DNA from: Planctomycetota bacterium | GTDB taxonomy: Bacteria; Planctomycetota; UBA1135; GCA-002748355 | NCBI GenBank assembly: GCA_026984035.1 | Contig: JALSSW010000040.1 | Location: 1 to 64,000, forward strand | Length of the DNA: 64,000 nt | Reading direction: 5' to 3' | Shown here: one piece after another, positions 1 through 64,000 of the stretch | Layout: each line of letters opens with the position of its first letter | How positions within the stretch are numbered: the first letter of the stretch is position 1 | Notes under the pieces: generated by a model | The model's database searches: none | What the model was told of the DNA's origin: nothing | What the model saw: the letters and a program-made list of their open reading frames with translations, nothing else | Translations under genes and position numbers: made by a program

Positions 1-322
1 TGTAAAGGATCGTATCTTCGGTGCGGATAAAATCGGAGATTTTAGCTTCCAGCTCCTTGTGGATGCTCTGGGTTCCACAAATGAACCGGACCGAGGAGAG
101 ACCGAAGCCGTAGTTTTGGATCCCTTGGGAGGCAGCTTTTTTCAACTCTTCATTATTGGAGAGTCCCAGATAATTATTGGCGCAGAAATTGAGGACTTCC
201 CCCTGGGGGACACGGATTTCCGCTCCTTGGGGACCTTGGAGGATCCGTTCCTCCTTGAAGAGACCCGCTTCTTGGATCTCTGCAAGTTCCTTGGCCAGTC
301 TCTGTTTCGTATTCTGGTACAT
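1..322 (-). CDS. kbl: 2-amino-3-ketobutyrate CoA ligase (glycine C-acetyltransferase), N-terminal part
   Basis: Only the first 107 codons are inside the window; the gene runs off the left edge. The product cleaves 2-amino-3-ketobutyrate with CoA to glycine and acetyl-CoA, the second step of threonine breakdown, in the cytosol with PLP. Visible features are the family start MYQNTKQRLAKEL, the motif NFCANNYLGLS and GFGLSSVRFICGTQ followed by the HKELE segment, all typical of the alpha-oxoamine synthase family. The ATG at 322 is preceded by AGGTGAAGAG, a good ribosome site. It lies 136 bp downstream of the threonine dehydrogenase gene on the same strand, so the two probably form one catabolic operon. 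The identification is firm; the PLP lysine lies outside the window. Confidence 0.93.
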   Translation of the reverse strand, partial: MYQNTKQRLAKELAEIQEAGLFKEERILQGPQGAEIRVPQGEVLNFCANNYLGLSNNEELKKAASQGIQNYGFGLSSVRFICGTQSIHKELEAKISDFIRTEDTILY

Positions 323-458
323 CTCTTCACCTGTCCTTATGAATCAGCGGTTTTCTTGTGACTCAAATTGTATTTTTGGTTCAGTGGTAAGCCTGGTTCT
401 TTTGCTTGCGTTTTTTACGCTGTGTTTCCCCTGCGGTGTTTTTTCCTCGCAGTTTCTT

Positions 459-1529
459 TCAAGAGTGATCCTCATTCATCCAGAGGACGACTTTTTGTTC
501 ATCACCTTCGGTGAAACGAGTGAGAGCCGTTTCGAATTCTTCGATGGGATATTCTCCTGTGACCATGCCTGCGATGTCGAATCCTCTCTGATGGAGTTCC
601 AACATTTTTTTCCAGGTGGCAAAGACTTCTCTTCCAATGATGGCGTGCATGGTGATGCCCTTAAAGACCACATTGGGTCCAAAGTCATGGATCGTTACAT
701 CGCTGCTGGGAAGACCGAGCTGAACGTAATCTCCAGCGGGTCGAACAATCCTCAGCCCATCATTGATACCGTTTGGATGTCCTGAAATCTCCAGGACCAC
801 ATCCACTCCTCCTCCCGATTCCGTGAGAATGGTCTGAATTGCCTTTTCTCGAGAATCACCGGAAGTGGAGAGGACATGGATCTTGTTTTCGCAATCCTTT
901 TCTTTGACCCAAGCTCTTGCCCGGTCCAAGGCTTTGGGATTGACGTCAGTGATCCAAATATTTTTTGCACCCTCAAAAAGGAGGACCTCGACTGACATGG
1001 CCCCGATGGGGCCATAGCCGATCACAGCCACGTTTTTTCCCTTAGGGGGAACTTTGAGGGCGGTGTGAACGGCATTCCCGAGGGGGTCCAGGATTGCCGC
1101 CCCTTTTTTTGGCAGGTCTTCGGGGAGAACGACTAAGTTCCGCACAGGGATGACCAAGTATTCTGCAAAGCATCCATCCAGGTTGAGGCCATGGATCTTT
1201 GTGTTTTGGCATGCGTGGTAAGAACCCGAGAGACAGGCCGGGCATTTTCCACACCATTCATGCATTTCGGCGGAGACATAAGTTCCCTTCTCTGGTCCGG
1301 AAGTGTTGGGTCCCAGGCGATCCACGAAGCCACAGAACTCGTGCCCGAGAACGAAGGGAATCCTGAGGAGCTTTGTGAGGCTGGGATCCCCATGAGTAAT
1401 ATGGATATCTGTTCCGCAGATGCCTGCGGCCAGCACTTTAATCCGGGCTTGCCCCTCTTGGGGTTCGGGGATCTTCAGATCTTCTCGGAACCGCCACTTC
1501 CCCACATCAAATACTTCGATCCCTCTCAT
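459..1529 (-). CDS. tdh: L-threonine 3-dehydrogenase (zinc-dependent medium-chain dehydrogenase)
   Basis: A 356-residue zinc-dependent dehydrogenase that should oxidise L-threonine to 2-amino-3-ketobutyrate with NAD. The N-terminal GroES-like half carries GICGTDIHI (catalytic zinc cysteine), GHEFCGFV, and the structural-zinc cysteines in EWCGKCPACLSGSYHAC. ILDPLGNAVHTAL is characteristic of Tdh rather than general alcohol dehydrogenases. The nucleotide-binding glycines are in VIGYGPIGAM. Length matches the family (about 340-350). AAAGGAG stands 6 bases before the ATG. The partner gene kbl follows on the same strand, which supports threonine as substrate over another polyol or alcohol. The assignment is by motif and context; a related sorbitol-type dehydrogenase is the main alternative. 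Confidence 0.9.
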   Translation of the reverse strand: MRGIEVFDVGKWRFREDLKIPEPQEGQARIKVLAAGICGTDIHITHGDPSLTKLLRIPFVLGHEFCGFVDRLGPNTSGPEKGTYVSAEMHEWCGKCPACLSGSYHACQNTKIHGLNLDGCFAEYLVIPVRNLVVLPEDLPKKGAAILDPLGNAVHTALKVPPKGKNVAVIGYGPIGAMSVEVLLFEGAKNIWITDVNPKALDRARAWVKEKDCENKIHVLSTSGDSREKAIQTILTESGGGVDVVLEISGHPNGINDGLRIVRPAGDYVQLGLPSSDVTIHDFGPNVVFKGITMHAIIGREVFATWKKMLELHQRGFDIAGMVTGEYPIEEFETALTRFTEGDEQKVVLWMNEDHS

Positions 1530-1707
1530 GAAGACTCCTTTCTTTTGCTAACCCCAATCTTGGACCGATTCCGGATTCCTTCAGGTCCCCAAGACAAAAC
1601 GGGCAACGATTCTGGCAGGAGGAGAGGGCTGGGGCAACGGTCAGACTCGCTTTCATTGTTGCTGGCTCCGGGTTAAAACCAGTCCCTTTGGCCCAAAAAG
1701 GACGACA

Positions 1708-2568
1708 ATGAAAAAACTAGGCGTGATCGGAGGAAGCGGCCTCTATGAGATAGAGGGTCTGCTGGATGAACAAACACGGGAGCTGGAAACCCCCTTCGGG
1801 GCGCCTTCTGGGCCGATTGTAGAGGGGCGGATAGGGGAGACTGAAGTCGCCTTTTTGCCTCGTCATGGCCTGGGACATCGCCTTTTGCCCAATGAACTGC
1901 CTTTTCGAGCGAATCTCTATGCGATGAAAATGCTGGGAGTGGATGCCATCCTGGCGATCTCTGCCGTGGGAAGTATGCGAGAAGAGATTGTTCCGGGAGA
2001 CCTTGTCGTCATTGATCAATTCATCGATCGGACGCGGCACCGCCCGGATACTTTTTTTGGCGAGGGCCTTGTGGGGCATGTCCATTTCGCTGATCCCATC
2101 TGTTCGGTTTTGGCCGATCTTGTGTATCAGGCGGCGGTGGAATCGGGGGCAAAGGTGCACAAAGGAGGAACGTATCTTTGCATGGAGGGTCCTCAATTCT
2201 CAACACGGGCGGAATCCCTTCTCTATCGGAGCTGGGGGGTAACCGTGATTGGGATGACCAATCTTCAAGAGGCCAAGCTTGCACGAGAAGCCGGTATCAG
2301 TTATTCGACCTTGGCTTTGGCCACTGACTATGACTGTTGGCACGAAGAGGAGGAGGATGTAGACGTGCGATCCGTCCTCGATGTTCTTCGGAAAAATGTC
2401 GAGATGGCGAAAAGGGTGGTCCGAAACTTGGCGGCCAAGATCCCAGGCTCCCCTCCTACTCCTTTCGCGGAGGTTCTCGAACATTCGCTGATGACTCCGC
2501 CTGACCTGGTCCCTGATGAGGTGAAGCGTCGCTTGGACGCGATCCTGCCCGAACGTTATCGTCTCTAA
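1708..2568 (+). CDS. mtnP: S-methyl-5'-thioadenosine phosphorylase
   Basis: A 286-residue purine nucleoside phosphorylase of the PNP/MTAP family. It splits methylthioadenosine, the by-product of polyamine synthesis, into adenine and methylthioribose-1-phosphate, feeding methionine salvage. Family signatures are the N-terminal GVIGGSGLYE phosphate-site segment, FLPRHGLGHRLLPNELPFRA, ISAVGSMREEIVPGDLV, GPQFSTRAES and GMTNLQEAKLAREAGI with ATDYDCW after it. These favour MTAP over xanthosine or guanosine phosphorylases. AAAGGA precedes the ATG by about 7 bases. It is transcribed divergently from tdh and convergently with the next gene, only 6 bp away, so it is probably monocistronic. The substrate could be checked against 5'-methylthioinosine phosphorylases, which share much of this sequence. 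Confidence 0.92.
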   Translation: MKKLGVIGGSGLYEIEGLLDEQTRELETPFGAPSGPIVEGRIGETEVAFLPRHGLGHRLLPNELPFRANLYAMKMLGVDAILAISAVGSMREEIVPGDLVVIDQFIDRTRHRPDTFFGEGLVGHVHFADPICSVLADLVYQAAVESGAKVHKGGTYLCMEGPQFSTRAESLLYRSWGVTVIGMTNLQEAKLAREAGISYSTLALATDYDCWHEEEEDVDVRSVLDVLRKNVEMAKRVVRNLAAKIPGSPPTPFAEVLEHSLMTPPDLVPDEVKRRLDAILPERYRL

Positions 2569-2574
2569 CCATTT

Positions 2575-4719
2575 CTAGCGATCATCGAAGATCGCATAGT
2601 TGTTGGTTTTCGGATTTCCTCCTTGAAGGAAGGTTCCGTCCTTACGCTTTGGGAAGGGTTCTCCCTTGGGCTTGAGCTTGGTGTATTGATCCTTGCCCCC
2701 GAGGTCGAGAAGAAAAGCTATTTGCGAAACTAAAGCGTTATAGGGAGCAAAAAAACGGACCTTTTTGTATTCGGTTCGATGGTCCACTCCCCCAAGGCCG
2801 ATCGGAGATTTTTTGATTCCGAACCTGTAAGAGTCATCGCCTTGGAGGTCAATGAGGAAAGCGTTGGAACGGACTTCCGCACTTCCCAGGGAAATGATCT
2901 TGGCTTCATAGAGATCGTTTCCTCGAACATCGAGGAGAAGGGCGTTTACCAGATCCCAACCAAAGGCGATTCCCGCCCCTGAGGTGTTGACGAGTCGGTG
3001 GATGTCGTTTCCGGACTCGTCTACCATGACTCCGATGGCGAAATGGGCCCCGGAAGCTTGGGTGAAATAGCTGGATTCATAGGTGTCGTTTCCGCCCCCA
3101 TCCCAAACCAGGCCCGTCCCAAACCAATAACCGATCCCAAGGGAGAAGTTCCCCGCCTTATAGTGATCATCTCCGCTGAGATCTAAAAGGGCCCCAAGAC
3201 CTCCTGCATAGCTGTGCCCATCGCTTCCGTCTCCCCGACGTCCTCCTCCTGCTCCTTGGGCGAAGCTGACGGAGATTCCTCCCTTGGAGTGGTAATCCCC
3301 CCTGCCGGTTTTGGATGCGAGAGGTTCCGCAAAGTAATCGTCATTGCCGGCGGCATCTCCCAGGACACCGATTCCGCCGAGAAGACCCATTCCCTGCCCA
3401 TCGGCGAAGAGGCGGTAATGATCGTTGCCTGATCCGTCCAGGCAAAGCCCGATCCCGAGAACCCCCGCTCCCTGGGCTGAAAAGTGTGCCTCATAACGAT
3501 CGTCACCTCCCCGGTCGACAAGGATCCCGATTCCACATTGTCCAAAGCCCTGTCCTGTGGAGTTGAGTTGGTAGAAATCATCTCCTCCACAGTCCATTAA
3601 TATCCCAATTCCAAGAATGCCGGCTCCTTGACTGGGCCCGTCGTTTTCATCGGCAATGTACCTGTCGGCCCCGCCGAGGTCGAGCGCTAGGCTGAGGGGG
3701 CGGCTGGAGGTAGCGGTGGCAATAGGGGCAAGCCATTGATCCTCACCCCCAAGGTCAATTGCGAGAAAGGGACGGCGCTCCTTGTGGCGGTCTTTCCCAG
3801 TCCCTGCGATGACGATGGGGCCTAGGGGAGAATCCCAGCGAAAGTCGAAGTGGCGCAGGGCAAGCTTTTGTTCCGGGTCCAGTGTGGCCATTGCCAGGAT
3901 CAGCTCGGACTCTGCACGCTCGAGGGCCTCACAAGCTTTAAAACCGGCATAAGCCATTGAGTGGAAATCCAAGCGTTTCCATACATCTTCCAATTCCGGG
4001 AAAAACCCGTTTCCATCTCCCTGGGTCTCGCCCAAATTACTCAGTGTCTCGATTCTTTGTGCAAGCTTGGGCGGGACGTTGCGCAGAGACTTTTTGGTCC
4101 AGGAATAGGCGTCGAGGCTGTTGAGAAGCAACTTTGCGAGAGGAAGGCGTAAGGGTGAGGGCAGATTTCGTAGATCCTTTTGCAAACGTTTTCTTAGGTT
4201 TGGATAATCGGCCTCTTTTCCAAAGCTGATGAGGCGAGTGGGTTGCCCCCCGACCTTCTGGACAGCAAGGAGGGCATGAAAGAGTGGTGTCTTCTGGTGT
4301 GCGTCCGGAGCCAGGTTGGCTGAGTAGGTTCGAAAACCCGTTATGAGTCTGTCGACTGCAAGATAATAAAGAAGACGTCGCAATCGACCTCCGGGTTTTT
4401 TCTGGGGAGAAGGGAGCTGGGAAGGAAGGAATCGTTCAATGGCTTTCCCAAAACCCCGTGTAAAAAAAGGGAGGTCGAGTGGGCTCGCAAAGAGTTCTTT
4501 GAAGTGAGGAAGGAGAAAGGGGGTTTGATCCATCCGAGGAAAAGCCGTCCACCAATTCTTAGGGCGGTATCCCAGATCCTTCTCACCAAGCCCTGCTTTG
4601 GCCAAAGTTTTGAGAACCTCGCCGCGCCAATTCTCGGAACCCGAAGCCTTTGGGGTTTGTGGGGGAAAAGCAAAGATGGAGGCAATCAGAAGGGGCAGGC
4701 AGAAGAATGTTGGGAACAT
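2575..4719 (-). CDS. Secreted protein with tandem G-G-D/N-D-x-Y repeats, function unknown
   Basis: A 714-residue protein with a probable signal peptide (hydrophobic residues 1-20, alanine-rich cleavage region). Residues about 30-290 look alpha-helical and are not recognised. From about residue 300 to 690 there are roughly ten or more repeats of 25-45 residues with the core pattern G-I-G-x-L-x-D-x-G-G-D/N-D-x-Y, for example GIGILMDCGGDDFY, GIGILVDRGGDDRY and LDLSGDDHYKAG. The regular spacing and the acidic Asp/Asn pairs suggest a beta-solenoid or beta-roll, possibly metal-binding, but it does not fit the classical RTX nonapeptide. GAGGAAA precedes the start. It lies 49 bp behind the AsmA-like gene on the same strand, suggesting co-expression. 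The gene is unknown to me by name. Confidence 0.85.
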   Translation of the reverse strand: MFPTFFCLPLLIASIFAFPPQTPKASGSENWRGEVLKTLAKAGLGEKDLGYRPKNWWTAFPRMDQTPFLLPHFKELFASPLDLPFFTRGFGKAIERFLPSQLPSPQKKPGGRLRRLLYYLAVDRLITGFRTYSANLAPDAHQKTPLFHALLAVQKVGGQPTRLISFGKEADYPNLRKRLQKDLRNLPSPLRLPLAKLLLNSLDAYSWTKKSLRNVPPKLAQRIETLSNLGETQGDGNGFFPELEDVWKRLDFHSMAYAGFKACEALERAESELILAMATLDPEQKLALRHFDFRWDSPLGPIVIAGTGKDRHKERRPFLAIDLGGEDQWLAPIATATSSRPLSLALDLGGADRYIADENDGPSQGAGILGIGILMDCGGDDFYQLNSTGQGFGQCGIGILVDRGGDDRYEAHFSAQGAGVLGIGLCLDGSGNDHYRLFADGQGMGLLGGIGVLGDAAGNDDYFAEPLASKTGRGDYHSKGGISVSFAQGAGGGRRGDGSDGHSYAGGLGALLDLSGDDHYKAGNFSLGIGYWFGTGLVWDGGGNDTYESSYFTQASGAHFAIGVMVDESGNDIHRLVNTSGAGIAFGWDLVNALLLDVRGNDLYEAKIISLGSAEVRSNAFLIDLQGDDSYRFGIKKSPIGLGGVDHRTEYKKVRFFAPYNALVSQIAFLLDLGGKDQYTKLKPKGEPFPKRKDGTFLQGGNPKTNNYAIFDDR

Positions 4720-4768
4720 CTGTTTTCCTCGAGGTCATGAAACATGCAATGGATGGCTCATCGATCCT

Positions 4769-7291
4769 CTATTTGCGCTTTAAGCCTTTCAAGAGATCTT
4801 TGAGAGCTCTTCCAGGAGTCTTTCCCCTTCCCAAGCCCTGGAGAAAGCTCTTGGCTGCGTTCTTCAATCCATCTTGGAGGAACTTTTTTACGAAGTCCTC
4901 GGCTTGAAGGGTGGGAGAGCTCAGAGATCCGGTCATCTGGATTTGGATGGGCTTGTTCCCACGAGCCTTAAGGATTTGTCGCCCTCGTTTGCTCTTCTTA
5001 AAGACGTCCGTCAAGTCAATTTTATAATTGAGGGTCCCGGCCAAACTTGTCCATCCCTTTAAAAGGATGATTCCGTCCTTTCCTCCCACCTTCAGATCAT
5101 GGGTTGCGATTTTGCCATCTTTGATCTCGAATTTTGCAACAGCATCATCGAAGGTAATCTTGCTTTTTTGTCCTAATAGTTTGAGCAGGCCTTCGAGTTG
5201 CTTGCTGGGACGAAAGCCTCCTTTGCTCAAATAGATACTCCCTTTCCCGCTCCATCGGTTCAGGGACAAGGTGTCCTTGGGAAGGGGGCCGGTCCCTTCC
5301 AGGTGAAGGGATGCAATGGAGGAGAAGTCAATTCCGGCGAGTTTGCTCACATCGTTTATTGGGATCCCCGCTAGAAGGGGAAATGCATAGCGGAGAACAG
5401 GAAGGACTCCACCTCCGGCCCTTCCCCCGCGCCAACTGAGGTTGAAGGAGAGGGGTTTGTCTTCATTCCCTATGGGAGCGCTGGCCCCGAAGCTGAATTC
5501 TCCACCATTCAGTTTGGTGGGCTTGTCAGGTTGGAGAGTCAGAACGCCCTTTTTCAGGTCGATGGTTTGTCGGAAGGGTTCGAGATCATTCCCAAGATAT
5601 TGGAGACGGGGGGCCGTTAGATGAGCTTTCATCCTGAGGGAATCCATGGGCGAGTCCTGCAGTTGCCCTTGGAGATCCGCCACGAATCTTCCTAGACCTT
5701 GAAGTTCCATCCCCTTGGGGACAAATGGCTTCCAAAGGGGTTTGGATCGATCCGTCTCAAAAACCGCTTCTATATGGCTTTGAAGGTTTCCGTCTTGGGT
5801 GAACCGGGAATCGCTGGTGAGCTTCATCCCTTCTGCGCTTATGCGGAGGGCCGCCTTGTTTTCGGGAGCATCCATTTGGAATTCAGATCTGGCCTCCACA
5901 ACAAAACCTTTGGGAGGAACAAAACCCTCAGGGAGAAAAGGCCCCTGAATGTCGATTTGTCCGCCTTCGATCTCAAGTCCAAGGGGGATCCTTTGGGTTT
6001 TCTTCCAGCCCCTTTCTAAAAAGGAAGCAAGCTTAGCACTGACAACTCCCTTCCAAATTCCTTTTGGAAGAAGACCCGGTTGTTTGGCGAGAAGCTCTAA
6101 ATCCACTTCCACAAGAAGGCCGAGTGCTCCTCCTAAATCCTTTTCCCGCTCCAAAAGAGCACGAGCAGCCTGTTCAGGGAGAGAGTGGATTTGGAGGAAA
6201 CCTAGGTCTGCCATGGTCCCTTCCACCGAAAGACTGTTGTCAGAAGGATCGATCTCGATACGGGGACGAATGATTCCTTTTGCGATATCGATGCCCTTGC
6301 CCTTACCCAGGGGGCCATCGTGTATTTTGAGGTCTTTGATGACCATGTTTCCGTTCAGTCTCACCTTGACCAGTTTCCCATTCTTTTGATGTAGATAAAC
6401 ACCCAGGTTCCCATCGAGGAATCCTTCGAAAGCACTGAAAGGGTTGCCCAAGAGACTGTCAATCGTGCCTTTAAGGGAGCGTAGATCTACATTGGAATTC
6501 CTCATGGTTAGTTGAATGGGGAGGTCGGGGAGGATGGGCACTTCACCTGTCATCCCAAGGCTTCCAACGGGCTCTCTCTTTTCATTTAAGATCTTTGTCT
6601 CGACTGAGACCCGGAAGGGGTCACCAAAGCCTCCATTCCCGATTCGAATTTCAAGATCCGAGAGGGTGCGATTTAAACCTGCTTGGTGGTCTTCGAGTTG
6701 GATTTCACCGTGTCGGAGGGCCATTTGAACCTTTACTTTCTTTAGGGTTTCTCTCGCCTCTTGGGAGAAGAGGGAAAAGTTCGGCTCTTGATCTTGGCTT
6801 TTTGGAGTCGGCCTTTTTCGCCTTCTCATGCTTTGAGTGGAGACGGCTTGGGGAAAAAGGGCGTCTAAATTGGATTTGCCTTCCTTGTTGACGATGACGT
6901 GGATCTTTGGGTCCTGGATTTCGACCTCCAATTCGAATAGGAGGTTGGTTAAAGCCTTCAAGGAGATGTCGGCGTGAAGGCCTTGAAAGGAGAGAGCCGT
7001 TCCCTCCCCGAAGTCTTTGGGTTGTTGAATCGCCAACCCTCCCAGCGAAAGCCCGTTGCTCCAACTAAAGTCCATTGCCTCGAGTTGGACAGGGACACCC
7101 AGTTCCTTTTCTATGCTTTTTCGGATCCATTCCCTCGATTTATTGGAGGAGAGGGCATAGGGGATCAGGATGATGATGATTGTGAGGAGGAGTAAGCAAG
7201 AGAGGATGAGATAGAAGAGCGTCCGAAAAATTCGAAAACCCTTTTTCTTTTTGGGGAGGGGGGCTGGGGGAATCTGTTCTTGGTTTGCCAT
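4769..7291 (-). CDS. AsmA-like / DUF748-type envelope protein
   Basis: An 840-residue protein with a short basic N-terminus, one membrane segment at about residues 25-47 (LFYLILSCLLLLTIIIIL), and a long periplasmic part. Directly after the membrane helix comes RKSIEKELGVPVQLEAMDFSW, the start typical of AsmA/TamB-related bridge-like proteins, followed by repeated beta-strand segments. The C-terminal half (GSIYLSKGGFRPSKQLEGLL, AKFEIKDGKIATHDLKVGG, LNYKIDLTDVF) resembles the AsmA C-terminal region. In known bacteria such proteins are implicated in phospholipid transport or outer-membrane assembly; the exact role here is inference. The repeat protein follows 49 bp downstream. No strong Shine-Dalgarno sequence is visible before the ATG at 7291, so the start is fixed mainly by the hydrophobic segment. 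Confidence 0.82.
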   Translation of the reverse strand: MANQEQIPPAPLPKKKKGFRIFRTLFYLILSCLLLLTIIIILIPYALSSNKSREWIRKSIEKELGVPVQLEAMDFSWSNGLSLGGLAIQQPKDFGEGTALSFQGLHADISLKALTNLLFELEVEIQDPKIHVIVNKEGKSNLDALFPQAVSTQSMRRRKRPTPKSQDQEPNFSLFSQEARETLKKVKVQMALRHGEIQLEDHQAGLNRTLSDLEIRIGNGGFGDPFRVSVETKILNEKREPVGSLGMTGEVPILPDLPIQLTMRNSNVDLRSLKGTIDSLLGNPFSAFEGFLDGNLGVYLHQKNGKLVKVRLNGNMVIKDLKIHDGPLGKGKGIDIAKGIIRPRIEIDPSDNSLSVEGTMADLGFLQIHSLPEQAARALLEREKDLGGALGLLVEVDLELLAKQPGLLPKGIWKGVVSAKLASFLERGWKKTQRIPLGLEIEGGQIDIQGPFLPEGFVPPKGFVVEARSEFQMDAPENKAALRISAEGMKLTSDSRFTQDGNLQSHIEAVFETDRSKPLWKPFVPKGMELQGLGRFVADLQGQLQDSPMDSLRMKAHLTAPRLQYLGNDLEPFRQTIDLKKGVLTLQPDKPTKLNGGEFSFGASAPIGNEDKPLSFNLSWRGGRAGGGVLPVLRYAFPLLAGIPINDVSKLAGIDFSSIASLHLEGTGPLPKDTLSLNRWSGKGSIYLSKGGFRPSKQLEGLLKLLGQKSKITFDDAVAKFEIKDGKIATHDLKVGGKDGIILLKGWTSLAGTLNYKIDLTDVFKKSKRGRQILKARGNKPIQIQMTGSLSSPTLQAEDFVKKFLQDGLKNAAKSFLQGLGRGKTPGRALKDLLKGLKRK

Positions 7292-7634
7292 GATGTTTCA
7301 TTGGGAGGGATAGTCGTTCTTATTTTTCCAGGGAGACTTCTAACACGATCCTTCTTATTTGAGCCTTTTCATCTTGATTGCATTATCCATAACCTTGGAC
7401 CTTTCGAAGAGCGCTTTTCTCCTAAGACGGAGAATCTTTGAATTTACGGTCTTTTCCCCCTTAGGAAGGTCCCGTTGGGGGCGATAGCCTTTTGGAGAAT
7501 TTTCGCGGACAAGACCCTTTATTTGAACTGTTCTTGCGATTTCATGAAGAACCGGACCAGATGCTGGTTCGTTTTCACTGCAGATTTTCCGACCCGGTCC
7601 AGAGTTTGGAGTATTCTTTCCTTGGAATATAAGA
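7292..7634. other. Intergenic region between divergent genes, with a doubtful small ORF
   Basis: This 343-base gap separates the AsmA-like gene (leftward) from the Fic-like gene (rightward), so it should hold promoters for both, although no confident -35/-10 pair could be picked out. A leftward ORF (7651 to 7355, 98 codons) is open across it. It encodes a very basic sequence ending in KMKRLK, has no recognisable domain and overlaps the start of the Fic-like gene by 17 bases. I treat it as unproven. Confidence 0.35.
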
Positions 7635-8366
7635 ATGAAAGGCTGGATCACAGAAATCGGCCCCTTGGGGGCCCTCGATTTGAGGCTCGCCCAGGAGGCC
7701 CTTGAGAAACCGCCTTCTTGGGATCCTTGGATTGTGCATCGGGTCCGACGTCATCGTTGGATTCAGGCTTTGATGGGGGCGAGGGGTTGGTGTCTGAGCC
7801 AGGATGATGTGGCCGCGGTTCTCCTGGGGAAGCCCAGTCGGTTTTTGCCGCAACATCGAGAATATGGACTGATCCGGAATCTCAACATCCTTCTTGACCT
7901 TGTCGAGGAGCGTGCCGAGCGTAAAGTTCTTCCCACTGGACCCAGTTTACTCCTGGATTATAGGCGGCTAATTCAGGGATTACCTGACCGGGTTCTTGGT
8001 CTCCGTCGGGGTCAGGCCTGGGATCTCCCTCACGGTTTCGAAGCTCCCCGTCCAGTGCTTCTTCCCAGGCTTCTTGCACGATTTCGCGAAACAAACGCAT
8101 ATCTTGCACCTCTTTCCGAATTTCGAGGCAAACATCCTGTGATCCAAGCCGCAGCCCTCTGTAGGCAATTCCTTCGGATGAGTCCCTTTGAGAGCGAAAA
8201 TGCTGTTCTTGCTCTACTCGCTACGGGCCAATTCCTCTTGGCGCACGGATACCCTCCTCTCCTCTTACTGCGTTCGGATCGGCCTACATTTATGAGTCTT
8301 GCTTTGGAGAATGCACAGGTTTTTGAAGAATGGTTCTCCGAGGTTTTGCTTCTATCGTTGGATTAG
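7635..8366 (+). CDS. Fic-fold protein with a degenerate active site
   Basis: A 243-residue protein whose residues 167-228 follow the Fic core helix pattern: HPVIQAAALCRQFLRMSPF, then AHGYPPLLLLRSDR and LALENA, corresponding to the usual HP-x-QA...IHPF, ...GYPP... and aLe.A segments. Fic enzymes transfer AMP or another nucleotide part to proteins using the motif H-P-F-x-D/E-G-N-G-R. Here that stretch (183-191) reads S-P-F-E-S-E-N-A-V: the catalytic His, the acidic Mg ligand, the glycines and the Arg are all changed. It is therefore probably not an AMP-transferase; a scaffold or regulatory role, or a relic, is inferred. Residues 30-95 may be the N-terminal Fic helical region. It overlaps the convergent gene by 15 bp. 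Confidence 0.65.
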   Translation: MKGWITEIGPLGALDLRLAQEALEKPPSWDPWIVHRVRRHRWIQALMGARGWCLSQDDVAAVLLGKPSRFLPQHREYGLIRNLNILLDLVEERAERKVLPTGPSLLLDYRRLIQGLPDRVLGLRRGQAWDLPHGFEAPRPVLLPRLLARFRETNAYLAPLSEFRGKHPVIQAAALCRQFLRMSPFESENAVLALLATGQFLLAHGYPPLLLLRSDRPTFMSLALENAQVFEEWFSEVLLLSLD

Positions 8367-10052
8367 CTTTTGCCGAATTCTGAGCTCTCCCGGGACAAGG
8401 GAAAATTGAGTCAAGACCTTTGCTCCGATTCGGATCCGATATTCTCCTCTTGGAAGTCCTTTGTGTGAGAAATGAAAGCCTTTTTGGGTTCGTTCTCCTT
8501 GGAGGGGAATGGTAAAGAGAAATTGTTTCCACGACCCCTTGGCGCTGTTTCCTCGATAGCTTGCCTCCAAGGATAGATCTCGGGGGTCTCCTTGAAATCC
8601 TTGGATATCTCCTTCAATCCTGGCCCCCTCCCGGATGGAGAAGAGAGCTACGGTGTCTCCTGCCCAGTGTTCGAGGATAGGGGGATCAGGGACCAGGGTC
8701 GGGCCGATTCCAGAAAATTTCCCCCTCAGGTTTGTGAAGAAAAGCAGGATGCCCGCTCTTGAAGAGAGTCCGCGAATGCGGGCCATCCCCTGTGAGTCGG
8801 TCTGCTGGGTCCATGAGAGGGACCATGGCCGGGATGGGAGTTCCTTGGCTTGGAGAACGACCCCGGGGAGAGGTTTCCCATCTTTGCGGATTTGCGCAGT
8901 CAGGGTTCTTCCTCCGGGTAGAAGTCGAACCTGGAGTGGACTCTCCAGTTCTCCTCCTTTCCGAAAAAGAATTTCGTTCTGGCGATATCCTGGGGCCCAG
9001 ACTCTTATCCGGCCTGCGCCCTTGGGAGGAAGGAAAACGAAGTTTTTGGATGGGTTGGAAAAGAGTCGCCCAAAGGTTTGTTCCTTTTGGTCATAGAGCC
9101 AAACCCTTACTCCTGGGATCGCTTTTCCTTTGGGGTCGAGAACTTTGAGAATATTTTTTTTTAAGCGAGGGTGTGGAAGAAGCCGCAAAAACAATTCCAG
9201 GGTTTGCCCTGGTCTTAGGGCTGGGGTTGTGGTTTCAGTGCGGAGCTTGTTCCCTCCGATTACCAGAACATGAAGAGGGATTTTGGGGGGGATCTTTGGG
9301 CAGCGAAAGATTCCCTTCCCCTTCGTGGTTCCGATTCCCGGGCCAAGGGGAGGATCTTGGGTGATCGTACGTCCTGGGAGCCGGTAACGGTCTTTGCCCA
9401 AGGAGGCCGGACTTGCCAGGGGTCGAACGAAGATCCGAGCTTGTTCCAGATCTTTTCCCTGTGGCCCTTCGGCTTTGAGCTGGATCGCCGCCCAGGGAAG
9501 GATGGGGCATTGAAGGAGTTTTCCAGTTCGGGCTTTTTTCAACAAAGGAATGGCAAAGGAGGGGCCGTCCACAAGGTCGATTCCTGAAAGAGGAAAAAAG
9601 TAGTCTTCATGAGGTAGAGAGAGGATGAACGATCCCCATTTTTCTTTAGCGGGAATATTGAAGGTAAAGAGCCCCTGGTCCTGGGTGATTGCCAGGTAGT
9701 CCCTTCCATCCAGAAAGAGGGAGACCGGGATTCCGCCTAATCTGTGTATTTTGTCGGTGACATCAACCAGTTTTCCTCGCAGAAGAATCCTTCCCTGTTT
9801 TGTTTTGGTCGCCTCTTGATTTTTAGAGACCACTGCGAGAGGACGACTCTTTCGAAAGGAAGGTGAGGGGAGTTTGGGCTTTTCTCCAACTTGCAACGAC
9901 TCCCCTTGCTCCAGAGAAGTGAAGAAGGTTTTTGGTCCCTCCCTTTTCTCTAAGCTCTCCTGATTCGGAGAGGAGTGGAGGAGAGTAAAGCCAAACCCCA
10001 GGACTCCGAAGAGTCCCAGGACTGAGCAGAAAATGAAGCCTTTTTTTTTCAT
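8352..10052 (-). CDS. Secreted or membrane-anchored protein with carboxypeptidase-regulatory-like domains
   Basis: A 566-residue protein with an N-terminal hydrophobic segment (residues 4-26) that is a signal peptide or anchor. It then contains several Ig-like beta modules of the carboxypeptidase regulatory type: GKLVDVTDKIHRLGGIPVSLFLDG, ILKVLDPKGKAIPGVRVWLYD and RTLTAQIRKDGKPLPGVVLQA, each showing the x-G-x-P-I/L-P-G-V-x-V pattern. No enzyme domain is visible. Its ATG overlaps the stop of the preceding small gene by 4 bases (ATGA), so translation is likely coupled. Two other large proteins in the window carry the same domain type (19798-22911 and 60996-63698). Function is unknown; a surface or periplasmic structural role is a guess. 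Confidence 0.78.
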   Translation of the reverse strand: MKKKGFIFCSVLGLFGVLGFGFTLLHSSPNQESLEKREGPKTFFTSLEQGESLQVGEKPKLPSPSFRKSRPLAVVSKNQEATKTKQGRILLRGKLVDVTDKIHRLGGIPVSLFLDGRDYLAITQDQGLFTFNIPAKEKWGSFILSLPHEDYFFPLSGIDLVDGPSFAIPLLKKARTGKLLQCPILPWAAIQLKAEGPQGKDLEQARIFVRPLASPASLGKDRYRLPGRTITQDPPLGPGIGTTKGKGIFRCPKIPPKIPLHVLVIGGNKLRTETTTPALRPGQTLELFLRLLPHPRLKKNILKVLDPKGKAIPGVRVWLYDQKEQTFGRLFSNPSKNFVFLPPKGAGRIRVWAPGYRQNEILFRKGGELESPLQVRLLPGGRTLTAQIRKDGKPLPGVVLQAKELPSRPWSLSWTQQTDSQGMARIRGLSSRAGILLFFTNLRGKFSGIGPTLVPDPPILEHWAGDTVALFSIREGARIEGDIQGFQGDPRDLSLEASYRGNSAKGSWKQFLFTIPLQGERTQKGFHFSHKGLPRGEYRIRIGAKVLTQFSLVPGELRIRQKLIQR

Positions 10053-10459
10053 GCGCCAAAGAGCCAGAGGATTTGTCCTATGACAGGAATATAGTAATAC
10101 CAGCGGTCTTTCCCTTTCTTTTTGCGTTTCTTTGTAAAGGTCTTCGACTGGATTTGCTGGTTTTTGGGTGTCGTCTGGACCTTGAGGGTAACGGAGTCTC
10201 CCTCTTTGATCTTGTCGTTCCCCGGGGTTCCCGAATCTCTGATGACACCGTTTTTATCAGTGGTTTTGGAGTTTTGGGAGCTTTGGCCTCCCGGTCGGTC
10301 ATGTTGGACGACCATGTTGTAGGTCGTGTTGGGTCTGAGGCCGGAGACGGTGTAATGAAGGGTGTTCCCATCAATGTGGCCGGAAATATGGACCTGCGCG
10401 AAGGCAGAAGAACAAAACAGGACTAATCCTAGGAGGGCCTGAAAAAGAATCGCTTTCAT
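10049..10459 (-). CDS. Small secreted protein with Fn3-like strand pattern, unknown function
   Basis: A 136-residue protein with a clear signal peptide ending at SSAFA before QVHISGHI. The next about 75 residues (LHYTVSGLRPNTTYNMVVQH) resemble a fibronectin-type-III-like beta fold, the LRPNTTY turn being typical. A lysine-rich linker and a short aromatic/hydrophobic tail (WYYYIPVIGQILWLFGA) follow, perhaps a membrane contact. AAAGGGGAAAA lies just before the ATG. It is the first gene of a two-gene unit, its stop overlapping the next start by 4 bases. No known family was recognised. Confidence 0.72.
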   Translation of the reverse strand: MKAILFQALLGLVLFCSSAFAQVHISGHIDGNTLHYTVSGLRPNTTYNMVVQHDRPGGQSSQNSKTTDKNGVIRDSGTPGNDKIKEGDSVTLKVQTTPKNQQIQSKTFTKKRKKKGKDRWYYYIPVIGQILWLFGA

Positions 10460-10488
10460 GATTTTCCCCTTTCTGAATTAGACCCCCC

Positions 10489-10521
10489 GGGTCGGGCGAG
10501 CACTGCTCCCCCCCAAGACCC
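10489..10521 (-). repeat. GC-rich inverted repeat in the leader of the 10459 gene
   Basis: Read on the minus strand, GGGTC ... GACCC encloses GAGC-AGT-GCTC, giving a strong stem-loop 30-62 bases before the ATG at 10459. There is no T-run after it, so it is not a normal intrinsic terminator. It may be a leader structure or an end for the upstream epimerase transcript. Confidence 0.35.
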
Positions 10522-10661
10522 AGGGAGCCGAAGGGCCTAATGCTCTTCAGGGATAAAGGGCTCTTGAATCAAAAAGCGACCATTTTTTTACTCGGCTTTT
10601 TCCGGTGGGGAAGCGGGAAGGTTTTGAGGGTTGTGGGGCTGATCCGCACAACGCTCGACCG

Positions 10662-11171
10662 TTAAACGACGAATGGGGTGTTGGGGTCTTCTTCGTGGCG
10701 GACTTCATCCACAGGGCCCTTTTTGTTTTCTCCTGCATAGAGACTGTTTGGGAGGTTAATCACAGCTCCCATAGAGGTCTGGGATATGCATTTATAGGCG
10801 TGGACCACTCCCATTGGGATCAGAACTGATGCCGGATTGTCGATGCCAACATATAGGGTCATTTTCTGCCAAAAGGTTGGAGAGTCGGGGCGGTTGTCCC
10901 AAAGAACCAGTTTGAAATTTCCAGGCCCGATGAAGCAAAAGAGATCAGCTTGGTCCTCGTGTTCGTGGGGACCCCGTTGGGTTAATGGCTCTGTGAGAGA
11001 AAGATAGCTCATGACAGGTGTATATTCCGGATCACTGAGTTCATCGTTGCGCCAGAGTTCGCAAAGCCAGCCACGATCGTCGAGGAACTTTCCAAGTTTT
11101 TTGACCACGACATCTTGGATGGGGCCATTTTCGAAGGGGCGGTTGGGGAAATCCTTGTTTGCTTTGATCAT
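10662..11171 (-). CDS. RmlC-like dTDP-4-dehydrorhamnose 3,5-epimerase family protein
   Basis: A 169-residue single-domain cupin of the RmlC family. The segment YLSLTEPLTQRGPHEHEDQADLFCFIGPG places the His residues of RGPHEH where RmlC has its catalytic His, and PASVLIPMGVVHAYKCIS matches the second conserved block (vpPGvaHGf). RmlC enzymes epimerise C3 and C5 of dTDP-4-keto-6-deoxyglucose for surface sugars; variation around the motif means another nucleotide-sugar substrate is possible. The start overlaps the mutS stop by 4 bases (ATGA), so it is co-translated with mutS, an odd pairing. No other rml genes are seen nearby, although a glycan locus lies at 46.6-55.3 kb. Confidence 0.8.
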   Translation of the reverse strand: MIKANKDFPNRPFENGPIQDVVVKKLGKFLDDRGWLCELWRNDELSDPEYTPVMSYLSLTEPLTQRGPHEHEDQADLFCFIGPGNFKLVLWDNRPDSPTFWQKMTLYVGIDNPASVLIPMGVVHAYKCISQTSMGAVINLPNSLYAGENKKGPVDEVRHEEDPNTPFVV

Positions 11172-13789
11172 GTGTATTTGTCCTTGAATTCTTTCAACTT
11201 CAATAAGGCTTCGACGGGCGAGAGCTGATCCGGATCGAGTTGTTCGATCTCGGTTAAAAGTCGGTCGGCAGGGGGGCGGAACAACTCAAGTTGCCGCATA
11301 TTTCTTTTTGGGCTTTTTCGGAACATCCCGGGTTTCATGGCAAGACCTTCTTCTTCAAGACGTTGAAGGATCTCATTGGCGCGAGTCAGGATGTCGGCTG
11401 AGATGCCCGCGAGTTTTGCGACATGAAGGCCGTAGGACTTGTCCGTTCCCCCGTCCTGGATCCGGTGGAGAAAGACGATGTCTTCTCCCCATTCGTTAAC
11501 CGCCACGTGGCAATTGTGGACTCCTTCCAGGAGGTCAGCCATCTCGGTCATTTGGTGGTAGTGGGTTGCGAAGAGAGTGCGGCAGCCGATTTGGTCATGA
11601 AGGGCTTCACAGATGGCCCATGCGATGGAGAGACCGTCATAGGTGCTTGTGCCTCGGCCGACCTCATCAAGGATCACAAGGGACCTCCGCGTAGCGTTGT
11701 TGAGGATATTGGCGGTCTCCTTCATCTCTACCATGAATGTGGAGTTTCCCCTCGAGATTTCATCGGCCGCGCCTACCCGAGTGAAAATGCGATCAACGAG
11801 TCCAATCTTTGCCTTTTTGGCTGGGACAAAGGAACCGATTTGAGCGAGCAGACAAATGAGTGCGACCTGTCGGATGTAGGTGGATTTGCCAGCCATATTG
11901 GGGCCGGTCAGGATAATAAGGCTTCGGGATGGCGGTTCAATGTTGGTGTCATTGGGGACAAATGGTTCTCCTGTGACGGTTGCCTCCAGGACCGGGTGTC
12001 GTCCATCTTCGATCAAAAGCTCTCTGTCTTCACCTACCTCGGGACGAACCCAAGCCCGCTTCTTTGCATGGGAAGCGAGGGCGACCACCACGTCGATCTC
12101 GGCGACGATGGCTGCAGCTTCGAGAATCCTTTGAACTTGCTCCGAGAGCAGATCGCGTAACTCAAGGAAGAGGTGGTATTCAAGATCTCGAGAGATCTCT
12201 TCACTCTTGAGCACCCGTGTTTCGAATTCTTTGAGTTCGGGAGTCACATAGCGCTCGGCGTTTTTGATGGTTTGCTTGCGGATATATCCCGCCGGGATTT
12301 GAGACGGATTTGTGTTGCGCGGGATCTCGAGGAAGTAGCCGAAAACCCGGTTATAACCGACTTTAAGATGGCCGATGCCCGTTTTTGCGATCTCCTTGGC
12401 TTGGAATTGAGTCATCCAATCCTTGCCTTCCTTGCCGATGGAGCGGAGCTCGTCCAGCTCGGGGTCATAGCCATCTCGAATCAGCCCGCCTTCTTTGAGG
12501 GTGATGGGCGGATCCTGAACCAAGCGCTCTTCGATTTTTGCGGCAAGATCAGGACAGGGATCGAGTTGTTTGCCTAGGTCGAAAAGGATCTCACTCTGAG
12601 CCTTGGCGAGAGAGCTGACCAATCCCGGCAAGTGCTGCAGGCTTTGTTGTAATGCCAGAAGATCTCGAGCATTGGCTCTTCCTGTGCTGAGTCGTCCCGA
12701 AAGCCGTTCCAAATCGTAGATTTTGGTGAGGTGCTCATGCAGGTTTTCTGTGAGGGATGGATCGTCAAGGCATTCTTGGATGCCCTGCTGGATATGATGG
12801 ATGGCGGCGATATCTGCGAAGGGTGCCAAGATGCGCTCCCGCAGGAGCCGCGCACCCATGGGGGTGACGGTTTGATCGATGGTTCCAAGAAGAGATGCTT
12901 TGCGTTCTCCATCCCGCTGTGTTCGGACAAGCTCCAGCGAGGACCGTGTTGCACGATCCAAGGTCATTCGATTGCCGCGTTGGAAGATCTCGACCTTGCG
13001 GATGTGCCCCAACTCTGTTTTTTGCGTTTCTTGGATATATCGAACGAGGGCTCCGGCGGCGGAGACCGCTGCGGGCATCATCCCCGCATCGAGACCATAG
13101 CCTTCCAGTCCAGATGTATGAAAAAAGTCCTGTAGGACACGGGCGGCTTCCTCTGGGTTGAAATCGTAGTCAGGCACCTGGCGAAGATTGGCAGAGAGGC
13201 CGGGAAAGAGGGTCCCCTTTTCCTTTCTTTCTTGCCCCCAAGTCTCAGGTATGAGCAGTTCTGCTGGATCGATGCGCTCGAGTTCGTCCTCGAGTCGGTT
13301 CGGGAGACATTCTGTCACCAAAAACCGACCCGTTGAAAGGTCGAGCCATGCAAGCCCGATCCGATCTTTGAGGGGGGAGAGGGCGAGCAACCAATTCGGT
13401 TCTCGTTCTTCGAGGATTTCGGTTTCTGTTAGAGTCCCCGCAGTGACGATTCTTACGACCTGCCTCTTGACCAGCCCCTTAGCCTCCTTGGGGTCTTGGA
13501 CTTGTTCGCAAATAGCAACCCGTTTACCAGCCCGAATTAATTTGACGAGATATTGATCTGAGGCTTTGACGGGAACCCCGGCCATGGGGATGGCCCGCTC
13601 CCCCTTGTTTCGCGATGTCAAGGTGATCCCCAAGACCCGAGAAGCCTCTCTGGCGTCCTCAAAGAACATCTCGTAAAAGTCCCCCATCCGGTAAAAGAGG
13701 ATGGAGTCGGGATGCTCCTTCTTGATGGCGAGGTATTGCACCATCATTGGCGTGTCTGTTGGATCCTTCAGCTTGCTCTTTTGACTCAC
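11168..13789 (-). CDS. mutS: DNA mismatch repair protein MutS
   Basis: An 873-residue MutS1, the protein that detects mispaired bases and starts repair. The N-terminal mismatch-reading motif is in YRMGDFYEMFFEDA (Phe-x-Glu). The ATPase domain has Walker A GPNMAGKSTYIRQ, Walker B VILDEVGRGTSTYDGLSIAWA, and the family STFMVEM and TLFATHYHQM segments. The C-terminal dimerisation helix-turn-helix and a tail ending LLKLKEFKDKY are complete. Length fits full MutS1 rather than the shorter MutS2, and no Smr domain is present. It lies 80 bp downstream of thiI and overlaps the epimerase start. No mutL is in the window. Confidence 0.97.
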   Translation of the reverse strand: MSQKSKLKDPTDTPMMVQYLAIKKEHPDSILFYRMGDFYEMFFEDAREASRVLGITLTSRNKGERAIPMAGVPVKASDQYLVKLIRAGKRVAICEQVQDPKEAKGLVKRQVVRIVTAGTLTETEILEEREPNWLLALSPLKDRIGLAWLDLSTGRFLVTECLPNRLEDELERIDPAELLIPETWGQERKEKGTLFPGLSANLRQVPDYDFNPEEAARVLQDFFHTSGLEGYGLDAGMMPAAVSAAGALVRYIQETQKTELGHIRKVEIFQRGNRMTLDRATRSSLELVRTQRDGERKASLLGTIDQTVTPMGARLLRERILAPFADIAAIHHIQQGIQECLDDPSLTENLHEHLTKIYDLERLSGRLSTGRANARDLLALQQSLQHLPGLVSSLAKAQSEILFDLGKQLDPCPDLAAKIEERLVQDPPITLKEGGLIRDGYDPELDELRSIGKEGKDWMTQFQAKEIAKTGIGHLKVGYNRVFGYFLEIPRNTNPSQIPAGYIRKQTIKNAERYVTPELKEFETRVLKSEEISRDLEYHLFLELRDLLSEQVQRILEAAAIVAEIDVVVALASHAKKRAWVRPEVGEDRELLIEDGRHPVLEATVTGEPFVPNDTNIEPPSRSLIILTGPNMAGKSTYIRQVALICLLAQIGSFVPAKKAKIGLVDRIFTRVGAADEISRGNSTFMVEMKETANILNNATRRSLVILDEVGRGTSTYDGLSIAWAICEALHDQIGCRTLFATHYHQMTEMADLLEGVHNCHVAVNEWGEDIVFLHRIQDGGTDKSYGLHVAKLAGISADILTRANEILQRLEEEGLAMKPGMFRKSPKRNMRQLELFRPPADRLLTEIEQLDPDQLSPVEALLKLKEFKDKYT

Positions 13790-13869
13790 GGTCGCTTGTC
13801 GGAGGTTTGGTGTCGGTGGTCAGATGGGGATGTCGAGGGGGCGGAATCTACAGGATCTTTGTCCCTGGG

Positions 13870-15060
13870 TCACGTTTCCCAGTGGCATTCCTCGACCGCC
13901 CTGGTGACAAGATCTTCTATATCTACTTTTGCCTCAAGCCGTTCGGCCACTTCGATTTTTCCCCGAGTCACCGGTTGCTCCGGTTGGAACAGGGTGCAAC
14001 AGTCATCGAAGGGTTCAATGGAGATCTCAAAGGTTCCAATTTTGCGGGCCAGGGCCATTGTCTCCTCTTTGTCGAAGCCGATTAAGGGGCGGAAGATCGG
14101 GAGCCCTTCGGAGGCAGCAGCGACAACATGGAGGTTCTCTAGGGTCTGGCTGGCAACTTGCCCGAGACTGTCTCCGGTTACAAGGGCGCCATTTCCCCGC
14201 TCCCTTGCGATGCGTTCGGCAATTCGGAGCATGAAACGGCGGTAAAGAATCGTCCGATAACCCTCTTTCGGGAGATCCCGGAGCTTGGTCTGGATCTCCG
14301 AAAACTCGACGATTCCGAGCCTTGTCCGCCCTTGCCATCCGTTCAGTGAATGGGCCAGGCGGCGGACTTTCTGCAGGCTCCCCTCTCCGATAAAAGGCCG
14401 AGAGTCGAAATGCAAGAGGTCCACGCGGCAGCCTCGTTTCATCATCTGCCAAGCGGCGACTGGGGAGTCGATTCCACCCGAAAGGAGACATAAAACTCTT
14501 CCTTCACAGCCGACCGGAAGCCCCCCGGCTCCTTTGAATTGCTCAAGGAAGATGAAACTCCCTTCGGGCCGGATTTCGATTCCGAGAGGAATCATAGGAT
14601 GGTCCAGGTCTACCCTGAGTTGGGGAAAGGCGTCGATGAGCGTGCCGCCCAAGCTGCGGGCAAAATCCATGGAGCGTTTGGGGAATGTCTTATCCGCTCG
14701 TCGGACTCGAACGGCAAAACTGGCCTCCCGGGTGCCCTTTTGTGGGAGCAGTTCTTGGCCCATTAACTCGATGCAGGCCTTGGTGATTGCTTCCTCGTTG
14801 GTCTCTACCCTGCAAGCGGGGCTCGTATTAGCGACTCCAAAAACCTTAGCTGCCTTCTGGGCAAGTGCCCTTGCATTTCCAAGTTCTCCTCCTCCTGGGA
14901 TCGGCCCCAAATAGAATCTTCCCCAGAGCCGTTCGATGGGGATGTCCTTACCGAGAAGTGCTCGAAGATTTTTTCGAAGAATTTTTTCGAAGTAACGACG
15001 GTTTCCTCCCTTGAGGGAAATCTCCCCCGGCCGGAGAACCACGAGATCGACGATCGGCAT
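13870..15060 (-). CDS. thiI: tRNA 4-thiouridine synthetase ThiI
   Basis: A 396-residue protein that adenylates U8 of tRNA and replaces its oxygen by sulfur; in some bacteria it also serves thiamine thiazole synthesis. The N-terminal ferredoxin-like and THUMP regions (residues 1-170) begin with LRPGEISLKGGNRRYFEKIL, a family hallmark. The PP-loop is LLSGGIDSPVAAWQMMKRG, and FEISIEPFDDCCTLF near the end is also conserved. There is no C-terminal rhodanese domain (E. coli ThiI is about 480 residues), so sulfur transfer must differ, as in Bacillus ThiI working with its own cysteine desulfurase. Such a desulfurase is encoded immediately upstream with a one-base overlap at 15060, strongly suggesting the pair works together. 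Confidence 0.95.
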   Translation of the reverse strand: MPIVDLVVLRPGEISLKGGNRRYFEKILRKNLRALLGKDIPIERLWGRFYLGPIPGGGELGNARALAQKAAKVFGVANTSPACRVETNEEAITKACIELMGQELLPQKGTREASFAVRVRRADKTFPKRSMDFARSLGGTLIDAFPQLRVDLDHPMIPLGIEIRPEGSFIFLEQFKGAGGLPVGCEGRVLCLLSGGIDSPVAAWQMMKRGCRVDLLHFDSRPFIGEGSLQKVRRLAHSLNGWQGRTRLGIVEFSEIQTKLRDLPKEGYRTILYRRFMLRIAERIARERGNGALVTGDSLGQVASQTLENLHVVAAASEGLPIFRPLIGFDKEETMALARKIGTFEISIEPFDDCCTLFQPEQPVTRGKIEVAERLEAKVDIEDLVTRAVEECHWET

Positions 15061-16358
15061 CAGGCCATCCCCAGAGTCTTTAGTTTTGTGATGATTTTGG
15101 GAAGCGCCTCTTCGAGAGCAATCAGGTCCTCTTCGACCGTCAGGCGGCCCAAGGAAATGCGGATGGCTCCTTGTATGGTTTTTTGGTCCAAACCCATCGC
15201 TTGGAGGACGTGAGATCCTGTTTTTCCTCGTTTTTCAGCCCTTTGGCTACAGGCGCTCCCAGTGCTGATGTAAATTCCTTCTTCCTCCAAATGGTGCATG
15301 AGAACCTCGCCCCGAGCGCCGGGAAGGCTCATACAGAGAATGTTGGGGAGGCGCAGGTCTGCTCCCAGACGGCGAAGCTCGGGGACCTGTTTTGTTAGGT
15401 TCGCCTCCAGGCGGTCTCGCCAGGCACGGATTCGCCCGGACTCTTCGCTTTGCCGCGAAATCCATAGTTCGGCCGCTTTGGCGAAGGCTACGATCCCGGG
15501 AACATTCTCTGTTCCACTGCGAAGGCCGTCCTCTTGACCGCCTCCGGTGATCAGAGCTTGGGGAGGGAATCTATGACCCAGGGCGAGTGCCCCAACACCC
15601 TTGGGACCATGGATTTTGTGTGCTGCAAGAGTCATGGAATCTGCTCCCAATCGGTCCAAATCAAGGGAGATTTTGGCAAAAGCTTGCACCGCATCGATAT
15701 GAATGTGAGCACGGGGAGCCTTTTCCCGAACGAGGCCGATCATCTCCCCAAGGGGGGCAAGGCTCCCGACTTCATTGTTCCCCTGCAAGATGGACACAAA
15801 GCGGAGCTCCTTGGAAAGCAGGGCCTCGAAAGAGGCAAGATCGGGGACACCCATGTTGTCCACTGGATAGGTTTTGAATCTAAACCCTTTTTGAGAAAGC
15901 GCTTCTCCTGTTTTTAGGACGGAGGGGTGGTCCCCTTGGCCTGCAAGGATCGCGGCGCCTTCCTTTCCTTGGAGAACGCCTCGCATTGCAAGATTGGTCG
16001 CTTCGGATCCTCCACCTGTGAATACAAGCTGAGATGCTCCGGTCATTCCAAGAAGAAGGTCTCTGGCCTCATCCAGCTTTTTTTTGGCCCGGATCCCGGG
16101 AGAATGAAGAGAGGAGGGGTTGCCGTAACAGTCTCGAAGGAGGGCAGCCATGAGTTCCGCGACTTCTGGGTCCATCGGAGTGGTGGCTGCATTATCGAGA
16201 TAATGGGTTGTTTGTGCCTTGACCATGGGGGGCAAGTCTACAAGGTTGGAAGGGGGAGTAGGCAACCCAGGATCTTTTTTCTCTCCACAGGAGGAAAAGT
16301 CAGATGGGAGATCCGGTTCTCCATTGTCTGGCGGGAATCGGGATGGTCTGAAAACCAT
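15060..16358 (-). CDS. Cysteine desulfurase, NifS/IscS family, probably partner of ThiI
   Basis: A PLP enzyme that takes sulfur from cysteine as a persulfide. The family start YLDNAATTPMDPEV, the PLP lysine region LAAHKIHGPKGVGAL, and the active cysteine loop STGSACSQRAEK are present. Two starts are possible. The longer one at 16358 has GGGAG 7 bases upstream but adds 44 residues with no family counterpart; the ATG at 16226 (MVKAQTTHYL) gives a standard length but has no clear ribosome site. I list the longer form. It is directly followed by thiI, like Bacillus NifZ-ThiI, so tRNA thiolation is the likely main job; a role in iron-sulfur or selenium delivery is possible and not excluded. Confidence 0.93.
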   Translation of the reverse strand: MVFRPSRFPPDNGEPDLPSDFSSCGEKKDPGLPTPPSNLVDLPPMVKAQTTHYLDNAATTPMDPEVAELMAALLRDCYGNPSSLHSPGIRAKKKLDEARDLLLGMTGASQLVFTGGGSEATNLAMRGVLQGKEGAAILAGQGDHPSVLKTGEALSQKGFRFKTYPVDNMGVPDLASFEALLSKELRFVSILQGNNEVGSLAPLGEMIGLVREKAPRAHIHIDAVQAFAKISLDLDRLGADSMTLAAHKIHGPKGVGALALGHRFPPQALITGGGQEDGLRSGTENVPGIVAFAKAAELWISRQSEESGRIRAWRDRLEANLTKQVPELRRLGADLRLPNILCMSLPGARGEVLMHHLEEEGIYISTGSACSQRAEKRGKTGSHVLQAMGLDQKTIQGAIRISLGRLTVEEDLIALEEALPKIITKLKTLGMA

Positions 16359-16373
16359 CTCCTGGCTCCCTCT

Positions 16374-18242
16374 TTAATAGATCTTTCGATGGCCCTCTTT
16401 TTGGTATTTTTTAAGTTTTGCGAAAAGAGTCGAATAGGCGATTCCGAGGATCTCAGCAGCCCGGAGCTTGTTGCCTCCCACGGATGCCAGGACTTTAAGG
16501 ATATGGTCCCGTTCTACCTCATCGAGAGAGCGTGCGAGGGCCGGGGAGGATTCGGAAGAATCAGGTTTCCCACCAAGATGGAAGGGAAGGTGTTTTGGAT
16601 AAATTTGGTGTCCTCTCGAGAGGACCACAGCTGTCGTCAAAACTTCCCTCAACTCTGTTACATTTCTGGGCCAATGGTAGGAGCAGATCCGTTCCAATGC
16701 CCTTGGGGAAAGAACTGGGGGCTCACGGCCCGAATTCTTGGAGAACTCTTGGAGAAAATGGCTGGTTAGAAGGTCTGTATCCTCTCTCCGCTCTCGGAGG
16801 GGGGGGATTTCAAGGGGATTCATTAAAAGGGACTGTTTGAATTCCGGGATAAGTTCATTGCCCGAGAGGAGTTCTTTTAGGGTCCTTGTGGAGGATGCCA
16901 TGAGTCGGACCTTGAGGGGGGTGCTCCCCTGGGGCCCTTCTATGAGGCTTGTTTCAAGGCGGTCTAAAAGGTCTCGCTGGATTTTTTTTGAGAGCTGATG
17001 CACCGAACGGATGAACAGTGTTCCTCGATGGGCGGCACAGAGTTTTCCAGCTTTGAGAATCCCCTTCTTGATGCTTCCAAAAATCTCGCTCCTCAATCGG
17101 GACTCCGTGGCGAGCACTCCGGAGGAAGGAGTGGCTTCTGCATCAATCACGACAAAAGGAGAAGGAACGTGGGAGGAACTTTTTTTGTTTTCGAGAAAAT
17201 GAATGTGCCGAGCAAGAGCTGTCTTTCCTGTGCCGGTTTCTCCCAGAATGAGAATGGGGTGGGTGTGGAATACAAGCTTTTCAGCAAGTTGGATTAACTT
17301 TTTCCAAGCTTTCGATCTCCCAAGGAAAGGGGGGAGAGTTCTTTTTTGCAAGCGAAGTTCAATGTTTTCCTGTTGAAGTCGATCGATCAAATCAAGAGTC
17401 TCGAGTCTTGATGAGAGGATTTTTGCCAGGCTTGCAGCTAACTCAAGATCCCGGTTGCTGCAGGCTTTTTGGGTGTCCCGCTCCAAGTAAATGAGCCCTG
17501 AGAGTCCTTCCCTGGTGATGAGTGGAGCGACAAAAAATCCCGATGGTTTTCCTCCTTTTTGCTCGAAGACCTTTGTCATTTTATTTTCTTTGGAAGTGTC
17601 GAGGATGCAGAAAGGAGCTTTCAGTTTTCGGAGAGTCTGGACCAGGGATCGCGAAATCCGAATCGTTGTTTCTTCATCTTTTCCACTGAGGGTTGCAAGG
17701 ACTTGGAGCTGGTTTTTTGAGTTGATCTTGGTGATCACACCCTTATTGCAGGGGAGCCATCTCTCAATGAGTTCTAATGTTAGGAGGGATGCGTCTTCTT
17801 GGGATTGAACAGGGAGAAGGGCGTCGGACAGATGGTTGATCAGGAGGAGGGTCTCATCCTTTTGGTCGGTGGGAGTCTCATCCAAGATCAGGGTTTCTCG
17901 GCTGTCAGGATCCTCGGAACTCTTGACAATGCGAACTCGAACCTTAGGGGTGGATTCGATCAAGATATTGGTTTCGCCCACGAGGAGGACATCCCCAACT
18001 TGGACTTGAGTGGGTCCCTTGAGGGGGACATTGTTCAAGAGGGTGGGGTTTTTCGGACTCATGTCCTCCACCACAAGCTTCCCGTTGTCTTGAAGAGTGA
18101 GAAGGCAGTGTTCTCTACTGGCTCTTGGGTCGGAGATGTGAATATCACAGTTGGGATGGCGACCGAGCAGCCAACGTTTCCCCTGAAGGCTCAGGGGCTG
18201 TGTTGTTTCATTGCCTTCGATTCTTAGGAGGAATTGGGTCAT
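16374..18242 (-). CDS. FHA - GAF-like - degenerate AAA (sigma54-activator type) - Fis HTH regulator
   Basis: A 622-residue regulator. Residues 1-97 form an FHA domain (LLGRHPNCDIHISDPRASREH), which binds phosphothreonine. Residues about 135-280 look like a GAF domain. Residues 305-540 resemble the sigma-54 activator AAA module with intact Walker A (GETGTGKTALARHIH, 334-348) and PLRERREDTDLL. However, the GAFTGA loop expected near 391-397 is absent (SIKKGILKAG), and Walker B reads GTLFIRSV instead of GTLFLDEI, losing both acidic residues. A Fis-type helix-turn-helix ends the protein (NKLRAAEILGIAYSTLFAKLKKY). It probably binds DNA and a phosphoprotein, but ATP hydrolysis and sigma-54 remodelling look lost. 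It heads the run with the cysteine desulfurase (15 bp gap), thiI and mutS. Confidence 0.85.
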   Translation of the reverse strand: MTQFLLRIEGNETTQPLSLQGKRWLLGRHPNCDIHISDPRASREHCLLTLQDNGKLVVEDMSPKNPTLLNNVPLKGPTQVQVGDVLLVGETNILIESTPKVRVRIVKSSEDPDSRETLILDETPTDQKDETLLLINHLSDALLPVQSQEDASLLTLELIERWLPCNKGVITKINSKNQLQVLATLSGKDEETTIRISRSLVQTLRKLKAPFCILDTSKENKMTKVFEQKGGKPSGFFVAPLITREGLSGLIYLERDTQKACSNRDLELAASLAKILSSRLETLDLIDRLQQENIELRLQKRTLPPFLGRSKAWKKLIQLAEKLVFHTHPILILGETGTGKTALARHIHFLENKKSSSHVPSPFVVIDAEATPSSGVLATESRLRSEIFGSIKKGILKAGKLCAAHRGTLFIRSVHQLSKKIQRDLLDRLETSLIEGPQGSTPLKVRLMASSTRTLKELLSGNELIPEFKQSLLMNPLEIPPLRERREDTDLLTSHFLQEFSKNSGREPPVLSPRALERICSYHWPRNVTELREVLTTAVVLSRGHQIYPKHLPFHLGGKPDSSESSPALARSLDEVERDHILKVLASVGGNKLRAAEILGIAYSTLFAKLKKYQKEGHRKIY

Positions 18243-18389
18243 GGGGGATTCTTTATTCTTTTACTCAATAGCAGTATATCCGGGAATCCGACCCAAGATT
18301 CAAGTTGTTTCATGGAGAAGTTCACTTGACATGGTCTCAAGAGCCCCAGGGGTTAATGCGAGTTTGGGAAATGGACGATAAAAGGAGGG

Positions 18390-19253
18390 ATGCTAGGGCT
18401 TCTTGTATGGTTGGCCGTTGCCGGCGTTGCTGGCTTGATTGTGGGGAAATCTCTCCGCAGGGGTCCGGTTGCGGATATGCCGAGGGAAGCGCAGGATTTT
18501 TATCTGGCCTTCCAGAGAAGTCTGGAAGATCGGTACCAGGATCTACAGGTTCTGGGGCCGACCCAAGAGGGGTTTGGAGCGGTTCTCCAAGTCGGGCACC
18601 AGGAGTTTGCTGTTCCACTGGGTGAGCTTTTCCTTCGAGAGCGAGCCTTCCCGGGAAGTCTCAACGAAAACGTTGATCGGATGTGCCAAGAACTCAATGA
18701 GCACTTGGCGTCTATTGAAAGTGAACCTTTCGATTTGGCCATGACCCGAATCTTGCCGCAGATCCGAACAGGAGACTGGGTCCGAGAAAACTCTCCCTCC
18801 ATGGGGCCGGGAAAGCTGGCGACTCTTCCTCTCTTCGAAGACCTAATTCTATGTTTTGTGCTGGATGATGCCCAAAGCATTGTGTTCGTTACCGAAGGGC
18901 ACCTAAAATTCTGGGGAATCGATTTGGTTTCCTTGGAAAACTTGGCAACAAAGAACCTTGAAGACAAGGCCGGGATTCCGACCGATTCTCTCATGGAAAA
19001 GGCGGCGGGCGAAGTTGTTCATCTTCAAGGCGATCCTTATGACGCGACCCGGCTCCTTCTCGCCATGCAAAAAACGGATCTGGCGAGTGTTCAAAGTCTT
19101 GCCATTGGGCTTCCGGACCGCGACTCGGTGCTTTTAGGGCCCAAGAGCGAAATCGGAACTCTCATGGAGCGGGTGGAAGAAGACTATCAACAGGGCAAAC
19201 ATCCTGTTTCCCCTCGAGTGTATGAGGTTCGATCTACTTTTGATCCCTCTTGA
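18390..19253 (+). CDS. Hypothetical membrane-anchored protein, resembles DUF1444
   Basis: A 287-residue protein with one N-terminal membrane helix (residues 2-20, LGLLVWLAVAGVAGLIVG) and a cytosolic-type remainder. Segments such as FDLAMTRILPQIRTGDWV, LPLFEDLILCFVLDDAQSIVFVT and LENLATKNLEDKAG recall the DUF1444 (YtpQ-like) family, whose function is unknown. AAGGAGGG is almost in contact with the ATG (one base between), closer than usual, so a slightly later start is possible. It is transcribed away from the FHA regulator and overlaps the convergent gene by 20 bp. The family assignment is from memory of sequence pattern and should be treated as tentative. Confidence 0.7.
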   Translation: MLGLLVWLAVAGVAGLIVGKSLRRGPVADMPREAQDFYLAFQRSLEDRYQDLQVLGPTQEGFGAVLQVGHQEFAVPLGELFLRERAFPGSLNENVDRMCQELNEHLASIESEPFDLAMTRILPQIRTGDWVRENSPSMGPGKLATLPLFEDLILCFVLDDAQSIVFVTEGHLKFWGIDLVSLENLATKNLEDKAGIPTDSLMEKAAGEVVHLQGDPYDATRLLLAMQKTDLASVQSLAIGLPDRDSVLLGPKSEIGTLMERVEEDYQQGKHPVSPRVYEVRSTFDPS

Positions 19254-19755
19254 GGTTTTGAAGGCCTTCCTTCTTGGCGGGGATGATCATCTTTGCGGGA
19301 ATGAACCGTGTTCCAGATTTCAGGCAGAAACGGTTCATCGTAAAAAGAGGGGCCCATCCCTCGCTGAATCCTCGAACTTGATAGCAACCCTCGTGAAGCT
19401 TGGCTGCAAACTGTCCCTTACTTGCATTTAGGACTCGGATTTCAAGAGGGGAGGGGGGAAGGGATGTAAGGACCAGGTGTTTGGCGGGGGATTTGGCGGG
19501 GAGCTTTGAAACAAAAGGAAGGGTTTGTTTTGGGGTTTTGTTCGAGGGTGCAAGTTTACCTTCGATTGCAGGAGGGGGAGTCAATGGAGACAGGTGATGG
19601 ATTTTCGCTTGGATCTCCCGAGGGATAAGGATCTTTGGGGCAGAAGGGACCGTCGGTTTTGTTGGGCCCTTCAACGTGGAAAGGAAGACGAATCCAGAGA
19701 CGACTAAACCGCTGGCTGCGATCAGAGTCAGGAAGAGTCCCAGGAGAAAACGCAT
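19234..19755 (-). CDS. Hypothetical membrane-anchored protein with Pro/Lys-rich linker
   Basis: A 173-residue protein with a hydrophobic N-terminal segment (LLGLFLTLIAASGLVVSGFVFL, residues 4-25), a proline- and lysine-rich stretch to about residue 100, and a C-terminal small domain (LEIRVLNASKGQFAAKLHEG) ending with MNRFCLKSGTRFIPAKM. The last part could be a small PEGA-like beta domain, but this is not certain. It ends 42 bp upstream of nothing else on its strand except the large secreted gene, which precedes it by 42 bp, so the two may share a transcript. Function unknown. Confidence 0.6.
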   Translation of the reverse strand: MRFLLGLFLTLIAASGLVVSGFVFLSTLKGPTKPTVPSAPKILIPREIQAKIHHLSPLTPPPAIEGKLAPSNKTPKQTLPFVSKLPAKSPAKHLVLTSLPPSPLEIRVLNASKGQFAAKLHEGCYQVRGFSEGWAPLFTMNRFCLKSGTRFIPAKMIIPAKKEGLQNLKRDQK

Positions 19756-19797
19756 GCTTGAAGTGTATCCCCTGATCAGTGAATTGCCCCGGAGAAC

Positions 19798-22700
19798 CTA
19801 CTTGCTTTTTTTAGATGTGGTGGGTTTTTTGTTTTTTGTCTTTTTTGGTTTGCTTCCTTTGGCTTTCTGCTTTTTCTGTTTTTTGCGAACTACCCGCAGG
19901 GTTGTGGGGGAAGCAATGGGACCTGAGGCGACAAAGATCTCCCCTTGTTTGCTGAGGATTCCTCCTCCCTGAATGAAGTATCGGTAGGAACCTGCTGGGA
20001 GGTTTTTTAAGCGGATCTTGCCCCTGCGAATACGCGATTGATGAAATGAGGGGAGTTTGCGCCAAGCCTTTGGGGCTTTGTCCATGGCCTCAACTGCCAG
20101 GGCAAGGAGGATTCGACCCCCACCCACGGGCTTGTTGGTTTTTTGATCCAATAGGTTGAGGGCGAGGGATCCTGTTACGATGTTGAGGTTGAGAGGAAGT
20201 GTTTGCCCTTCGAAGAGAGTGACCTCTTGCTTTGCGATGGCTGCTTGATCCCTTCCTCGGGTTGGGGTGACCATAAGATCATACAATCCGGGAGGGATGT
20301 CTTCGATAATGAAGTTTCCTTGGGCGTTGACCCTTGCTTGGAGAGAGGAGGAAATGCGTCGTAAAATGCGCTTGATCATTCCAGGTTGGGTTGGGTTGGA
20401 CGGCTGAGGCTGTTTCTTCTTTTTGAGGATCACAAAGAGACCTTTGCCTGGTTTGCCGTTCCAAAGGATATTGCCTTTGATGCGCCCGAGGCTTGTTGCG
20501 GCGGCGTCAAGGTTGAATCGGATTTTGGCTCCATCTCGAAGGATTAGGTCAGGATGGGCTTTGTTCCCTCCTGAGACAGTTTCAGCAAGGGCACGGAATA
20601 TCCCACCTCTCCCGCGGCGCCCACCATAGGCCAACAGCCGGACAAAATACCGCCCGGGAGGGAGAGCGCGGGCTTCGAAAGAACCTGTTTCCGGATCAAA
20701 GGGGACCATCTTTCTGTAGCCCTCCAATGATGCAAACATGACGTTTCCTCTTGTACCTTTTTCCAGGTTGAGGACTTTTCCGAGAACTGTTGCCCCTGGG
20801 CTGAGTTCGATGTTCAGGTTTTTCCTGTCTTTGCCTGGAAGGATTCGGATGGAGTCAAGCATAGCTTGGGCGTGATTGGGGGCCGATGCACGAACCCGAA
20901 AACTTCCGGGGAGTTGAGCATGAAAACGGAATGCACCCGAACTGTCGGTTGTTACGGAGTCCAGTCTTGTTCCTGGAGATGGAGGCCTAAACACTTGAGC
21001 CAGGGGGTCGTTGGGAGGAGACCCTTCTTCGAGGGGAGGTAAAAACAACTCGAGCCTTGCTCCTCCAATGGGAGTTCCGGTGATCTTATCCAAGACCTTT
21101 CCAGATATGGTGTGTCCAGGTTTTAAAGAGATGTTGAGAGTTACAGGATGGCTCCCTTTCCGAAGGACAACCGGGCCGGCTGAGATCTTGGAATAACCTG
21201 GTGCCGAGGCAAAGACCAGATAGGTCCCCGGTTGAAGGCCGTCTTGGGTGTAGGAACCTTTTTTATGAGGAGTCGGATCGGGGGTACTGCCGGGCACTTG
21301 CCCCGAAGGGCCAAAACGTTGTTTTAATCTCTCGCGTTCCCTGGCCTTTCGGCTTTCTGCTTGGCTGATTCGTGCATTGCGATTTGCTTGTCGAACTTGG
21401 TTTTGCCTTTGCCTTGCAGCTTTCTTCGCGAGTTCTTTTGCGCTAGGGGAGGGCTTCCTTTTTTTTCTCTTTGGACCTGTTTGGCTTTTTGTTTTCCTCG
21501 GGGTGACCCGACGGGAATTGCTACGATTTCCTCGGCGATTGTTATTTGAATTCCACCCCCGGTTCTGTTGTTGGGGTTGCCAATTCACATTGCCCATTCG
21601 ACGGGTTTTTACGGCGAAATTTTGAATCGGACGACCCGTTTCCGCGTCTACGACTCTTCCTTGCAGGACGAGTTTTCGAAAAAGAACAAAATCCAACCTT
21701 GGAGTTTGTAAAGCCTGGATATTGGGCTTTTCCTCTGTGATGAAATCTTTGTGAATGACCCGAACTCTCAAACCTGTTTTTGGAAGTCCGGTGGCCTCAT
21801 AATGCCCTTTGCCATCGGTTTTGACTCTCTTCCGGAATCGCATTCGATTTCGGAATCTCTCCATCATCTTACGAATTTGATTGCGGTTTCCTCTGCTTCG
21901 ATTCCTTGACTCTCGAAAGAATGAACGCATGTCCTGTCCCATGGCATAGGAGAAGTCGACGGTGGCTCCTGCAACAGGTTTACCCCTGCGATCCAAGATG
22001 GTTCCTGCTAAATCAGCACCCACCTCCAAAGTGATTTTGCCTGCATTGATCCTTTCCTGATCCTTGATCTTGAGCCTTTTGCTCCGGGCAGGGATGTGTC
22101 TGTCCGTTTTTGCTTCCAGTTGAAAGTTTCCTTTGGGCAGATTGGTAATCTTGAAGAAGCCGTTCGTGTCGCTCCTCACGGGGAGGATGAGCTGCTTTAG
22201 AATTCCATTTTGATCCCAGCGTCGGGATTGCGGTTCATAGTGGATGATGGCTCCCGGGATGGCCGCCCCCTTGTCACTGACGATTTGGCCTTGGGCTGAT
22301 CCGCCTTTTTGTAAGGGAATGTCGCCAAAATCCAGTTTGAGGTTTTTATCAGTCCAGTTTTTTGATGCTAATTTGGGAGCGAAGTCCGAGTGTCGAATGG
22401 CAAGAGTCGCGGAGCCTGCTGGAAAGGTCTTCCCGCTGAAATGGAATTTACCTTCAGCATCTGTCTTGATGCTTTTGCCCAGAAGGCTCGGACGGAAAGA
22501 TCCCCAACGTCCTCTCCCTCTTCTCCTCCCCCCTCGTCCAAATCCAAAATTCCAAGTTTGCCTCACAAGGATCCCCACCTCTGCTCCAGGGACGGGTTTG
22601 CCTGAGTCATCAACAACTCTCCCCATTGCTTCGAGGATGGTCTGTTGGGTTTGGGGGGGAGCGCCTTCGACGATCTCCCGCTCGGAGACCTCGGGGTTTT

Positions 22701-22911
22701 CTGGACTCTCGCTTTCCCCCTCGTTTTGGGAAAGGCTGTCGATATCCAAAAAGGCCCCTGAGTCTTCCAACTCAGGGGTTTCTGGGAGAGCAAGGCTCGA
22801 ATCATCGAAAAAGGAAATGCGTCCTCCTAATCCGAACCATTGAGGAAAGATCCCCACAGCAAGGAGCCCTAGGCCAAGGATGAGAAGAAAGGATTTCAGC
22901 ACATTTTTCAT
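19798..22911 (-). CDS. Large secreted protein with repeated carboxypeptidase-regulatory-like domains
   Basis: A 1037-residue protein with an N-terminal signal or anchor (LKSFLLILGLGLLAVGIFP). It contains at least six Ig-like carboxypeptidase-regulatory modules, recognisable as x-G-K/R-P-V/I-P-G-A plus F-x-L/I-x-x-L-P-x-G: MGRVVDDSGKPVPGAEVGIL, GQIVSDKGAAIPGAIIHY, GTILDRRGKPVAGATVDF, GRVVDAETGRPIQNFAVK, GKVLDKITGTPIGGARLEL. Residues about 450-545 are an Arg/Lys/Asn/Gln-rich low-complexity stretch, and the C-terminus is also lysine-rich (KKTKNKKPTTSKKSK). TTGGAG stands before the ATG. No catalytic domain is seen. A periplasmic or surface structural role is plausible; the basic stretches might bind nucleic acid or acidic polymer, which is only inference. 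Confidence 0.8.
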   Translation of the reverse strand: MKNVLKSFLLILGLGLLAVGIFPQWFGLGGRISFFDDSSLALPETPELEDSGAFLDIDSLSQNEGESESPENPEVSEREIVEGAPPQTQQTILEAMGRVVDDSGKPVPGAEVGILVRQTWNFGFGRGGRRRGRGRWGSFRPSLLGKSIKTDAEGKFHFSGKTFPAGSATLAIRHSDFAPKLASKNWTDKNLKLDFGDIPLQKGGSAQGQIVSDKGAAIPGAIIHYEPQSRRWDQNGILKQLILPVRSDTNGFFKITNLPKGNFQLEAKTDRHIPARSKRLKIKDQERINAGKITLEVGADLAGTILDRRGKPVAGATVDFSYAMGQDMRSFFRESRNRSRGNRNQIRKMMERFRNRMRFRKRVKTDGKGHYEATGLPKTGLRVRVIHKDFITEEKPNIQALQTPRLDFVLFRKLVLQGRVVDAETGRPIQNFAVKTRRMGNVNWQPQQQNRGWNSNNNRRGNRSNSRRVTPRKTKSQTGPKRKKRKPSPSAKELAKKAARQRQNQVRQANRNARISQAESRKARERERLKQRFGPSGQVPGSTPDPTPHKKGSYTQDGLQPGTYLVFASAPGYSKISAGPVVLRKGSHPVTLNISLKPGHTISGKVLDKITGTPIGGARLELFLPPLEEGSPPNDPLAQVFRPPSPGTRLDSVTTDSSGAFRFHAQLPGSFRVRASAPNHAQAMLDSIRILPGKDRKNLNIELSPGATVLGKVLNLEKGTRGNVMFASLEGYRKMVPFDPETGSFEARALPPGRYFVRLLAYGGRRGRGGIFRALAETVSGGNKAHPDLILRDGAKIRFNLDAAATSLGRIKGNILWNGKPGKGLFVILKKKKQPQPSNPTQPGMIKRILRRISSSLQARVNAQGNFIIEDIPPGLYDLMVTPTRGRDQAAIAKQEVTLFEGQTLPLNLNIVTGSLALNLLDQKTNKPVGGGRILLALAVEAMDKAPKAWRKLPSFHQSRIRRGKIRLKNLPAGSYRYFIQGGGILSKQGEIFVASGPIASPTTLRVVRKKQKKQKAKGSKPKKTKNKKPTTSKKSK

Positions 22912-23068
22912 GAATACTCCAAGCGAGGTCGCTCTTTACTTACGCCCCTTTCTCGAGGATGGAGAGTGGAATCGTAACGAATCTGTTGAGTCTCTTTGAA
23001 GGACTTCGAGCTTTTGTGAAAAAGACCAAGGCTTTGCCTTATCCAAGTCCTATGAATAGGGTTTCCTT

Positions 23069-23863
23069 ATGACTTCCCTGGAAACAATCTTGGAACGCTG
23101 CCGGGCCTTTCTCGGAGAAAAAGGCTTCAATCTTTGGGGGGTAGCCAAGGCATCACATTTTGATGCAAGCCAATGCCGGGAGGGAAGAGTCTCTCCCAAT
23201 CTCGGAGAGATGGGCCCACCCAAGTCCATTGTGATCATAGGTTCTGGAGGGAGGGGGCTTTGGAACACCTTGTTTGATGGGGAGGGGCTGGATTCTCCAA
23301 GGGCAAAGGAAAAACACCCGATCGATCAATGGTCCCGTAGGTGGATCGAAGAAGCAGCAAAGATGTTTAGGGAAGGGGGTGTTTCCGTCTGCACCCTCTA
23401 TCCTTTTGGGAAATCTCCCGTGGATTTTTTAGGCCTGGCGGAGGAGGCCGGCCTCGGAATTGTTTCTCCGGTTGTCCCCTTTTTGCTCCATCCGGAGTTT
23501 GGTCCTTGGGTGAGTCTGCGGGGGGCTTTAGTTCTCTCCGTATCTTTAGAGGCGACGGGACCCTTGGAGGATTTCGAACCCTGTACTGGATGTTCCTGTC
23601 CCTGCTTGCAAGTATGTCCGGTTGATACCTATGTCCCTCATGCAATGCCCAATTTAACTGCTTGCGCGATCCACCGTGATGCTGGTGGCTGTCTAGGGGG
23701 TTGCGAGGTCCGCCGAGCATGCCCTCTTGGGAAAGAACATCGCTATGGCCCTGAAGAAGAAGCCTTCCGGCACTCTTTTTCCCTGAAGACTTTGAGACGA
23801 TGGTTTGGGCTTGGCCCCTGGAAATTCCTTCCCCAGGAGATCCGGAGGCGGTGGCTTCGTTGA
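23069..23863 (+). CDS. Short QueG-like iron-sulfur protein
   Basis: A 264-residue protein with the N-terminal layout of epoxyqueuosine-reductase relatives (GFNLWGVAKASHFD; IVIIGSGGRGLWNTL) and a C-terminal cysteine region, CTGCSCPCLQVCPVDTY followed by CAIHRDAGGCLGGCEVRRACP, able to hold two 4Fe-4S clusters. It lacks the C-terminal HEAT repeats and the usual cobalamin-binding spacing of true QueG, and a full-length QueG is encoded at 34447-35580, so it is unlikely to be the queuosine enzyme. Related short proteins are annotated as ferredoxin-like with unknown electron partners. It overlaps the start region of the transporter gene downstream, suggesting translational coupling. Confidence 0.75.
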   Translation: MTSLETILERCRAFLGEKGFNLWGVAKASHFDASQCREGRVSPNLGEMGPPKSIVIIGSGGRGLWNTLFDGEGLDSPRAKEKHPIDQWSRRWIEEAAKMFREGGVSVCTLYPFGKSPVDFLGLAEEAGLGIVSPVVPFLLHPEFGPWVSLRGALVLSVSLEATGPLEDFEPCTGCSCPCLQVCPVDTYVPHAMPNLTACAIHRDAGGCLGGCEVRRACPLGKEHRYGPEEEAFRHSFSLKTLRRWFGLGPWKFLPQEIRRRWLR

Positions 23864-25145
23864 CCCCTAGTCGTCAGGGGAAGAGGACAAAATGGGGGCT
23901 CCGGGCCTGGCTTTTCTTCGATTTTGCAAATTCGGCTTTTCCCACAATCATCATTACTGCCCTTTATGTCCTCTACTTTAAGAAAATCTTGGTTGTGGGG
24001 GATCCAGCAGCAGCGGGAACGCCCTCAAGTCGCGCAGCCATTTCCGGTTTGGGGGATTGGTATTGGGGGTTGGCGAACTCCTTAGGAGCCTTCCTTGTTT
24101 TTTTCTTGGCCCCGGCTCTGGGATTTATGGGTGACTCTGGAGGACGCAAAGCTCGGTTTTTACGGAGATCTTCTTTCCTTTGTATTGGAGCGACCGTCGG
24201 CTTGGGCCTTCTTGGGCCTGGAGATTTAGGTTGGGGCATCCTTCTTTTGGTTTTAGCGATTCTGGGTTTTGAGCTTGCTGCAATGTTCTATAATGCCTTT
24301 CTTCCCGAGTTTGCAAGCTCCCGTTCTATGGCGAGTCTAAGTGGTCTAGCCTGGGGTTTAGGTTATGTAGGGGGCCTTCTTTCCCTCTTGGTCTGCATTC
24401 CTTTTCTTGGGGACATCCAGGATCTTCGTTACACAGCTTTCTTGGTCGCTGCTTGGTTTTTTCTCTTTGGGCTCCCAACCTTTTTGTTCGTTAAGGATCG
24501 TGACAAGAGTTCTCCAAAGTTGAGCCTTGTCGATTCTTATCAAAAGTTGGGAGAAAGTCTCAGGAAGCTTTCTTCATTGGGGGACCTTCCTCGCTTTCTA
24601 ATTGCTTTTTTCTTCTATAACAACGGTCTTTTGACGGTCATTGTTTTCGCTGTGGCTTTCACGAACCAAAGTCTGGGGTTTTCTGCCAAGGAGAGCTTGT
24701 TCTTGGTGCTTTTTCTGAACCTCTTGGCAGCACCCGGGGCCATCTTCTTGGGCAGGGTGGCCTCAAAATGGGGAGAGAAGCGGACCATCTCCTGGACTCT
24801 CATGGCTTGGATGGTCGTGGTCCTCCTTTCCTTTCTTCTTACCAGGAGGGACTGGGTGTCTCCTGAGTTCGCTCGTAAGGCATTTTGGCTTGTGGCTGGC
24901 CTGGCTGCCCTTTGCATTGGGGCCACCCAAGCGACGAGTCGAGCCTTTGTTGGGCTTTTAGCTCCAAGAGGACAGGAGGGAGAATACTATGGCTATATGG
25001 CTCTTTCTGGTAAGGCCTCAGGTGTCCTTGGGCCCTTGTTTTTCGGAATGGTATCCCGAGCAACCGGAGACCAGGGCTTGGCAATCTTGTCGATTGGAGT
25101 TTTTTTTCTTCTCGGACTTTCTTTTCTAAGGGGGGTTGGGAAGGT

Positions 25146-25167
<22 letters not shown>
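23860..25167 (+). CDS. UMF1/Atg22-type MFS transporter
   Basis: A membrane protein with about 12 predicted helices of the UMF1 (Atg22-like) branch of the major facilitator superfamily. The start of the conserved region, WLFFDFANSAFPTIIITALY, matches the family W-x-x-Y-D-x-A-N-S-A-F signature, and the A-loop FMGDSGGRKARFL is present between helices 2 and 3. Substrates in bacteria are not established. Two starts are possible: ATG at 23800 gives 455 residues but overlaps the upstream gene by 64 bases; TTG at 23860, overlapping the stop TGA of that gene and preceded by GGAGG about 11 bases upstream, gives 435 residues. I favour TTG on spacing. The 3' end overlaps ppdK tail-to-tail by 22 bp. Confidence 0.85.
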
Positions 25168-27821
<2,654 letters not shown>

Positions 27822-28560
27822 GTTTCATGGCTCCCAGGAGGTTTCTCACTCTCCAAGTCCAGCCAAGCCGAAGGAAGGCAATATCCTGAGGCTTAAGGTC
27901 TTCCAACTCTTCGTCGTCAAGGACGGCAACAATACGACCCGCTTTGGAGTCGGGAACCGCCCATATCTTCGTCGGTTCCTGGACGTATTCACCTGAAACT
28001 GATATCTCTTCTGTCTCCCCGGGTTCTTCTGCGGGGATCCTCCTACCCACTTCCCAGAACCCGTAACGGGCGACTTCAATTCGGAATTTTTGGCCAAAAG
28101 ATTCGAGGAGGAAAATCTGCGCTCCCCCTTTTCCGGGTTGAACCGATTGGATCTTTGCTTCTCCTGCACCTTGGATCCACGGAGACTCCTTTTTGATCCG
28201 CTGCCAAGCAATCTCGAAAGCAAGGCCATTCAGTCGATTCCTGGTTTTAAAATCTTCTCCAAAAGACTCATAAATGGTTTTAGTGTCCCCTGATTTGATC
28301 GCAGCCAAAAAGGTCTTCAGGCATTCTTCAGGGGTGTCGTAGGAAATCCTGGTGAGCTGCTGCTCAGGTGCACAGCCGAGGGCATAGTAAAGGCTGCAGC
28401 AGCTTTGAAGCCCTCCGAGTCCCGCGAGAGAAAGAAAAAAACCAAGAAATCTCCTTTTATTCATAAGCTGGAGGCTAGCGGATCTTTGGGGAGATTTCCC
28501 GGGGCAAAGCTGGGTAAATTGGCGCAGGAGGTGGTGGGTTTGGGGGAGTATACTAGGGCA

Positions 28561-29787
28561 ATGATTGTGCCTAGATCTTATTTGCTTTCTTTTCTGTTCT
28601 CCATCCTCCTTCTTCTCTCCTCTTGTGGAAAGGGGCAGAGGAAAACGGAGGATTCAGGACCATCCAAAGTCGTTCCGACTTCTCCCGAAGGCCAAGGGGA
28701 AAATAGGGTGATTGAGGGGGTTGTTCTTGAGAATCTTCCGGGGCGCGAAGGAGAGTTTTTCCGGAATGAAAAAAAGAAGCAGGAGGCCAAATGGGCCAAG
28801 CAGGGTTGGTTTCAGCCTGTTTCCTTGGATCTGGGTGAGACTTCGATTGGGAAGACGGCCCATGGGACTTTTAAGTTTCGAAATCCCACCGGAAAAGCTC
28901 AATCCATCCAACAGGTGAGTTCCTCCTGTGTTTGTCAAAAATTAATTCTTAATGTCAATGGGAAGCTTATTCCCATTCGGAAAGAGAAGTTCAAACCGAT
29001 TCCCATCCCGCCTGATGCCGAGGGTTCTCTTACGATTGATGTCGCTGTGACCGATGTCTCAAAAAAAATCGGAGAAGTCTTGATCCGTTTGAGCGATCCG
29101 GATGTCCCTGTCGTACGCCTTCGGATTCAGACCGTGGGGGTTGATGAGTTTGAGGTGAGTCACGATGGGAAGGCTGAGCGCAGTTATTGGTTGGGCACCT
29201 TGACAGTGCACCAAAGCCGTCCCTTGCGCTTTGATGTGCGCTCCCGGGATAGAAAACCTTTTCAGATGAAGATGCCCGATGAACTTCCGAAGGGCCTGAG
29301 TTTGAAGCTCCGCCAAGATGCCAAGGACAAAGCCCATTGGATCATAGAGGGAACCGTCGGGCCCGGGTTGCCGACGGGACCGTTTTCAAAAACTGTTGAG
29401 TTTGAGACTGATCGGGGAGCAAGGGTAACCGTCGGAGTGGACGCGATGGTTGCGCCAAAGTTTGTTGTGGAGCCAGGTTATTTACCTTTGGTGATGATTC
29501 CCAAGAAGAAGGGAAAAAGTGCCAAGGTGACGATTCGGAGTTTGGATGCTCAGGACAGTTTTGAGATAGAGAAGGTTTCGCTTGAGAATCTGAAGTTGCG
29601 AAGAAAAGCCTTGGATCCCAAGGGCTTCGAGCTGAAAACGGAGGTACGCAAACCCGGGCATGAGGTCATCCTGACCCTTTCCGTCCCTGCGGATTTGGAA
29701 CCGGGTCCCTTGGAGGGGGGGATCAAGATTTACTTCAAGCATGGTGATGGTGTTCGTCTGATTCGTTTTGTGGGCTTTGTCCGCTGA
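28561..29787 (+). CDS. DUF1573-containing lipoprotein
   Basis: A 408-residue protein when started at the ATG at 28561, which begins a clean lipoprotein signal (LLSFLFSILLLLSSC). The reading frame is open further upstream to 28405 but that extension is not signal-like and overlaps the divergent gene. The first mature domain fits DUF1573: LDLGETSIGKTAHGTFKFRNPTGKAQSIQ, then VSSSCVCQKL, matching the usual tNtGn..l.i..v.ssCgCt. Two or more further Ig-like strands follow. DUF1573 proteins are abundant in Planctomycetota and Bacteroidota envelopes; their biochemical role is unknown. It is followed by the DUF1579 gene on the same strand. Confidence 0.82.
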   Translation: MIVPRSYLLSFLFSILLLLSSCGKGQRKTEDSGPSKVVPTSPEGQGENRVIEGVVLENLPGREGEFFRNEKKKQEAKWAKQGWFQPVSLDLGETSIGKTAHGTFKFRNPTGKAQSIQQVSSSCVCQKLILNVNGKLIPIRKEKFKPIPIPPDAEGSLTIDVAVTDVSKKIGEVLIRLSDPDVPVVRLRIQTVGVDEFEVSHDGKAERSYWLGTLTVHQSRPLRFDVRSRDRKPFQMKMPDELPKGLSLKLRQDAKDKAHWIIEGTVGPGLPTGPFSKTVEFETDRGARVTVGVDAMVAPKFVVEPGYLPLVMIPKKKGKSAKVTIRSLDAQDSFEIEKVSLENLKLRRKALDPKGFELKTEVRKPGHEVILTLSVPADLEPGPLEGGIKIYFKHGDGVRLIRFVGFVR

Positions 29788-29894
29788 TCGGGTAAAGGGA
29801 GATGTAATAAGCCTCTTCCCCCCTTTTCTTTTGTTGGTGATCGAGTCTAATGCGGATATTTCGCAAGATTCGCTTTCCAGAAAAAGGATTCTCG

Positions 29895-30533
29895 ATGCAG
29901 CTTAAAACGGTTTTTTTCAATGTTTCACTTCTTCTCTGTGGTGCATTCGGAGCACTTCTCCTGACATCCTTTTTCCCTCAAGATCAGGGAGGAAAAGCCT
30001 CAGTTCAAAAGCCTTCTCCCCAAGAAATCCAGGAGATCATGAAAGCCTATCTCGAGGCTGCCGAGCCCGGCCCCATTCATAAAAAGCTTTCCGAGGGAGC
30101 TGGTGAATGGATTTGGGATACCGTCTCTTACATGAGTCCAGGGGGGCCGGGAGTAAAAAGTAAGATGAAAGCCCATGCCCGGGCGATTCTTGGGGGACGG
30201 TTTCTATGGGAGGAAGTTGAAGGGGAGACAATGGGTAAAAAGTTTAAGGGTGTATCCATTACAGGATACGACAAGGTCCGGAAGGAATATCAAAGTTTGT
30301 GGATGGACTCGATGAGCACGAGGATGACCCTCAGCTCGGGAAAAGAGAATGCCAATGGGGCCATTCATTTTTCTGGAACGATGGTGGACACAATGACCCC
30401 TAAGGGGAGACCTTTTCGGTCCGTTACATGGTACCGGGGAAAGGACCTCCATGAATTCAAGATGTTTGACACCTTGCCGGGAACCAAGAAAGAGTTCCTG
30501 GTCATGACCATTTCCGCCAAGCGCTTGAAGTAG
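29895..30533 (+). CDS. Secreted DUF1579 protein
   Basis: A 212-residue protein with a signal/anchor segment (VFFNVSLLLCGAFGALLLTSFF). The body matches DUF1579: a start PGPIHKKLSEGAGEWIWDTV, then AHARAILGGRFLWEEVEGETMGKKFKGVSITGYDKVRKEYQSLWMDSMST and a lipocalin-like series of strands. In the usual DUF1579 form the motif is H..L....G.W......, which is present. AAAGGA precedes the ATG at 29895; an upstream ATG at 29850 would add 15 residues and has a weaker site. Function of the family is unknown. It is convergent with the P5C dehydrogenase gene, 22 bp away. Confidence 0.85.
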   Translation: MQLKTVFFNVSLLLCGAFGALLLTSFFPQDQGGKASVQKPSPQEIQEIMKAYLEAAEPGPIHKKLSEGAGEWIWDTVSYMSPGGPGVKSKMKAHARAILGGRFLWEEVEGETMGKKFKGVSITGYDKVRKEYQSLWMDSMSTRMTLSSGKENANGAIHFSGTMVDTMTPKGRPFRSVTWYRGKDLHEFKMFDTLPGTKKEFLVMTISAKRLK

Positions 30534-30555
30534 AAATGGTCATGAAAGGAAAGGC

Positions 30556-32112
30556 TCAGATTCGTTCGCTAATGGATTTTCCCTGTAAGAAGAGGAGGAG
30601 GTAATCCCTTCCTCCTGCCTTGCTGTCCGTACCTGACATGTTGAATCCCCCAAAAGGTTGACCTCCGACCAGTGCCCCTGTGCATTTTCGGTTCAAATAC
30701 AGGTTGCCCACGTGAAGTTTACGTTTGGCTTCATCGAGCCTTTTTCGGTCTTTGGAGAAAAATCCTCCCGTCAAGCCATATACGGTTCCGTTGAAGATTT
30801 GGACCCCATCTTCGTAGTCCTTTGCTTTAATGACTGCGAGGACCGGTCCAAAAATCTCTTCTTGGGCGATGCGGGCATCTGGTGAAACGTCCGCAATCAC
30901 TGTGGGTTGAATGTAATATCCATTCCCCGGAGCTTTTTCGCCCCCACAGACGAGGTTTCCTTCGTTTTTTCCGATTTCGATGTAGTCGAGAATCTTTTTG
31001 TAGGCATTTTCGGAGCTTACCGGTCCCATGCTGGCATCGGCCTGGCTGGGATGGGTTACCTTTAAGGCTTGTGTCTTTTCCACAACCTTTTTCAGAACCT
31101 CATCATAGATGTCCTGGTGAAGAATCGCCCGAGAGCATGCTGAGCATTTCTGACCAGAATAGCCGAAAGCCGAGGCGACGATCCCATCGGCTGCTGCGTC
31201 GAGATCGGCTGTTTCGTCGACAAGAATTGCGTCTTTGCCACCCATTTCGGCAACAACGCGTTTTATCCAGATCTGACCTTCATGGGCTTGAGCGGCTTTT
31301 TCAATTATGCCTAATCCAACGTCCCGGCTTCCGGTGAATGAGATGAAGCGGGTTTTGGGATGGTTGACCAAATACTCGCCTGCTACCGCTCCGGGCCCTG
31401 GTAAGAAATTGAGAACCCCTGCTGGGATTCCGACTTCTCGCATCAGGTCTACGAACATAGTGGCGATCCCGGGGGAATCGGAAGCAGGCTTGAGGATCAC
31501 TGTGTTTCCTGAAACAAGAGCGGCAGTGGTCATCCCGGCAAGAATAGCGAGGGGGAAATTCCATGGTGGGATTACCACACCGACTCCCAGAGGGATGTAG
31601 ATCAATTCATTTCTCTCTCCCGGGATGGGGGTAACCGGCTGCTCGGCAGCGTAGCGGAGAGCTTCTCTTCCATAGAACTCGAGGAAGTCGATTGCCTCGG
31701 CCGTGTCCGCGTCAGCTTCAACTCGGTTCTTCCCAACTTCGAATACCATCATGGCGGAGAACTCATGTTTCCGATCGCGCATGATCTTGGCAGCGTCGAA
31801 GAGGAATTGCGCTCGTTCCTTTGCGGTCTTCATGGACCAATCATCAAAGGCCCCAAGGGCTGCTTGCATGGCTTGCTCGGCTTCCTCCACACCGCAACTT
31901 GTATAGGATCCGATAATGGTTTCTGTTTCCCCAGGGTCTCTCGAAACAATCTCCCTTCCCGTTGAGGATTCAAAAATCTCTTTTCCTCCGATCCATGCCG
32001 GGTGCTTTTTTCCGAAGCTTTCTTTGACCTTCAGGAGTGCCGCTTCAAAAGCCTTGGCGTTCCCTGGCTGACTAAAATCGGTCAGGGGTTCATTTGTAAA
32101 CTCGGTAACCAT
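30556..32112 (-). CDS. 1-pyrroline-5-carboxylate dehydrogenase
   Basis: A 518-residue aldehyde dehydrogenase that converts glutamate semialdehyde to glutamate with NAD, the last step of proline and arginine breakdown. The sequence has the family start with the IGGKEIF segment, PWNFPLAILAGMTTAALVSGNTVILKPA (cofactor site), FTGSRDVGLGI, the general-base Glu289 in VAEMGGKDAILVDE, and the catalytic Cys323 in YSGQKCSACSR. QKCSACSR and the length point to the RocA/PruA type single-domain enzyme rather than a general aldehyde dehydrogenase. AGGAGG is 6 bases before the ATG. No proline dehydrogenase gene is nearby, so the source of the substrate lies elsewhere. Confidence 0.94.
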   Translation of the reverse strand: MVTEFTNEPLTDFSQPGNAKAFEAALLKVKESFGKKHPAWIGGKEIFESSTGREIVSRDPGETETIIGSYTSCGVEEAEQAMQAALGAFDDWSMKTAKERAQFLFDAAKIMRDRKHEFSAMMVFEVGKNRVEADADTAEAIDFLEFYGREALRYAAEQPVTPIPGERNELIYIPLGVGVVIPPWNFPLAILAGMTTAALVSGNTVILKPASDSPGIATMFVDLMREVGIPAGVLNFLPGPGAVAGEYLVNHPKTRFISFTGSRDVGLGIIEKAAQAHEGQIWIKRVVAEMGGKDAILVDETADLDAAADGIVASAFGYSGQKCSACSRAILHQDIYDEVLKKVVEKTQALKVTHPSQADASMGPVSSENAYKKILDYIEIGKNEGNLVCGGEKAPGNGYYIQPTVIADVSPDARIAQEEIFGPVLAVIKAKDYEDGVQIFNGTVYGLTGGFFSKDRKRLDEAKRKLHVGNLYLNRKCTGALVGGQPFGGFNMSGTDSKAGGRDYLLLFLQGKSISERI

Positions 32113-32816
32113 TGTGTTCGCCTCCTAAGGCTCTTTTCTCTCTTATTGGTAAAATACCTACCCATATCTCGCAATGTCCCAGACCCCATTCCCGCAGTTC
32201 CCATGATTTATAAGATTGCCCTGAGGACCTTCAAAGCCGAATTAGGGATAAGTCCAAACTTCTAGCCAGCATAACCATGGACCCTTTGGTCCCCGAGGAA
32301 TACGTTTTCCTCGGGGTTTGGGATCGATGGAGTTCCGGTGTTGTTTATAGAAGAATCCCAAGGATGCAGCCCAAGAACGGAACCCATGAATCCTTTGGAG
32401 TCGATAGCTCTGGATCCGGGAGCATAAACAGGGTTCCCCTTGAGCCCAAGAGTCGCTTCGGAGACAGGTTTAGGAAGAATTTGGGGGCTATTCTTCTCTG
32501 TACATAAGCTCCCAAAATGGCTTGCCCCCCCCTTTCTTCACTGAAAAAGATGAAGGGAAGAGTTGCCGATCTTTTTCGGTAACTTAATCACCGAAGCTCA
32601 TGATCCGGAGATCATATGCTGGGCCAAGCAAGGGCTTGTTTTTCTCGTCTTTTGCATTAGGGATCGTTCGCTTATTCCTTTCCCTGAAATGAAGGGAAAG
32701 GGCCATCTGGGCTTTGCGACAAAGGCATGATGAAGGTGTGATTGTCAGAGGCAGGATCCATCGGGCCTTTGCTCTTGTCGAAATTGGAAGCCAGTTAAAA
32801 CTTAAGGATAAGTGCA
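32113..32816. other. Long intergenic region without a supportable gene
   Basis: This 704-base stretch holds the promoter area of the P5C dehydrogenase gene on its left. Short ORFs are open on both strands (for example 32277-32507 plus, 32584-32817 minus) but none has a good ribosome site, a domain or a signal peptide. A perfect 10-bp inverted repeat CCCCGAGGAA/TTCCTCGGGG occurs at 32291-32316, followed only by TTT. It may be remnant coding DNA or a regulatory region; I cannot tell. Confidence 0.4.
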
Positions 32817-33017
32817 ATGAAAAATATCGGTGGATTGGATCGTGGGTTACGGATTGTGATTGGATCTATTCTGATCCTTCTGGTTTTTGTCGGCCCCAAA
32901 ACTCCATGGGGTTGGATTGGGGTCGTTCCCATCATTACTGCTTTCGTTGGTTTTTGTCCTCTCTATTCTCTGCTGGGAATCAAAACCTGTAAATGTGAAG
33001 AAAAAGACAAGGTTTAA
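32817..33017 (+). CDS. DUF2892 / YgaP-like small membrane protein
   Basis: A 66-residue protein with two membrane helices. The start NIGGLDRGLRIVIGSILILLVF, the GWIGVVPIITAFVGFCPLYSLLGI block and the C-terminal KTCKC match the DUF2892 family, the membrane part of YgaP-type rhodaneses. In E. coli YgaP the same helices anchor a rhodanese; here they stand alone. AAGGATAAG precedes the ATG. The role is unknown, with a sulfur-related one often assumed for the family. Confidence 0.88.
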   Translation: MKNIGGLDRGLRIVIGSILILLVFVGPKTPWGWIGVVPIITAFVGFCPLYSLLGIKTCKCEEKDKV

Positions 33018-33027
33018 GCTTTTTCCC

Positions 33028-33056
33028 ACTTTGTTCCTGGGCCCCTGGAACAAAGT
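33028..33056. terminator. Hairpin between convergent genes, possible bidirectional terminator
   Basis: ACTTTGTTCC and GGAACAAAGT form a perfect 10-bp stem around a 9-base loop, exactly between the stop of the DUF2892 gene (33017) and the stop of the convergent membrane-protein gene (33060). There is no long T-run on either side, so the terminator reading rests mainly on position. Confidence 0.5.
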
Positions 33057-33059
33057 CGG

Positions 33060-33494
33060 TCATTGTTCTTTTTCCTCCAAGATGTGGATTCCCGTGATTC
33101 CGAAGTAAATCGTCGCGAGGAATAGAAGGGCTGTCAGACTTGCGGCGGCTTTGCTTGTGGGAGAAATCAACCAAACAACGACTGCAAAGAGGCAAGCGGC
33201 CTCTACCAAGACCACAGGAATCAAAAAGGCTGCGTACCTGGCCTGCTGACCGTCTAAGCCTTGGCGCCCTTCGGCTTTTGCGGCCAGGAAGCGCCGGAAA
33301 AGGAGTCCTCCGGGAATCATTGTTAACCCGAAAACGATGGCGATCAGTTCGAGCTGGCCGGAAAATTCAGTGACCTCGAGAGGTAAGTCTCCTTGCAGGT
33401 GCAAAAAAAGAACCGCTCCTGCTCCCATTAACTCTCCGAAGAGGAGGGCGAGGAGGGTGACCGTAGCCATTCTTTGTGTAGGAACCTGGCTCAT
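33060..33494 (-). CDS. Four-helix membrane protein, unknown function
   Basis: A 144-residue protein when started at the ATG at 33494 (MSQVPTQRM). Four hydrophobic segments are visible: LLALLFGELMGAGAVLFLHL, LIAIVFGLTMIPGGLLF, AAFLIPVVLVEAACLFAVVVWLI, and LTALLFLATIYFGITGIHIL. The open frame extends 32 codons upstream to 33590 with no sign of coding value. The protein has no recognised family. It ends with ILEEKEQ and faces the DUF2892 gene end-to-end. Confidence 0.7.
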   Translation of the reverse strand: MSQVPTQRMATVTLLALLFGELMGAGAVLFLHLQGDLPLEVTEFSGQLELIAIVFGLTMIPGGLLFRRFLAAKAEGRQGLDGQQARYAAFLIPVVLVEAACLFAVVVWLISPTSKAAASLTALLFLATIYFGITGIHILEEKEQ

Positions 33495-33873
33495 GATTAA
33501 AAAGAAGCTTAACGGATTTTCGTTTCTTTTTCCGGTAAGGATCGAAACGGGGGAAAGACAGGTTTTTATGAGACTCTCTTCGGATCCCATTGTTCATGGA
33601 AAGGTCTTCACTTTCTGGGAGGGAAAATAGGTTCGCTTGCCTGATTCGGGTTTTTTCTTTGGGACCGGCACGAAAGGGAGTGCTAGGAATCAGAGGAGAA
33701 AGAGAAAAGATTCCCCCCCAAAAAAAATGGACTGGATCGTGGAGGCGATCCAGCCCATCCGGGCAGAAATGGGGGAGAGGCATATCGGTTAAGTTGGTAA
33801 AAAAGGAGTCGTTTTCTGTTTCGATGGTTTCGTATGGCAGTTTGTTTTTACTTATTCCCTTTCCCTTGGTTAT
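33495..33873. other. Intergenic region upstream of the four-helix protein gene
   Basis: A 379-base gap between two leftward genes. It contains the terminator at 33720-33757 and presumably the promoter of the gene starting at 33494. No further gene could be supported; the open frames here are short and lack domains. Confidence 0.5.
33720..33757 (-). terminator. Intrinsic terminator of the zinc-ribbon gene
   Basis: On the minus strand TGGGCTGGATCG, a 6-base loop CCTCCA, and CGATCCAGTCCA form a 12-bp stem with one G-T wobble, followed directly by eight T. This is a textbook intrinsic terminator about 115 bases after the stop of the zinc-ribbon gene at 33874. Confidence 0.85.
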
Positions 33874-34086
33874 TCAGGAAGCTTTTGTTTTCTTTCGCTT
33901 TCCTTTTCCCGCATCCTTCTCTTGTTGCAGCCCTTGGTGGAAAGCCTTGAGATCTTTTTCGTTGAAAAGGCGAACGCGGCTTCCGCAGTTCACGCAGAAG
34001 GAATAGTCAACGCTCATGAGGAAGCGAACATAGGTGCCGCATTGGTCACACCATTTTTTCTCATTGTAGTAGTCGATGATTTTCAT
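33874..34086 (-). CDS. Small zinc-ribbon protein
   Basis: A 70-residue protein with a C-x2-C ... C-x2-C zinc ribbon: KKWCDQCGTYVRFLMSVDYSFCVNCGSRVRLF. The start at 34086 is chosen because GGGAGG lies 6 bases upstream; an alternative ATG two codons earlier sits directly on that site. The C-terminal 25 residues are strongly basic (GKGKRKKTKAS), which would suit nucleic-acid or ribosome contact, but this is inference. The sequence resembles short ribbon proteins annotated only as hypothetical. Transcription ends at the strong terminator at 33720-33757. Confidence 0.8.
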   Translation of the reverse strand: MKIIDYYNEKKWCDQCGTYVRFLMSVDYSFCVNCGSRVRLFNEKDLKAFHQGLQQEKDAGKGKRKKTKAS

Positions 34087-34446
34087 GTTCATCCTCCCTT
34101 TTTTCTCGTCGTAGCTGTCCGCTCGTCTTGCTGCTCTTCCCTTCTCCTGCAAATTCCCTGCAAACTTGGAAGCTTTTCCCGGTTCTTTGCAGGCGGGCAT
34201 GCCTCCAAGTAGCAAGCTCCTTGCCATTTAGGCTTTGGACTTGAGTGGGGATTACAAATCGTTTTGACAAAGAGGTTTAGGGAGGTTGACCTTTTGGGGG
34301 CTCAATCCTCCCGACTGACGATAAATAGCAACGCTGGGGAAAAAGTAACGCTCTTTTGAGGAAACATCCTTAAAACCCCGTCCCTCTGTCCCATAAGAAG
34401 GGAGGGTTAGAAAAGGTTGCACCGACACAACCAATGGTGAATGAAA
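34087..34446. other. Intergenic region between QueG and the zinc-ribbon gene
   Basis: A 360-base gap. It holds a weak leftward terminator-like hairpin (34372-34409) after queG and an imperfect stem-loop at 34280-34312 (GGGAGGTTGA against TCAATCCTCCC with one bulge), which might belong to the leader of the zinc-ribbon transcript. A 60-codon leftward ORF (34434-34252) has no support. Confidence 0.4.
34372..34409 (-). terminator. Possible weak terminator after queG
   Basis: On the minus strand CCCTCCCT pairs imperfectly with AGGGACGGG and is followed by TTTT, about 40-70 bases after the queG stop. The interrupted stem and short T-run make it uncertain. Confidence 0.35.
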
Positions 34447-35580
34447 TCAGCTCTTGGATTGCTCCAAGCTTAGGATGAGATCAGCTTGGATCTGGGCGTC
34501 TTCCTCTCTGTGCAGAGCCTCTTCGATGGCTTTTGACTTGAGTTTCATTTTTCCCAGGGCCCAGGCCGCCCCAGTGCGCAATCCGGGGTCTGGGTCCTTG
34601 AGTGCTCGCTCCAAGGCTGGGGCAGCATCTTCCCGATGCAAATTGCCAAGGGCGATGGCGACGTTTCTGCGAAGCCCTTCTCTCTTTGCGCGTCGAATGG
34701 AAGTCCCTGTCCAATCTCGGTTCCATTGTTCTTCCGTGCATTCGAGAATTTTCAGAAGATCATAGGATTCGAGGGAAGGGTGCCTTTGGAGGTCGGGTTC
34801 CCTGGGCCTTGTTCCCCTTTTCTTGGCAAAGGGGCAGATTTCAATGCAGATGTCACAGCCGAAGATCCAATTCCCCTGGGGGGTCCGGAGTTGGGGAGGA
34901 ATGGGCCCCCTGAGTTCGATCGTTGTATAGGAGATACAACGGCGGGCATCCAATTCACCAGGCCCTGTAAGGGCTCCTGTGGGGCATGCATCCAAGCAAG
35001 CTGTGCATGTCCCACAAGAGCCCGGAGGAGGAAGGCTGGCTTCGGCCTCTCCATGGAGGAGAATCTCCCCCAATAGAAGCCAGGGGCCTAAGTAGGGGTG
35101 GATCAAACCCGTACTTTTTGCCCGGAACCCCATGCCCGCACCCTCAGCCAGGCTTCGTTCGAGGAGGGGAACCGCATCCACTCCGCTGCGATATTCCTCC
35201 CGTTTCAGCCCTATTTTTTGGAGGAGGTCAAAAAGGCCTTTCATGCGCTTTTTGAAGCTCCGGTGGTAATCTTTCCCTGCGGCATAACGTGCGACTTGAG
35301 CTCCATCCACCAAAGTGGGGGGCATCCCATAATCCTTGGCAAGGCTCAAGACGCTCATTGCATTTGGCAGGAACTTTTGGGGGGATTCCAAGACCTCCCG
35401 ATTGGTGGCAAGCCATGTCATTTTCCCATGGCAACCCTTTTTTAACCAATGCCTGAGGGTTTCCTGCGCTGGGCGAGGAATCAAGGCTGGTCCCAGCCCC
35501 ACAAGGTCAAAGCCTGCCTCAAGGGCTGCTTCTTTGAGCAAAGAGGCCGGGAGTGGTTTCATTGTCTTGAATTTAGCCAT
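34447..35580 (-). CDS. queG: Epoxyqueuosine reductase QueG
   Basis: A 377-residue protein (from ATG 35580) that reduces epoxyqueuosine in tRNA to queuosine, using cobalamin and two 4Fe-4S clusters. The N-terminal part (EAALEAGFDLVGLGPALIP; GKMTWLATNREVLESPQKFLPNAMSVLSLAKDYG) and YAAGKDYHRSFKKRMKGL are typical. The cluster cysteines are CGTCTACLDACPTGAL and CDICIEICPFAKKRG, with RRCISYTTIE between. The last about 70 residues are HEAT repeats (RRNVAIALGNLHREDAAPALERALKDPDPGLRTGAAWALG). The frame is open to GTG 35766, but the added residues are not family-like; ATG 35562 is another possible start. No strong Shine-Dalgarno sequence marks any choice. Confidence 0.92.
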   Translation of the reverse strand: MAKFKTMKPLPASLLKEAALEAGFDLVGLGPALIPRPAQETLRHWLKKGCHGKMTWLATNREVLESPQKFLPNAMSVLSLAKDYGMPPTLVDGAQVARYAAGKDYHRSFKKRMKGLFDLLQKIGLKREEYRSGVDAVPLLERSLAEGAGMGFRAKSTGLIHPYLGPWLLLGEILLHGEAEASLPPPGSCGTCTACLDACPTGALTGPGELDARRCISYTTIELRGPIPPQLRTPQGNWIFGCDICIEICPFAKKRGTRPREPDLQRHPSLESYDLLKILECTEEQWNRDWTGTSIRRAKREGLRRNVAIALGNLHREDAAPALERALKDPDPGLRTGAAWALGKMKLKSKAIEEALHREEDAQIQADLILSLEQSKS

Positions 35581-35775
35581 TTTTGGGCGCAAAAGTGACT
35601 CTGAGATCAGGCTCTGGAATTTATGGAAGGAATCCGTATCCTTGCCAGGAATCGGTTTTATAGAGTTTGGTTCTTCCACCCTTGAGGGTTCCTCATTCGT
35701 GTAGACTATACTCGTGGGGGGCTGACCGAGGTCGGCCTCCTGACAATTCGATCGTAACTTCGTCACAGGTTGTTT

Positions 35776-36744
35776 ATGTCCCCCATTCAGCTGAAGAACA
35801 TCTTTTCCTCGGACCTCGGAGTTCGCCTCCGAAGGCTGGGAAAGGATGTGCAGGATCCGAGCCTAGGCCTTTTGGCCGATGAGTTCGACTTCCTCCTTGG
35901 CGAAGAGCCTGGCGCTCTGGATGGGGGTTCCTCTGAATCTCATGGGAAGGGAGATTCGGGGCAATTCTCGGGTGTTCAAAATGGGAGAGTCGCCAAAGAA
36001 GTCGTTGAGAACTTCAGAGATCGTTTGTCCACCCGGTTGATGGACGCATACCGAGTTTCTGGGGATCCTGCTGCTTTTGGTCTTCTTTATGAAGTCAACT
36101 CCCGGCTCTTTTTGAATATTATTTCTGCCCGGCTTCGTAAGTTTTACTTCTCCTTGGATCCTCAAGACGTTCTCCAAGAAGTTTTCTTTAATATCTATCG
36201 CTACCCGCACAAGTTCAACGCCGACAAAGAGACTGCGTTCCGACATTGGGCGAGCATGATTATTCGGAACACTGTGTACAAGCACACCCGGCAAAAAGGC
36301 CGGGAGCTTTTACATGAGTCTCCTGAAGAGGAAATCGATTCCCGTGCGGATGCTCGGGGGCTTTCCCCCTTAAATCGGGCGATCAATGAAGAGAGCCGGG
36401 ACTTCTGCAAAAAAGCCTTTCTTCTCTATCTCCAGCTTTACCTTGCTGCTTTTGAACAGCTGAGTTCAAGGGAGCAGCGAGCCCTTTATTTGGTTGAGAT
36501 CGAAAAAAAGGCCTACAAAGAGAGTGCTGAGGATCTAGGCATTCGATTGGAGAATCTGAAAATGGTGATTTTCAGGGCTCGAAAGAAAATTCACCGCGCT
36601 TTGGATCGAGCTATGTCGTTTGCTTCCGCCTCAAGCCCAGTTTCCGAAGGTTCCTATGGACGCTTGGTGGGGGAGGCTCCGGGCAAGAGAGGTCTTGCTC
36701 AGACGAAGCGAAAGGGGTTTCCCTCCAGAGATCCTTTGGGATAA
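35776..36744 (+). CDS. ECF-type RNA polymerase sigma factor
   Basis: A 322-residue sigma factor with region 2 at about residues 110-180 (DPQDVLQEVFFNIYRYPHKF, then AFRHWASMIIRNTVYKHTRQKGR) and region 4 at about 220-290 (LSSREQRALYLVEIEKKAYKESAEDLGI, with VIFRARKKIHRAL). It is longer than usual ECF factors (about 180-200), with an unrecognised 90-residue N-terminal extension and a basic C-terminal tail. ATG 35776 is preceded by ACAGG at 6 bases; a TTG at 35770 is an alternative. The next gene, 6 bp downstream, encodes a protein with an anti-sigma zinc motif, so the pair is likely co-regulated. Confidence 0.88.
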   Translation: MSPIQLKNIFSSDLGVRLRRLGKDVQDPSLGLLADEFDFLLGEEPGALDGGSSESHGKGDSGQFSGVQNGRVAKEVVENFRDRLSTRLMDAYRVSGDPAAFGLLYEVNSRLFLNIISARLRKFYFSLDPQDVLQEVFFNIYRYPHKFNADKETAFRHWASMIIRNTVYKHTRQKGRELLHESPEEEIDSRADARGLSPLNRAINEESRDFCKKAFLLYLQLYLAAFEQLSSREQRALYLVEIEKKAYKESAEDLGIRLENLKMVIFRARKKIHRALDRAMSFASASSPVSEGSYGRLVGEAPGKRGLAQTKRKGFPSRDPLG

Positions 36745-36750
36745 ACACCC

Positions 36751-38094
36751 ATGAGTACGCCCAATGACCTAGGAAGTGATGGTCTGGGGGGCGGGAGGCC
36801 TTTTGATCCCTGTGCCCAGGTTCAGCGGGACCTTTCATCTTTGATGGATGGGGAAGTCTCGGATGAAGCAACTCGGCGAATCTTGGTACATCTTGAAGTT
36901 TGCCCCGGCTGCCAAACTTTTATGCAGTCTCTCCGCTTGCAAATGGGGCTTCATCGGAGTTCCCATGACTCTGGTGAAAAAGGGGCTGAAAAGACTCGGA
37001 AGGTTACGAGAGATGATCCTGAGTTCTTCGATCCTTTCTCTCAGCCTTTTGAAGGAGAGGATGATCCCTTTGCCGGAGATCTGTTTGAGGGGGAAGAGGC
37101 TTGGGAAGGAATGGAGGGTTGGAATGAACCTTCTGCGGATTCCTTTCTGGGGAAGATGGTCGATGAGTCCAGGGAACGGCTGGCTGAGGTGTTCTATCAG
37201 CTGGGGAGGGCCTATCTCTGCTTAACAACAAATCAGAATTTTTGGATCCTGACATACAAAGAACCTGTCCCCATTCCTGAGTTTCAGGATCGAGGAAAGG
37301 CCATCCTCGAGGGGGTTTCCAGGGGGGAACTCATTCCCCCCAATATCAAGAATCCCGGCGAACGCGATGGCTGGCTTGAGGCGCGCCATCTTTTGGAGGG
37401 CAAATTGGATGAGGAGGAAGATCTTCTGGAGAAGGCTCATCGCTTTCTCCTCGAAGCTCTTAGCCTCAGGGCTCCCTTTCCCAAGGCTCTCATCTGGCTT
37501 GGCGATCTATGGTTTAAACGAGCGGATTATGCCAAAGCCCGGTCCTGCTACGAAGAGGTTCTACGTGTTTGTCCGGAGGGAGATGGGCCGACCGACCAAG
37601 CAACCGGGGTACCACTTCGTGTCTTTGCAATCGAGAAGTTGGCCGTTCTTTCCCACCACCTGGGCCAGGTCGATGAGGCGATTGCTTTTACTGAAGAAGA
37701 AATCCGGCTTGGGGCGGTGGAAATGCATCCAAACTTCTCCTCTGCACTTTGGAATCTGGGGGCAATGCGAGTGGAAAAGGGGGAGGTTTCTAAGGCTCTT
37801 CAACCTTTTTCCAAGCTCTATCGAGAGTTCCCCGAGCAGAGAGATCGCTGGTTTCTCGTTTTTTCCTCTCGTTCTCCCCAGTTTTTTGCGGCAATCGAGA
37901 ATGACCTCGGGGCGATCCAATTCCTTGAAGCAGAGTGCCAAAAATGGTTTGGCCCTGAAGCAAGAAGGAAGATGAAGGAATCAAGGGCGAATTCCGGACA
38001 AACCTTGTTCTCATTTAGGGAAGGGAAGGAAAGAAGGCCAAGCGGACTTCCTTTGGATTCGTCTGAAGGGGCTGCCAAGGAACCTGGGACCTAA
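36751..38094 (+). CDS. Zinc-binding anti-sigma-like protein with TPR region
   Basis: A 447-residue protein that begins with a zinc anti-sigma (ZAS) like domain: DLSSLMDGEVSDEATRRILVHLEVCPGCQTF, containing H47-x3-C51-x2-C54, with C21 as a possible further ligand. The remainder from about residue 130 is helical and TPR-like (AKALIWLGDLWFKRADYAKARSCYEEVL; EKLAVLSHHLGQVDEAIAFTEEEIRLG; ALWNLGAMRVEKGEVSKALQPFSKLY). No membrane segment is visible, so unlike typical anti-sigma factors it is probably cytosolic. Its gene starts 6 bp after the ECF sigma gene, which makes a direct partnership the obvious inference. TPR repeats may receive the regulating signal. Confidence 0.82.
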   Translation: MSTPNDLGSDGLGGGRPFDPCAQVQRDLSSLMDGEVSDEATRRILVHLEVCPGCQTFMQSLRLQMGLHRSSHDSGEKGAEKTRKVTRDDPEFFDPFSQPFEGEDDPFAGDLFEGEEAWEGMEGWNEPSADSFLGKMVDESRERLAEVFYQLGRAYLCLTTNQNFWILTYKEPVPIPEFQDRGKAILEGVSRGELIPPNIKNPGERDGWLEARHLLEGKLDEEEDLLEKAHRFLLEALSLRAPFPKALIWLGDLWFKRADYAKARSCYEEVLRVCPEGDGPTDQATGVPLRVFAIEKLAVLSHHLGQVDEAIAFTEEEIRLGAVEMHPNFSSALWNLGAMRVEKGEVSKALQPFSKLYREFPEQRDRWFLVFSSRSPQFFAAIENDLGAIQFLEAECQKWFGPEARRKMKESRANSGQTLFSFREGKERRPSGLPLDSSEGAAKEPGT

Positions 38095-38319
38095 TTTTCA
38101 CCCTTTAGTGGGCCTTGTTGCGATTTGCTTTCAAATAGTTTCTTGGGGGGTGAGAGTCTTCATCTTTCCAATCATGCAAAGTGCCCGAGAATTTAGTAAA
38201 AAAAACAGTTCCTAGGCTCACAGGGACTTTGGAATCTGGTATCTTTATCTGCGCATTGTTCTCTGGAGAGGGTGCTCTCCCTCCCCCTTTTTCAATCAGG
38301 TTCTTCCGGAAACATCAGG

Positions 38320-38904
38320 ATGGTGACCTTGAAAAGAAGTCTCTGGATTCTTGTTGTGTTTCTAGCCTTTGCTGGATTCTCTCAACTCTCCGCGCAAGCG
38401 GGAGGAGAGAATGGGATTCGTGCAGATGGTGGGTTAGTTGGAAACAGCCCGAGCGGTTTCTCCAAGAGCAACACTCGGCCCATGCTGTCGGTTGGAGTCT
38501 TGGGCGAGGATTTCGAAAAGGTGCGTAATCGTATCCTTTATGGGCCAACAAAATTGGGGACCGATAACAAAGGCATCGTGGTCCAAAAGGACCTAACACT
38601 CAAGGGGCTTGGTAAAACCGTTGGCCTCAAGATCAACCCGAATGAATCCAAGGATTCTATCCAACTGTTATTGCCTGGAGGTTTTGATTTAGGAGTTTTG
38701 CTTGTTGGGACGGGCAATGGATTGCCCATCAGTATTCCCTTCCTTTCTCAAAACCTTTCTCTCAATTCAAAAGCTTTGGAAAGGTTGAGTTCCCTCGGGG
38801 TCAAAGTTTTGAACCTGACCTTTATCTCTGCGAAAACCTTAAAGCAGGTCTCCATAAAGGTGCGTTTGGATCCCTCCAAAGGGTTCTTTATCCTCGAATT
38901 CTGA
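38320..38904 (+). CDS. Secreted hypothetical protein
   Basis: A 194-residue protein with a signal peptide (LKRSLWILVVFLAFAGFSQLSAQA, likely cut after QA). The mature part contains the segment LGKTVGLKINPNESKDSIQLLLPGGFDLGVLLVGTGNGLPISI, and no known family was recognised. The upstream ATG at 38272 would add a non-signal-like extension, so ATG 38320 is preferred. It follows the sigma/anti-sigma pair by 225 bp and may be an independent unit. Confidence 0.65.
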   Translation: MVTLKRSLWILVVFLAFAGFSQLSAQAGGENGIRADGGLVGNSPSGFSKSNTRPMLSVGVLGEDFEKVRNRILYGPTKLGTDNKGIVVQKDLTLKGLGKTVGLKINPNESKDSIQLLLPGGFDLGVLLVGTGNGLPISIPFLSQNLSLNSKALERLSSLGVKVLNLTFISAKTLKQVSIKVRLDPSKGFFILEF

Positions 38905-39021
38905 GCTTTTCCCTAAGCCCGGGCAGCGCCATTCCCCGCCCGCCATTTTGGTTCTTTTCACGAGGGAACCTCCTCCCGTTCATAAAGGTCCCCGGCTCTT
39001 TGGTTCGATGAAACTAGAGCG

Positions 39022-39330
39022 ATGTCTTTAGAAGATCGAAGAGCGGACGGGGTGCTCATGCTTCAACCTGGGGAAGTCATCCGAGCTGATGTTCTCCGGG
39101 ATTTGGGCGATGGCCAATGGGTGCTGGGTCTCCTGGGAGTTGAAATTGCTTTTCCTTCCTTGGTTCCCCTGCAAGTTGGAAGCACAATCACCCTTGGGGT
39201 TGAAGCGTCTCCCGGGGGACCTTCCCGTCTTCGGCTGTTGGAGCCCAACCCAAAGGCTTCCCCAAAGGTTGCGGACACCAAATCCCGAAAGTCATCCTCC
39301 AAGAGAGGGTGTATCGACTTTCGGGTTTGA
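39022..39330 (+). CDS. Small protein with a FliK-like beta segment, unknown function
   Basis: A 102-residue protein. Residues 16-72 (GEVIRADVLRDLGDGQWVLGLLGVEIAFPSLVPLQVGSTITLGVE) look like the small beta domain found at the start of some flagellar hook-length-control-like proteins (x-V-x-x-L-x-x-g-x-v-x-L-x-G-x-x-x-x-a....-l-x-x-G). The C-terminus is basic and low in complexity. No flagellar genes are visible in the window, so the resemblance may be only to the fold. It stands alone between two convergent neighbours. Confidence 0.55.
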   Translation: MSLEDRRADGVLMLQPGEVIRADVLRDLGDGQWVLGLLGVEIAFPSLVPLQVGSTITLGVEASPGGPSRLRLLEPNPKASPKVADTKSRKSSSKRGCIDFRV

Positions 39331-39356
39331 TGCTTGATCGCTTTGAAGTTGAGGGA

Positions 39357-40730
39357 TCAGTATGTCGCTAGGTAGCGGTCGACTTCCCAGGGATGGACCG
39401 CAGCAATGTAATCGTGCCATTCGGCTTCTTTAATCCGAATGAAGCTCGTGCTGACTTGCTCACCCAAAGCTTCGGTTAGGATCTTGTCTTTTTTGAAGGC
39501 ATTGATGGCTTCACTAAGATCCTTGGGGAGGCTTGTGATCTTGTAGCGCGCCCTTTCCCTCTGGCTCATTTTGTAGATGTTTTTGTCCACGGGGGCGGGA
39601 GGGGTCAGTTTGTTGTGGATTCCGTCCAGGCCGGCTCCAAGCATGACCGTGAGGGCAAGGTAGGGGTTGCAGGAGGGGTCGGGCATTCTGAGTTCGACAC
39701 GGGTTCCCAGTCCTCGGCGGGCTGGGACTCGGCAAAGGGGAGAACGATTCCGCTCAGACCAGGCGATGTGTGTCGGCGCTTCGTAACCGGGAACAAGACG
39801 CTTGTAGGAGTTGACAATGGGGTTCGTAATGGCACAGATCCCGGGAGCGTGCTTGAGGAGTCCCGCGATGTAGTGGAGTGCGGTCTCTGAGAGTTGCCAC
39901 TCGGCATCCGGATCATAAAAAGCGTTTTTGCCATCGTGGGTGAAAAGGGATTGATGGGTATGCATGCCTGAGCCGTTGATCGCAAAAACTGGCTTGGGCA
40001 TGAAGGTAGCGTGCAGACCGAAGTTGCGGGCGACCTTGCGGACAACGAAGCGGAAGGTCGCCAGGTTATCGGCAACCTGAAGAGAATCTCCATAGCGGAA
40101 ATCGATCTCGTGCTGCCCTTCAGCGACCTCATGGTGGGCCGCTTCGATATCAAAGTTGAGGCTCTGTAAGGTTCGAACGATGGCCCGACGGCAGATTTCG
40201 CCCTTATCGATGGGGGCGAGGTCAAAGTATCCTCCGTTGTCATGAGTGATGGTTGTAAACTCACCCTTATCACCCATTTCGAAGAGGAAGAACTCCGCTT
40301 CAATTCCGGCCATGAGTTCAAAACCTAGTTCCCCCGCTCTTGCGATCTGTCGTTTCAGGGTTTGGCGGGGGCATCCGGAGAAGGGGGTTCCATCGGGATT
40401 GTAGATATCGCAGATCAAGCGGGCGACTCGGCCTTCCTTGCCATCATCCCAGGGGAAGATCGCGAAGGTGTTTAGGTCGGGGACGAGGATCATGTCGGAT
40501 TCTTCGATGCGGACAAAACCTTCGATCGAAGACCCATCGAACATGATTTGGCCCTGCATGGCTTTTTCAAATTGCGAGGCAGGGACTTCGACGTTTTTGT
40601 TCATTCCGAGAAGATCGGTGAACATGAGGCGGAGGTATTGGATCTTCTCCTCCTTGAGAATGGAGAGGATCTTGTCGTGGTCGTGGGAGGCTTTTTCCTT
40701 GGGCCTGTCAACGAGATGTTCTTTGGTCAT
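39357..40730 (-). CDS. glnA: Glutamine synthetase, type I (GSI-alpha)
   Basis: A 457-residue enzyme making glutamine from glutamate, ammonia and ATP in a dodecamer. Motifs: MFDGSSIEGFVRIEESDM, AGIEAEFFLF, NGSGMHTHQSLF, PGYEAPTHIAWSERNRSPLCRVP. The C-terminal part runs VDKNIYKMSQRERARY, so the adenylylation site motif NLYDLP of the GSI-beta type is absent; it should not be controlled by GlnE-type adenylylation but, as in Bacillus-type GSI-alpha, possibly by feedback and regulators. No GlnR operator was recognised in the 5' region. Convergent to the small gene at 39022, 26 bp away. Confidence 0.97.
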   Translation of the reverse strand: MTKEHLVDRPKEKASHDHDKILSILKEEKIQYLRLMFTDLLGMNKNVEVPASQFEKAMQGQIMFDGSSIEGFVRIEESDMILVPDLNTFAIFPWDDGKEGRVARLICDIYNPDGTPFSGCPRQTLKRQIARAGELGFELMAGIEAEFFLFEMGDKGEFTTITHDNGGYFDLAPIDKGEICRRAIVRTLQSLNFDIEAAHHEVAEGQHEIDFRYGDSLQVADNLATFRFVVRKVARNFGLHATFMPKPVFAINGSGMHTHQSLFTHDGKNAFYDPDAEWQLSETALHYIAGLLKHAPGICAITNPIVNSYKRLVPGYEAPTHIAWSERNRSPLCRVPARRGLGTRVELRMPDPSCNPYLALTVMLGAGLDGIHNKLTPPAPVDKNIYKMSQRERARYKITSLPKDLSEAINAFKKDKILTEALGEQVSTSFIRIKEAEWHDYIAAVHPWEVDRYLATY

Positions 40731-40814
40731 TGTTTTCTCGGAGGGTTAAGAGCTCCAGGTTGGAAGCTTGAATGCTCCAAGCCTGTGAAGAGAGGATTGG
40801 ACAACTTGAGCGTA

Positions 40815-40837
40815 TTTTTCGGCATTTCTCCGAAAAA
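40815..40837. repeat. Short A/T-rich inverted repeat upstream of glnA
   Basis: TTTTTCGG and CCGAAAAA form an 8-bp perfect stem with a 7-base loop, about 85-107 bases upstream of the glnA ATG and just after the stop of the gene at 40880. No T-run follows a G+C stem, so it is a poor terminator; it may be an operator-like palindrome. Confidence 0.3.
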
Positions 40838-40879
40838 AAGAAAGGGAAATCGTAAATTTGACCCCCCATCTTCGCAGTT

Positions 40880-42289
40880 TTAGCGAGATCGGATTTGCAG
40901 GAGGGGGGGGAGGAACTCCGAGAGCAGCTGATCCAGGCGGCTTTTTCGGGGAAGGTGAGGGAGAAGGGTTCGCAGCCGTCTTTCCAAAAACTGTTTATCG
41001 AATCTTCCCTTGGGAAACTCGAGGCCTTGGAGAAAGATTGCTTTGAGAACCTGCCTTTCCCTTACCCAAGGGAGAGGGAGAGTGCCGGTGAGGAGAGCAG
41101 GGGGCCTCTGGGGGCCTGTTGTGGGGGAGTTGAGGAGGCTGCGCTTTAAGCGGTGGGCAAGGAAGAGTTTGAGGAGGTCCTCCCTCCCTCGAAAGGGACC
41201 CAAGAGTTCTAAGTGAACGTGATTGCCTTTGGGGAGGCCGGCGAGCCTTGCGGAGGGATCACGTCGCTCCCAACCCAGGAGGGGGGCTCGGGTGGAAAAC
41301 CCTTCAAGGCGGGGTTTCCCATTCGGGGCAAGGTGGTAGAGAAAGGCCAGGACTTTAAGGCGGTATTTCCCCTGAGTGAGCTGAAGACCGTATCCCCTCC
41401 CATCCTGGCGAGGGGCAGGGATCTTTTTCCCCTCGCTGAAGGGAGGAAAAACAGGGGTTCCTTCCGGCCAGACGCCTAACCTCCCATCTTTATGGAGAGA
41501 GAGGGCGCCTAGGTCCAACGCCTCATGCTCCTCCAATCCTCCACGGTCGGGGCCATCGTCAGGGAGCATGATTCGCTTCCATCCAGGGGGGAGTTTGGGG
41601 AGTGGCCATCTCAAGTGGTTGAGAAGTTTTTGGAGAAGCTGCTCATAACCCTTCCATTGCTTCTCAAGGAGTTTCTGCTTCTCAAGGGGCTTCGAAGTCC
41701 AAGGGGCTTTTTTTTGTTGGGTGCTTTGAAACTCAAGCGGAAATCCCCATGTTTCCAGGCGTGCTTGAACCCATGCCCCGTTCGCCTTCTTTTCGAAAAA
41801 ACCGAAGGGGGGCAGGTTCTGAACTTTTCGTGTTAAAAAAGGTCTAAGGTGCACCTGCCCCATCTCCTGCTTGGAACCTCTTTGGGCTAAGCCTTCCAGT
41901 CCTCTTTTCTTCGGCCCGGGATCCGGGGCAAGAGCGGCACTTCTTTGGACCAAGTGGGGGAGTAGGAGATCTTCCACCCATTCTTGCCCCTGAGCTTCCC
42001 ATTTTTTGACTTGAGCTGGAGGGAAGAGCCCTTGCCCTTTTTTGGGAAGAGGAAGCGACAAATCAAAATCAAGAAGCCTGTGGTAAAGATGAATTGGTTG
42101 GTCGGGGGCCACCCAGCGCTTTCCGGGGATCCATACAAGGTAGGAGCGGGGAGGGAGAGGGAATTGGATCTTTTTGAGCTCCATTTCCCAGGTGAGTTCG
42201 GGGCTGCGAATCTGCTTAGGGGAGCTTGGAGAGGGATTTCCTTGAGCAAAGAATAGGAAAACAAGAAGAATCAGCGGTTGCGGAAGCAT
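40880..42289 (-). CDS. Secreted hypothetical protein
   Basis: A 469-residue protein when started at ATG 42289, which begins a signal-like segment (LPQPLILLVFLFFAQG). The open frame begins 15 codons earlier at 42334 but that would overlap the divergent gmhA gene. The mature protein is rich in Pro, Leu, Lys and Arg without a recognised domain (for example HLRWPLPKLPPGWKRIMLPDD; RQVLKAIFLQGLEFPKGRF). It ends just upstream of the glnA region. No function can be proposed. Confidence 0.6.
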   Translation of the reverse strand: MLPQPLILLVFLFFAQGNPSPSSPKQIRSPELTWEMELKKIQFPLPPRSYLVWIPGKRWVAPDQPIHLYHRLLDFDLSLPLPKKGQGLFPPAQVKKWEAQGQEWVEDLLLPHLVQRSAALAPDPGPKKRGLEGLAQRGSKQEMGQVHLRPFLTRKVQNLPPFGFFEKKANGAWVQARLETWGFPLEFQSTQQKKAPWTSKPLEKQKLLEKQWKGYEQLLQKLLNHLRWPLPKLPPGWKRIMLPDDGPDRGGLEEHEALDLGALSLHKDGRLGVWPEGTPVFPPFSEGKKIPAPRQDGRGYGLQLTQGKYRLKVLAFLYHLAPNGKPRLEGFSTRAPLLGWERRDPSARLAGLPKGNHVHLELLGPFRGREDLLKLFLAHRLKRSLLNSPTTGPQRPPALLTGTLPLPWVRERQVLKAIFLQGLEFPKGRFDKQFLERRLRTLLPHLPRKSRLDQLLSEFLPPLLQIRSR

Positions 42290-42312
42290 CGTGGCTCTGA
42301 TTAGATCCTTCC

Positions 42313-42882
42313 ATGGATTGGTTGGAAAGTGCAATTCGCAAGAGTCTTGAAACCAAGGAGGCCCTTTTGGCGCAAGGGCTTGGTCCCATTAACGAATTCC
42401 TCAACTTGGCTGAGGAGTGCATCGACAACGGCGGCAAACTGTTGTTCTGTGGAAATGGAGGGTCTTCTTGCGACGCAGCTCATGCAGTGGGTGAGTTGGT
42501 CGGTTGGTTTTTGGAAAAAGACAGGGGGCCTCTGCCTGCGGTTGCGCTTGGACATAGCATCCCTTCTCTGACTGCCATCGCAAATGATGCAGGGTATGAG
42601 TTTGTCTTCGAGCGGGAAGTGGAGGCTTTGGGGAGGGAAGGAGATCTTCTTGTGGGGATTTCGACCTCAGGGAATTCGGAAAATGTTTATAGGGCCATGG
42701 CCCAAGCCCAGAGGATGGGCTTGGTTACCGTGGCATTGACGGGGGCGCGGGAGGGGCAGTGCGTGGATGTTGCAGATCTTTGGGTCCCCGTGCCTTCAGA
42801 GGAAACTCCCAGGATCCAGGAGAGCCACCTCTTGATCATGCACCTTCTTTGCGAAGCGCTTGAGCGGAGATCTGTCTCCTAA
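42313..42882 (+). CDS. gmhA: Phosphoheptose isomerase GmhA
   Basis: A 189-residue SIS-domain enzyme, which converts sedoheptulose-7-phosphate to D-glycero-manno-heptose-7-phosphate, the first step to LPS core heptose. The key region CGNGGSSCDAAHAVGELVG matches the family FGNGGSAADAQHIAAEL, and LVGISTSGNSENVYRAMAQAQ and the late E-x-x-H segment (RIQESHLLIMHLLCEAL) are conserved. The length is typical. It implies an LPS-like outer membrane and links loosely to the glycan locus at 46.6-55.3 kb; no gmhB or hldE is seen in the window. DnaA-binding DiaA-like relatives share the fold but usually lack nearby heptose context. Confidence 0.92.
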   Translation: MDWLESAIRKSLETKEALLAQGLGPINEFLNLAEECIDNGGKLLFCGNGGSSCDAAHAVGELVGWFLEKDRGPLPAVALGHSIPSLTAIANDAGYEFVFEREVEALGREGDLLVGISTSGNSENVYRAMAQAQRMGLVTVALTGAREGQCVDVADLWVPVPSEETPRIQESHLLIMHLLCEALERRSVS

Positions 42883-42898
42883 AAGATCCTGGATCCTC

Positions 42899-43843
42899 TC
42901 ATTTCCGCCCACGGATCTGTCCCAAGATTTCCTGGGCCATGTCTTCCAGAGAGGTTCCCTCCAGCTTATGTGCCAAGCTGCCGGCGATCATTTTGGCCTT
43001 AGCCGGGTTTTTCTCCAGAAGAGCTTGGGCCTCTTCAAGTTTGGCTTTGGCGTAATCGAGAATCTTCTCTTCAACAGGTTGGATCTCTAGTTGAACTTCG
43101 TGGGGGAGGTGTTGGGCCTTCTTTTTCAGGGACTTCAGCTCCGCCCAAGCGTGATTGAAGTCCTTCTTGCCCAGAGCAACAAGGGCTTTGCGCAAGGAAC
43201 CTCGGATCTTAAAGAGTTCTTTGCGAGTCAGTTTTGGTTTCCCGTGTTCCTTCCGGATGGTTTTCAAGTCGGTTTTAATCGTTTCCATAATGGTCTTGGC
43301 GCTGATCCCTCCTACCCATTCATTCATCTTTTTTTCGGTGAAGGGGTCCACGATGCAGGTGTGGGGGATCTTGCCTGACCTGTTGTAGCTGTTGGCCTTG
43401 CTCCGATTGAGTTTCTGCATGTCTTCCAGGGTAAGCCCCGGGAAAAGAGCAAATTCTTTGCGGGTTTTGCCGGTAAGGGGGTCCTTGACCTCGTAGGTTC
43501 GAGCGTTCCGATGCCCAGAGGAGACCCCCCGCTCGATACTTCCAAGGGTAATGACTTCGACCGTGGAGCGGCCTGCAAACTTAATATATTTCTTATTCTG
43601 CATCACGGCAGAATGCATTCCCCAGCAAGGGCCTCAGTAAAAGCCGTGACTGTGGACGACGATGGGGAGTTTAAGGAGTTTGGCTTCTTGAACAGCGGCT
43701 TTCCATGATTTGGCCAGGACGACAGAACGTTCGGGCTTGACCTTTTTGTCGCCCCGGGGATTGGCGACGGCAGTGGTGGAAAAGGCTGTAAGAGAAACCA
43801 AACCCAAAACGGCAACAGAGGTAAGGCTGCGTTGTGGCTTCAT
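42899..43843 (-). CDS. Secreted thioredoxin-fold selenoprotein (predicted), U-G-P-C active site
   Basis: Two same-frame ORFs (43843-43634, 69 codons; 43618-42899) are separated only by one TGA at 43636-43634. Read with selenocysteine, the product has 314 residues. Residues 1-27 are a signal peptide (LTSVAVLGLVSLTAFSTTAVA). Then comes a thioredoxin-like start, SWKAAVQEAKLLKLPIVVHS, and the motif HGFY-U70-G-P-C73-W, where thioredoxins have W-C-G-P-C. The segment IPHTCIVDP carries the likely cis-proline (Pro160). Between them is an insertion of about 40 residues; the last about 140 residues are helical and charged. AGGAG precedes the ATG. A SECIS-like hairpin lies at 43595-43614. It follows phosphatidylserine decarboxylase by 154 bp. 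A true stop or sequencing error is the alternative, but the position of TGA at the redox site argues against it. Confidence 0.75.
43595..43636 (-). promoter_or_regulatory. SECIS-like stem-loop just downstream of the in-frame TGA
   Basis: On the minus strand, 19 bases after TGA, ATTCTGC - CGTGAT - GCAGAAT forms a perfect 7-bp stem with a 6-base loop. The loop starts 26 bases after the TGA and has a G at its second position. Bacterial SECIS elements generally have the loop 16-37 bases after UGA with a G in the first two loop positions, so this fits. It lies inside the coding sequence, as expected for bacteria. Confidence 0.7.
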
Positions 43844-43997
43844 GCGAGGTTCTCCTGGGATATGGGGATCTCCCGGCTCAGGTTTACGAAGAACAGGAGT
43901 TCATTCGTTCTTGCCGGTCGGTACGAATCGTTAGTCTACGGTCCTTTTTGTACAATTGAGGGAAGGTCTTCTCTTTTTCTGAAGAGATTTTTTTGCA

Positions 43998-44867
43998 TTA
44001 TGGATTCTCTCCCTGGGCTTCTCCTTGGGGAAGAGAAGCAAGGAGCCTCCCTTGTTGGATTTTGGAGGAATCCGCTGGGTATCTCCACAGGAGATCGGGG
44101 TTTTTCGAAAGGAGTATTACGGTCGAGCCAAAGGAAAAGCAGCCCAGGTCCTGTCCTTTGTTCACTTCCAGTGGCCCCTTCACTAGAGGCCCATGCCTCT
44201 CCCTGCTTCCTCGCTTGGTTCGGATCTCCGATAAGAAGGGAAACTGGATGCTTCCCACGTTGAGAGCTCCCACTGCGACCAAGGCCATTTCCCCCAAGGG
44301 GCTGTTTTTGAAGAGGAGGGAGATCCTCTCGTTCCGGATAAAAAGCCCTGGGATGGCTTTCAGGGCCGGAGGATTCACCGGAAAGAGCGTTCCGGGTACA
44401 TGGCTGAAATAGCTGATGGTCCCTGCAATCGGAGCGTGGATCCGGTGATAGTCGCCTGGGGCAAGGTAAAGCGTAACTTGTGAGCCTTCTTCAAAAGCTT
44501 CCGGATCTGGAAGTCCTCTTAAGAGTTCACGGACAGTGTAGGTCCAGCCTTTGATTTGTTGGATTTTTCCTCCCTGAATCCTGCCAGCACTCACGATCTT
44601 ACCGTCCACGGGAGAGCATAGGTCTAAGGGGCCGCCTTCGATGGGGCGAGCCCCCTCCTTGAGTGTCCTGGTGAAAAAGGCGCGAAAGCTGGGATAGTCC
44701 TCCAAGGGAAAGGCGCATTCTTCAAGTTGCACTCCATACCGCCGCGCGAAGGCTCGATAAAGAGGCCCTCGCAGAAATCGGGGAAGGGGAATGGATGTGA
44801 AAAACCCTGTCAAGCGAGAGAGACATTTTTTGGGAAGAGCTGTAAGGAGGATGCGGCGCAGGCTCAT
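43998..44867 (-). CDS. psd: Phosphatidylserine decarboxylase proenzyme
   Basis: A 289-residue enzyme that makes phosphatidylethanolamine from phosphatidylserine at the membrane. It is made as a proenzyme that cleaves itself between Gly and Ser; here the site is Gly247-Ser248 in FSFGSTVILL (the usual L-G-S-T has Phe for Leu). PVDGKIVSAGRI carries the catalytic Asp (residue 88), and APGDYHRIHAP the family His residues. The ATG at 44867 overlaps the stop of the HEAT-repeat gene (ATGA), so coupling fixes this start; a longer open frame from 44972 is not family-like. The length fits the classical Psd rather than the short archaeal-type form. Confidence 0.94.
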   Translation of the reverse strand: MSLRRILLTALPKKCLSRLTGFFTSIPLPRFLRGPLYRAFARRYGVQLEECAFPLEDYPSFRAFFTRTLKEGARPIEGGPLDLCSPVDGKIVSAGRIQGGKIQQIKGWTYTVRELLRGLPDPEAFEEGSQVTLYLAPGDYHRIHAPIAGTISYFSHVPGTLFPVNPPALKAIPGLFIRNERISLLFKNSPLGEMALVAVGALNVGSIQFPFLSEIRTKRGSRERHGPLVKGPLEVNKGQDLGCFSFGSTVILLSKNPDLLWRYPADSSKIQQGRLLASLPQGEAQGENP

Positions 44868-46018
44868 TTGGCAATTTCGGCTTGTTCCCATTTGCGCAGA
44901 AGGGCGAAGAAAGGAGCCCATGATGGGGGGAAATCTCCCGGGGCACGCCGGAGTCGTTTGCCGGGAGCCCATGCGATCCGAATATAGTCGCAGCGGATTT
45001 TTTTGGCTTTGCCAATAGGTTTTGTGGAGATCTTCTGAAAGAGGTGAAGCAATTGTTTCCCGTCAAGGTTCTTGGATCGATAAGGGGGGGATTCGCCGAT
45101 CCAAACGGAACCTTCTGCGTCGATCCGTAGAATAAAGTCACCCTTTCGGCAGGAGCGGCGCTCTGCCAAGAAAACGAATTTTGGCTCAGGGAAGGTTCCT
45201 CGTGCAAGGGCCGGAAGGCGATAGCTCCTTTTGAGGAGGAGGTGAATCTTTCTGTCGGCGAAGGTCGCAAAGGCCTGGGGATCTCGGGGAAGCTGGCCGA
45301 GCTTGGGGTCACGGAAATAACGTCTTAGGAGGCGGTGAGCTTCCATGCGAGGCGCTGCTGCAAGATCCAAGTCCAGGACGCGGTCTTGGAGGTTGAGGCT
45401 TTCGACCAAGACAGGTAGACCCATGGGGTCTCCGGTTTCGAGGAGGGTTTTCGCTGCCCCAATTCTTACTGCAGGGCTGGTGTCCGATAAAAACTTGCGG
45501 ATGATTGGGATTGCGGTTTTGCCCTCGGTATGTGCAAGCCCCTGCAGGGCAGCCAAGCGGATGCTGGCCGAAGGATCTTTCAGTTTGCGACAGAAAAGAG
45601 GGAGATCCTTTTTGTCACCATTTTCAGCAAGGGCACGCAGGGCCTGCGGGGGCCAGGGGAAACTGGGTTTATCGTGCACTTGGCGAAGCCAAATCATGGC
45701 TTTTGGGCTGCCAAGTCGTCCGAGAACCTGGACCAGCTCGGCCGAGAGGATTTCGATCCCATGTTTCGAGATAAAAATCGAAATCGCTTCCCATCCAGGG
45801 TTCCCCGCCCCTTTCAGTCGGCGGGCTGCCTGCACCCTGATTAAAGGGTTCCGGGTGCATGCGGCGCGCACGAAACGCATATAGCGGTTTTTTGGAGGAA
45901 CCTGTGAAGGTTTTGTGCTCACGGGTTTCCTTGGACCCTGAAATGTCTTGGGAGGGGAAGGCCTTTCCCGGCTTGAGATGGGAAGCAGGGCGAGGAAAAG
46001 AAAGCAAAAGGGAAGCAA
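44864..46018 (-). CDS. Secreted HEAT-repeat protein
   Basis: A 384-residue protein whose first residues (TTG start; LPFCFLFLALLPISSRE) form a signal peptide. Residues 60-230 are HEAT repeats: VRAACTRNPLIRVQAARRLKGAGN, LRALAENGDKKDLPLFCRKLKDPSASIRLAALQGLAH, IIRKFLSDTSPAVRIGAAKTLLETGD. The C-terminal 150 residues are an unrecognised beta-rich part (DFILRIDAEGSVWIGESP). The start is only 4 bp after the DUF3299-like gene stop and its stop overlaps the psd start, so the three genes are one operon. Function unknown; the TTG start makes the exact N-terminus less certain. Confidence 0.7.
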   Translation of the reverse strand: MLPFCFLFLALLPISSRERPSPPKTFQGPRKPVSTKPSQVPPKNRYMRFVRAACTRNPLIRVQAARRLKGAGNPGWEAISIFISKHGIEILSAELVQVLGRLGSPKAMIWLRQVHDKPSFPWPPQALRALAENGDKKDLPLFCRKLKDPSASIRLAALQGLAHTEGKTAIPIIRKFLSDTSPAVRIGAAKTLLETGDPMGLPVLVESLNLQDRVLDLDLAAAPRMEAHRLLRRYFRDPKLGQLPRDPQAFATFADRKIHLLLKRSYRLPALARGTFPEPKFVFLAERRSCRKGDFILRIDAEGSVWIGESPPYRSKNLDGKQLLHLFQKISTKPIGKAKKIRCDYIRIAWAPGKRLRRAPGDFPPSWAPFFALLRKWEQAEIAK

Positions 46019-46022
46019 GGGA

Positions 46023-46466
46023 TCAGTCGACCTTCTGGACCTCCAAACGGTAGAGCGAGAGAACGAATTCTCCTTCTTTTTTCTCGCCTACTTCCAGCCG
46101 ACCCACGACAATCCCCGGTTCATCCCCGAGGTCCACCGTTTTATCTCCAGCCATTGTGCAGAAGACCCACTCGTTCATCTTGGGGCCACCCTGGCAATCG
46201 CAATTTTGATTGACTAACCAAAACTCGTGACATGCCACTTGTTGCTCTTCATTGCGAAGGAAGCCTACCAGCCGGACCAATTTGCCGTCGAGTTTCTTGA
46301 TTTCGGCGGGAAGGCTCATCCCCTCTTTGTATGGAAACCCCGCTAATACGGAGAAGTCCACTTCAATGGCTTTCTCTCCCAAAGGGCTCCGGAAAGAGGA
46401 GAAGAGGAGGGAGGCCAAGGTCAATAAGAACAGGACTCGGATGCGCATAGAAACAGGATAAGCCAT
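46023..46466 (-). CDS. Secreted DUF3299-like protein
   Basis: A 147-residue protein with a signal/anchor segment (RIRVLFLLTLASLLFSSF). After it, VDFSVLAGFPYKEGMSLPAEIKKLDGKLVRLVGFLRNEEQQVACHEFWLVNQNC matches the general pattern of DUF3299 (a small OB-like fold with Gly-Lys/Phe-x-x-P and a Cys-containing turn). The Cys pair CDCQGGP occurs where others bind or coordinate. ATG 46466 has GGAG about 7 bases upstream; the open frame starts 9 codons earlier. It leads the operon with the HEAT-repeat, psd and probably the selenoprotein gene. Family assignment is tentative and its role unknown. Confidence 0.7.
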   Translation of the reverse strand: MAYPVSMRIRVLFLLTLASLLFSSFRSPLGEKAIEVDFSVLAGFPYKEGMSLPAEIKKLDGKLVRLVGFLRNEEQQVACHEFWLVNQNCDCQGGPKMNEWVFCTMAGDKTVDLGDEPGIVVGRLEVGEKKEGEFVLSLYRLEVQKVD

Positions 46467-46617
46467 GGATCTCTCCTTGCCTACCGTATTCATCGGTTTT
46501 CAGGCTGGGATCCCTTTGAGCCCATTTCTCTTTTCCAAGCTCCCCTTGATGGCAGCTTGCAAAGGATCTCCTGAAGAATGCGAGTGAACCTGAAGGATCC
46601 GGCTATAAGATCCCGAT

Positions 46618-49600
46618 ATGCCGCAGTCACGGATTTGGCTGGTCTCCACTCCCTCCCCCGAAGTGGATGCCCTGAAAAACTCGATTCACTCCAGAATTGA
46701 GATTGCCCATAAGGAGGGTCTTCCACAAGACTTGCGCAAATGTCTTCTCCTTTGGATTCATGCTGCCCCTGGGCAGGATGAACCCCAGATCGGCAAGGAG
46801 GAGCTTCGAAGGATCCGGGACTTTGTGGAGCAGGGGGGGCGTCTTCTTTTGACCGGCTCCGTGGCTGCCTTGCTTGGGCCTCTTGGAGTGGAGAGTAATC
46901 CCCCTACCCCGAAGGTTTTGGTTTGGGAGAAAACCTCCCTTGATGAGGATCGGCTCGGGGTTGCGTGTTTCCTCAGTCATCCTCTCTTTTCTCGCTTTCC
47001 AGGCGGAGTCTTTTTGCGAAGGCCCTACCCTGGCTGCCGGATTGGAGGAGCCTTCTACCAGGATGGAGATTCGCCAAAGGACGGTCGTCTCCTGGGGGTG
47101 GAGCGGAGAGGACGAGCCCTGGGGAATGGAATCCTTGTTGAGCATTGCCCCGGCAAAGGACGGATCCTCTCTTTGGGTGCCCATCTGGTCTTTGATGAAG
47201 AAGGCCCCAGTCGGTTCTTCTTGGAAGAGCGACTCCGCTTCACAGGGGATATGGTTGACTATCTTTGTTCTGCAGGGTCGCAGTGCGAGGGGCTTTCTTG
47301 GCCGACCCGGGAAGTCAAAGGTTTGGAACCGAAGGCGGGCCTGGTTCCGATCGTTTTCCCGGAGCCGGCTCCTGTGGGGGAAAGCTTTCCAGGGGATTCG
47401 TTCGAGTTTCCCCAGGATGGTTCTGAACGGGAGGCGAAGGGGGGCAAATTCACCTTGGTGACGAGTGAGGGTTCGGTCCTCCTTGGAGATGGGGAGCAGG
47501 GGGTGTGCGAAGTTTGGGGCTTGCCTCTTCGCTTTCTGAAGAGCTTCGTCATTCTTGGAAAGGGAACAGTGCCTGGGGATGCCATTACTTTTGGGGCTTG
47601 GCCCAATGGAGTGCAGCGCCTGTTGGGCGAGACCATGGGCGAATCCTTCGTGGAGCTTTGGGGGAAGGCCGGGCCGCGCAGCTTTGTGGGTCGCTTGGAA
47701 AACCCCGGCAAAGAGGAACGGCGTTTTGGACTTTCCTTCATTGTAGATCTGCAACTTCCTGCTCCCTATCCGAAAAATGTTCTTGGACTCTCAGAGCTCT
47801 GTTTCGAGAAGAAGGGGCGCAGCTTTGAATGGACCGATGCTGTGCTTGGGTTTTGTGCAAGGCTCGATTTCTCGATGGGGTTTGAAGAGGTTGAAGTGGA
47901 GGGGGCCTCTTCGCATTCGAGTGAATATGCCGTGCGGCTTTCGGGGGCGCTTGATTCAGGAAAAGCCTTGGAATGGAGATTGTCTCTTGGGATGTCCGTC
48001 GAGGATGCGCGACAGGCACAAAAGGAGATTGCCAGCTTTTGCACAAAAGAGCTGATCGAAAAGGAAGAAAAAGATTTTCAGAGCTGGCTTGGGCAGCGGT
48101 TCCGTCTTGAGTTGGGGAAAAGCGAAGAAGGCGGCAAAAAAACGAATTGGCTTTGGGCCAAGGCACGAGAACTTTGCCTGAAGATTCCCAAGGGACCCCA
48201 TGGTCCGAGTCGCAAGGCTTTTATGACTCGTCTCAGTCGAGGAGGGGAAGGAGGTTTTTATGGGAAGGAAGGGCTTTGGATTGCGAGGGCGCTTCTTCCC
48301 TGTGGGGCCTTCGAGGATGTGCGCGCCCAGCTCGAATTGTTTGCTGAAAACCAAGGCCCTTCGGGCGAGATCTTGGAGTGGTTGAGCCCAGCGGGAATCC
48401 GTGAATTCGGATCTTCGGATGCAACAGCCCTTTTTGTTGTCCTTCTTGGGAGTTACACCGCATGGACCGGAGACCTGGAGTTTGCGGAGCGTCTTTTTCC
48501 TACCTTGCGAAGAGCCCTTGCCTCTTTAAATGAGTTGGATCGGGATGGCGATGGGATCAGTGAGAACAATGGGCTGGGGCCGGGCTGGGTCACGGAAGGC
48601 CCCTTGCGCGAGGGGATCGTGGCAGAGGTCTCTCAGGTTGCCATCCAGGCTTCTGCTTTCGATGCGGCGGCCAGCCTCTGCCTTAGCTTGGATATCCCAG
48701 GTCAGGGAGTTGAATGGCGGCAGCAAGCAAGATTGCTTCGAGAGCACCTGGCAAAACGTTTTTTTGACGAAGAAAGTGGCTGGTTCGCACTCGGCTTGAA
48801 AAGGGATGGGAGCTTTGACCGACGGGAGAGTGCTTTGGCGCTGTTTCCTCTTCTCTTCGGCCAAGCTGGACGCTCAGAGGGGGCAGCGGTCCTCGCTCGT
48901 CTTGAGAAGGCAAGCTTTGCAACGCCTGGGGGCCTCCGGCTCCTTTCGCGCTCGGATCCGGATTTTGACCCTGGGTCTGAGATGTCGGGAAAGCCCCTTG
49001 TTCAACTCGGCTTCTGCTTGGCTCTTGCGGAGATTCTCTATGGCAAGGGGGAGAAGGGGAGCAGGCGCTGGGTGCAATTATGGGAGACCCTCAGCGGGGG
49101 GGATCCTGTGGCTGAAGGGAAGGAGTTAGCCTTGGCTCAGGCCTTGGGGAGCGCTGCTGAAGGGCTCTTAGGGGCACATGTGAGACCCGATGGGCAATCC
49201 CTTGGGCTCCGTGTGATTCTTCCCCCTGAAGAGGATTCCCTCCAGTTCAAGGGGCTTCGTTTCCGGAATCTTTTTCTGGCCGGAGAGGTAACCCGTTCCC
49301 CCGATGGTCAGAGCCTAGATTTCCATTTAGAAGTCGCAGGCGAGGGAGAAGAGATTCTTAGTCTTGGCCTTTGGATTCCTGAAACCCAACAATTGCAGGA
49401 AGTTCACGAAGGAGAGGTGCTTTGTTCGACTTTATTGGAAAAGGGTTTGGAAGGAGACTTCGCGGTCCTTCCCGATCGGAGCTTACAACCGGGAGATCGA
49501 AGCACTTGGGTTTTCCGGCTTCGCCGGAGCCTGGATGCTCCTGAACCTCCGATCTCTCAAGCAGTTTCCAAGGAGCCTGTTCATCCACAACCATCTCTCA

Positions 49601-51537
49601 AGGGAAAACAGGAGATAGGCTCTCAGAAACCCCTGAAGATTGCTCACCTGTGTCATGGCTATCCTCCCGAATTTCATGGCGGTACCGAGCATTACGTCCA
49701 AGCTTTAGCCTTGGCTCAAAAAGAGAAAGGTGATGAACCGATTGTGATCGCGGGAAGAGGAGATGCGGGCTCTGGAATTCTTTGCGAGGAGATAGAAGGA
49801 ATTCCTGTCTTTCGTTTGGGCAAAGACATTCTCTTTCATGAACGTTGGTACCATGGCTTTTCCCCACAGATACTCGAGGAATTGCTGCAAATCCTCTTGG
49901 AGCAGAAGGTGGACATTGTCCACATTCATCATTGGATGCGACTCAGTTTTGATATGGGGGCCTGGGTTCGAGCCATGGGTCTGCCGACCATCATGACGCT
50001 CCATGATCTGTCGACGACCTGTCCGCGAGCCCTTCGTATCCGACGAGATCAAAAATTCTGCGAGGAGGATCTCAACGAAGCGATCTGTCTCCCTTGTGCA
50101 CCACGCGAGAGCTGGATGCGCAACGAGGACCTTAATTTTCTCCTAGATTGGTTTTCCTTTGCCCAGGAGAGGGAGTTGCGGGTTGGGGGAGCTCTGTTGG
50201 CTCCCTCCAAAGCCCAGAGCGATTTCCTTCGAGAGCGAATGGGGACGGATCTTGAGATCCAGGTCGTTCCTCATGGAAGCCTCCCCTCGATGCAGCTTCT
50301 CCAAAATGCACCAAGGCCAGAAGTTCGCCAAGAAGATCGGCAGCTTAGGCTTGCCTATTGGGGGCATATCCAACCCCTCAAGGGTGTCCATGTTCTCTTG
50401 GATGCGGCCTCGCGCCTCAAGGATCCCGGGCGAGTGAAGATACTCCTGTGGGGGGATGCAGACGATCCCTTCTATGCGTCTCGAATCGAGGAGTTGGGGC
50501 GAAACCTGGATCTTGAGTGGCGGAAAAGCTTTAGGCCGGAAGAGCTTGTCGACCTCAAGGCCGATCTTGCGGTGTTTCCTTCACTCGCCCACGAGACTTG
50601 GTCCTTTGTCCTCAGTGAAGCCTTTGCCAAAGGACTCCCTGTTCTCTGCTCGGACCGTGGAGCCTTGCCTGAGCGGGTGGGATGCGGGGGGGTAACCTTC
50701 AGGGCGGGGGATCCCGACGATCTTGCTGCCAAAATTGAAGAGCTTGTAGACAACCCCGGATTGCTTGAGAACTTTCGTCAGCATTTGCCTGCTCCCTTTC
50801 CGATGGAAGAGCACGCCGATGTTTTGAGGGAAATTTACTGTAGCCTTTTTTCTGAGAGCCTGAGCCCGAAGGAACTGTCCGAAATGCGAAAAGAAACGAC
50901 AGCTTTGTTAGAGGATCTAAAGCGATGGGAAGAGAATACCCGTCGCTATGAAGAACGTTGCCGTGAACTTGCCGGGCTTCGAGAAAAGGCCGAGTCCGAA
51001 CGAGGGCACCTTGAAGATGACCTGAAGGAGGCGCTTGCCAGTGTTGAAGAATACCGTGAACGCCTTGCTGTCGAAGGTTCTCGGATCCAGGAATTTATTG
51101 TGCAACGAGAAGAGCAAAAAAAGGATCTGGAGAACCATAAGGTTCTTGTGGGAGATCTTCGGAGAGACTTGGAGGCTCATAAAAAAGAGTTGGAAAGGGC
51201 TCGAGATGATTTCAGAAAAACCGAAGCTTATTTGATTGAAAACAAAAAAACTTTGGAGGAAAGGGATGCCCAACTTCTCCTGGCCAGCCAAGAAGCTGAA
51301 AAGGCAAAGAATGAAGTTGAAGAAGGAAAGAAGAGGATTCAGGCTTTGGAAGATAACCTCGAGGAGCTGAGAGCCAGCCTCCAAGAGCTTCGAGAAAATC
51401 TGGCGGTTTGCCAAGAATCCTTGGATACCTCTACTCGGCGTATGCAAAAACTACAAAGGGAAAACCGCTTTGCTTTCATTCTTACATTTCCTGCAAAACT
51501 ACTGTTCCGCCTCTGGGATCGAATTCGGGGTCAATAA
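46618..51537 (+). CDS. Giant multidomain glycosyltransferase: GATase-like, alpha-toroid, GT4 and coiled coil
   Basis: A 1639-residue protein. Residues 1-225 resemble a ThuA/GATase-like fold (LRRIRDFVEQGGRLLLTG; GRILSLGAH). Residues about 240-500 are beta-rich. Residues about 510-830 look like the alpha/alpha toroid of glycogen-debranching or glucoamylase-type enzymes (LNELDRDGDGISENNGLG). From about residue 1005 to 1400 there is a GT4 glycosyltransferase (LKIAHLCHGYPPEFHGGTEHY, RLAYWGHIQPLKGVHVLLDA, SLAHETWSFVLSEAFAKGLPVLCSD). The last about 200 residues form a long coiled coil with a hydrophobic/basic tail. No single known family has this order. The glucosidase-like acid residues are not obvious, so that part may be non-catalytic. 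It is followed 5 bp later by two more GT4 genes and a GT2 gene. Confidence 0.85.
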   Translation: MPQSRIWLVSTPSPEVDALKNSIHSRIEIAHKEGLPQDLRKCLLLWIHAAPGQDEPQIGKEELRRIRDFVEQGGRLLLTGSVAALLGPLGVESNPPTPKVLVWEKTSLDEDRLGVACFLSHPLFSRFPGGVFLRRPYPGCRIGGAFYQDGDSPKDGRLLGVERRGRALGNGILVEHCPGKGRILSLGAHLVFDEEGPSRFFLEERLRFTGDMVDYLCSAGSQCEGLSWPTREVKGLEPKAGLVPIVFPEPAPVGESFPGDSFEFPQDGSEREAKGGKFTLVTSEGSVLLGDGEQGVCEVWGLPLRFLKSFVILGKGTVPGDAITFGAWPNGVQRLLGETMGESFVELWGKAGPRSFVGRLENPGKEERRFGLSFIVDLQLPAPYPKNVLGLSELCFEKKGRSFEWTDAVLGFCARLDFSMGFEEVEVEGASSHSSEYAVRLSGALDSGKALEWRLSLGMSVEDARQAQKEIASFCTKELIEKEEKDFQSWLGQRFRLELGKSEEGGKKTNWLWAKARELCLKIPKGPHGPSRKAFMTRLSRGGEGGFYGKEGLWIARALLPCGAFEDVRAQLELFAENQGPSGEILEWLSPAGIREFGSSDATALFVVLLGSYTAWTGDLEFAERLFPTLRRALASLNELDRDGDGISENNGLGPGWVTEGPLREGIVAEVSQVAIQASAFDAAASLCLSLDIPGQGVEWRQQARLLREHLAKRFFDEESGWFALGLKRDGSFDRRESALALFPLLFGQAGRSEGAAVLARLEKASFATPGGLRLLSRSDPDFDPGSEMSGKPLVQLGFCLALAEILYGKGEKGSRRWVQLWETLSGGDPVAEGKELALAQALGSAAEGLLGAHVRPDGQSLGLRVILPPEEDSLQFKGLRFRNLFLAGEVTRSPDGQSLDFHLEVAGEGEEILSLGLWIPETQQLQEVHEGEVLCSTLLEKGLEGDFAVLPDRSLQPGDRSTWVFRLRRSLDAPEPPISQAVSKEPVHPQPSLKGKQEIGSQKPLKIAHLCHGYPPEFHGGTEHYVQALALAQKEKGDEPIVIAGRGDAGSGILCEEIEGIPVFRLGKDILFHERWYHGFSPQILEELLQILLEQKVDIVHIHHWMRLSFDMGAWVRAMGLPTIMTLHDLSTTCPRALRIRRDQKFCEEDLNEAICLPCAPRESWMRNEDLNFLLDWFSFAQERELRVGGALLAPSKAQSDFLRERMGTDLEIQVVPHGSLPSMQLLQNAPRPEVRQEDRQLRLAYWGHIQPLKGVHVLLDAASRLKDPGRVKILLWGDADDPFYASRIEELGRNLDLEWRKSFRPEELVDLKADLAVFPSLAHETWSFVLSEAFAKGLPVLCSDRGALPERVGCGGVTFRAGDPDDLAAKIEELVDNPGLLENFRQHLPAPFPMEEHADVLREIYCSLFSESLSPKELSEMRKETTALLEDLKRWEENTRRYEERCRELAGLREKAESERGHLEDDLKEALASVEEYRERLAVEGSRIQEFIVQREEQKKDLENHKVLVGDLRRDLEAHKKELERARDDFRKTEAYLIENKKTLEERDAQLLLASQEAEKAKNEVEEGKKRIQALEDNLEELRASLQELRENLAVCQESLDTSTRRMQKLQRENRFAFILTFPAKLLFRLWDRIRGQ

Positions 51538-51542
51538 AGAAC

Positions 51543-52943
51543 GTGAATATTCTCTTGGTCGTGCATCAGTTCCTCCCGCGGCACGCGGCGGGGACAGAAA
51601 TCTATAGCTTCTACCTCGGGCGTGAGCTTGCTCGCCGGGGTCACAAGATCAGTTTTTTTGTGACGGAATTTTCTCCGGAAAAACCTCAATACACCCTAGA
51701 AAAAAAAACCTATGAAGGCCTTAGGGTTTGGGAAGCAATCCACAATCATCACTTTCCGAGCTTTGAGAGCCATTTCAAAGATGAAAAGCAGGAAGAAAAC
51801 TTGCTCAAGGTTTTGGAGGAGGAGAAGCCTGACCTTGTCCATCTCGAACATCTTCATTTTCATAGCATCGGTTATATCGATCTCCTTAAGGCAAGAGGGA
51901 TCCCGATAGCCTATACCCTGCATGAATATATGCTCATGTGCCCTCGGCATGGTCAATTGCTCAAACCCAGCGGGGAGGTTTGTGAAGGACCCGTTCCGAC
52001 CGAATGCGCGAAATGCGTCGACTTCCTCCCTCCTCCAGGCGCTAAACCTCTCCCCCCCGTAGGGTCGACAGGGAATGCCATGAAGCAAAAGCTTCCGGGG
52101 GGGGTCGTTTCCATGCTTGGACGGGTCCGCCGATGGTTTCATGGAGCCTCGGAGGGTTCCACCCAAACCTTGGTTTCCGGTCAAGAAAACGCCAAGGACC
52201 CATGGGTGACAGCCATTGAAAACCGAAGAGAGGAAATCCAGAAACGTTTGGCCGAAGTAGACCTCTTCATTTCTCCCTCAGCATTCCTCCGTAACAAGTT
52301 CATCGAAAATGGTTGGATTGCTCCGGATAAGATCATTCACTCGGATAATGGGTTTGATGTCTCTCCCTTTGCTGCGGTCCGGCGGACCAATTCCGATAAA
52401 CTTCGAATCGGTTTTGTCGGGACCATTGCACCATACAAAGGTGTCCACCTCATTTTGGAAGCTTGTCGGGGATTAGATGCCTCCAAAGTCGAGTGCAAAA
52501 TTCATGGGGATCTGGATACTTTTCCTGACTACGGGGCGAAACTCCGAGCGATGGAGAAACCCGATTTTGTTTCTTTCGAGGGGCGTTTTGACAACTCCAA
52601 GATTGCCGATGTGCTTGCATCCATTGATGTCCTGGTTGTTCCTTCTCTTTGGTTTGAGAACTCACCCTTGACGATCCATGAGGCCTTTTTGGCTGGAATT
52701 CCCGTAGTGACAGCGGACCGTGGGGGGATGGCAGAGTTGGTCGAGGAGGGTAAGACCGGTATGCATTTTCGTTTTGGGGATGCCGCGGATCTGGGGCGTT
52801 GCCTCAAGGCGCTCGTCGAGGACGAAAGCCTTTTGCCTTCTCTTTGCACATCCTTTCCCCATATCAAGTCGATCGAGGAAGACACTGATTTGATGGAAGA
52901 AAGATACAAGGCTTTGCTGGCGGGAAAGCGACCCCAAGCTTGA
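51543..52943 (+). CDS. GT4 family glycosyltransferase
   Basis: A 466-residue GT-B enzyme starting at GTG 51543 (NILLVVHQFLPRHAAGTEIYS), 5 bp after the stop of the giant protein. The N-terminal acceptor domain has the G-T-E glycine turn. The C-terminal donor domain has RIGFVGTIAPYKGVHLILEA, and PSLWFENSPLTIHEAFLAGIPVVTADRGGMAELV, the E-x7-E region of GT4. Between them is a 4-cysteine segment (CPRHG ... C ... C-x2-C) shared with the neighbouring paralogues. The product probably adds a sugar to a surface glycan; donor and acceptor are unknown. The frame remains open upstream into the previous gene, but GTG is the family start. Confidence 0.9.
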   Translation: MNILLVVHQFLPRHAAGTEIYSFYLGRELARRGHKISFFVTEFSPEKPQYTLEKKTYEGLRVWEAIHNHHFPSFESHFKDEKQEENLLKVLEEEKPDLVHLEHLHFHSIGYIDLLKARGIPIAYTLHEYMLMCPRHGQLLKPSGEVCEGPVPTECAKCVDFLPPPGAKPLPPVGSTGNAMKQKLPGGVVSMLGRVRRWFHGASEGSTQTLVSGQENAKDPWVTAIENRREEIQKRLAEVDLFISPSAFLRNKFIENGWIAPDKIIHSDNGFDVSPFAAVRRTNSDKLRIGFVGTIAPYKGVHLILEACRGLDASKVECKIHGDLDTFPDYGAKLRAMEKPDFVSFEGRFDNSKIADVLASIDVLVVPSLWFENSPLTIHEAFLAGIPVVTADRGGMAELVEEGKTGMHFRFGDAADLGRCLKALVEDESLLPSLCTSFPHIKSIEEDTDLMEERYKALLAGKRPQA

Positions 52944-53004
52944 GCCTTCGTTCTTTGGGTTTCCTTTCCCTTTCATTCACTCAAAATCCTGGGAGCATCA
53001 AAAC

Positions 53005-54306
53005 TTGTTTATTGTTCATGTGATCAGTGGCTATCTGCCCGATGATTGGGGAGGAACCCAGCTGCACTTAAGGGACCTTTGTAAGGAGCAGAAGGCCATG
53101 GGGCACAGGGTCGAGATCTTCGCCCGCTGCGGGGGGGAGGGAGATGATTTTGCCTTGTCCCAGGATTTGTATGAGGATGTGGTGGTCACTCGGATCCGAA
53201 ATAATTTTTCGGATGTGGACTGCCTGGAAAAGCTTTATACGCATCCCGTGATTGATGCAAAGTTCCGAACATTTTTGGAAGAGAAGACTCCCGACCTTGT
53301 TCATGTGCATCATTTGACATGCCTCTCTTCTTCCATGATTGATGTGGCTTGGTCCCTGGGGATCCCTGTGGTCATGACCCTCCATGACTTCTGGATGCAA
53401 TGTCCCAGGGGCCAGCGGATCCATCCCGACACGATGGAGATCTGTGAGACTTTGGATCGGAGTGTCTGTCGGGAGTGTCTGCGGAAGCTTTGGCCCCATT
53501 TGATTCCCTCCGAGATCCCGATTCCTTTTTTCTCCCGCCTTTTTGGGAAAAGGCAGGAGGCCGAAAAGATCCTTTCCGACTGGGAAGCCTTTATGAAGGG
53601 TGTCCTTGGCCGTTGCGCCGCATTGATCTTCCCTGCGGCCTTCCACCGGGATCGATTTGTAGATTGGGGTTTGGATCCGGGGATTTGCAAGGTAATCACC
53701 CATGGCTTGAACAAAGAGTCCATTCCCTTTCGTCCCAAGCCTGATGAGCCCGTGCGCAAGATCGGCTTCATTGGGAGTGTTCTCCCCAGCAAAGGTGTGC
53801 ATGTCCTTTTGCGGGCATTTCAGGCCTTGCGCCAAAGGGTTGCTGGGGAGGACTTGACCCTTGAAATCCATGGGACAGTCATGGATTTTCATGGGGATCG
53901 AAGTTTTCAGGATGAGCTGGAAGCTCTCGCTGGAACGGATGGACGGGTGACCTTTCATGGGGGATATCAGACTGAGGATTTACCCGGAATCCTCGACAAA
54001 CTGGACATTCTCGTGATCCCTTCAATTTGGTGGGAGACCTTTTGCCTGACTGCTCGGGAGGGCGCTCTTGCCGGAGTCCCGGTGGTGGGGTCCAAGCTTG
54101 CGGGCATTGGTGAAGCGGTGCAGGAAGGCTTGATCCTTGGTTTTGAGAAGGGGGACGTAGATGATCTTACGAGGCAATTGCTGCGGCTGTGTGAAGAGCC
54201 TGAGTTACGCCGAAAAATGAGCAATACGAGAAATCTGGTTCGGTCTATGTCAAGCTGCGCCGAGGAGACCGTGGACCTTTATCGAACTGTTTTGGAGAAA
54301 GGCTGA
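53005..54306 (+). CDS. GT4 family glycosyltransferase
   Basis: A 433-residue GT-B enzyme. It starts at TTG 53005 (FIVHVISGYLPDDWGGTQLHL), with GGGAG about 10 bases upstream. The donor-site block is KIGFIGSVLPSKGVHVLLRAFQ and IPSIWWETFCLTAREGALAGVPVVG-S-K-L-A. The middle carries the same 4-cysteine segment as the other two GT4 domains here (CPRGQRIH ... C-x7-C-x2-C). The 3' end overlaps the next gene by one base (TGATG). The three GT4 copies suggest tandem duplication. Substrate unknown; surface polysaccharide assembly is inferred from context. Confidence 0.9.
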   Translation: MFIVHVISGYLPDDWGGTQLHLRDLCKEQKAMGHRVEIFARCGGEGDDFALSQDLYEDVVVTRIRNNFSDVDCLEKLYTHPVIDAKFRTFLEEKTPDLVHVHHLTCLSSSMIDVAWSLGIPVVMTLHDFWMQCPRGQRIHPDTMEICETLDRSVCRECLRKLWPHLIPSEIPIPFFSRLFGKRQEAEKILSDWEAFMKGVLGRCAALIFPAAFHRDRFVDWGLDPGICKVITHGLNKESIPFRPKPDEPVRKIGFIGSVLPSKGVHVLLRAFQALRQRVAGEDLTLEIHGTVMDFHGDRSFQDELEALAGTDGRVTFHGGYQTEDLPGILDKLDILVIPSIWWETFCLTAREGALAGVPVVGSKLAGIGEAVQEGLILGFEKGDVDDLTRQLLRLCEEPELRRKMSNTRNLVRSMSSCAEETVDLYRTVLEKG

Positions 54307-55295
54307 TGGGATTCACGAATACGGAGGAGCCCAAGGTCACTCTCTTCATGCCAACCTGGAATGCGGGGCCGGAATTCCCGGAGATTTTCCGGCGGATGAA
54401 GGAGCAAAAACTGGATCGCCCTTTTGAAATCCTCGTCATCGACTCGGGCTCTCGGGATGGCACGGTGGAATTCCTGAAGAAACAGGGGGTGAGACTGATT
54501 CAGATCTCGAACCAAGAGTTTAATCATGGCTTGACACGAAACCGGGGGATCGAGGAAGCTCGTGGAGAAATCGTGGTCCTTGCCACCCAGGATGCCAAAC
54601 CGAAGGATGAATTTTGGATGCAGCGGCTTGTGGACTGTTTTGAAGATCCTAGGGTCGCAGGGGCATATAGCCGCCAACTCCCTCGGCCGGATGCCAACCC
54701 TTTTATCAAGGATCGTCTAAGCTCTTGGGCAGCGGCGAAAGAAGAACCCAGGGTGCAGATGGTTCAAAATCGGGAGGAATTCGAGGCTCTCCCTCCGCTT
54801 GAAAAACTGGGTAGGGTGGCCTTTGACAATGTTTCGTCCAGTGTGCGTAAGTCCTTCGCCTTGGAGATCCCCTTCCGAGAGCGTCAGTTTGGTGAGGATC
54901 TTGATTGGGGGCATCGGGCCATTCTCGGAGGTTACAAGATCATCTTTGAACCGCGTTCCAAGGTGATTCATTCTCATAACAACTCGATCTGGTATGAGTT
55001 TAAGCGGGTGTACCTGGACCATCAGAACCTTCACCGGATTTTTGGTGTTCATACGATTCCCCGCTGGAAGGACGTGTTCACCTGTTCCTGGCATGCGATG
55101 GGGCATCTCTCCAAGGTAGTTGGGCGCGACAAAGATCTTGGCTTTTTGGGCAAGCTTTGGTGGTGGATGAAAGTGCCCTTTTATGGGTTCAGCCAAAATC
55201 TTGCCCAGTTTTTGGGTGCACGTTCCGTCCGTAAGCTGAAGGAAGGGAGCAAAGCCTACAAGCTCCTGGATCAAAAACTCCGAAAGGGGGTGTGA
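54306..55295 (+). CDS. GT2 family glycosyltransferase (rhamnosyltransferase-like)
   Basis: A 329-residue GT-A enzyme. The conserved start KVTLFMPTWNAGPEFPEIFRRM, the ILVIDSGSRDGTVEFL block, EFNHGLTRNRGIEEARGEIVVLATQDAKP (the D-x-D-like acidic site) and FREDLDWGHRAILGG-type segment (FGEDLDWGHRAIL) match GT2 rhamnosyltransferases of polysaccharide clusters. GTs of this type often transfer rhamnose or related deoxy-sugars, consistent with the RmlC-like gene at 10662, though the link is indirect. The ATG overlaps the stop of the previous gene by one base with GGAGAAAGG upstream. It ends 18 bp before the convergent FG-GAP gene. Confidence 0.9.
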   Translation: MGFTNTEEPKVTLFMPTWNAGPEFPEIFRRMKEQKLDRPFEILVIDSGSRDGTVEFLKKQGVRLIQISNQEFNHGLTRNRGIEEARGEIVVLATQDAKPKDEFWMQRLVDCFEDPRVAGAYSRQLPRPDANPFIKDRLSSWAAAKEEPRVQMVQNREEFEALPPLEKLGRVAFDNVSSSVRKSFALEIPFRERQFGEDLDWGHRAILGGYKIIFEPRSKVIHSHNNSIWYEFKRVYLDHQNLHRIFGVHTIPRWKDVFTCSWHAMGHLSKVVGRDKDLGFLGKLWWWMKVPFYGFSQNLAQFLGARSVRKLKEGSKAYKLLDQKLRKGV

Positions 55296-55312
55296 TACAC
55301 CCCAAATGGGAA

Positions 55313-57004
55313 CTACCTGATCCTTGTTCGGAGCAATTTGCTAAAAGAGATTCCCAGGGGGTTATTCGCTTTGTTGTCGATCACAAGCCATTGGAGATAG
55401 AAGTCGAGGTAGGTGAGCCGTTGATCATAAGGAATTCTCATCTTGGCAGAGGCGAGCCCCGATCCTGGCCCAATCCCTTCGGTTCTTACGGGTAAAATCG
55501 TGCTGGGAAACATCTCCCAGTCCATGCCATACATCCGCAAGGGAGTTCTCCTTCCGGAAATCCAAAGAGTTGCCCAATTTTTATTTCCGGGCACATGGGA
55601 GAGTCCGACTCGGTATGAGGCCTCCCCTCGAACCGGCTTGCCTGACCACACGGCGATCCTTGGAAGGAGCCCATTGCGACCGGGGACTCCCCTTCCCAAG
55701 AGCTTTGTAGGGTGAGCCATGGGAGCGATATTGGGAAGGATCGTTTGCGCAACCCCCTTCCCTGCACTGGAATCCAAGGTTGTGGTGGAGATGATGATTT
55801 CCTTGGCACCGTCCCCATCCAAATCGGCAGCTTGCGCAAAATCCAAAAAGAGGGGGAAGTCCAACATAGGGATCATGTTGATATGAGGGAGCGGAACCGT
55901 TTGGATCCTTTCCATTTTTTTTGCCCCGAGTTTAAATATGTCGATTTGCCCCCTCCCCTTGGCGGAAAAAACGGCGAATTCCTGCTTTCCGTCCCCATCA
56001 AAGTCCTCACTCAAAATGGATTCGATTCTGTAAGTCTTTGGGGCTTTGATTGTGATCGGGTTTTGCGAACCTGGGAATCCGTTTTTGTTGCCGGGGAACC
56101 ATGCCAACTCGGGCTTTTTGATTCCGCCCCCCAGGATGAAATCCAAGAAACCATCTCCGTTCATGTCACCCAGGGCCAGTCTCGAAGCATAGGCAGGATA
56201 GGCAATGCTGCGATCGGAGCGAATAAACCTGCGCTTCCCTTTGTTTTTGAGAATTGTGATTTTGTTGTTTTTTCCCAGGGCGACAATGTCGATATCCCCA
56301 TCCCCATCCAAATCTCCCGTCCTCATCGCCTTGTAACTTCCCGGTAGGAGGATTTTTTCGAAATAGTCTCCTTTCGAATTGCGATCCAGAATCACAATGC
56401 CTGAGGAGTCAATCGTGTCCCAAAGGAATCGGACATCTCCCGTAACCAAGATCTCCTTTTTCCCATCCCCGTCGAGATCCACAATCTCCAATGCGTTGGG
56501 TTCATAGTTGGAAATTCCCCGGTTGGACATGGTCCTCATTCGATGGAAAGAAGAATAGGCACCGAAAACAGGTTCTTCTTTATTCTCAGCCTTTACCCTT
56601 AAACCTTTGAAGAGGAGGGGAGAGATGCCTCCCTTGGAGCTGATGGAAAAGAGATCAGGCAAACCATCGCTGTTTAAGTCAAAGGGTCGCATGGCTTTGT
56701 AAGCCAGGAGTCCAGATTCTTTGGTGGGAGCGAGGGTTGTTTTGCGCCTTACTTTGAAATCCGGGGTGAGAAGGAGGACTTGAAAAGGTCCTTTAGGATC
56801 GATGTTGAGAGTTCTTCCAAGGACTAAGTCTTTGACCCCATCAAGGTCGACATCCATGGGTGTGACCGCCCCAAGAAACGCGTCGTTTCCTTGGAGGACG
56901 ATCGGCTTTGCGAAGATTGTTTTGTTTTGTCCCTTACCCGTGTTTTGCATGGTCACAAAACAAAAGGGGAACAACGCAAAAAACGTCCATGAAATACTGC
57001 TCAT
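55313..57004 (-). CDS. Secreted FG-GAP/VCBS-repeat protein
   Basis: A 563-residue protein started at ATG 57004, 6 bases after GGGAG, with a signal-like segment (SWTFFALFPFCFVTMQ). At least seven calcium-type D-x-D-x-D-G loops recur at intervals of about 50-70 residues: DVDLDGVKDLVLG, DLNSDGLPDLFSI, DLDGDGKKEILVTG, DLDGDGDIDIVALG, DMNGDGFLDFILG, DFDGDGKQEFAVF, DLDGDGAKEIIIS. This matches the FG-GAP/VCBS beta-propeller of integrin alpha-type proteins. In bacteria these are usually extracellular adhesion or matrix proteins. The C-terminal about 150 residues are unrecognised. Convergent to the GT2 gene and divergent from the FTCD-like gene. Confidence 0.88.
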   Translation of the reverse strand: MSSISWTFFALFPFCFVTMQNTGKGQNKTIFAKPIVLQGNDAFLGAVTPMDVDLDGVKDLVLGRTLNIDPKGPFQVLLLTPDFKVRRKTTLAPTKESGLLAYKAMRPFDLNSDGLPDLFSISSKGGISPLLFKGLRVKAENKEEPVFGAYSSFHRMRTMSNRGISNYEPNALEIVDLDGDGKKEILVTGDVRFLWDTIDSSGIVILDRNSKGDYFEKILLPGSYKAMRTGDLDGDGDIDIVALGKNNKITILKNKGKRRFIRSDRSIAYPAYASRLALGDMNGDGFLDFILGGGIKKPELAWFPGNKNGFPGSQNPITIKAPKTYRIESILSEDFDGDGKQEFAVFSAKGRGQIDIFKLGAKKMERIQTVPLPHINMIPMLDFPLFLDFAQAADLDGDGAKEIIISTTTLDSSAGKGVAQTILPNIAPMAHPTKLLGRGVPGRNGLLPRIAVWSGKPVRGEASYRVGLSHVPGNKNWATLWISGRRTPLRMYGMDWEMFPSTILPVRTEGIGPGSGLASAKMRIPYDQRLTYLDFYLQWLVIDNKANNPLGISFSKLLRTRIR

Positions 57005-57225
57005 GGTTAACTCCCGGTTCATGTGTCAAAGGGCTAATCCGCGTGAGCGGATCGAAGCCGGGAGATACCAATTTTTTCGAGAAGAGCGTTGAGAACTCTT
57101 TCCGGGTCCCCCCGGCCTGCGAATAGAATCTTCGGCGGGATCCGTGGGGCCGCTTTAACCAGTGAGGGATTTTGCGGCATGATTGCTTGCGAAGTCGCCT
57201 AGGAAGAGGGATAACCTCTCTTCGA

Positions 57226-57879
57226 ATGAGCACTTCCGGATTTTGGATAGACAAACCCTTTGTGGATATTCTTGCCGCTTTTCACCGAGGAAAACCTCTT
57301 CCTGCTGCCGTGGGGGCGGGGATCTTCTCAGGTGCCATGGGATGTTCGCTGGGGGCCAAGGCTGCAAGGGTTTCCAAAGGGAAACCTTCGGGGCAGCTTC
57401 GGGGAGAGGGGATGTATTCGGTTTGTGCTGAGGCTGAGGAAAAACTTGTCCAAATCGTCGGAGCCTTGCTCCCTCTCGAAGAGGAGGATGGGAAGGCGGT
57501 AAAGAGAATTCTCGGTTTTCTCGGGCGTTTTGAAAAAGGTGAAAGGGGAGAGGATGTCTTAGGTGGTTTGGATGAAGCTCTAAAGAGTGGGATCCAATCG
57601 CCCTTTGCCGTCCTCCTTCTGTTGCGAGAAGGATTGGAAACAATGGCCGGGTTCGTGGATGTTTGTGATCACAACCTCATCTCGGATCTCGCAACGGGAG
57701 CCCATCTTTGTATGGCCTCCGGAGAAGGTGTCCATCTGGTGATTCAATCCAACTGTCAACTTTTGAGTGATCGGGATCATGCAGAAGGGGCCTTGGAGGA
57801 GCTTTCCCAGATTCTTCCTGATCTTCGCGCTTCAACAAAGAAAATTCACGACACGGCCTTGGCCATTCTTCAATCTTGA
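57226..57879 (+). CDS. Cyclodeaminase (FTCD C-terminal)-like protein
   Basis: A 217-residue all-helical protein of the formiminotransferase-cyclodeaminase C-terminal family. The start FVDILAAFHRGKPLPAAVGAGIFSGAMGCSLGAKAARVS aligns with the family pattern ...P-x-G-G-x-x-A-A-x-x-G-x-x-G-x-x-L...M; the usual P-G-G-G-S has become P-A-A-V-G, so folate-binding could be altered. Cyclodeaminase converts 5-formimino-THF to 5,10-methenyl-THF plus ammonia. ATG 57226 is chosen because the longer frame from 57172 uses TTG and is not family-like. It precedes gpmI by 56 bp. The exact substrate is uncertain. Confidence 0.75.
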   Translation: MSTSGFWIDKPFVDILAAFHRGKPLPAAVGAGIFSGAMGCSLGAKAARVSKGKPSGQLRGEGMYSVCAEAEEKLVQIVGALLPLEEEDGKAVKRILGFLGRFEKGERGEDVLGGLDEALKSGIQSPFAVLLLLREGLETMAGFVDVCDHNLISDLATGAHLCMASGEGVHLVIQSNCQLLSDRDHAEGALEELSQILPDLRASTKKIHDTALAILQS

Positions 57880-57935
57880 TTCGGTCCGCAAGGTTCAGGT
57901 TAAAGGCGATGCAAAAGGGTTACTGAAGGAAAAAC

Positions 57936-59474
57936 ATGGAACTGACCAGAGCAAAGACCCCCGTTCTTCTTATGATTTTGGATGGCTTCGGTGAAGCTCC
58001 GCCTTCTCCTTGGAACGCAGTGACCTTGGCTCAACCGCTGTTTTATGAACGAATGCGCAAAGACGGACTCTTCACCACCCTGGAAACGAGTGGGATCCGT
58101 GTTGGGCTTCCAAAGGGCCAGATGGGTAATTCCGAAGTTGGGCATCTCACGATCGGGGCCGGCCGCGTCCTTTATCAGGATCTGCTTCGCATAGATAATG
58201 CCATCGAAGAAGGCAGCTTTGCTTGTAATACGGCATTGTTGGAAATGGTGGCGAAGCTCCGAGAGTCGGGAGGCAAGGTGCATCTCCTTGGCCTGGTGTC
58301 GGATGGAGGCGTGCATTCGAGTGACCGTCATTTGAGTGCAATCTTGGAATTCCTGGGAAAGGAGGGTTTGGGGTCGAAAACCTTCTTACATGCCTTTTTA
58401 GATGGAAGAGACACTCCTCCTAAGAGTGCCCGGGGTTTTCTCGAGCGCTTTTCAAACGAATGCGAGGCCATCGGGGGGAAGATCGCGACGATTTCCGGGC
58501 GCTTTTATGCGATGGATCGGGACAAGCGTTGGGATCGTATTCAAAAGGCATGGGAAGCCCTGGTCCTTGGGAAAGGTCAGAAGGCGGATGATTGCCTTGC
58601 AGGTATTGATCAAGCTTATGAACGGGGGGAGACAGATGAATTTGTCCTTCCGACCATTTGTGGGGAAGCCGTTCGAATTGAGGATGGAGACGCGGTCTTT
58701 TTTTTCAATTTTCGCTCCGACCGGGCGCGAGAGTTAAGTGAGGCCTTTCTCTTCGAAGATTTTTCCTGCTTTGATCGTGAGGTTTGGCCTCAGGTGCATT
58801 TCGTGACCATGACTCAATACCGCAAGGATTTTCCTTGTGCGGTTTGTTTTCCTCCCCTTGAGTTGGTCCACATCTTCCCCGAGGTTGTTTCGGAAGCGGG
58901 GATGCGTCAGCTCCACATTGCAGAGACTGAAAAATACGCACACGTAACTTTTTTCTTTAACGGAGGGAGGGAAGAGCCCTTCCCGGGAGAGGATCGTATC
59001 TTGGTGCCGAGTCCTAAGGTGGAGACCTATGATCTCAAACCGGAGATGTCGGCAGTGGAGGTGACTGATCGTCTTCTCCAGGCCCTGGAAAAGGTTCCCT
59101 ATGACCTTGTTGTTCTCAATTTTGCCAATGGGGATATGGTTGGGCATACCGGGGTTTTGGAGGCTGCCGTCAAAGCTGTCCAGACTTTGGATTCTTGTTT
59201 GGCACGTATTGTTCCTTTCTTTTGCGAAAGGGGCGGTTTGGTTTGCCTGACCGCTGACCATGGAAACTGCGAAGAGATGCGGGATGCCTCGGGGGCTGCC
59301 ATGACTGCACATACAACCAATCCGGTACCTTTGATTCTCTATGGGGACGCTACCAAAAACCTGAAGGGCCTCCGCCCAGGCGGCGCTCTCCCGGATATTG
59401 CCCCCACCCTGCTCCCTTTCCTGGGAATTCCCATCCCGGAGGAGATGACAGGGACAAACCTTGTTTTGCCTTGA
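57936..59474 (+). CDS. gpmI: 2,3-bisphosphoglycerate-independent phosphoglycerate mutase
   Basis: A 512-residue enzyme converting 3-phosphoglycerate to 2-phosphoglycerate. LMILDGFGEAP holds the metal Asp16, and GQMGNSEVGHLTIGAGRVLYQDLLRID the nucleophilic Ser66. Later LSDGGVHSS-type (LVSDGGVHSSDRHL), the DGRDTPPKSA loop, and the alkaline-phosphatase-like metal ligands in NFANGDMVGHTG, LTADHGNCEEM and AHTTNPVP are all present. The length is typical (about 510). AAGGAAAAAC precedes the ATG. It follows the FTCD-like gene and is 99 bp before the M28 peptidase gene. Confidence 0.97.
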   Translation: MELTRAKTPVLLMILDGFGEAPPSPWNAVTLAQPLFYERMRKDGLFTTLETSGIRVGLPKGQMGNSEVGHLTIGAGRVLYQDLLRIDNAIEEGSFACNTALLEMVAKLRESGGKVHLLGLVSDGGVHSSDRHLSAILEFLGKEGLGSKTFLHAFLDGRDTPPKSARGFLERFSNECEAIGGKIATISGRFYAMDRDKRWDRIQKAWEALVLGKGQKADDCLAGIDQAYERGETDEFVLPTICGEAVRIEDGDAVFFFNFRSDRARELSEAFLFEDFSCFDREVWPQVHFVTMTQYRKDFPCAVCFPPLELVHIFPEVVSEAGMRQLHIAETEKYAHVTFFFNGGREEPFPGEDRILVPSPKVETYDLKPEMSAVEVTDRLLQALEKVPYDLVVLNFANGDMVGHTGVLEAAVKAVQTLDSCLARIVPFFCERGGLVCLTADHGNCEEMRDASGAAMTAHTTNPVPLILYGDATKNLKGLRPGGALPDIAPTLLPFLGIPIPEEMTGTNLVLP

Positions 59475-59573
59475 TCGGGGAAAGTTCCTCGATCAAATCG
59501 CTACATTGGGGAAAGGAGGCCATGCATTTTCGGCCTCATGGCGTAGAAAAGGGGGTCGATCAAGGAGTCCTCT

Positions 59574-60914
59574 ATGAGTGTTTCCATCCCTTTTGTTCTC
59601 TCCCTTCTCTCTCCGGCTCAAGGGCCACTTCCGAAACCACTGGACCTGGCCAAAGTCCTCGCTCGTGTGACGAGCAAGAATCTGGAGCGCAGCGTTCGCG
59701 ACCTCGCTTCTTTTGGGACGAGGCATACCTTTTCGACGACGGAGGATCCAAAGCGGGGCATCGGAGCCGCCCGGGATTATATCGAAAGGCGGCTGCGCGC
59801 TGCAGCCAAGCGCTCTTCAGGGCGCATGAAAGTCGAACGAAAAACCTATGAACTCTCGATGCGGCATCAAGGCAAGAAGGTGCGGGTCGTGAACCTTGTT
59901 GCCACGATCGAAGGGCAGCAGGAACCTGATCGAGTTTTTCTTGTTTCCGGCCATTATGACTCTCGCAACACGGACCGCAAAGACGGGCAGCACGATGCTC
60001 CCGGTGCGAACGATGATGGTTCGGGTTCGGCGGCTGTCCTGGAAATGGCCGATGCTCTTGCGGACATGCCCCTTCGCTGCAGTGTTCGGCTCGTTCTCTT
60101 CGACGGGGAGGAGCATGGACTCTGGGGATCCCGTCAGGAGGCCAGGGATCTTTCTGAGAGGGGGATTCAGGTCGAAGGGATGATGACCTTGGATATTGTG
60201 GGGAACACCGAGGGACCCGATGGAAAACGGGAGGGCTCCTATGTCCGCGTTTTTTCCTACCTCAAGTCTGCCAAAGGCAAGGCCAGTGGAGGCTTGGATG
60301 CGCCTGGTCGGCGCTTGGCCCGTTTGGTGGCGCGGGCCGCGGATGTTCACGTTTCGGACTTCAGGGTCAAGCTGATTTTCCGGGGAGATCGTTATGGGCG
60401 CGGGGGAGATCATCGCCCCTTTGCCGAGCAAGGGATCCCTGCGATACGCATGACCGAACCCCTCGAAAACTTTGGCAGGCAGCATCAGGATGTGCATCCC
60501 AAGAATGGAAGACCTTATGGAGACCTTCCTGAATACATGGATTTTGGCTATCTCGAAAAGGTCAGCAGGACTGCCCTTGCCGCTCTCCTCGAGCAAGCAC
60601 AAGCTCCCAGACCGCCACGAAGGGTTGTTGCACGTGTGCAGCGAGATTTGAGCACAGCCTTGTTTTTGCTCCCCCCCGAAAACGCCAAAGGGCTCGCTGG
60701 ATATGAGGTCGTATGGCGGCCGACGACCGAAGCCAGGTGGAAGAAAGCTCGCTTTTTCCCGGCGCAAGGGAAGGGCAGCCCCTCATCCACCCGCGGTTTT
60801 CTAAAGATTCAGCTTAAGGATGTGATGCTGGATGACAACATTGTCGCCATTCGATGCGTGGGGGAAAATGGAGCCCGAAGCCTCGCAGTCTCGGCTCCCG
60901 AACGGGATCTATAG
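59574..60914 (+). CDS. Secreted M28-family aminopeptidase
   Basis: A 446-residue zinc peptidase. A weakly hydrophobic N-terminus (SVSIPFVLSLLSP) suggests a signal peptide. The two-zinc site is complete: SGHYDS (His127), GANDDGSG (Asp147), FDGEEHGLWGS (Glu179-Glu180), TLDIVG (Asp207) and QHQDVHP (His about 304). These are the M28 residues for an amino- or related peptidase. The C-terminal about 110 residues, after the catalytic part, form a separate beta domain (GYEVVWRPTTEARWKKARFF), perhaps Fn3-like. AAGGAG is 6 bases before the ATG. Substrate unknown. Confidence 0.9.
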   Translation: MSVSIPFVLSLLSPAQGPLPKPLDLAKVLARVTSKNLERSVRDLASFGTRHTFSTTEDPKRGIGAARDYIERRLRAAAKRSSGRMKVERKTYELSMRHQGKKVRVVNLVATIEGQQEPDRVFLVSGHYDSRNTDRKDGQHDAPGANDDGSGSAAVLEMADALADMPLRCSVRLVLFDGEEHGLWGSRQEARDLSERGIQVEGMMTLDIVGNTEGPDGKREGSYVRVFSYLKSAKGKASGGLDAPGRRLARLVARAADVHVSDFRVKLIFRGDRYGRGGDHRPFAEQGIPAIRMTEPLENFGRQHQDVHPKNGRPYGDLPEYMDFGYLEKVSRTALAALLEQAQAPRPPRRVVARVQRDLSTALFLLPPENAKGLAGYEVVWRPTTEARWKKARFFPAQGKGSPSSTRGFLKIQLKDVMLDDNIVAIRCVGENGARSLAVSAPERDL

Positions 60915-60995
60915 GTCTCCGATCCTCTCCTGTTTCTTCAACCTTTTTGAACGAAAACAGGCAGCAAATGGGAGGGACTCGTTATCATCCTTCCC

Positions 60996-63698
60996 ATGAA
61001 ATTTCCTTGGGCAGCCACCTTTCTTCTGGTTTTAGATCTTCTCAGCTCTTGTTCGGTCGGCAATGGGAGTGAAGTCGGCCCAAAACTTCCCAAGGCAGCC
61101 ACAAGCACTTTGAGCGGCTTAGTTCTGGACGAGGACGGAAAACCTATTTCCGGCGTCCTTGTCAGTATCAAGAGTTCGGGCAAAAGCGCCCTCACGCGAC
61201 GCAATGGCCGCTTTCGCTTGGATGATCCATCCAGAGGCAATCAGATTCTTCGACTTGTAGGGACGAATGCGACGGCCGATGCTGGCGACCGCTTCGGTAT
61301 CTGGGAGCAAGGGCTGAGGGTGATCGAAGGTCGCCAGGCTGTAACCCTTCCCATCGTTCTTCCTGACCTTGATTCGGGCACTGGAGCCATCCTGAGTCTT
61401 GGCGTGCAAACCGCAACGACCAGTATTGATGATTCGAGTTCTTCAGGGGCGATTTTGACCATCTCCACCGGGACAACGATTTCTCGGGAAGGATTCAGCG
61501 GCAGCCAAAAAGTGGACCTTGCGAAAGCGGTTTCCAACGCTTTTCCCGTTCCGCTTCCTGCGAGTTCCGGGGCACTCCTCTCCGGGAAGGGGGTCTGGAT
61601 CTATCCTGTCGACCTCAGTTTCTCTTCGGGTGTTGGACTCTCGATGGACAATGACCTCGGCTTGTCCCAAGGGGAACGCGCTGATCTTTATCGGCTTGCT
61701 CCAGGTGCCAAGGAATGGGTTTTGGCGGGGGCGGGAACGGTCGCAAGCGGAGGGACGCGCATTGTCCTGGATTCAGCTCTTCTCCCCGGGGGCGGACTCT
61801 ATACATTTGTCAAGGATGTTGCAAAGTCAGCTCTAGTCTCAGGGCGAATCGTGGATTCCTCAGGGGCTCCCCTTGAAGGTGCAGTCCTGGTTGGGCCTGG
61901 TGGACGCAGCGGGATCAGCGATGCCAATGGTATAGTCCAAATCGGCTCCCTCCCTCGGGTGGATGGGGGAGGATCTCCCCTCTCTGCGGATTTCGTTCTT
62001 GTGGGTGGCTTGGGACTAGAGCCTGTAAGAGTGAAATTTTCTGTCGCTTTGACTGGGGACACGGTCTCTTTAGGGGATCGGAGCCTGGAGGCCAAAAAGG
62101 TGGGGCGAGTGCGGATCTTGACCGCCTTTCGTGGGCGTGCCCTTACGACTGGATTCCTTGAGCTCGGGATCAGGGGACAGGCACTGGCGAGTGCCCACCC
62201 CATCCCCAGCACATCCTTCCTGGACTTGGATGACCTTGGAACCGAGGATCTGGGAGCTTGGATTCGTTGGGTGAAAGGGGATCGTTTTTTTCAGGGCGTT
62301 GCGTTTGGGATTCCCGATCCCCATTTAACGAGCTTGGATTTACGAAGCCTTGTGTCGGAGACCGAGCTGCGCCAGGCAGAATTTGTCGGTCGGATGCAGG
62401 CTCGGGTCGTGGATCAGGACTCGGGGGCGCCGATTCGGGATGCAACGGTTCAGGGGCGCATGGATCAAAATACGGGGGATAAGGGGACAACCGACGGAAC
62501 AGGGTATCTTCTCGTGGGTGGGGAGCAGAATGGGATTGCCACCGCTTCGGTTAAGACTCAAACCTCTTCAGGGAAAACGGTCGAGGCCGCAATGAGCCTC
62601 GTAAAGGTCAACAACAACATCGTTCAGTTTCCTCTCTTGACTGCAGGTGAAACCGCCCTTGGTGCCTACGACCCCTTTCTTGTGTTTCAGGGTTCTTTGA
62701 CAGGATCTGTAGGAAGCGGGAAGACGCGAAAGCTCCTTGTGCGAACCCGAGAGCGAAGGGGGGATTTTTGGGATCGGCTTTTGGGAGGGATATCGCTGGC
62801 CGGTGACTTGCCTCGTTGGACGGATCCTGCTGTTTCCGGAGGCACGAGTTACAAGTTAGGAATCCCACCGATTCAGGCCAGAGTGACAGCAGTGGAGGGG
62901 AGCCTTTCAAGTTCCGTCTTTCTGCCCGAACGCTTGGGTCTTCTTGACGACCTGAAGGGCAATCCCGGCGATACCATCACCAAGGACCTCGCGCTCTCTA
63001 TGCCTGTGGATCAGAGCCTGACTCTTGTTGCGCCCAAAAACCTGGATCCGAGTTTCGGTGCTTCGGATCTTCGCTATGAGCTTGGGGCTGAGTTGGATGA
63101 AGCGAATGCCTTGAGTCTCCTCCCCGAGTCAGGCGGAGTGAGCAAGAGCGGGAATGATTATTTGATTCCGGTCCCAAAACGAGAAGGCAGTTTGACCGGC
63201 AGCGAGTTTCTGTTGAGTCTCCATGCTTCGTCTTCTGGATCCGGGAAGAGCAGTGAGCAGCGCCTCCTCTTGAAGGGGGGAGATCGGATCGAGGGCAAAG
63301 ACTTCTTGCCTCTTCCCATGATTCAATCCCCGAGTCATGGCGCGACCCTCTCCAAGGTCAGCCCTGTGGATGTCCGTTGGAGCCAGGTCAGTGGGGCGGA
63401 TTTCCTTCTCCTCACCATTGACAGCGTCTCGGGAAATGATCGCCGCCACTGGAAAGTGTTCCTCCCTGCTTCCTCGACGAGTTTCCAGTTTAAGACCTTG
63501 GTCTCAGGTGCCCCCAGCCTCTTGGTCTCGGGGCGGACCTACAGCTTGAGCCTCGAAGCCTGGCGTTTGGGCAGCGGGGTGGCTTATCAAAAAAATGATG
63601 GATACCAGCGTCTTCTGGGCAACCTCTTCTCTCTCCGGCCCGGGGACCGGGGAGGGGAGGCCATGTCCCGAACCACCATCCAATTTACTTTGCCTTGA
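60996..63698 (+). CDS. Large lipoprotein with carboxypeptidase-regulatory-like domains
   Basis: A 900-residue protein with a lipoprotein signal, LLVLDLLSSC (Cys about residue 19). After a short linker comes an Ig-like carboxypeptidase-regulatory module (SGLVLDEDGKPISGVLVSIKSSGKSALTRRNGRFRL); others follow (GRIVDSSGAPLEGAVLVGPGGRSGISDANG, ARVVDQDSGAPIRDATVQG). The last quarter includes a segment VDVRWSQVSGADFLLLTI like a Fn3/Ig-type strand block. No catalytic domain is visible. The organisation suggests a surface-anchored adhesion or matrix protein; this is inference. It is followed 22 bp later by the DHS-like gene. Confidence 0.82.
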   Translation: MKFPWAATFLLVLDLLSSCSVGNGSEVGPKLPKAATSTLSGLVLDEDGKPISGVLVSIKSSGKSALTRRNGRFRLDDPSRGNQILRLVGTNATADAGDRFGIWEQGLRVIEGRQAVTLPIVLPDLDSGTGAILSLGVQTATTSIDDSSSSGAILTISTGTTISREGFSGSQKVDLAKAVSNAFPVPLPASSGALLSGKGVWIYPVDLSFSSGVGLSMDNDLGLSQGERADLYRLAPGAKEWVLAGAGTVASGGTRIVLDSALLPGGGLYTFVKDVAKSALVSGRIVDSSGAPLEGAVLVGPGGRSGISDANGIVQIGSLPRVDGGGSPLSADFVLVGGLGLEPVRVKFSVALTGDTVSLGDRSLEAKKVGRVRILTAFRGRALTTGFLELGIRGQALASAHPIPSTSFLDLDDLGTEDLGAWIRWVKGDRFFQGVAFGIPDPHLTSLDLRSLVSETELRQAEFVGRMQARVVDQDSGAPIRDATVQGRMDQNTGDKGTTDGTGYLLVGGEQNGIATASVKTQTSSGKTVEAAMSLVKVNNNIVQFPLLTAGETALGAYDPFLVFQGSLTGSVGSGKTRKLLVRTRERRGDFWDRLLGGISLAGDLPRWTDPAVSGGTSYKLGIPPIQARVTAVEGSLSSSVFLPERLGLLDDLKGNPGDTITKDLALSMPVDQSLTLVAPKNLDPSFGASDLRYELGAELDEANALSLLPESGGVSKSGNDYLIPVPKREGSLTGSEFLLSLHASSSGSGKSSEQRLLLKGGDRIEGKDFLPLPMIQSPSHGATLSKVSPVDVRWSQVSGADFLLLTIDSVSGNDRRHWKVFLPASSTSFQFKTLVSGAPSLLVSGRTYSLSLEAWRLGSGVAYQKNDGYQRLLGNLFSLRPGDRGGEAMSRTTIQFTLP

Positions 63699-63720
63699 TT
63701 CCCCTTAGTTTGGATTGCCA

Positions 63721-64000
63721 TGAAAGTGACACGTGAAACCTTATTGGATCCCAAAAAGCGGGTTCGACCGATCGATATTCGGCAGGCGAAGGGTTTGGAT
63801 ACCTTCCTTGAGCAGATGGGGGGGACGAGTTTCCAAGCCCGTAACCTTGCACGGGCGCGGGAACTCTTGGACGAAGCTCTCCGTGAAGAGGACTGTGCCA
63901 TCTTTCTCTGTTTGGCGGGCTCTTTGGTCTCCGCAGGCTTGGGCAAGGTCCTAACAACCCTGGTGGAGAACAACATGGTGGATGCCATCGTTTCCACGGG
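63721..64000 (+). CDS. Deoxyhypusine synthase-like protein, N-terminal part
   Basis: The first 93 codons of a gene running off the right edge. The sequence shows the N-terminal pattern of the deoxyhypusine synthase family: FLEQMGGTSFQARNLARARELL, then CAIFLCLAGSLVSAGLGKVLTTLVENNMVDAIVSTG, where the family reads i-x-L-x-l-x-G-a-x-v-p-a-G-l ... l-i ... v-D-x-i-V-s-T-G. True DHS modifies eIF5A in eukaryotes and archaea; bacteria have homologues that probably act on spermidine-type amines (homospermidine synthase-like) or have unknown roles. The NAD-binding and catalytic lysine parts are outside the window, so activity cannot be judged. Confidence 0.85.

Follow-up and report, generated by a model that had tools for sequence, protein, structure and literature searches.

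The Sec thioredoxin (PF00085) and the thiol:disulfide interchange selenoprotein (PF13098) are proteins in which selenocysteine (Sec) belongs to a UxxC motif on a thioredoxin fold and depends on a bacterial SECIS element, modelled as a stem of 4-16 bp and a loop of 3-9 nt, with a G in the first two loop positions and a spacing of 16-37 nt (PMC13188914). In planctomycetes, selenoproteins are reported in a 2016 genome paper (PMC4807772). The DsbD-gamma, DsbH and Thioredoxin_7 (PF13899) proteins combine the thioredoxin fold with export, a CxxC-type motif at the active-site helix and a cis-Pro, and in YbbN/CnoX (PDB 3qou) a thioredoxin domain is followed by a helical C-terminal domain. The gene described here shares features with each of these systems. 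It lies on contig JALSSW010000040.1 (GCA_026984035.1) of a Planctomycetota bacterium, the first 64,000 nucleotides of which were analysed as a whole and are called the window hereafter. Comparison with homologues confirms that 43843-42899 of the minus strand is one gene with an internal TGA predicted to be read as selenocysteine; the product is very probably a selenoprotein with a thioredoxin-type redox role, Sec incorporation being predicted from sequence.

From ATG 43843, the minus-strand frame runs for 69 codons to a TGA at 43636-43634, after which another 244 codons lead to the terminal stop, a TGA at 42901-42899; the internal TGA is the sole in-frame stop between the start codon and the terminal one. 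With the standard code the gene appears as two same-frame ORFs of 69 aa (43843..43634) and 239 aa (43618..42899), and the original prediction, that these ORFs share one frame and are parted by a single TGA, is borne out by the window sequence. So is its placing of this TGA at the first redox position of a thioredoxin motif (FY-U-GPCW), the full context HSHGFY-U-GPCWGMHS being of thioredoxin type. A scan of the window found 15 in-frame TGAs flanked by redox-like motifs, among which only that at 43636-43634 falls in a thioredoxin-type CxxC context. The gene is bordered by a SIS-domain, phosphoheptose-isomerase-like gene (42313-42882, plus strand) and by a gene that, by eye from the sequence, resembles phosphatidylserine decarboxylase (43998-44972, minus strand), with local synteny in four family members. 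The features of the locus are collected in Table 1.

Table 1. Features of the predicted selenoprotein gene, in window coordinates.
Feature	Position	Strand	Basis
Shine-Dalgarno-like AGGAG, 8 nt 5' of ATG 43843	43852..43856	-	Sequence
Complete predicted selenoprotein gene, 314 residues with Sec70	42899..43843	-	Full-length alignment of homologues across the internal TGA
Predicted export signal at the N-terminus: residues 1-32, hydrophobic stretch 8-27, AVA-N resembling a cleavage site	43748..43843	-	Low-confidence N-terminus of the model and hydrophobicity
TGA of codon 70, predicted to encode selenocysteine as the first residue of U-G-P-C	43634..43636	-	TGA in 72/84 homologues, Cys codon in 6/84
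Cys73, putative resolving cysteine of UxxC	43625..43627	-	Invariant in alignment A1, at least 90% conserved in alignment A2
SECIS hairpin: stem AUUCUGC (43614-43608), loop CGUGAU (43607-43602), stem GCAGAAU (43601-43595)	43595..43614	-	
Insertion of about 50 residues (109-159) within the thioredoxin fold	43367..43519	-	AlphaFold secondary structure
Pro160, putative cis-Pro before strand 161-165	43364..43366	-	Invariant in alignments A1 and A2; strand in model
C-terminal five-helix domain, residues 200-314	42902..43246	-	AlphaFold models
Terminal stop TGA of the same gene	42899-42901	-	

A translated search of 60 relatives recovered full-length matches through the TGA in G001, G002, G003, G006, G007 and, distantly, G010, the G001 homologue being 74% identical to the window protein over residues 1-313; another genome scan supplied the HyVt-576 homologue (L011). 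A profile search, which covered Planctomycetota only (392 genomes), matched 122 of these genomes at E <= 0.001, dozens of them full-length, and a search at class level around G067 brought in no further homologues. Essentially all the strong profile matches, chosen regardless of whether they carry a TGA, make up a set of 84 homologues. The Sec column of this set holds TGA in 72 cases, TGC in five, TGT in one and a different residue in the remaining six; TGA or Cys codons in this column were what the original prediction had proposed to look for. The TGA and the frame downstream of it persist down to about 20% identity and, in an alignment of 28 diverse members at 16-44% identity to the window protein (A2), positions 70 and 160 are invariant. 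Because full-length homologues across the phylum align through the TGA, a chance in-frame TGA is excluded. These comparisons support a large, phylum-wide family in Planctomycetota that is dominated by Sec, and not a one-off. In a quick, midpoint-rooted tree the six Cys members are scattered among the Sec members and require at least 4-5 separate changes; Sec is therefore probably ancestral and Cys derived, a reading of the tree rather than a proof of the ancestral state.

Between Sec and Cys, the family has a wide variety of residue pairs (GP, PG, PP, GG, PS, NP, GR), and a close relative has UPGC in place of UGPC (L011/L041). One homologue of the same family, in genome G004 (L008, 1486-2376, plus strand), carries GGA instead of a TGA in the Sec column (HKIDGPECK) and is possibly a catalytically altered or degenerate copy; G004 retains SelA and a TGA-containing selD despite this TGA-less gene. 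Two Sec paralogues lie back to back at L050, L059, L060, L063, L069, L072, L075, L077, L078 and L087. In L069, L072, L075, L077 and L078, from the family f63 genomes, they form a divergent pair in which a UGGC protein (HKDK/HKDN) is joined by one with UGRC or similar (HKDF), and these two may act as a pair. Three genomes (G207, G085 and G250) encode a Cys form as well as a Sec form of the family, and it is tempting to speculate that the availability of selenium might determine which of the two is used.

A SECIS hairpin is present in the family, marked by codon constraint in the form found in the window and by covariation in a second, GGUC form. The window hairpin has a stem of 7 bp and a 6-nt loop, CGUGAU, with 26 nt between the UGA and the loop. 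This form (AUUCUGC-CGUGAU-GCAGAAU) is common to the window gene and 13 close relatives and lies four bases farther downstream than the other. All 14 members use the codons CAT TCT GCC GTG; elsewhere in these genes CAT makes up 17% of His codons and TCT 6% of Ser codons, and a Cys homologue with the same HSA peptide (L043) uses CAC TCC GCG instead. The 13 distinct sequences vary too little to show covariation, and it is this codon bias, together with the loss of the hairpin in the Cys homologue, that supports the window form. The other 58 TGA members lack the codons of the window form and have a fixed-register stem of 5 bp, closed by a 4-base loop that reads GGTC in 27 of them and GTTC in 11. 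In these 58, 87% of the cells of the stem are paired, a share that falls to 36-51% once the strands are slid against each other; the 253 paired cells out of 290 also compare with a mean of 193.8 and a maximum of 216 in 500 shuffles, a test that is inflated by the kinship of the members, the slid control being unaffected. Changes occur on both sides of the stem, one pair being found as C-G, G-C, A-T and G-T and another as C-G, G-C and T-A. In members without the TGA, pairing of the stem equals that of their own shuffles, with no excess.

Folding energies point in the same direction. With codon-preserving shuffles, the mean fold z at +16..51 nt is -1.29 in TGA members (Wilcoxon p 5e-12) and -0.10 in TGA-less members, and other parts of the gene give values of about -0.4 or less pronounced. 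When the 48 nt that follow the TGA were put through plain dinucleotide shuffles, the z-scores were weak (mean -0.92 vs -0.64), and it took codon-preserving shuffles and pair counts in a fixed register to bring out the signal. Rfam returned nothing relevant at the gene. Both hairpin forms, the window type and the fixed-register type, fall within the bacterial SECIS model (PMC13188914).

The original prediction had also called for a search of the genome for selA, selB, selC and selD, and the first three were found. The assembly is a 90%-complete MAG in 210 contigs, in which selA is cut off at base 4 of contig C141, selB encodes 648 aa and selC encodes a tRNA-Sec with a UCA anticodon (74.6 bits). 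No selD was found in this MAG, the one weak match to TIGR00476 having been rejected as SelD since its sequence is that of PurM. All eight relatives examined have a selD, and in G001, of the same genus, it lies (C47:3469-4389, minus strand) directly downstream of selA (C47:4554-5645, minus strand). Because the window genome's selA leaves the contig end in the very direction where G001 places selD, an assembly gap is the likeliest cause of this absence. SelA occurs in every TGA-bearing genome tested; this agrees with the selenoprotein reading but carries no information, as SelA is present in nearly all of the genomes that were chosen. The selD genes of the eight relatives (L029-L036) each contain one in-frame TGA, which suggests that SelD is probably itself a selenoprotein in these bacteria.

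The window protein begins with a hydrophobic segment (maximum 13-residue Kyte-Doolittle score of 2.13), as do 80 of 82 family members, and is presumably exported. An AlphaFold2 model built from nine sequences has a mean pLDDT of 88.3, with residues 4-32 below 50. In this model a helix (71-81) begins at the UxxC motif, and thioredoxin-fold strands and helices extend to about residue 200. The suggestion that residue 160 is a cis-Pro agrees with its invariance in the 28 diverse members, the cis geometry being expected from the thioredoxin fold. The long insertion and the helical C-terminal extension that had been foreseen are also found in the model: the former, which follows the third helix and precedes the strand of the cis-Pro, adds a hairpin (E116-120/E127-131) and helices (H139-153), and the five helices of the latter span residues 207 to 313. 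In the PDB, Foldseek matches the model best to a DsbD-like C-terminal domain (3f9u), DsbH (2ju5), YbbN (3qou) and DsbD-gamma (1uc7), and nearly all of the 17 PDB matches at E <= 1e-3 are thioredoxin-fold proteins by name. The window protein scores 15.1 bits against Pfam Thioredoxin_7, below the 27-bit cut-off, and 21 of the 28 family members match this model at E <= 0.01. Modelled alone, the C-terminal domain reaches a pLDDT of 92.7; as it has no significant match in the PDB (best E 0.16), a TPR-like reading of it is unproven.

A mechanism may be suggested from these results. UGA codon 70 would be decoded as Sec by a bacterial SelA/SelB/tRNA-Sec/SelD system, directed by the SECIS hairpin within the coding sequence. 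Where the active-site helix begins, Sec70 and Cys73 would make up the UxxC redox pair, facing cis-Pro 160. Outside the cytoplasm, the Sec70 selenol would attack a disulfide or other oxidised sulfur of a partner protein, and Cys73 would then resolve the mixed selenosulfide. This would leave an Se-S bond to be re-reduced, most plausibly by a DsbD-type electron relay encoded in the genome. An exported thiol-disulfide reductase is our best single guess, and a modestly probable one, because: (i), the protein combines UxxC with a cis-Pro, (ii), it resembles DsbD-gamma and DsbH, (iii), it is predicted to be exported and, (iv), a DsbD homologue is encoded in the window genome. Export, the redox direction, the substrate and the electron donor are all inferred; that the C-terminal helical domain binds the partner is a guess. 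The gene neighbourhood contains no conserved neighbour or operon partner pointing to a substrate.

Two other activities of the same selenoprotein have to be weighed against the reductase. It could act mainly as a peroxidase or in methionine-sulfoxide-type repair, peroxide oxidising Sec70 and Cys73 resolving it: Sec confers high reactivity with peroxide and, in the 2016 paper, many planctomycete selenoproteins are proposed to act against oxidative stress (PMC4807772). We consider this unlikely, since the motif and the nearest solved folds are those of thioredoxin, DsbD-gamma and DsbH rather than of peroxiredoxin, GPx or Msr, none of which families is matched in Pfam. A disulfide-forming or isomerising role towards exported proteins, in the manner of DsbA/DsbC, would fit the predicted export, UxxC with a cis-Pro and an extra domain that could bind substrates; it too appears rather improbable, given that the nearest folds belong to the reducing DsbD-gamma/DsbH group and that DsbD is present in the genome. 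A selenol, moreover, is a poor choice for a strong oxidant that has to remain in its oxidised state.

Readings that do without selenocysteine fare far worse. A disabled thioredoxin-like gene, whose TGA stems from a genuine nonsense mutation or from faulty sequencing, might be entertained for a draft MAG in 210 contigs, but the same TGA in 72 of the 84 homologues, with the downstream frame conserved, makes this a negligible prospect, and the pseudogene, sequencing-error and two-gene readings were rejected on the conservation of the homologues. Reassignment of UGA throughout the genome to another amino acid, for instance Trp, would likewise explain an in-frame UGA that is read through. It is almost certainly wrong: TGA is the terminal stop of the window gene and of 8 of the 9 genes checked, the genome encodes a UCA tRNA-Sec along with SelA and SelB, and the substitutes at the Sec column of the 84 homologues are mostly Cys and never Trp. 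The terminal stops and the Sec machinery led us to reject reassignment.

The selenoprotein reading has consequences beyond this locus. Gene callers that treat TGA as a stop only will split every Sec member into two fragments, so that a recurrent redox family of Planctomycetota could remain invisible. The family may help to explain why SelA is widespread in Planctomycetota genomes, shows two SECIS registers inside one family and, with 72 Sec and 6 Cys members, offers a tractable natural set for the study of Sec-to-Cys exchange. It is fairly probable that we are dealing with a previously undescribed, Sec-dominated superfamily of exported thioredoxin-fold proteins that has radiated within Planctomycetota; its genomes would hold several paralogues each, its SECIS would come in two registers, and Sec, as the ancestral state, would have changed to Cys repeatedly.

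How does it compare with known families? The window protein reaches no family cut-off in NCBIfam 20.0 or in Pfam, and matches none of the NCBIfam selenoprotein families (TsoB, trx7_PDZ, VPGUxxT, SaoT, HUIPC) at E <= 0.01. A May 2026 inventory of prokaryotic selenoproteins contains no recognisable thioredoxin-fold family of the same motif and architecture and does not mention Planctomycetes; the motif UGPCW was absent from the papers searched, a prior mention in Haft and Tolstoy 2025 or Deng 2026 being possible. The Trx7/PDZ selenoprotein (NF041199) and TsoB (NF045694) have a Thioredoxin_7-like domain in common with the family, and some members show weak domain-level matches to them (best E 2.4e-05 and 3.6e-07, respectively). 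The window protein itself does not reach E 0.01 with either model (for TsoB, E 0.13 and 10.3 bits against a cut-off of 805), and the architectures differ, NF041199 being a CxxU protein with a PDZ domain and TsoB a rhodanese/DsbD-like fusion with two Sec. YbbN/CnoX, which is cytoplasmic and lacks Sec, shares the domain order, but the TM-score is low (0.27-0.29) and the C-terminal domain taken alone gives no better than E 0.46 against it. Unlike DsbD-gamma, DsbH and PF13899 proteins, the window protein has Sec in place of the first Cys, an insertion of about 50 residues and a five-helix C-terminal domain; predicted export, the insertion and the C-terminal domain also set its family apart from the PF00085 and PF13098 selenoproteins. 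With moderate confidence as to its newness, we regard it as a new family of a well-known kind, the thioredoxin-fold UxxC selenoproteins.
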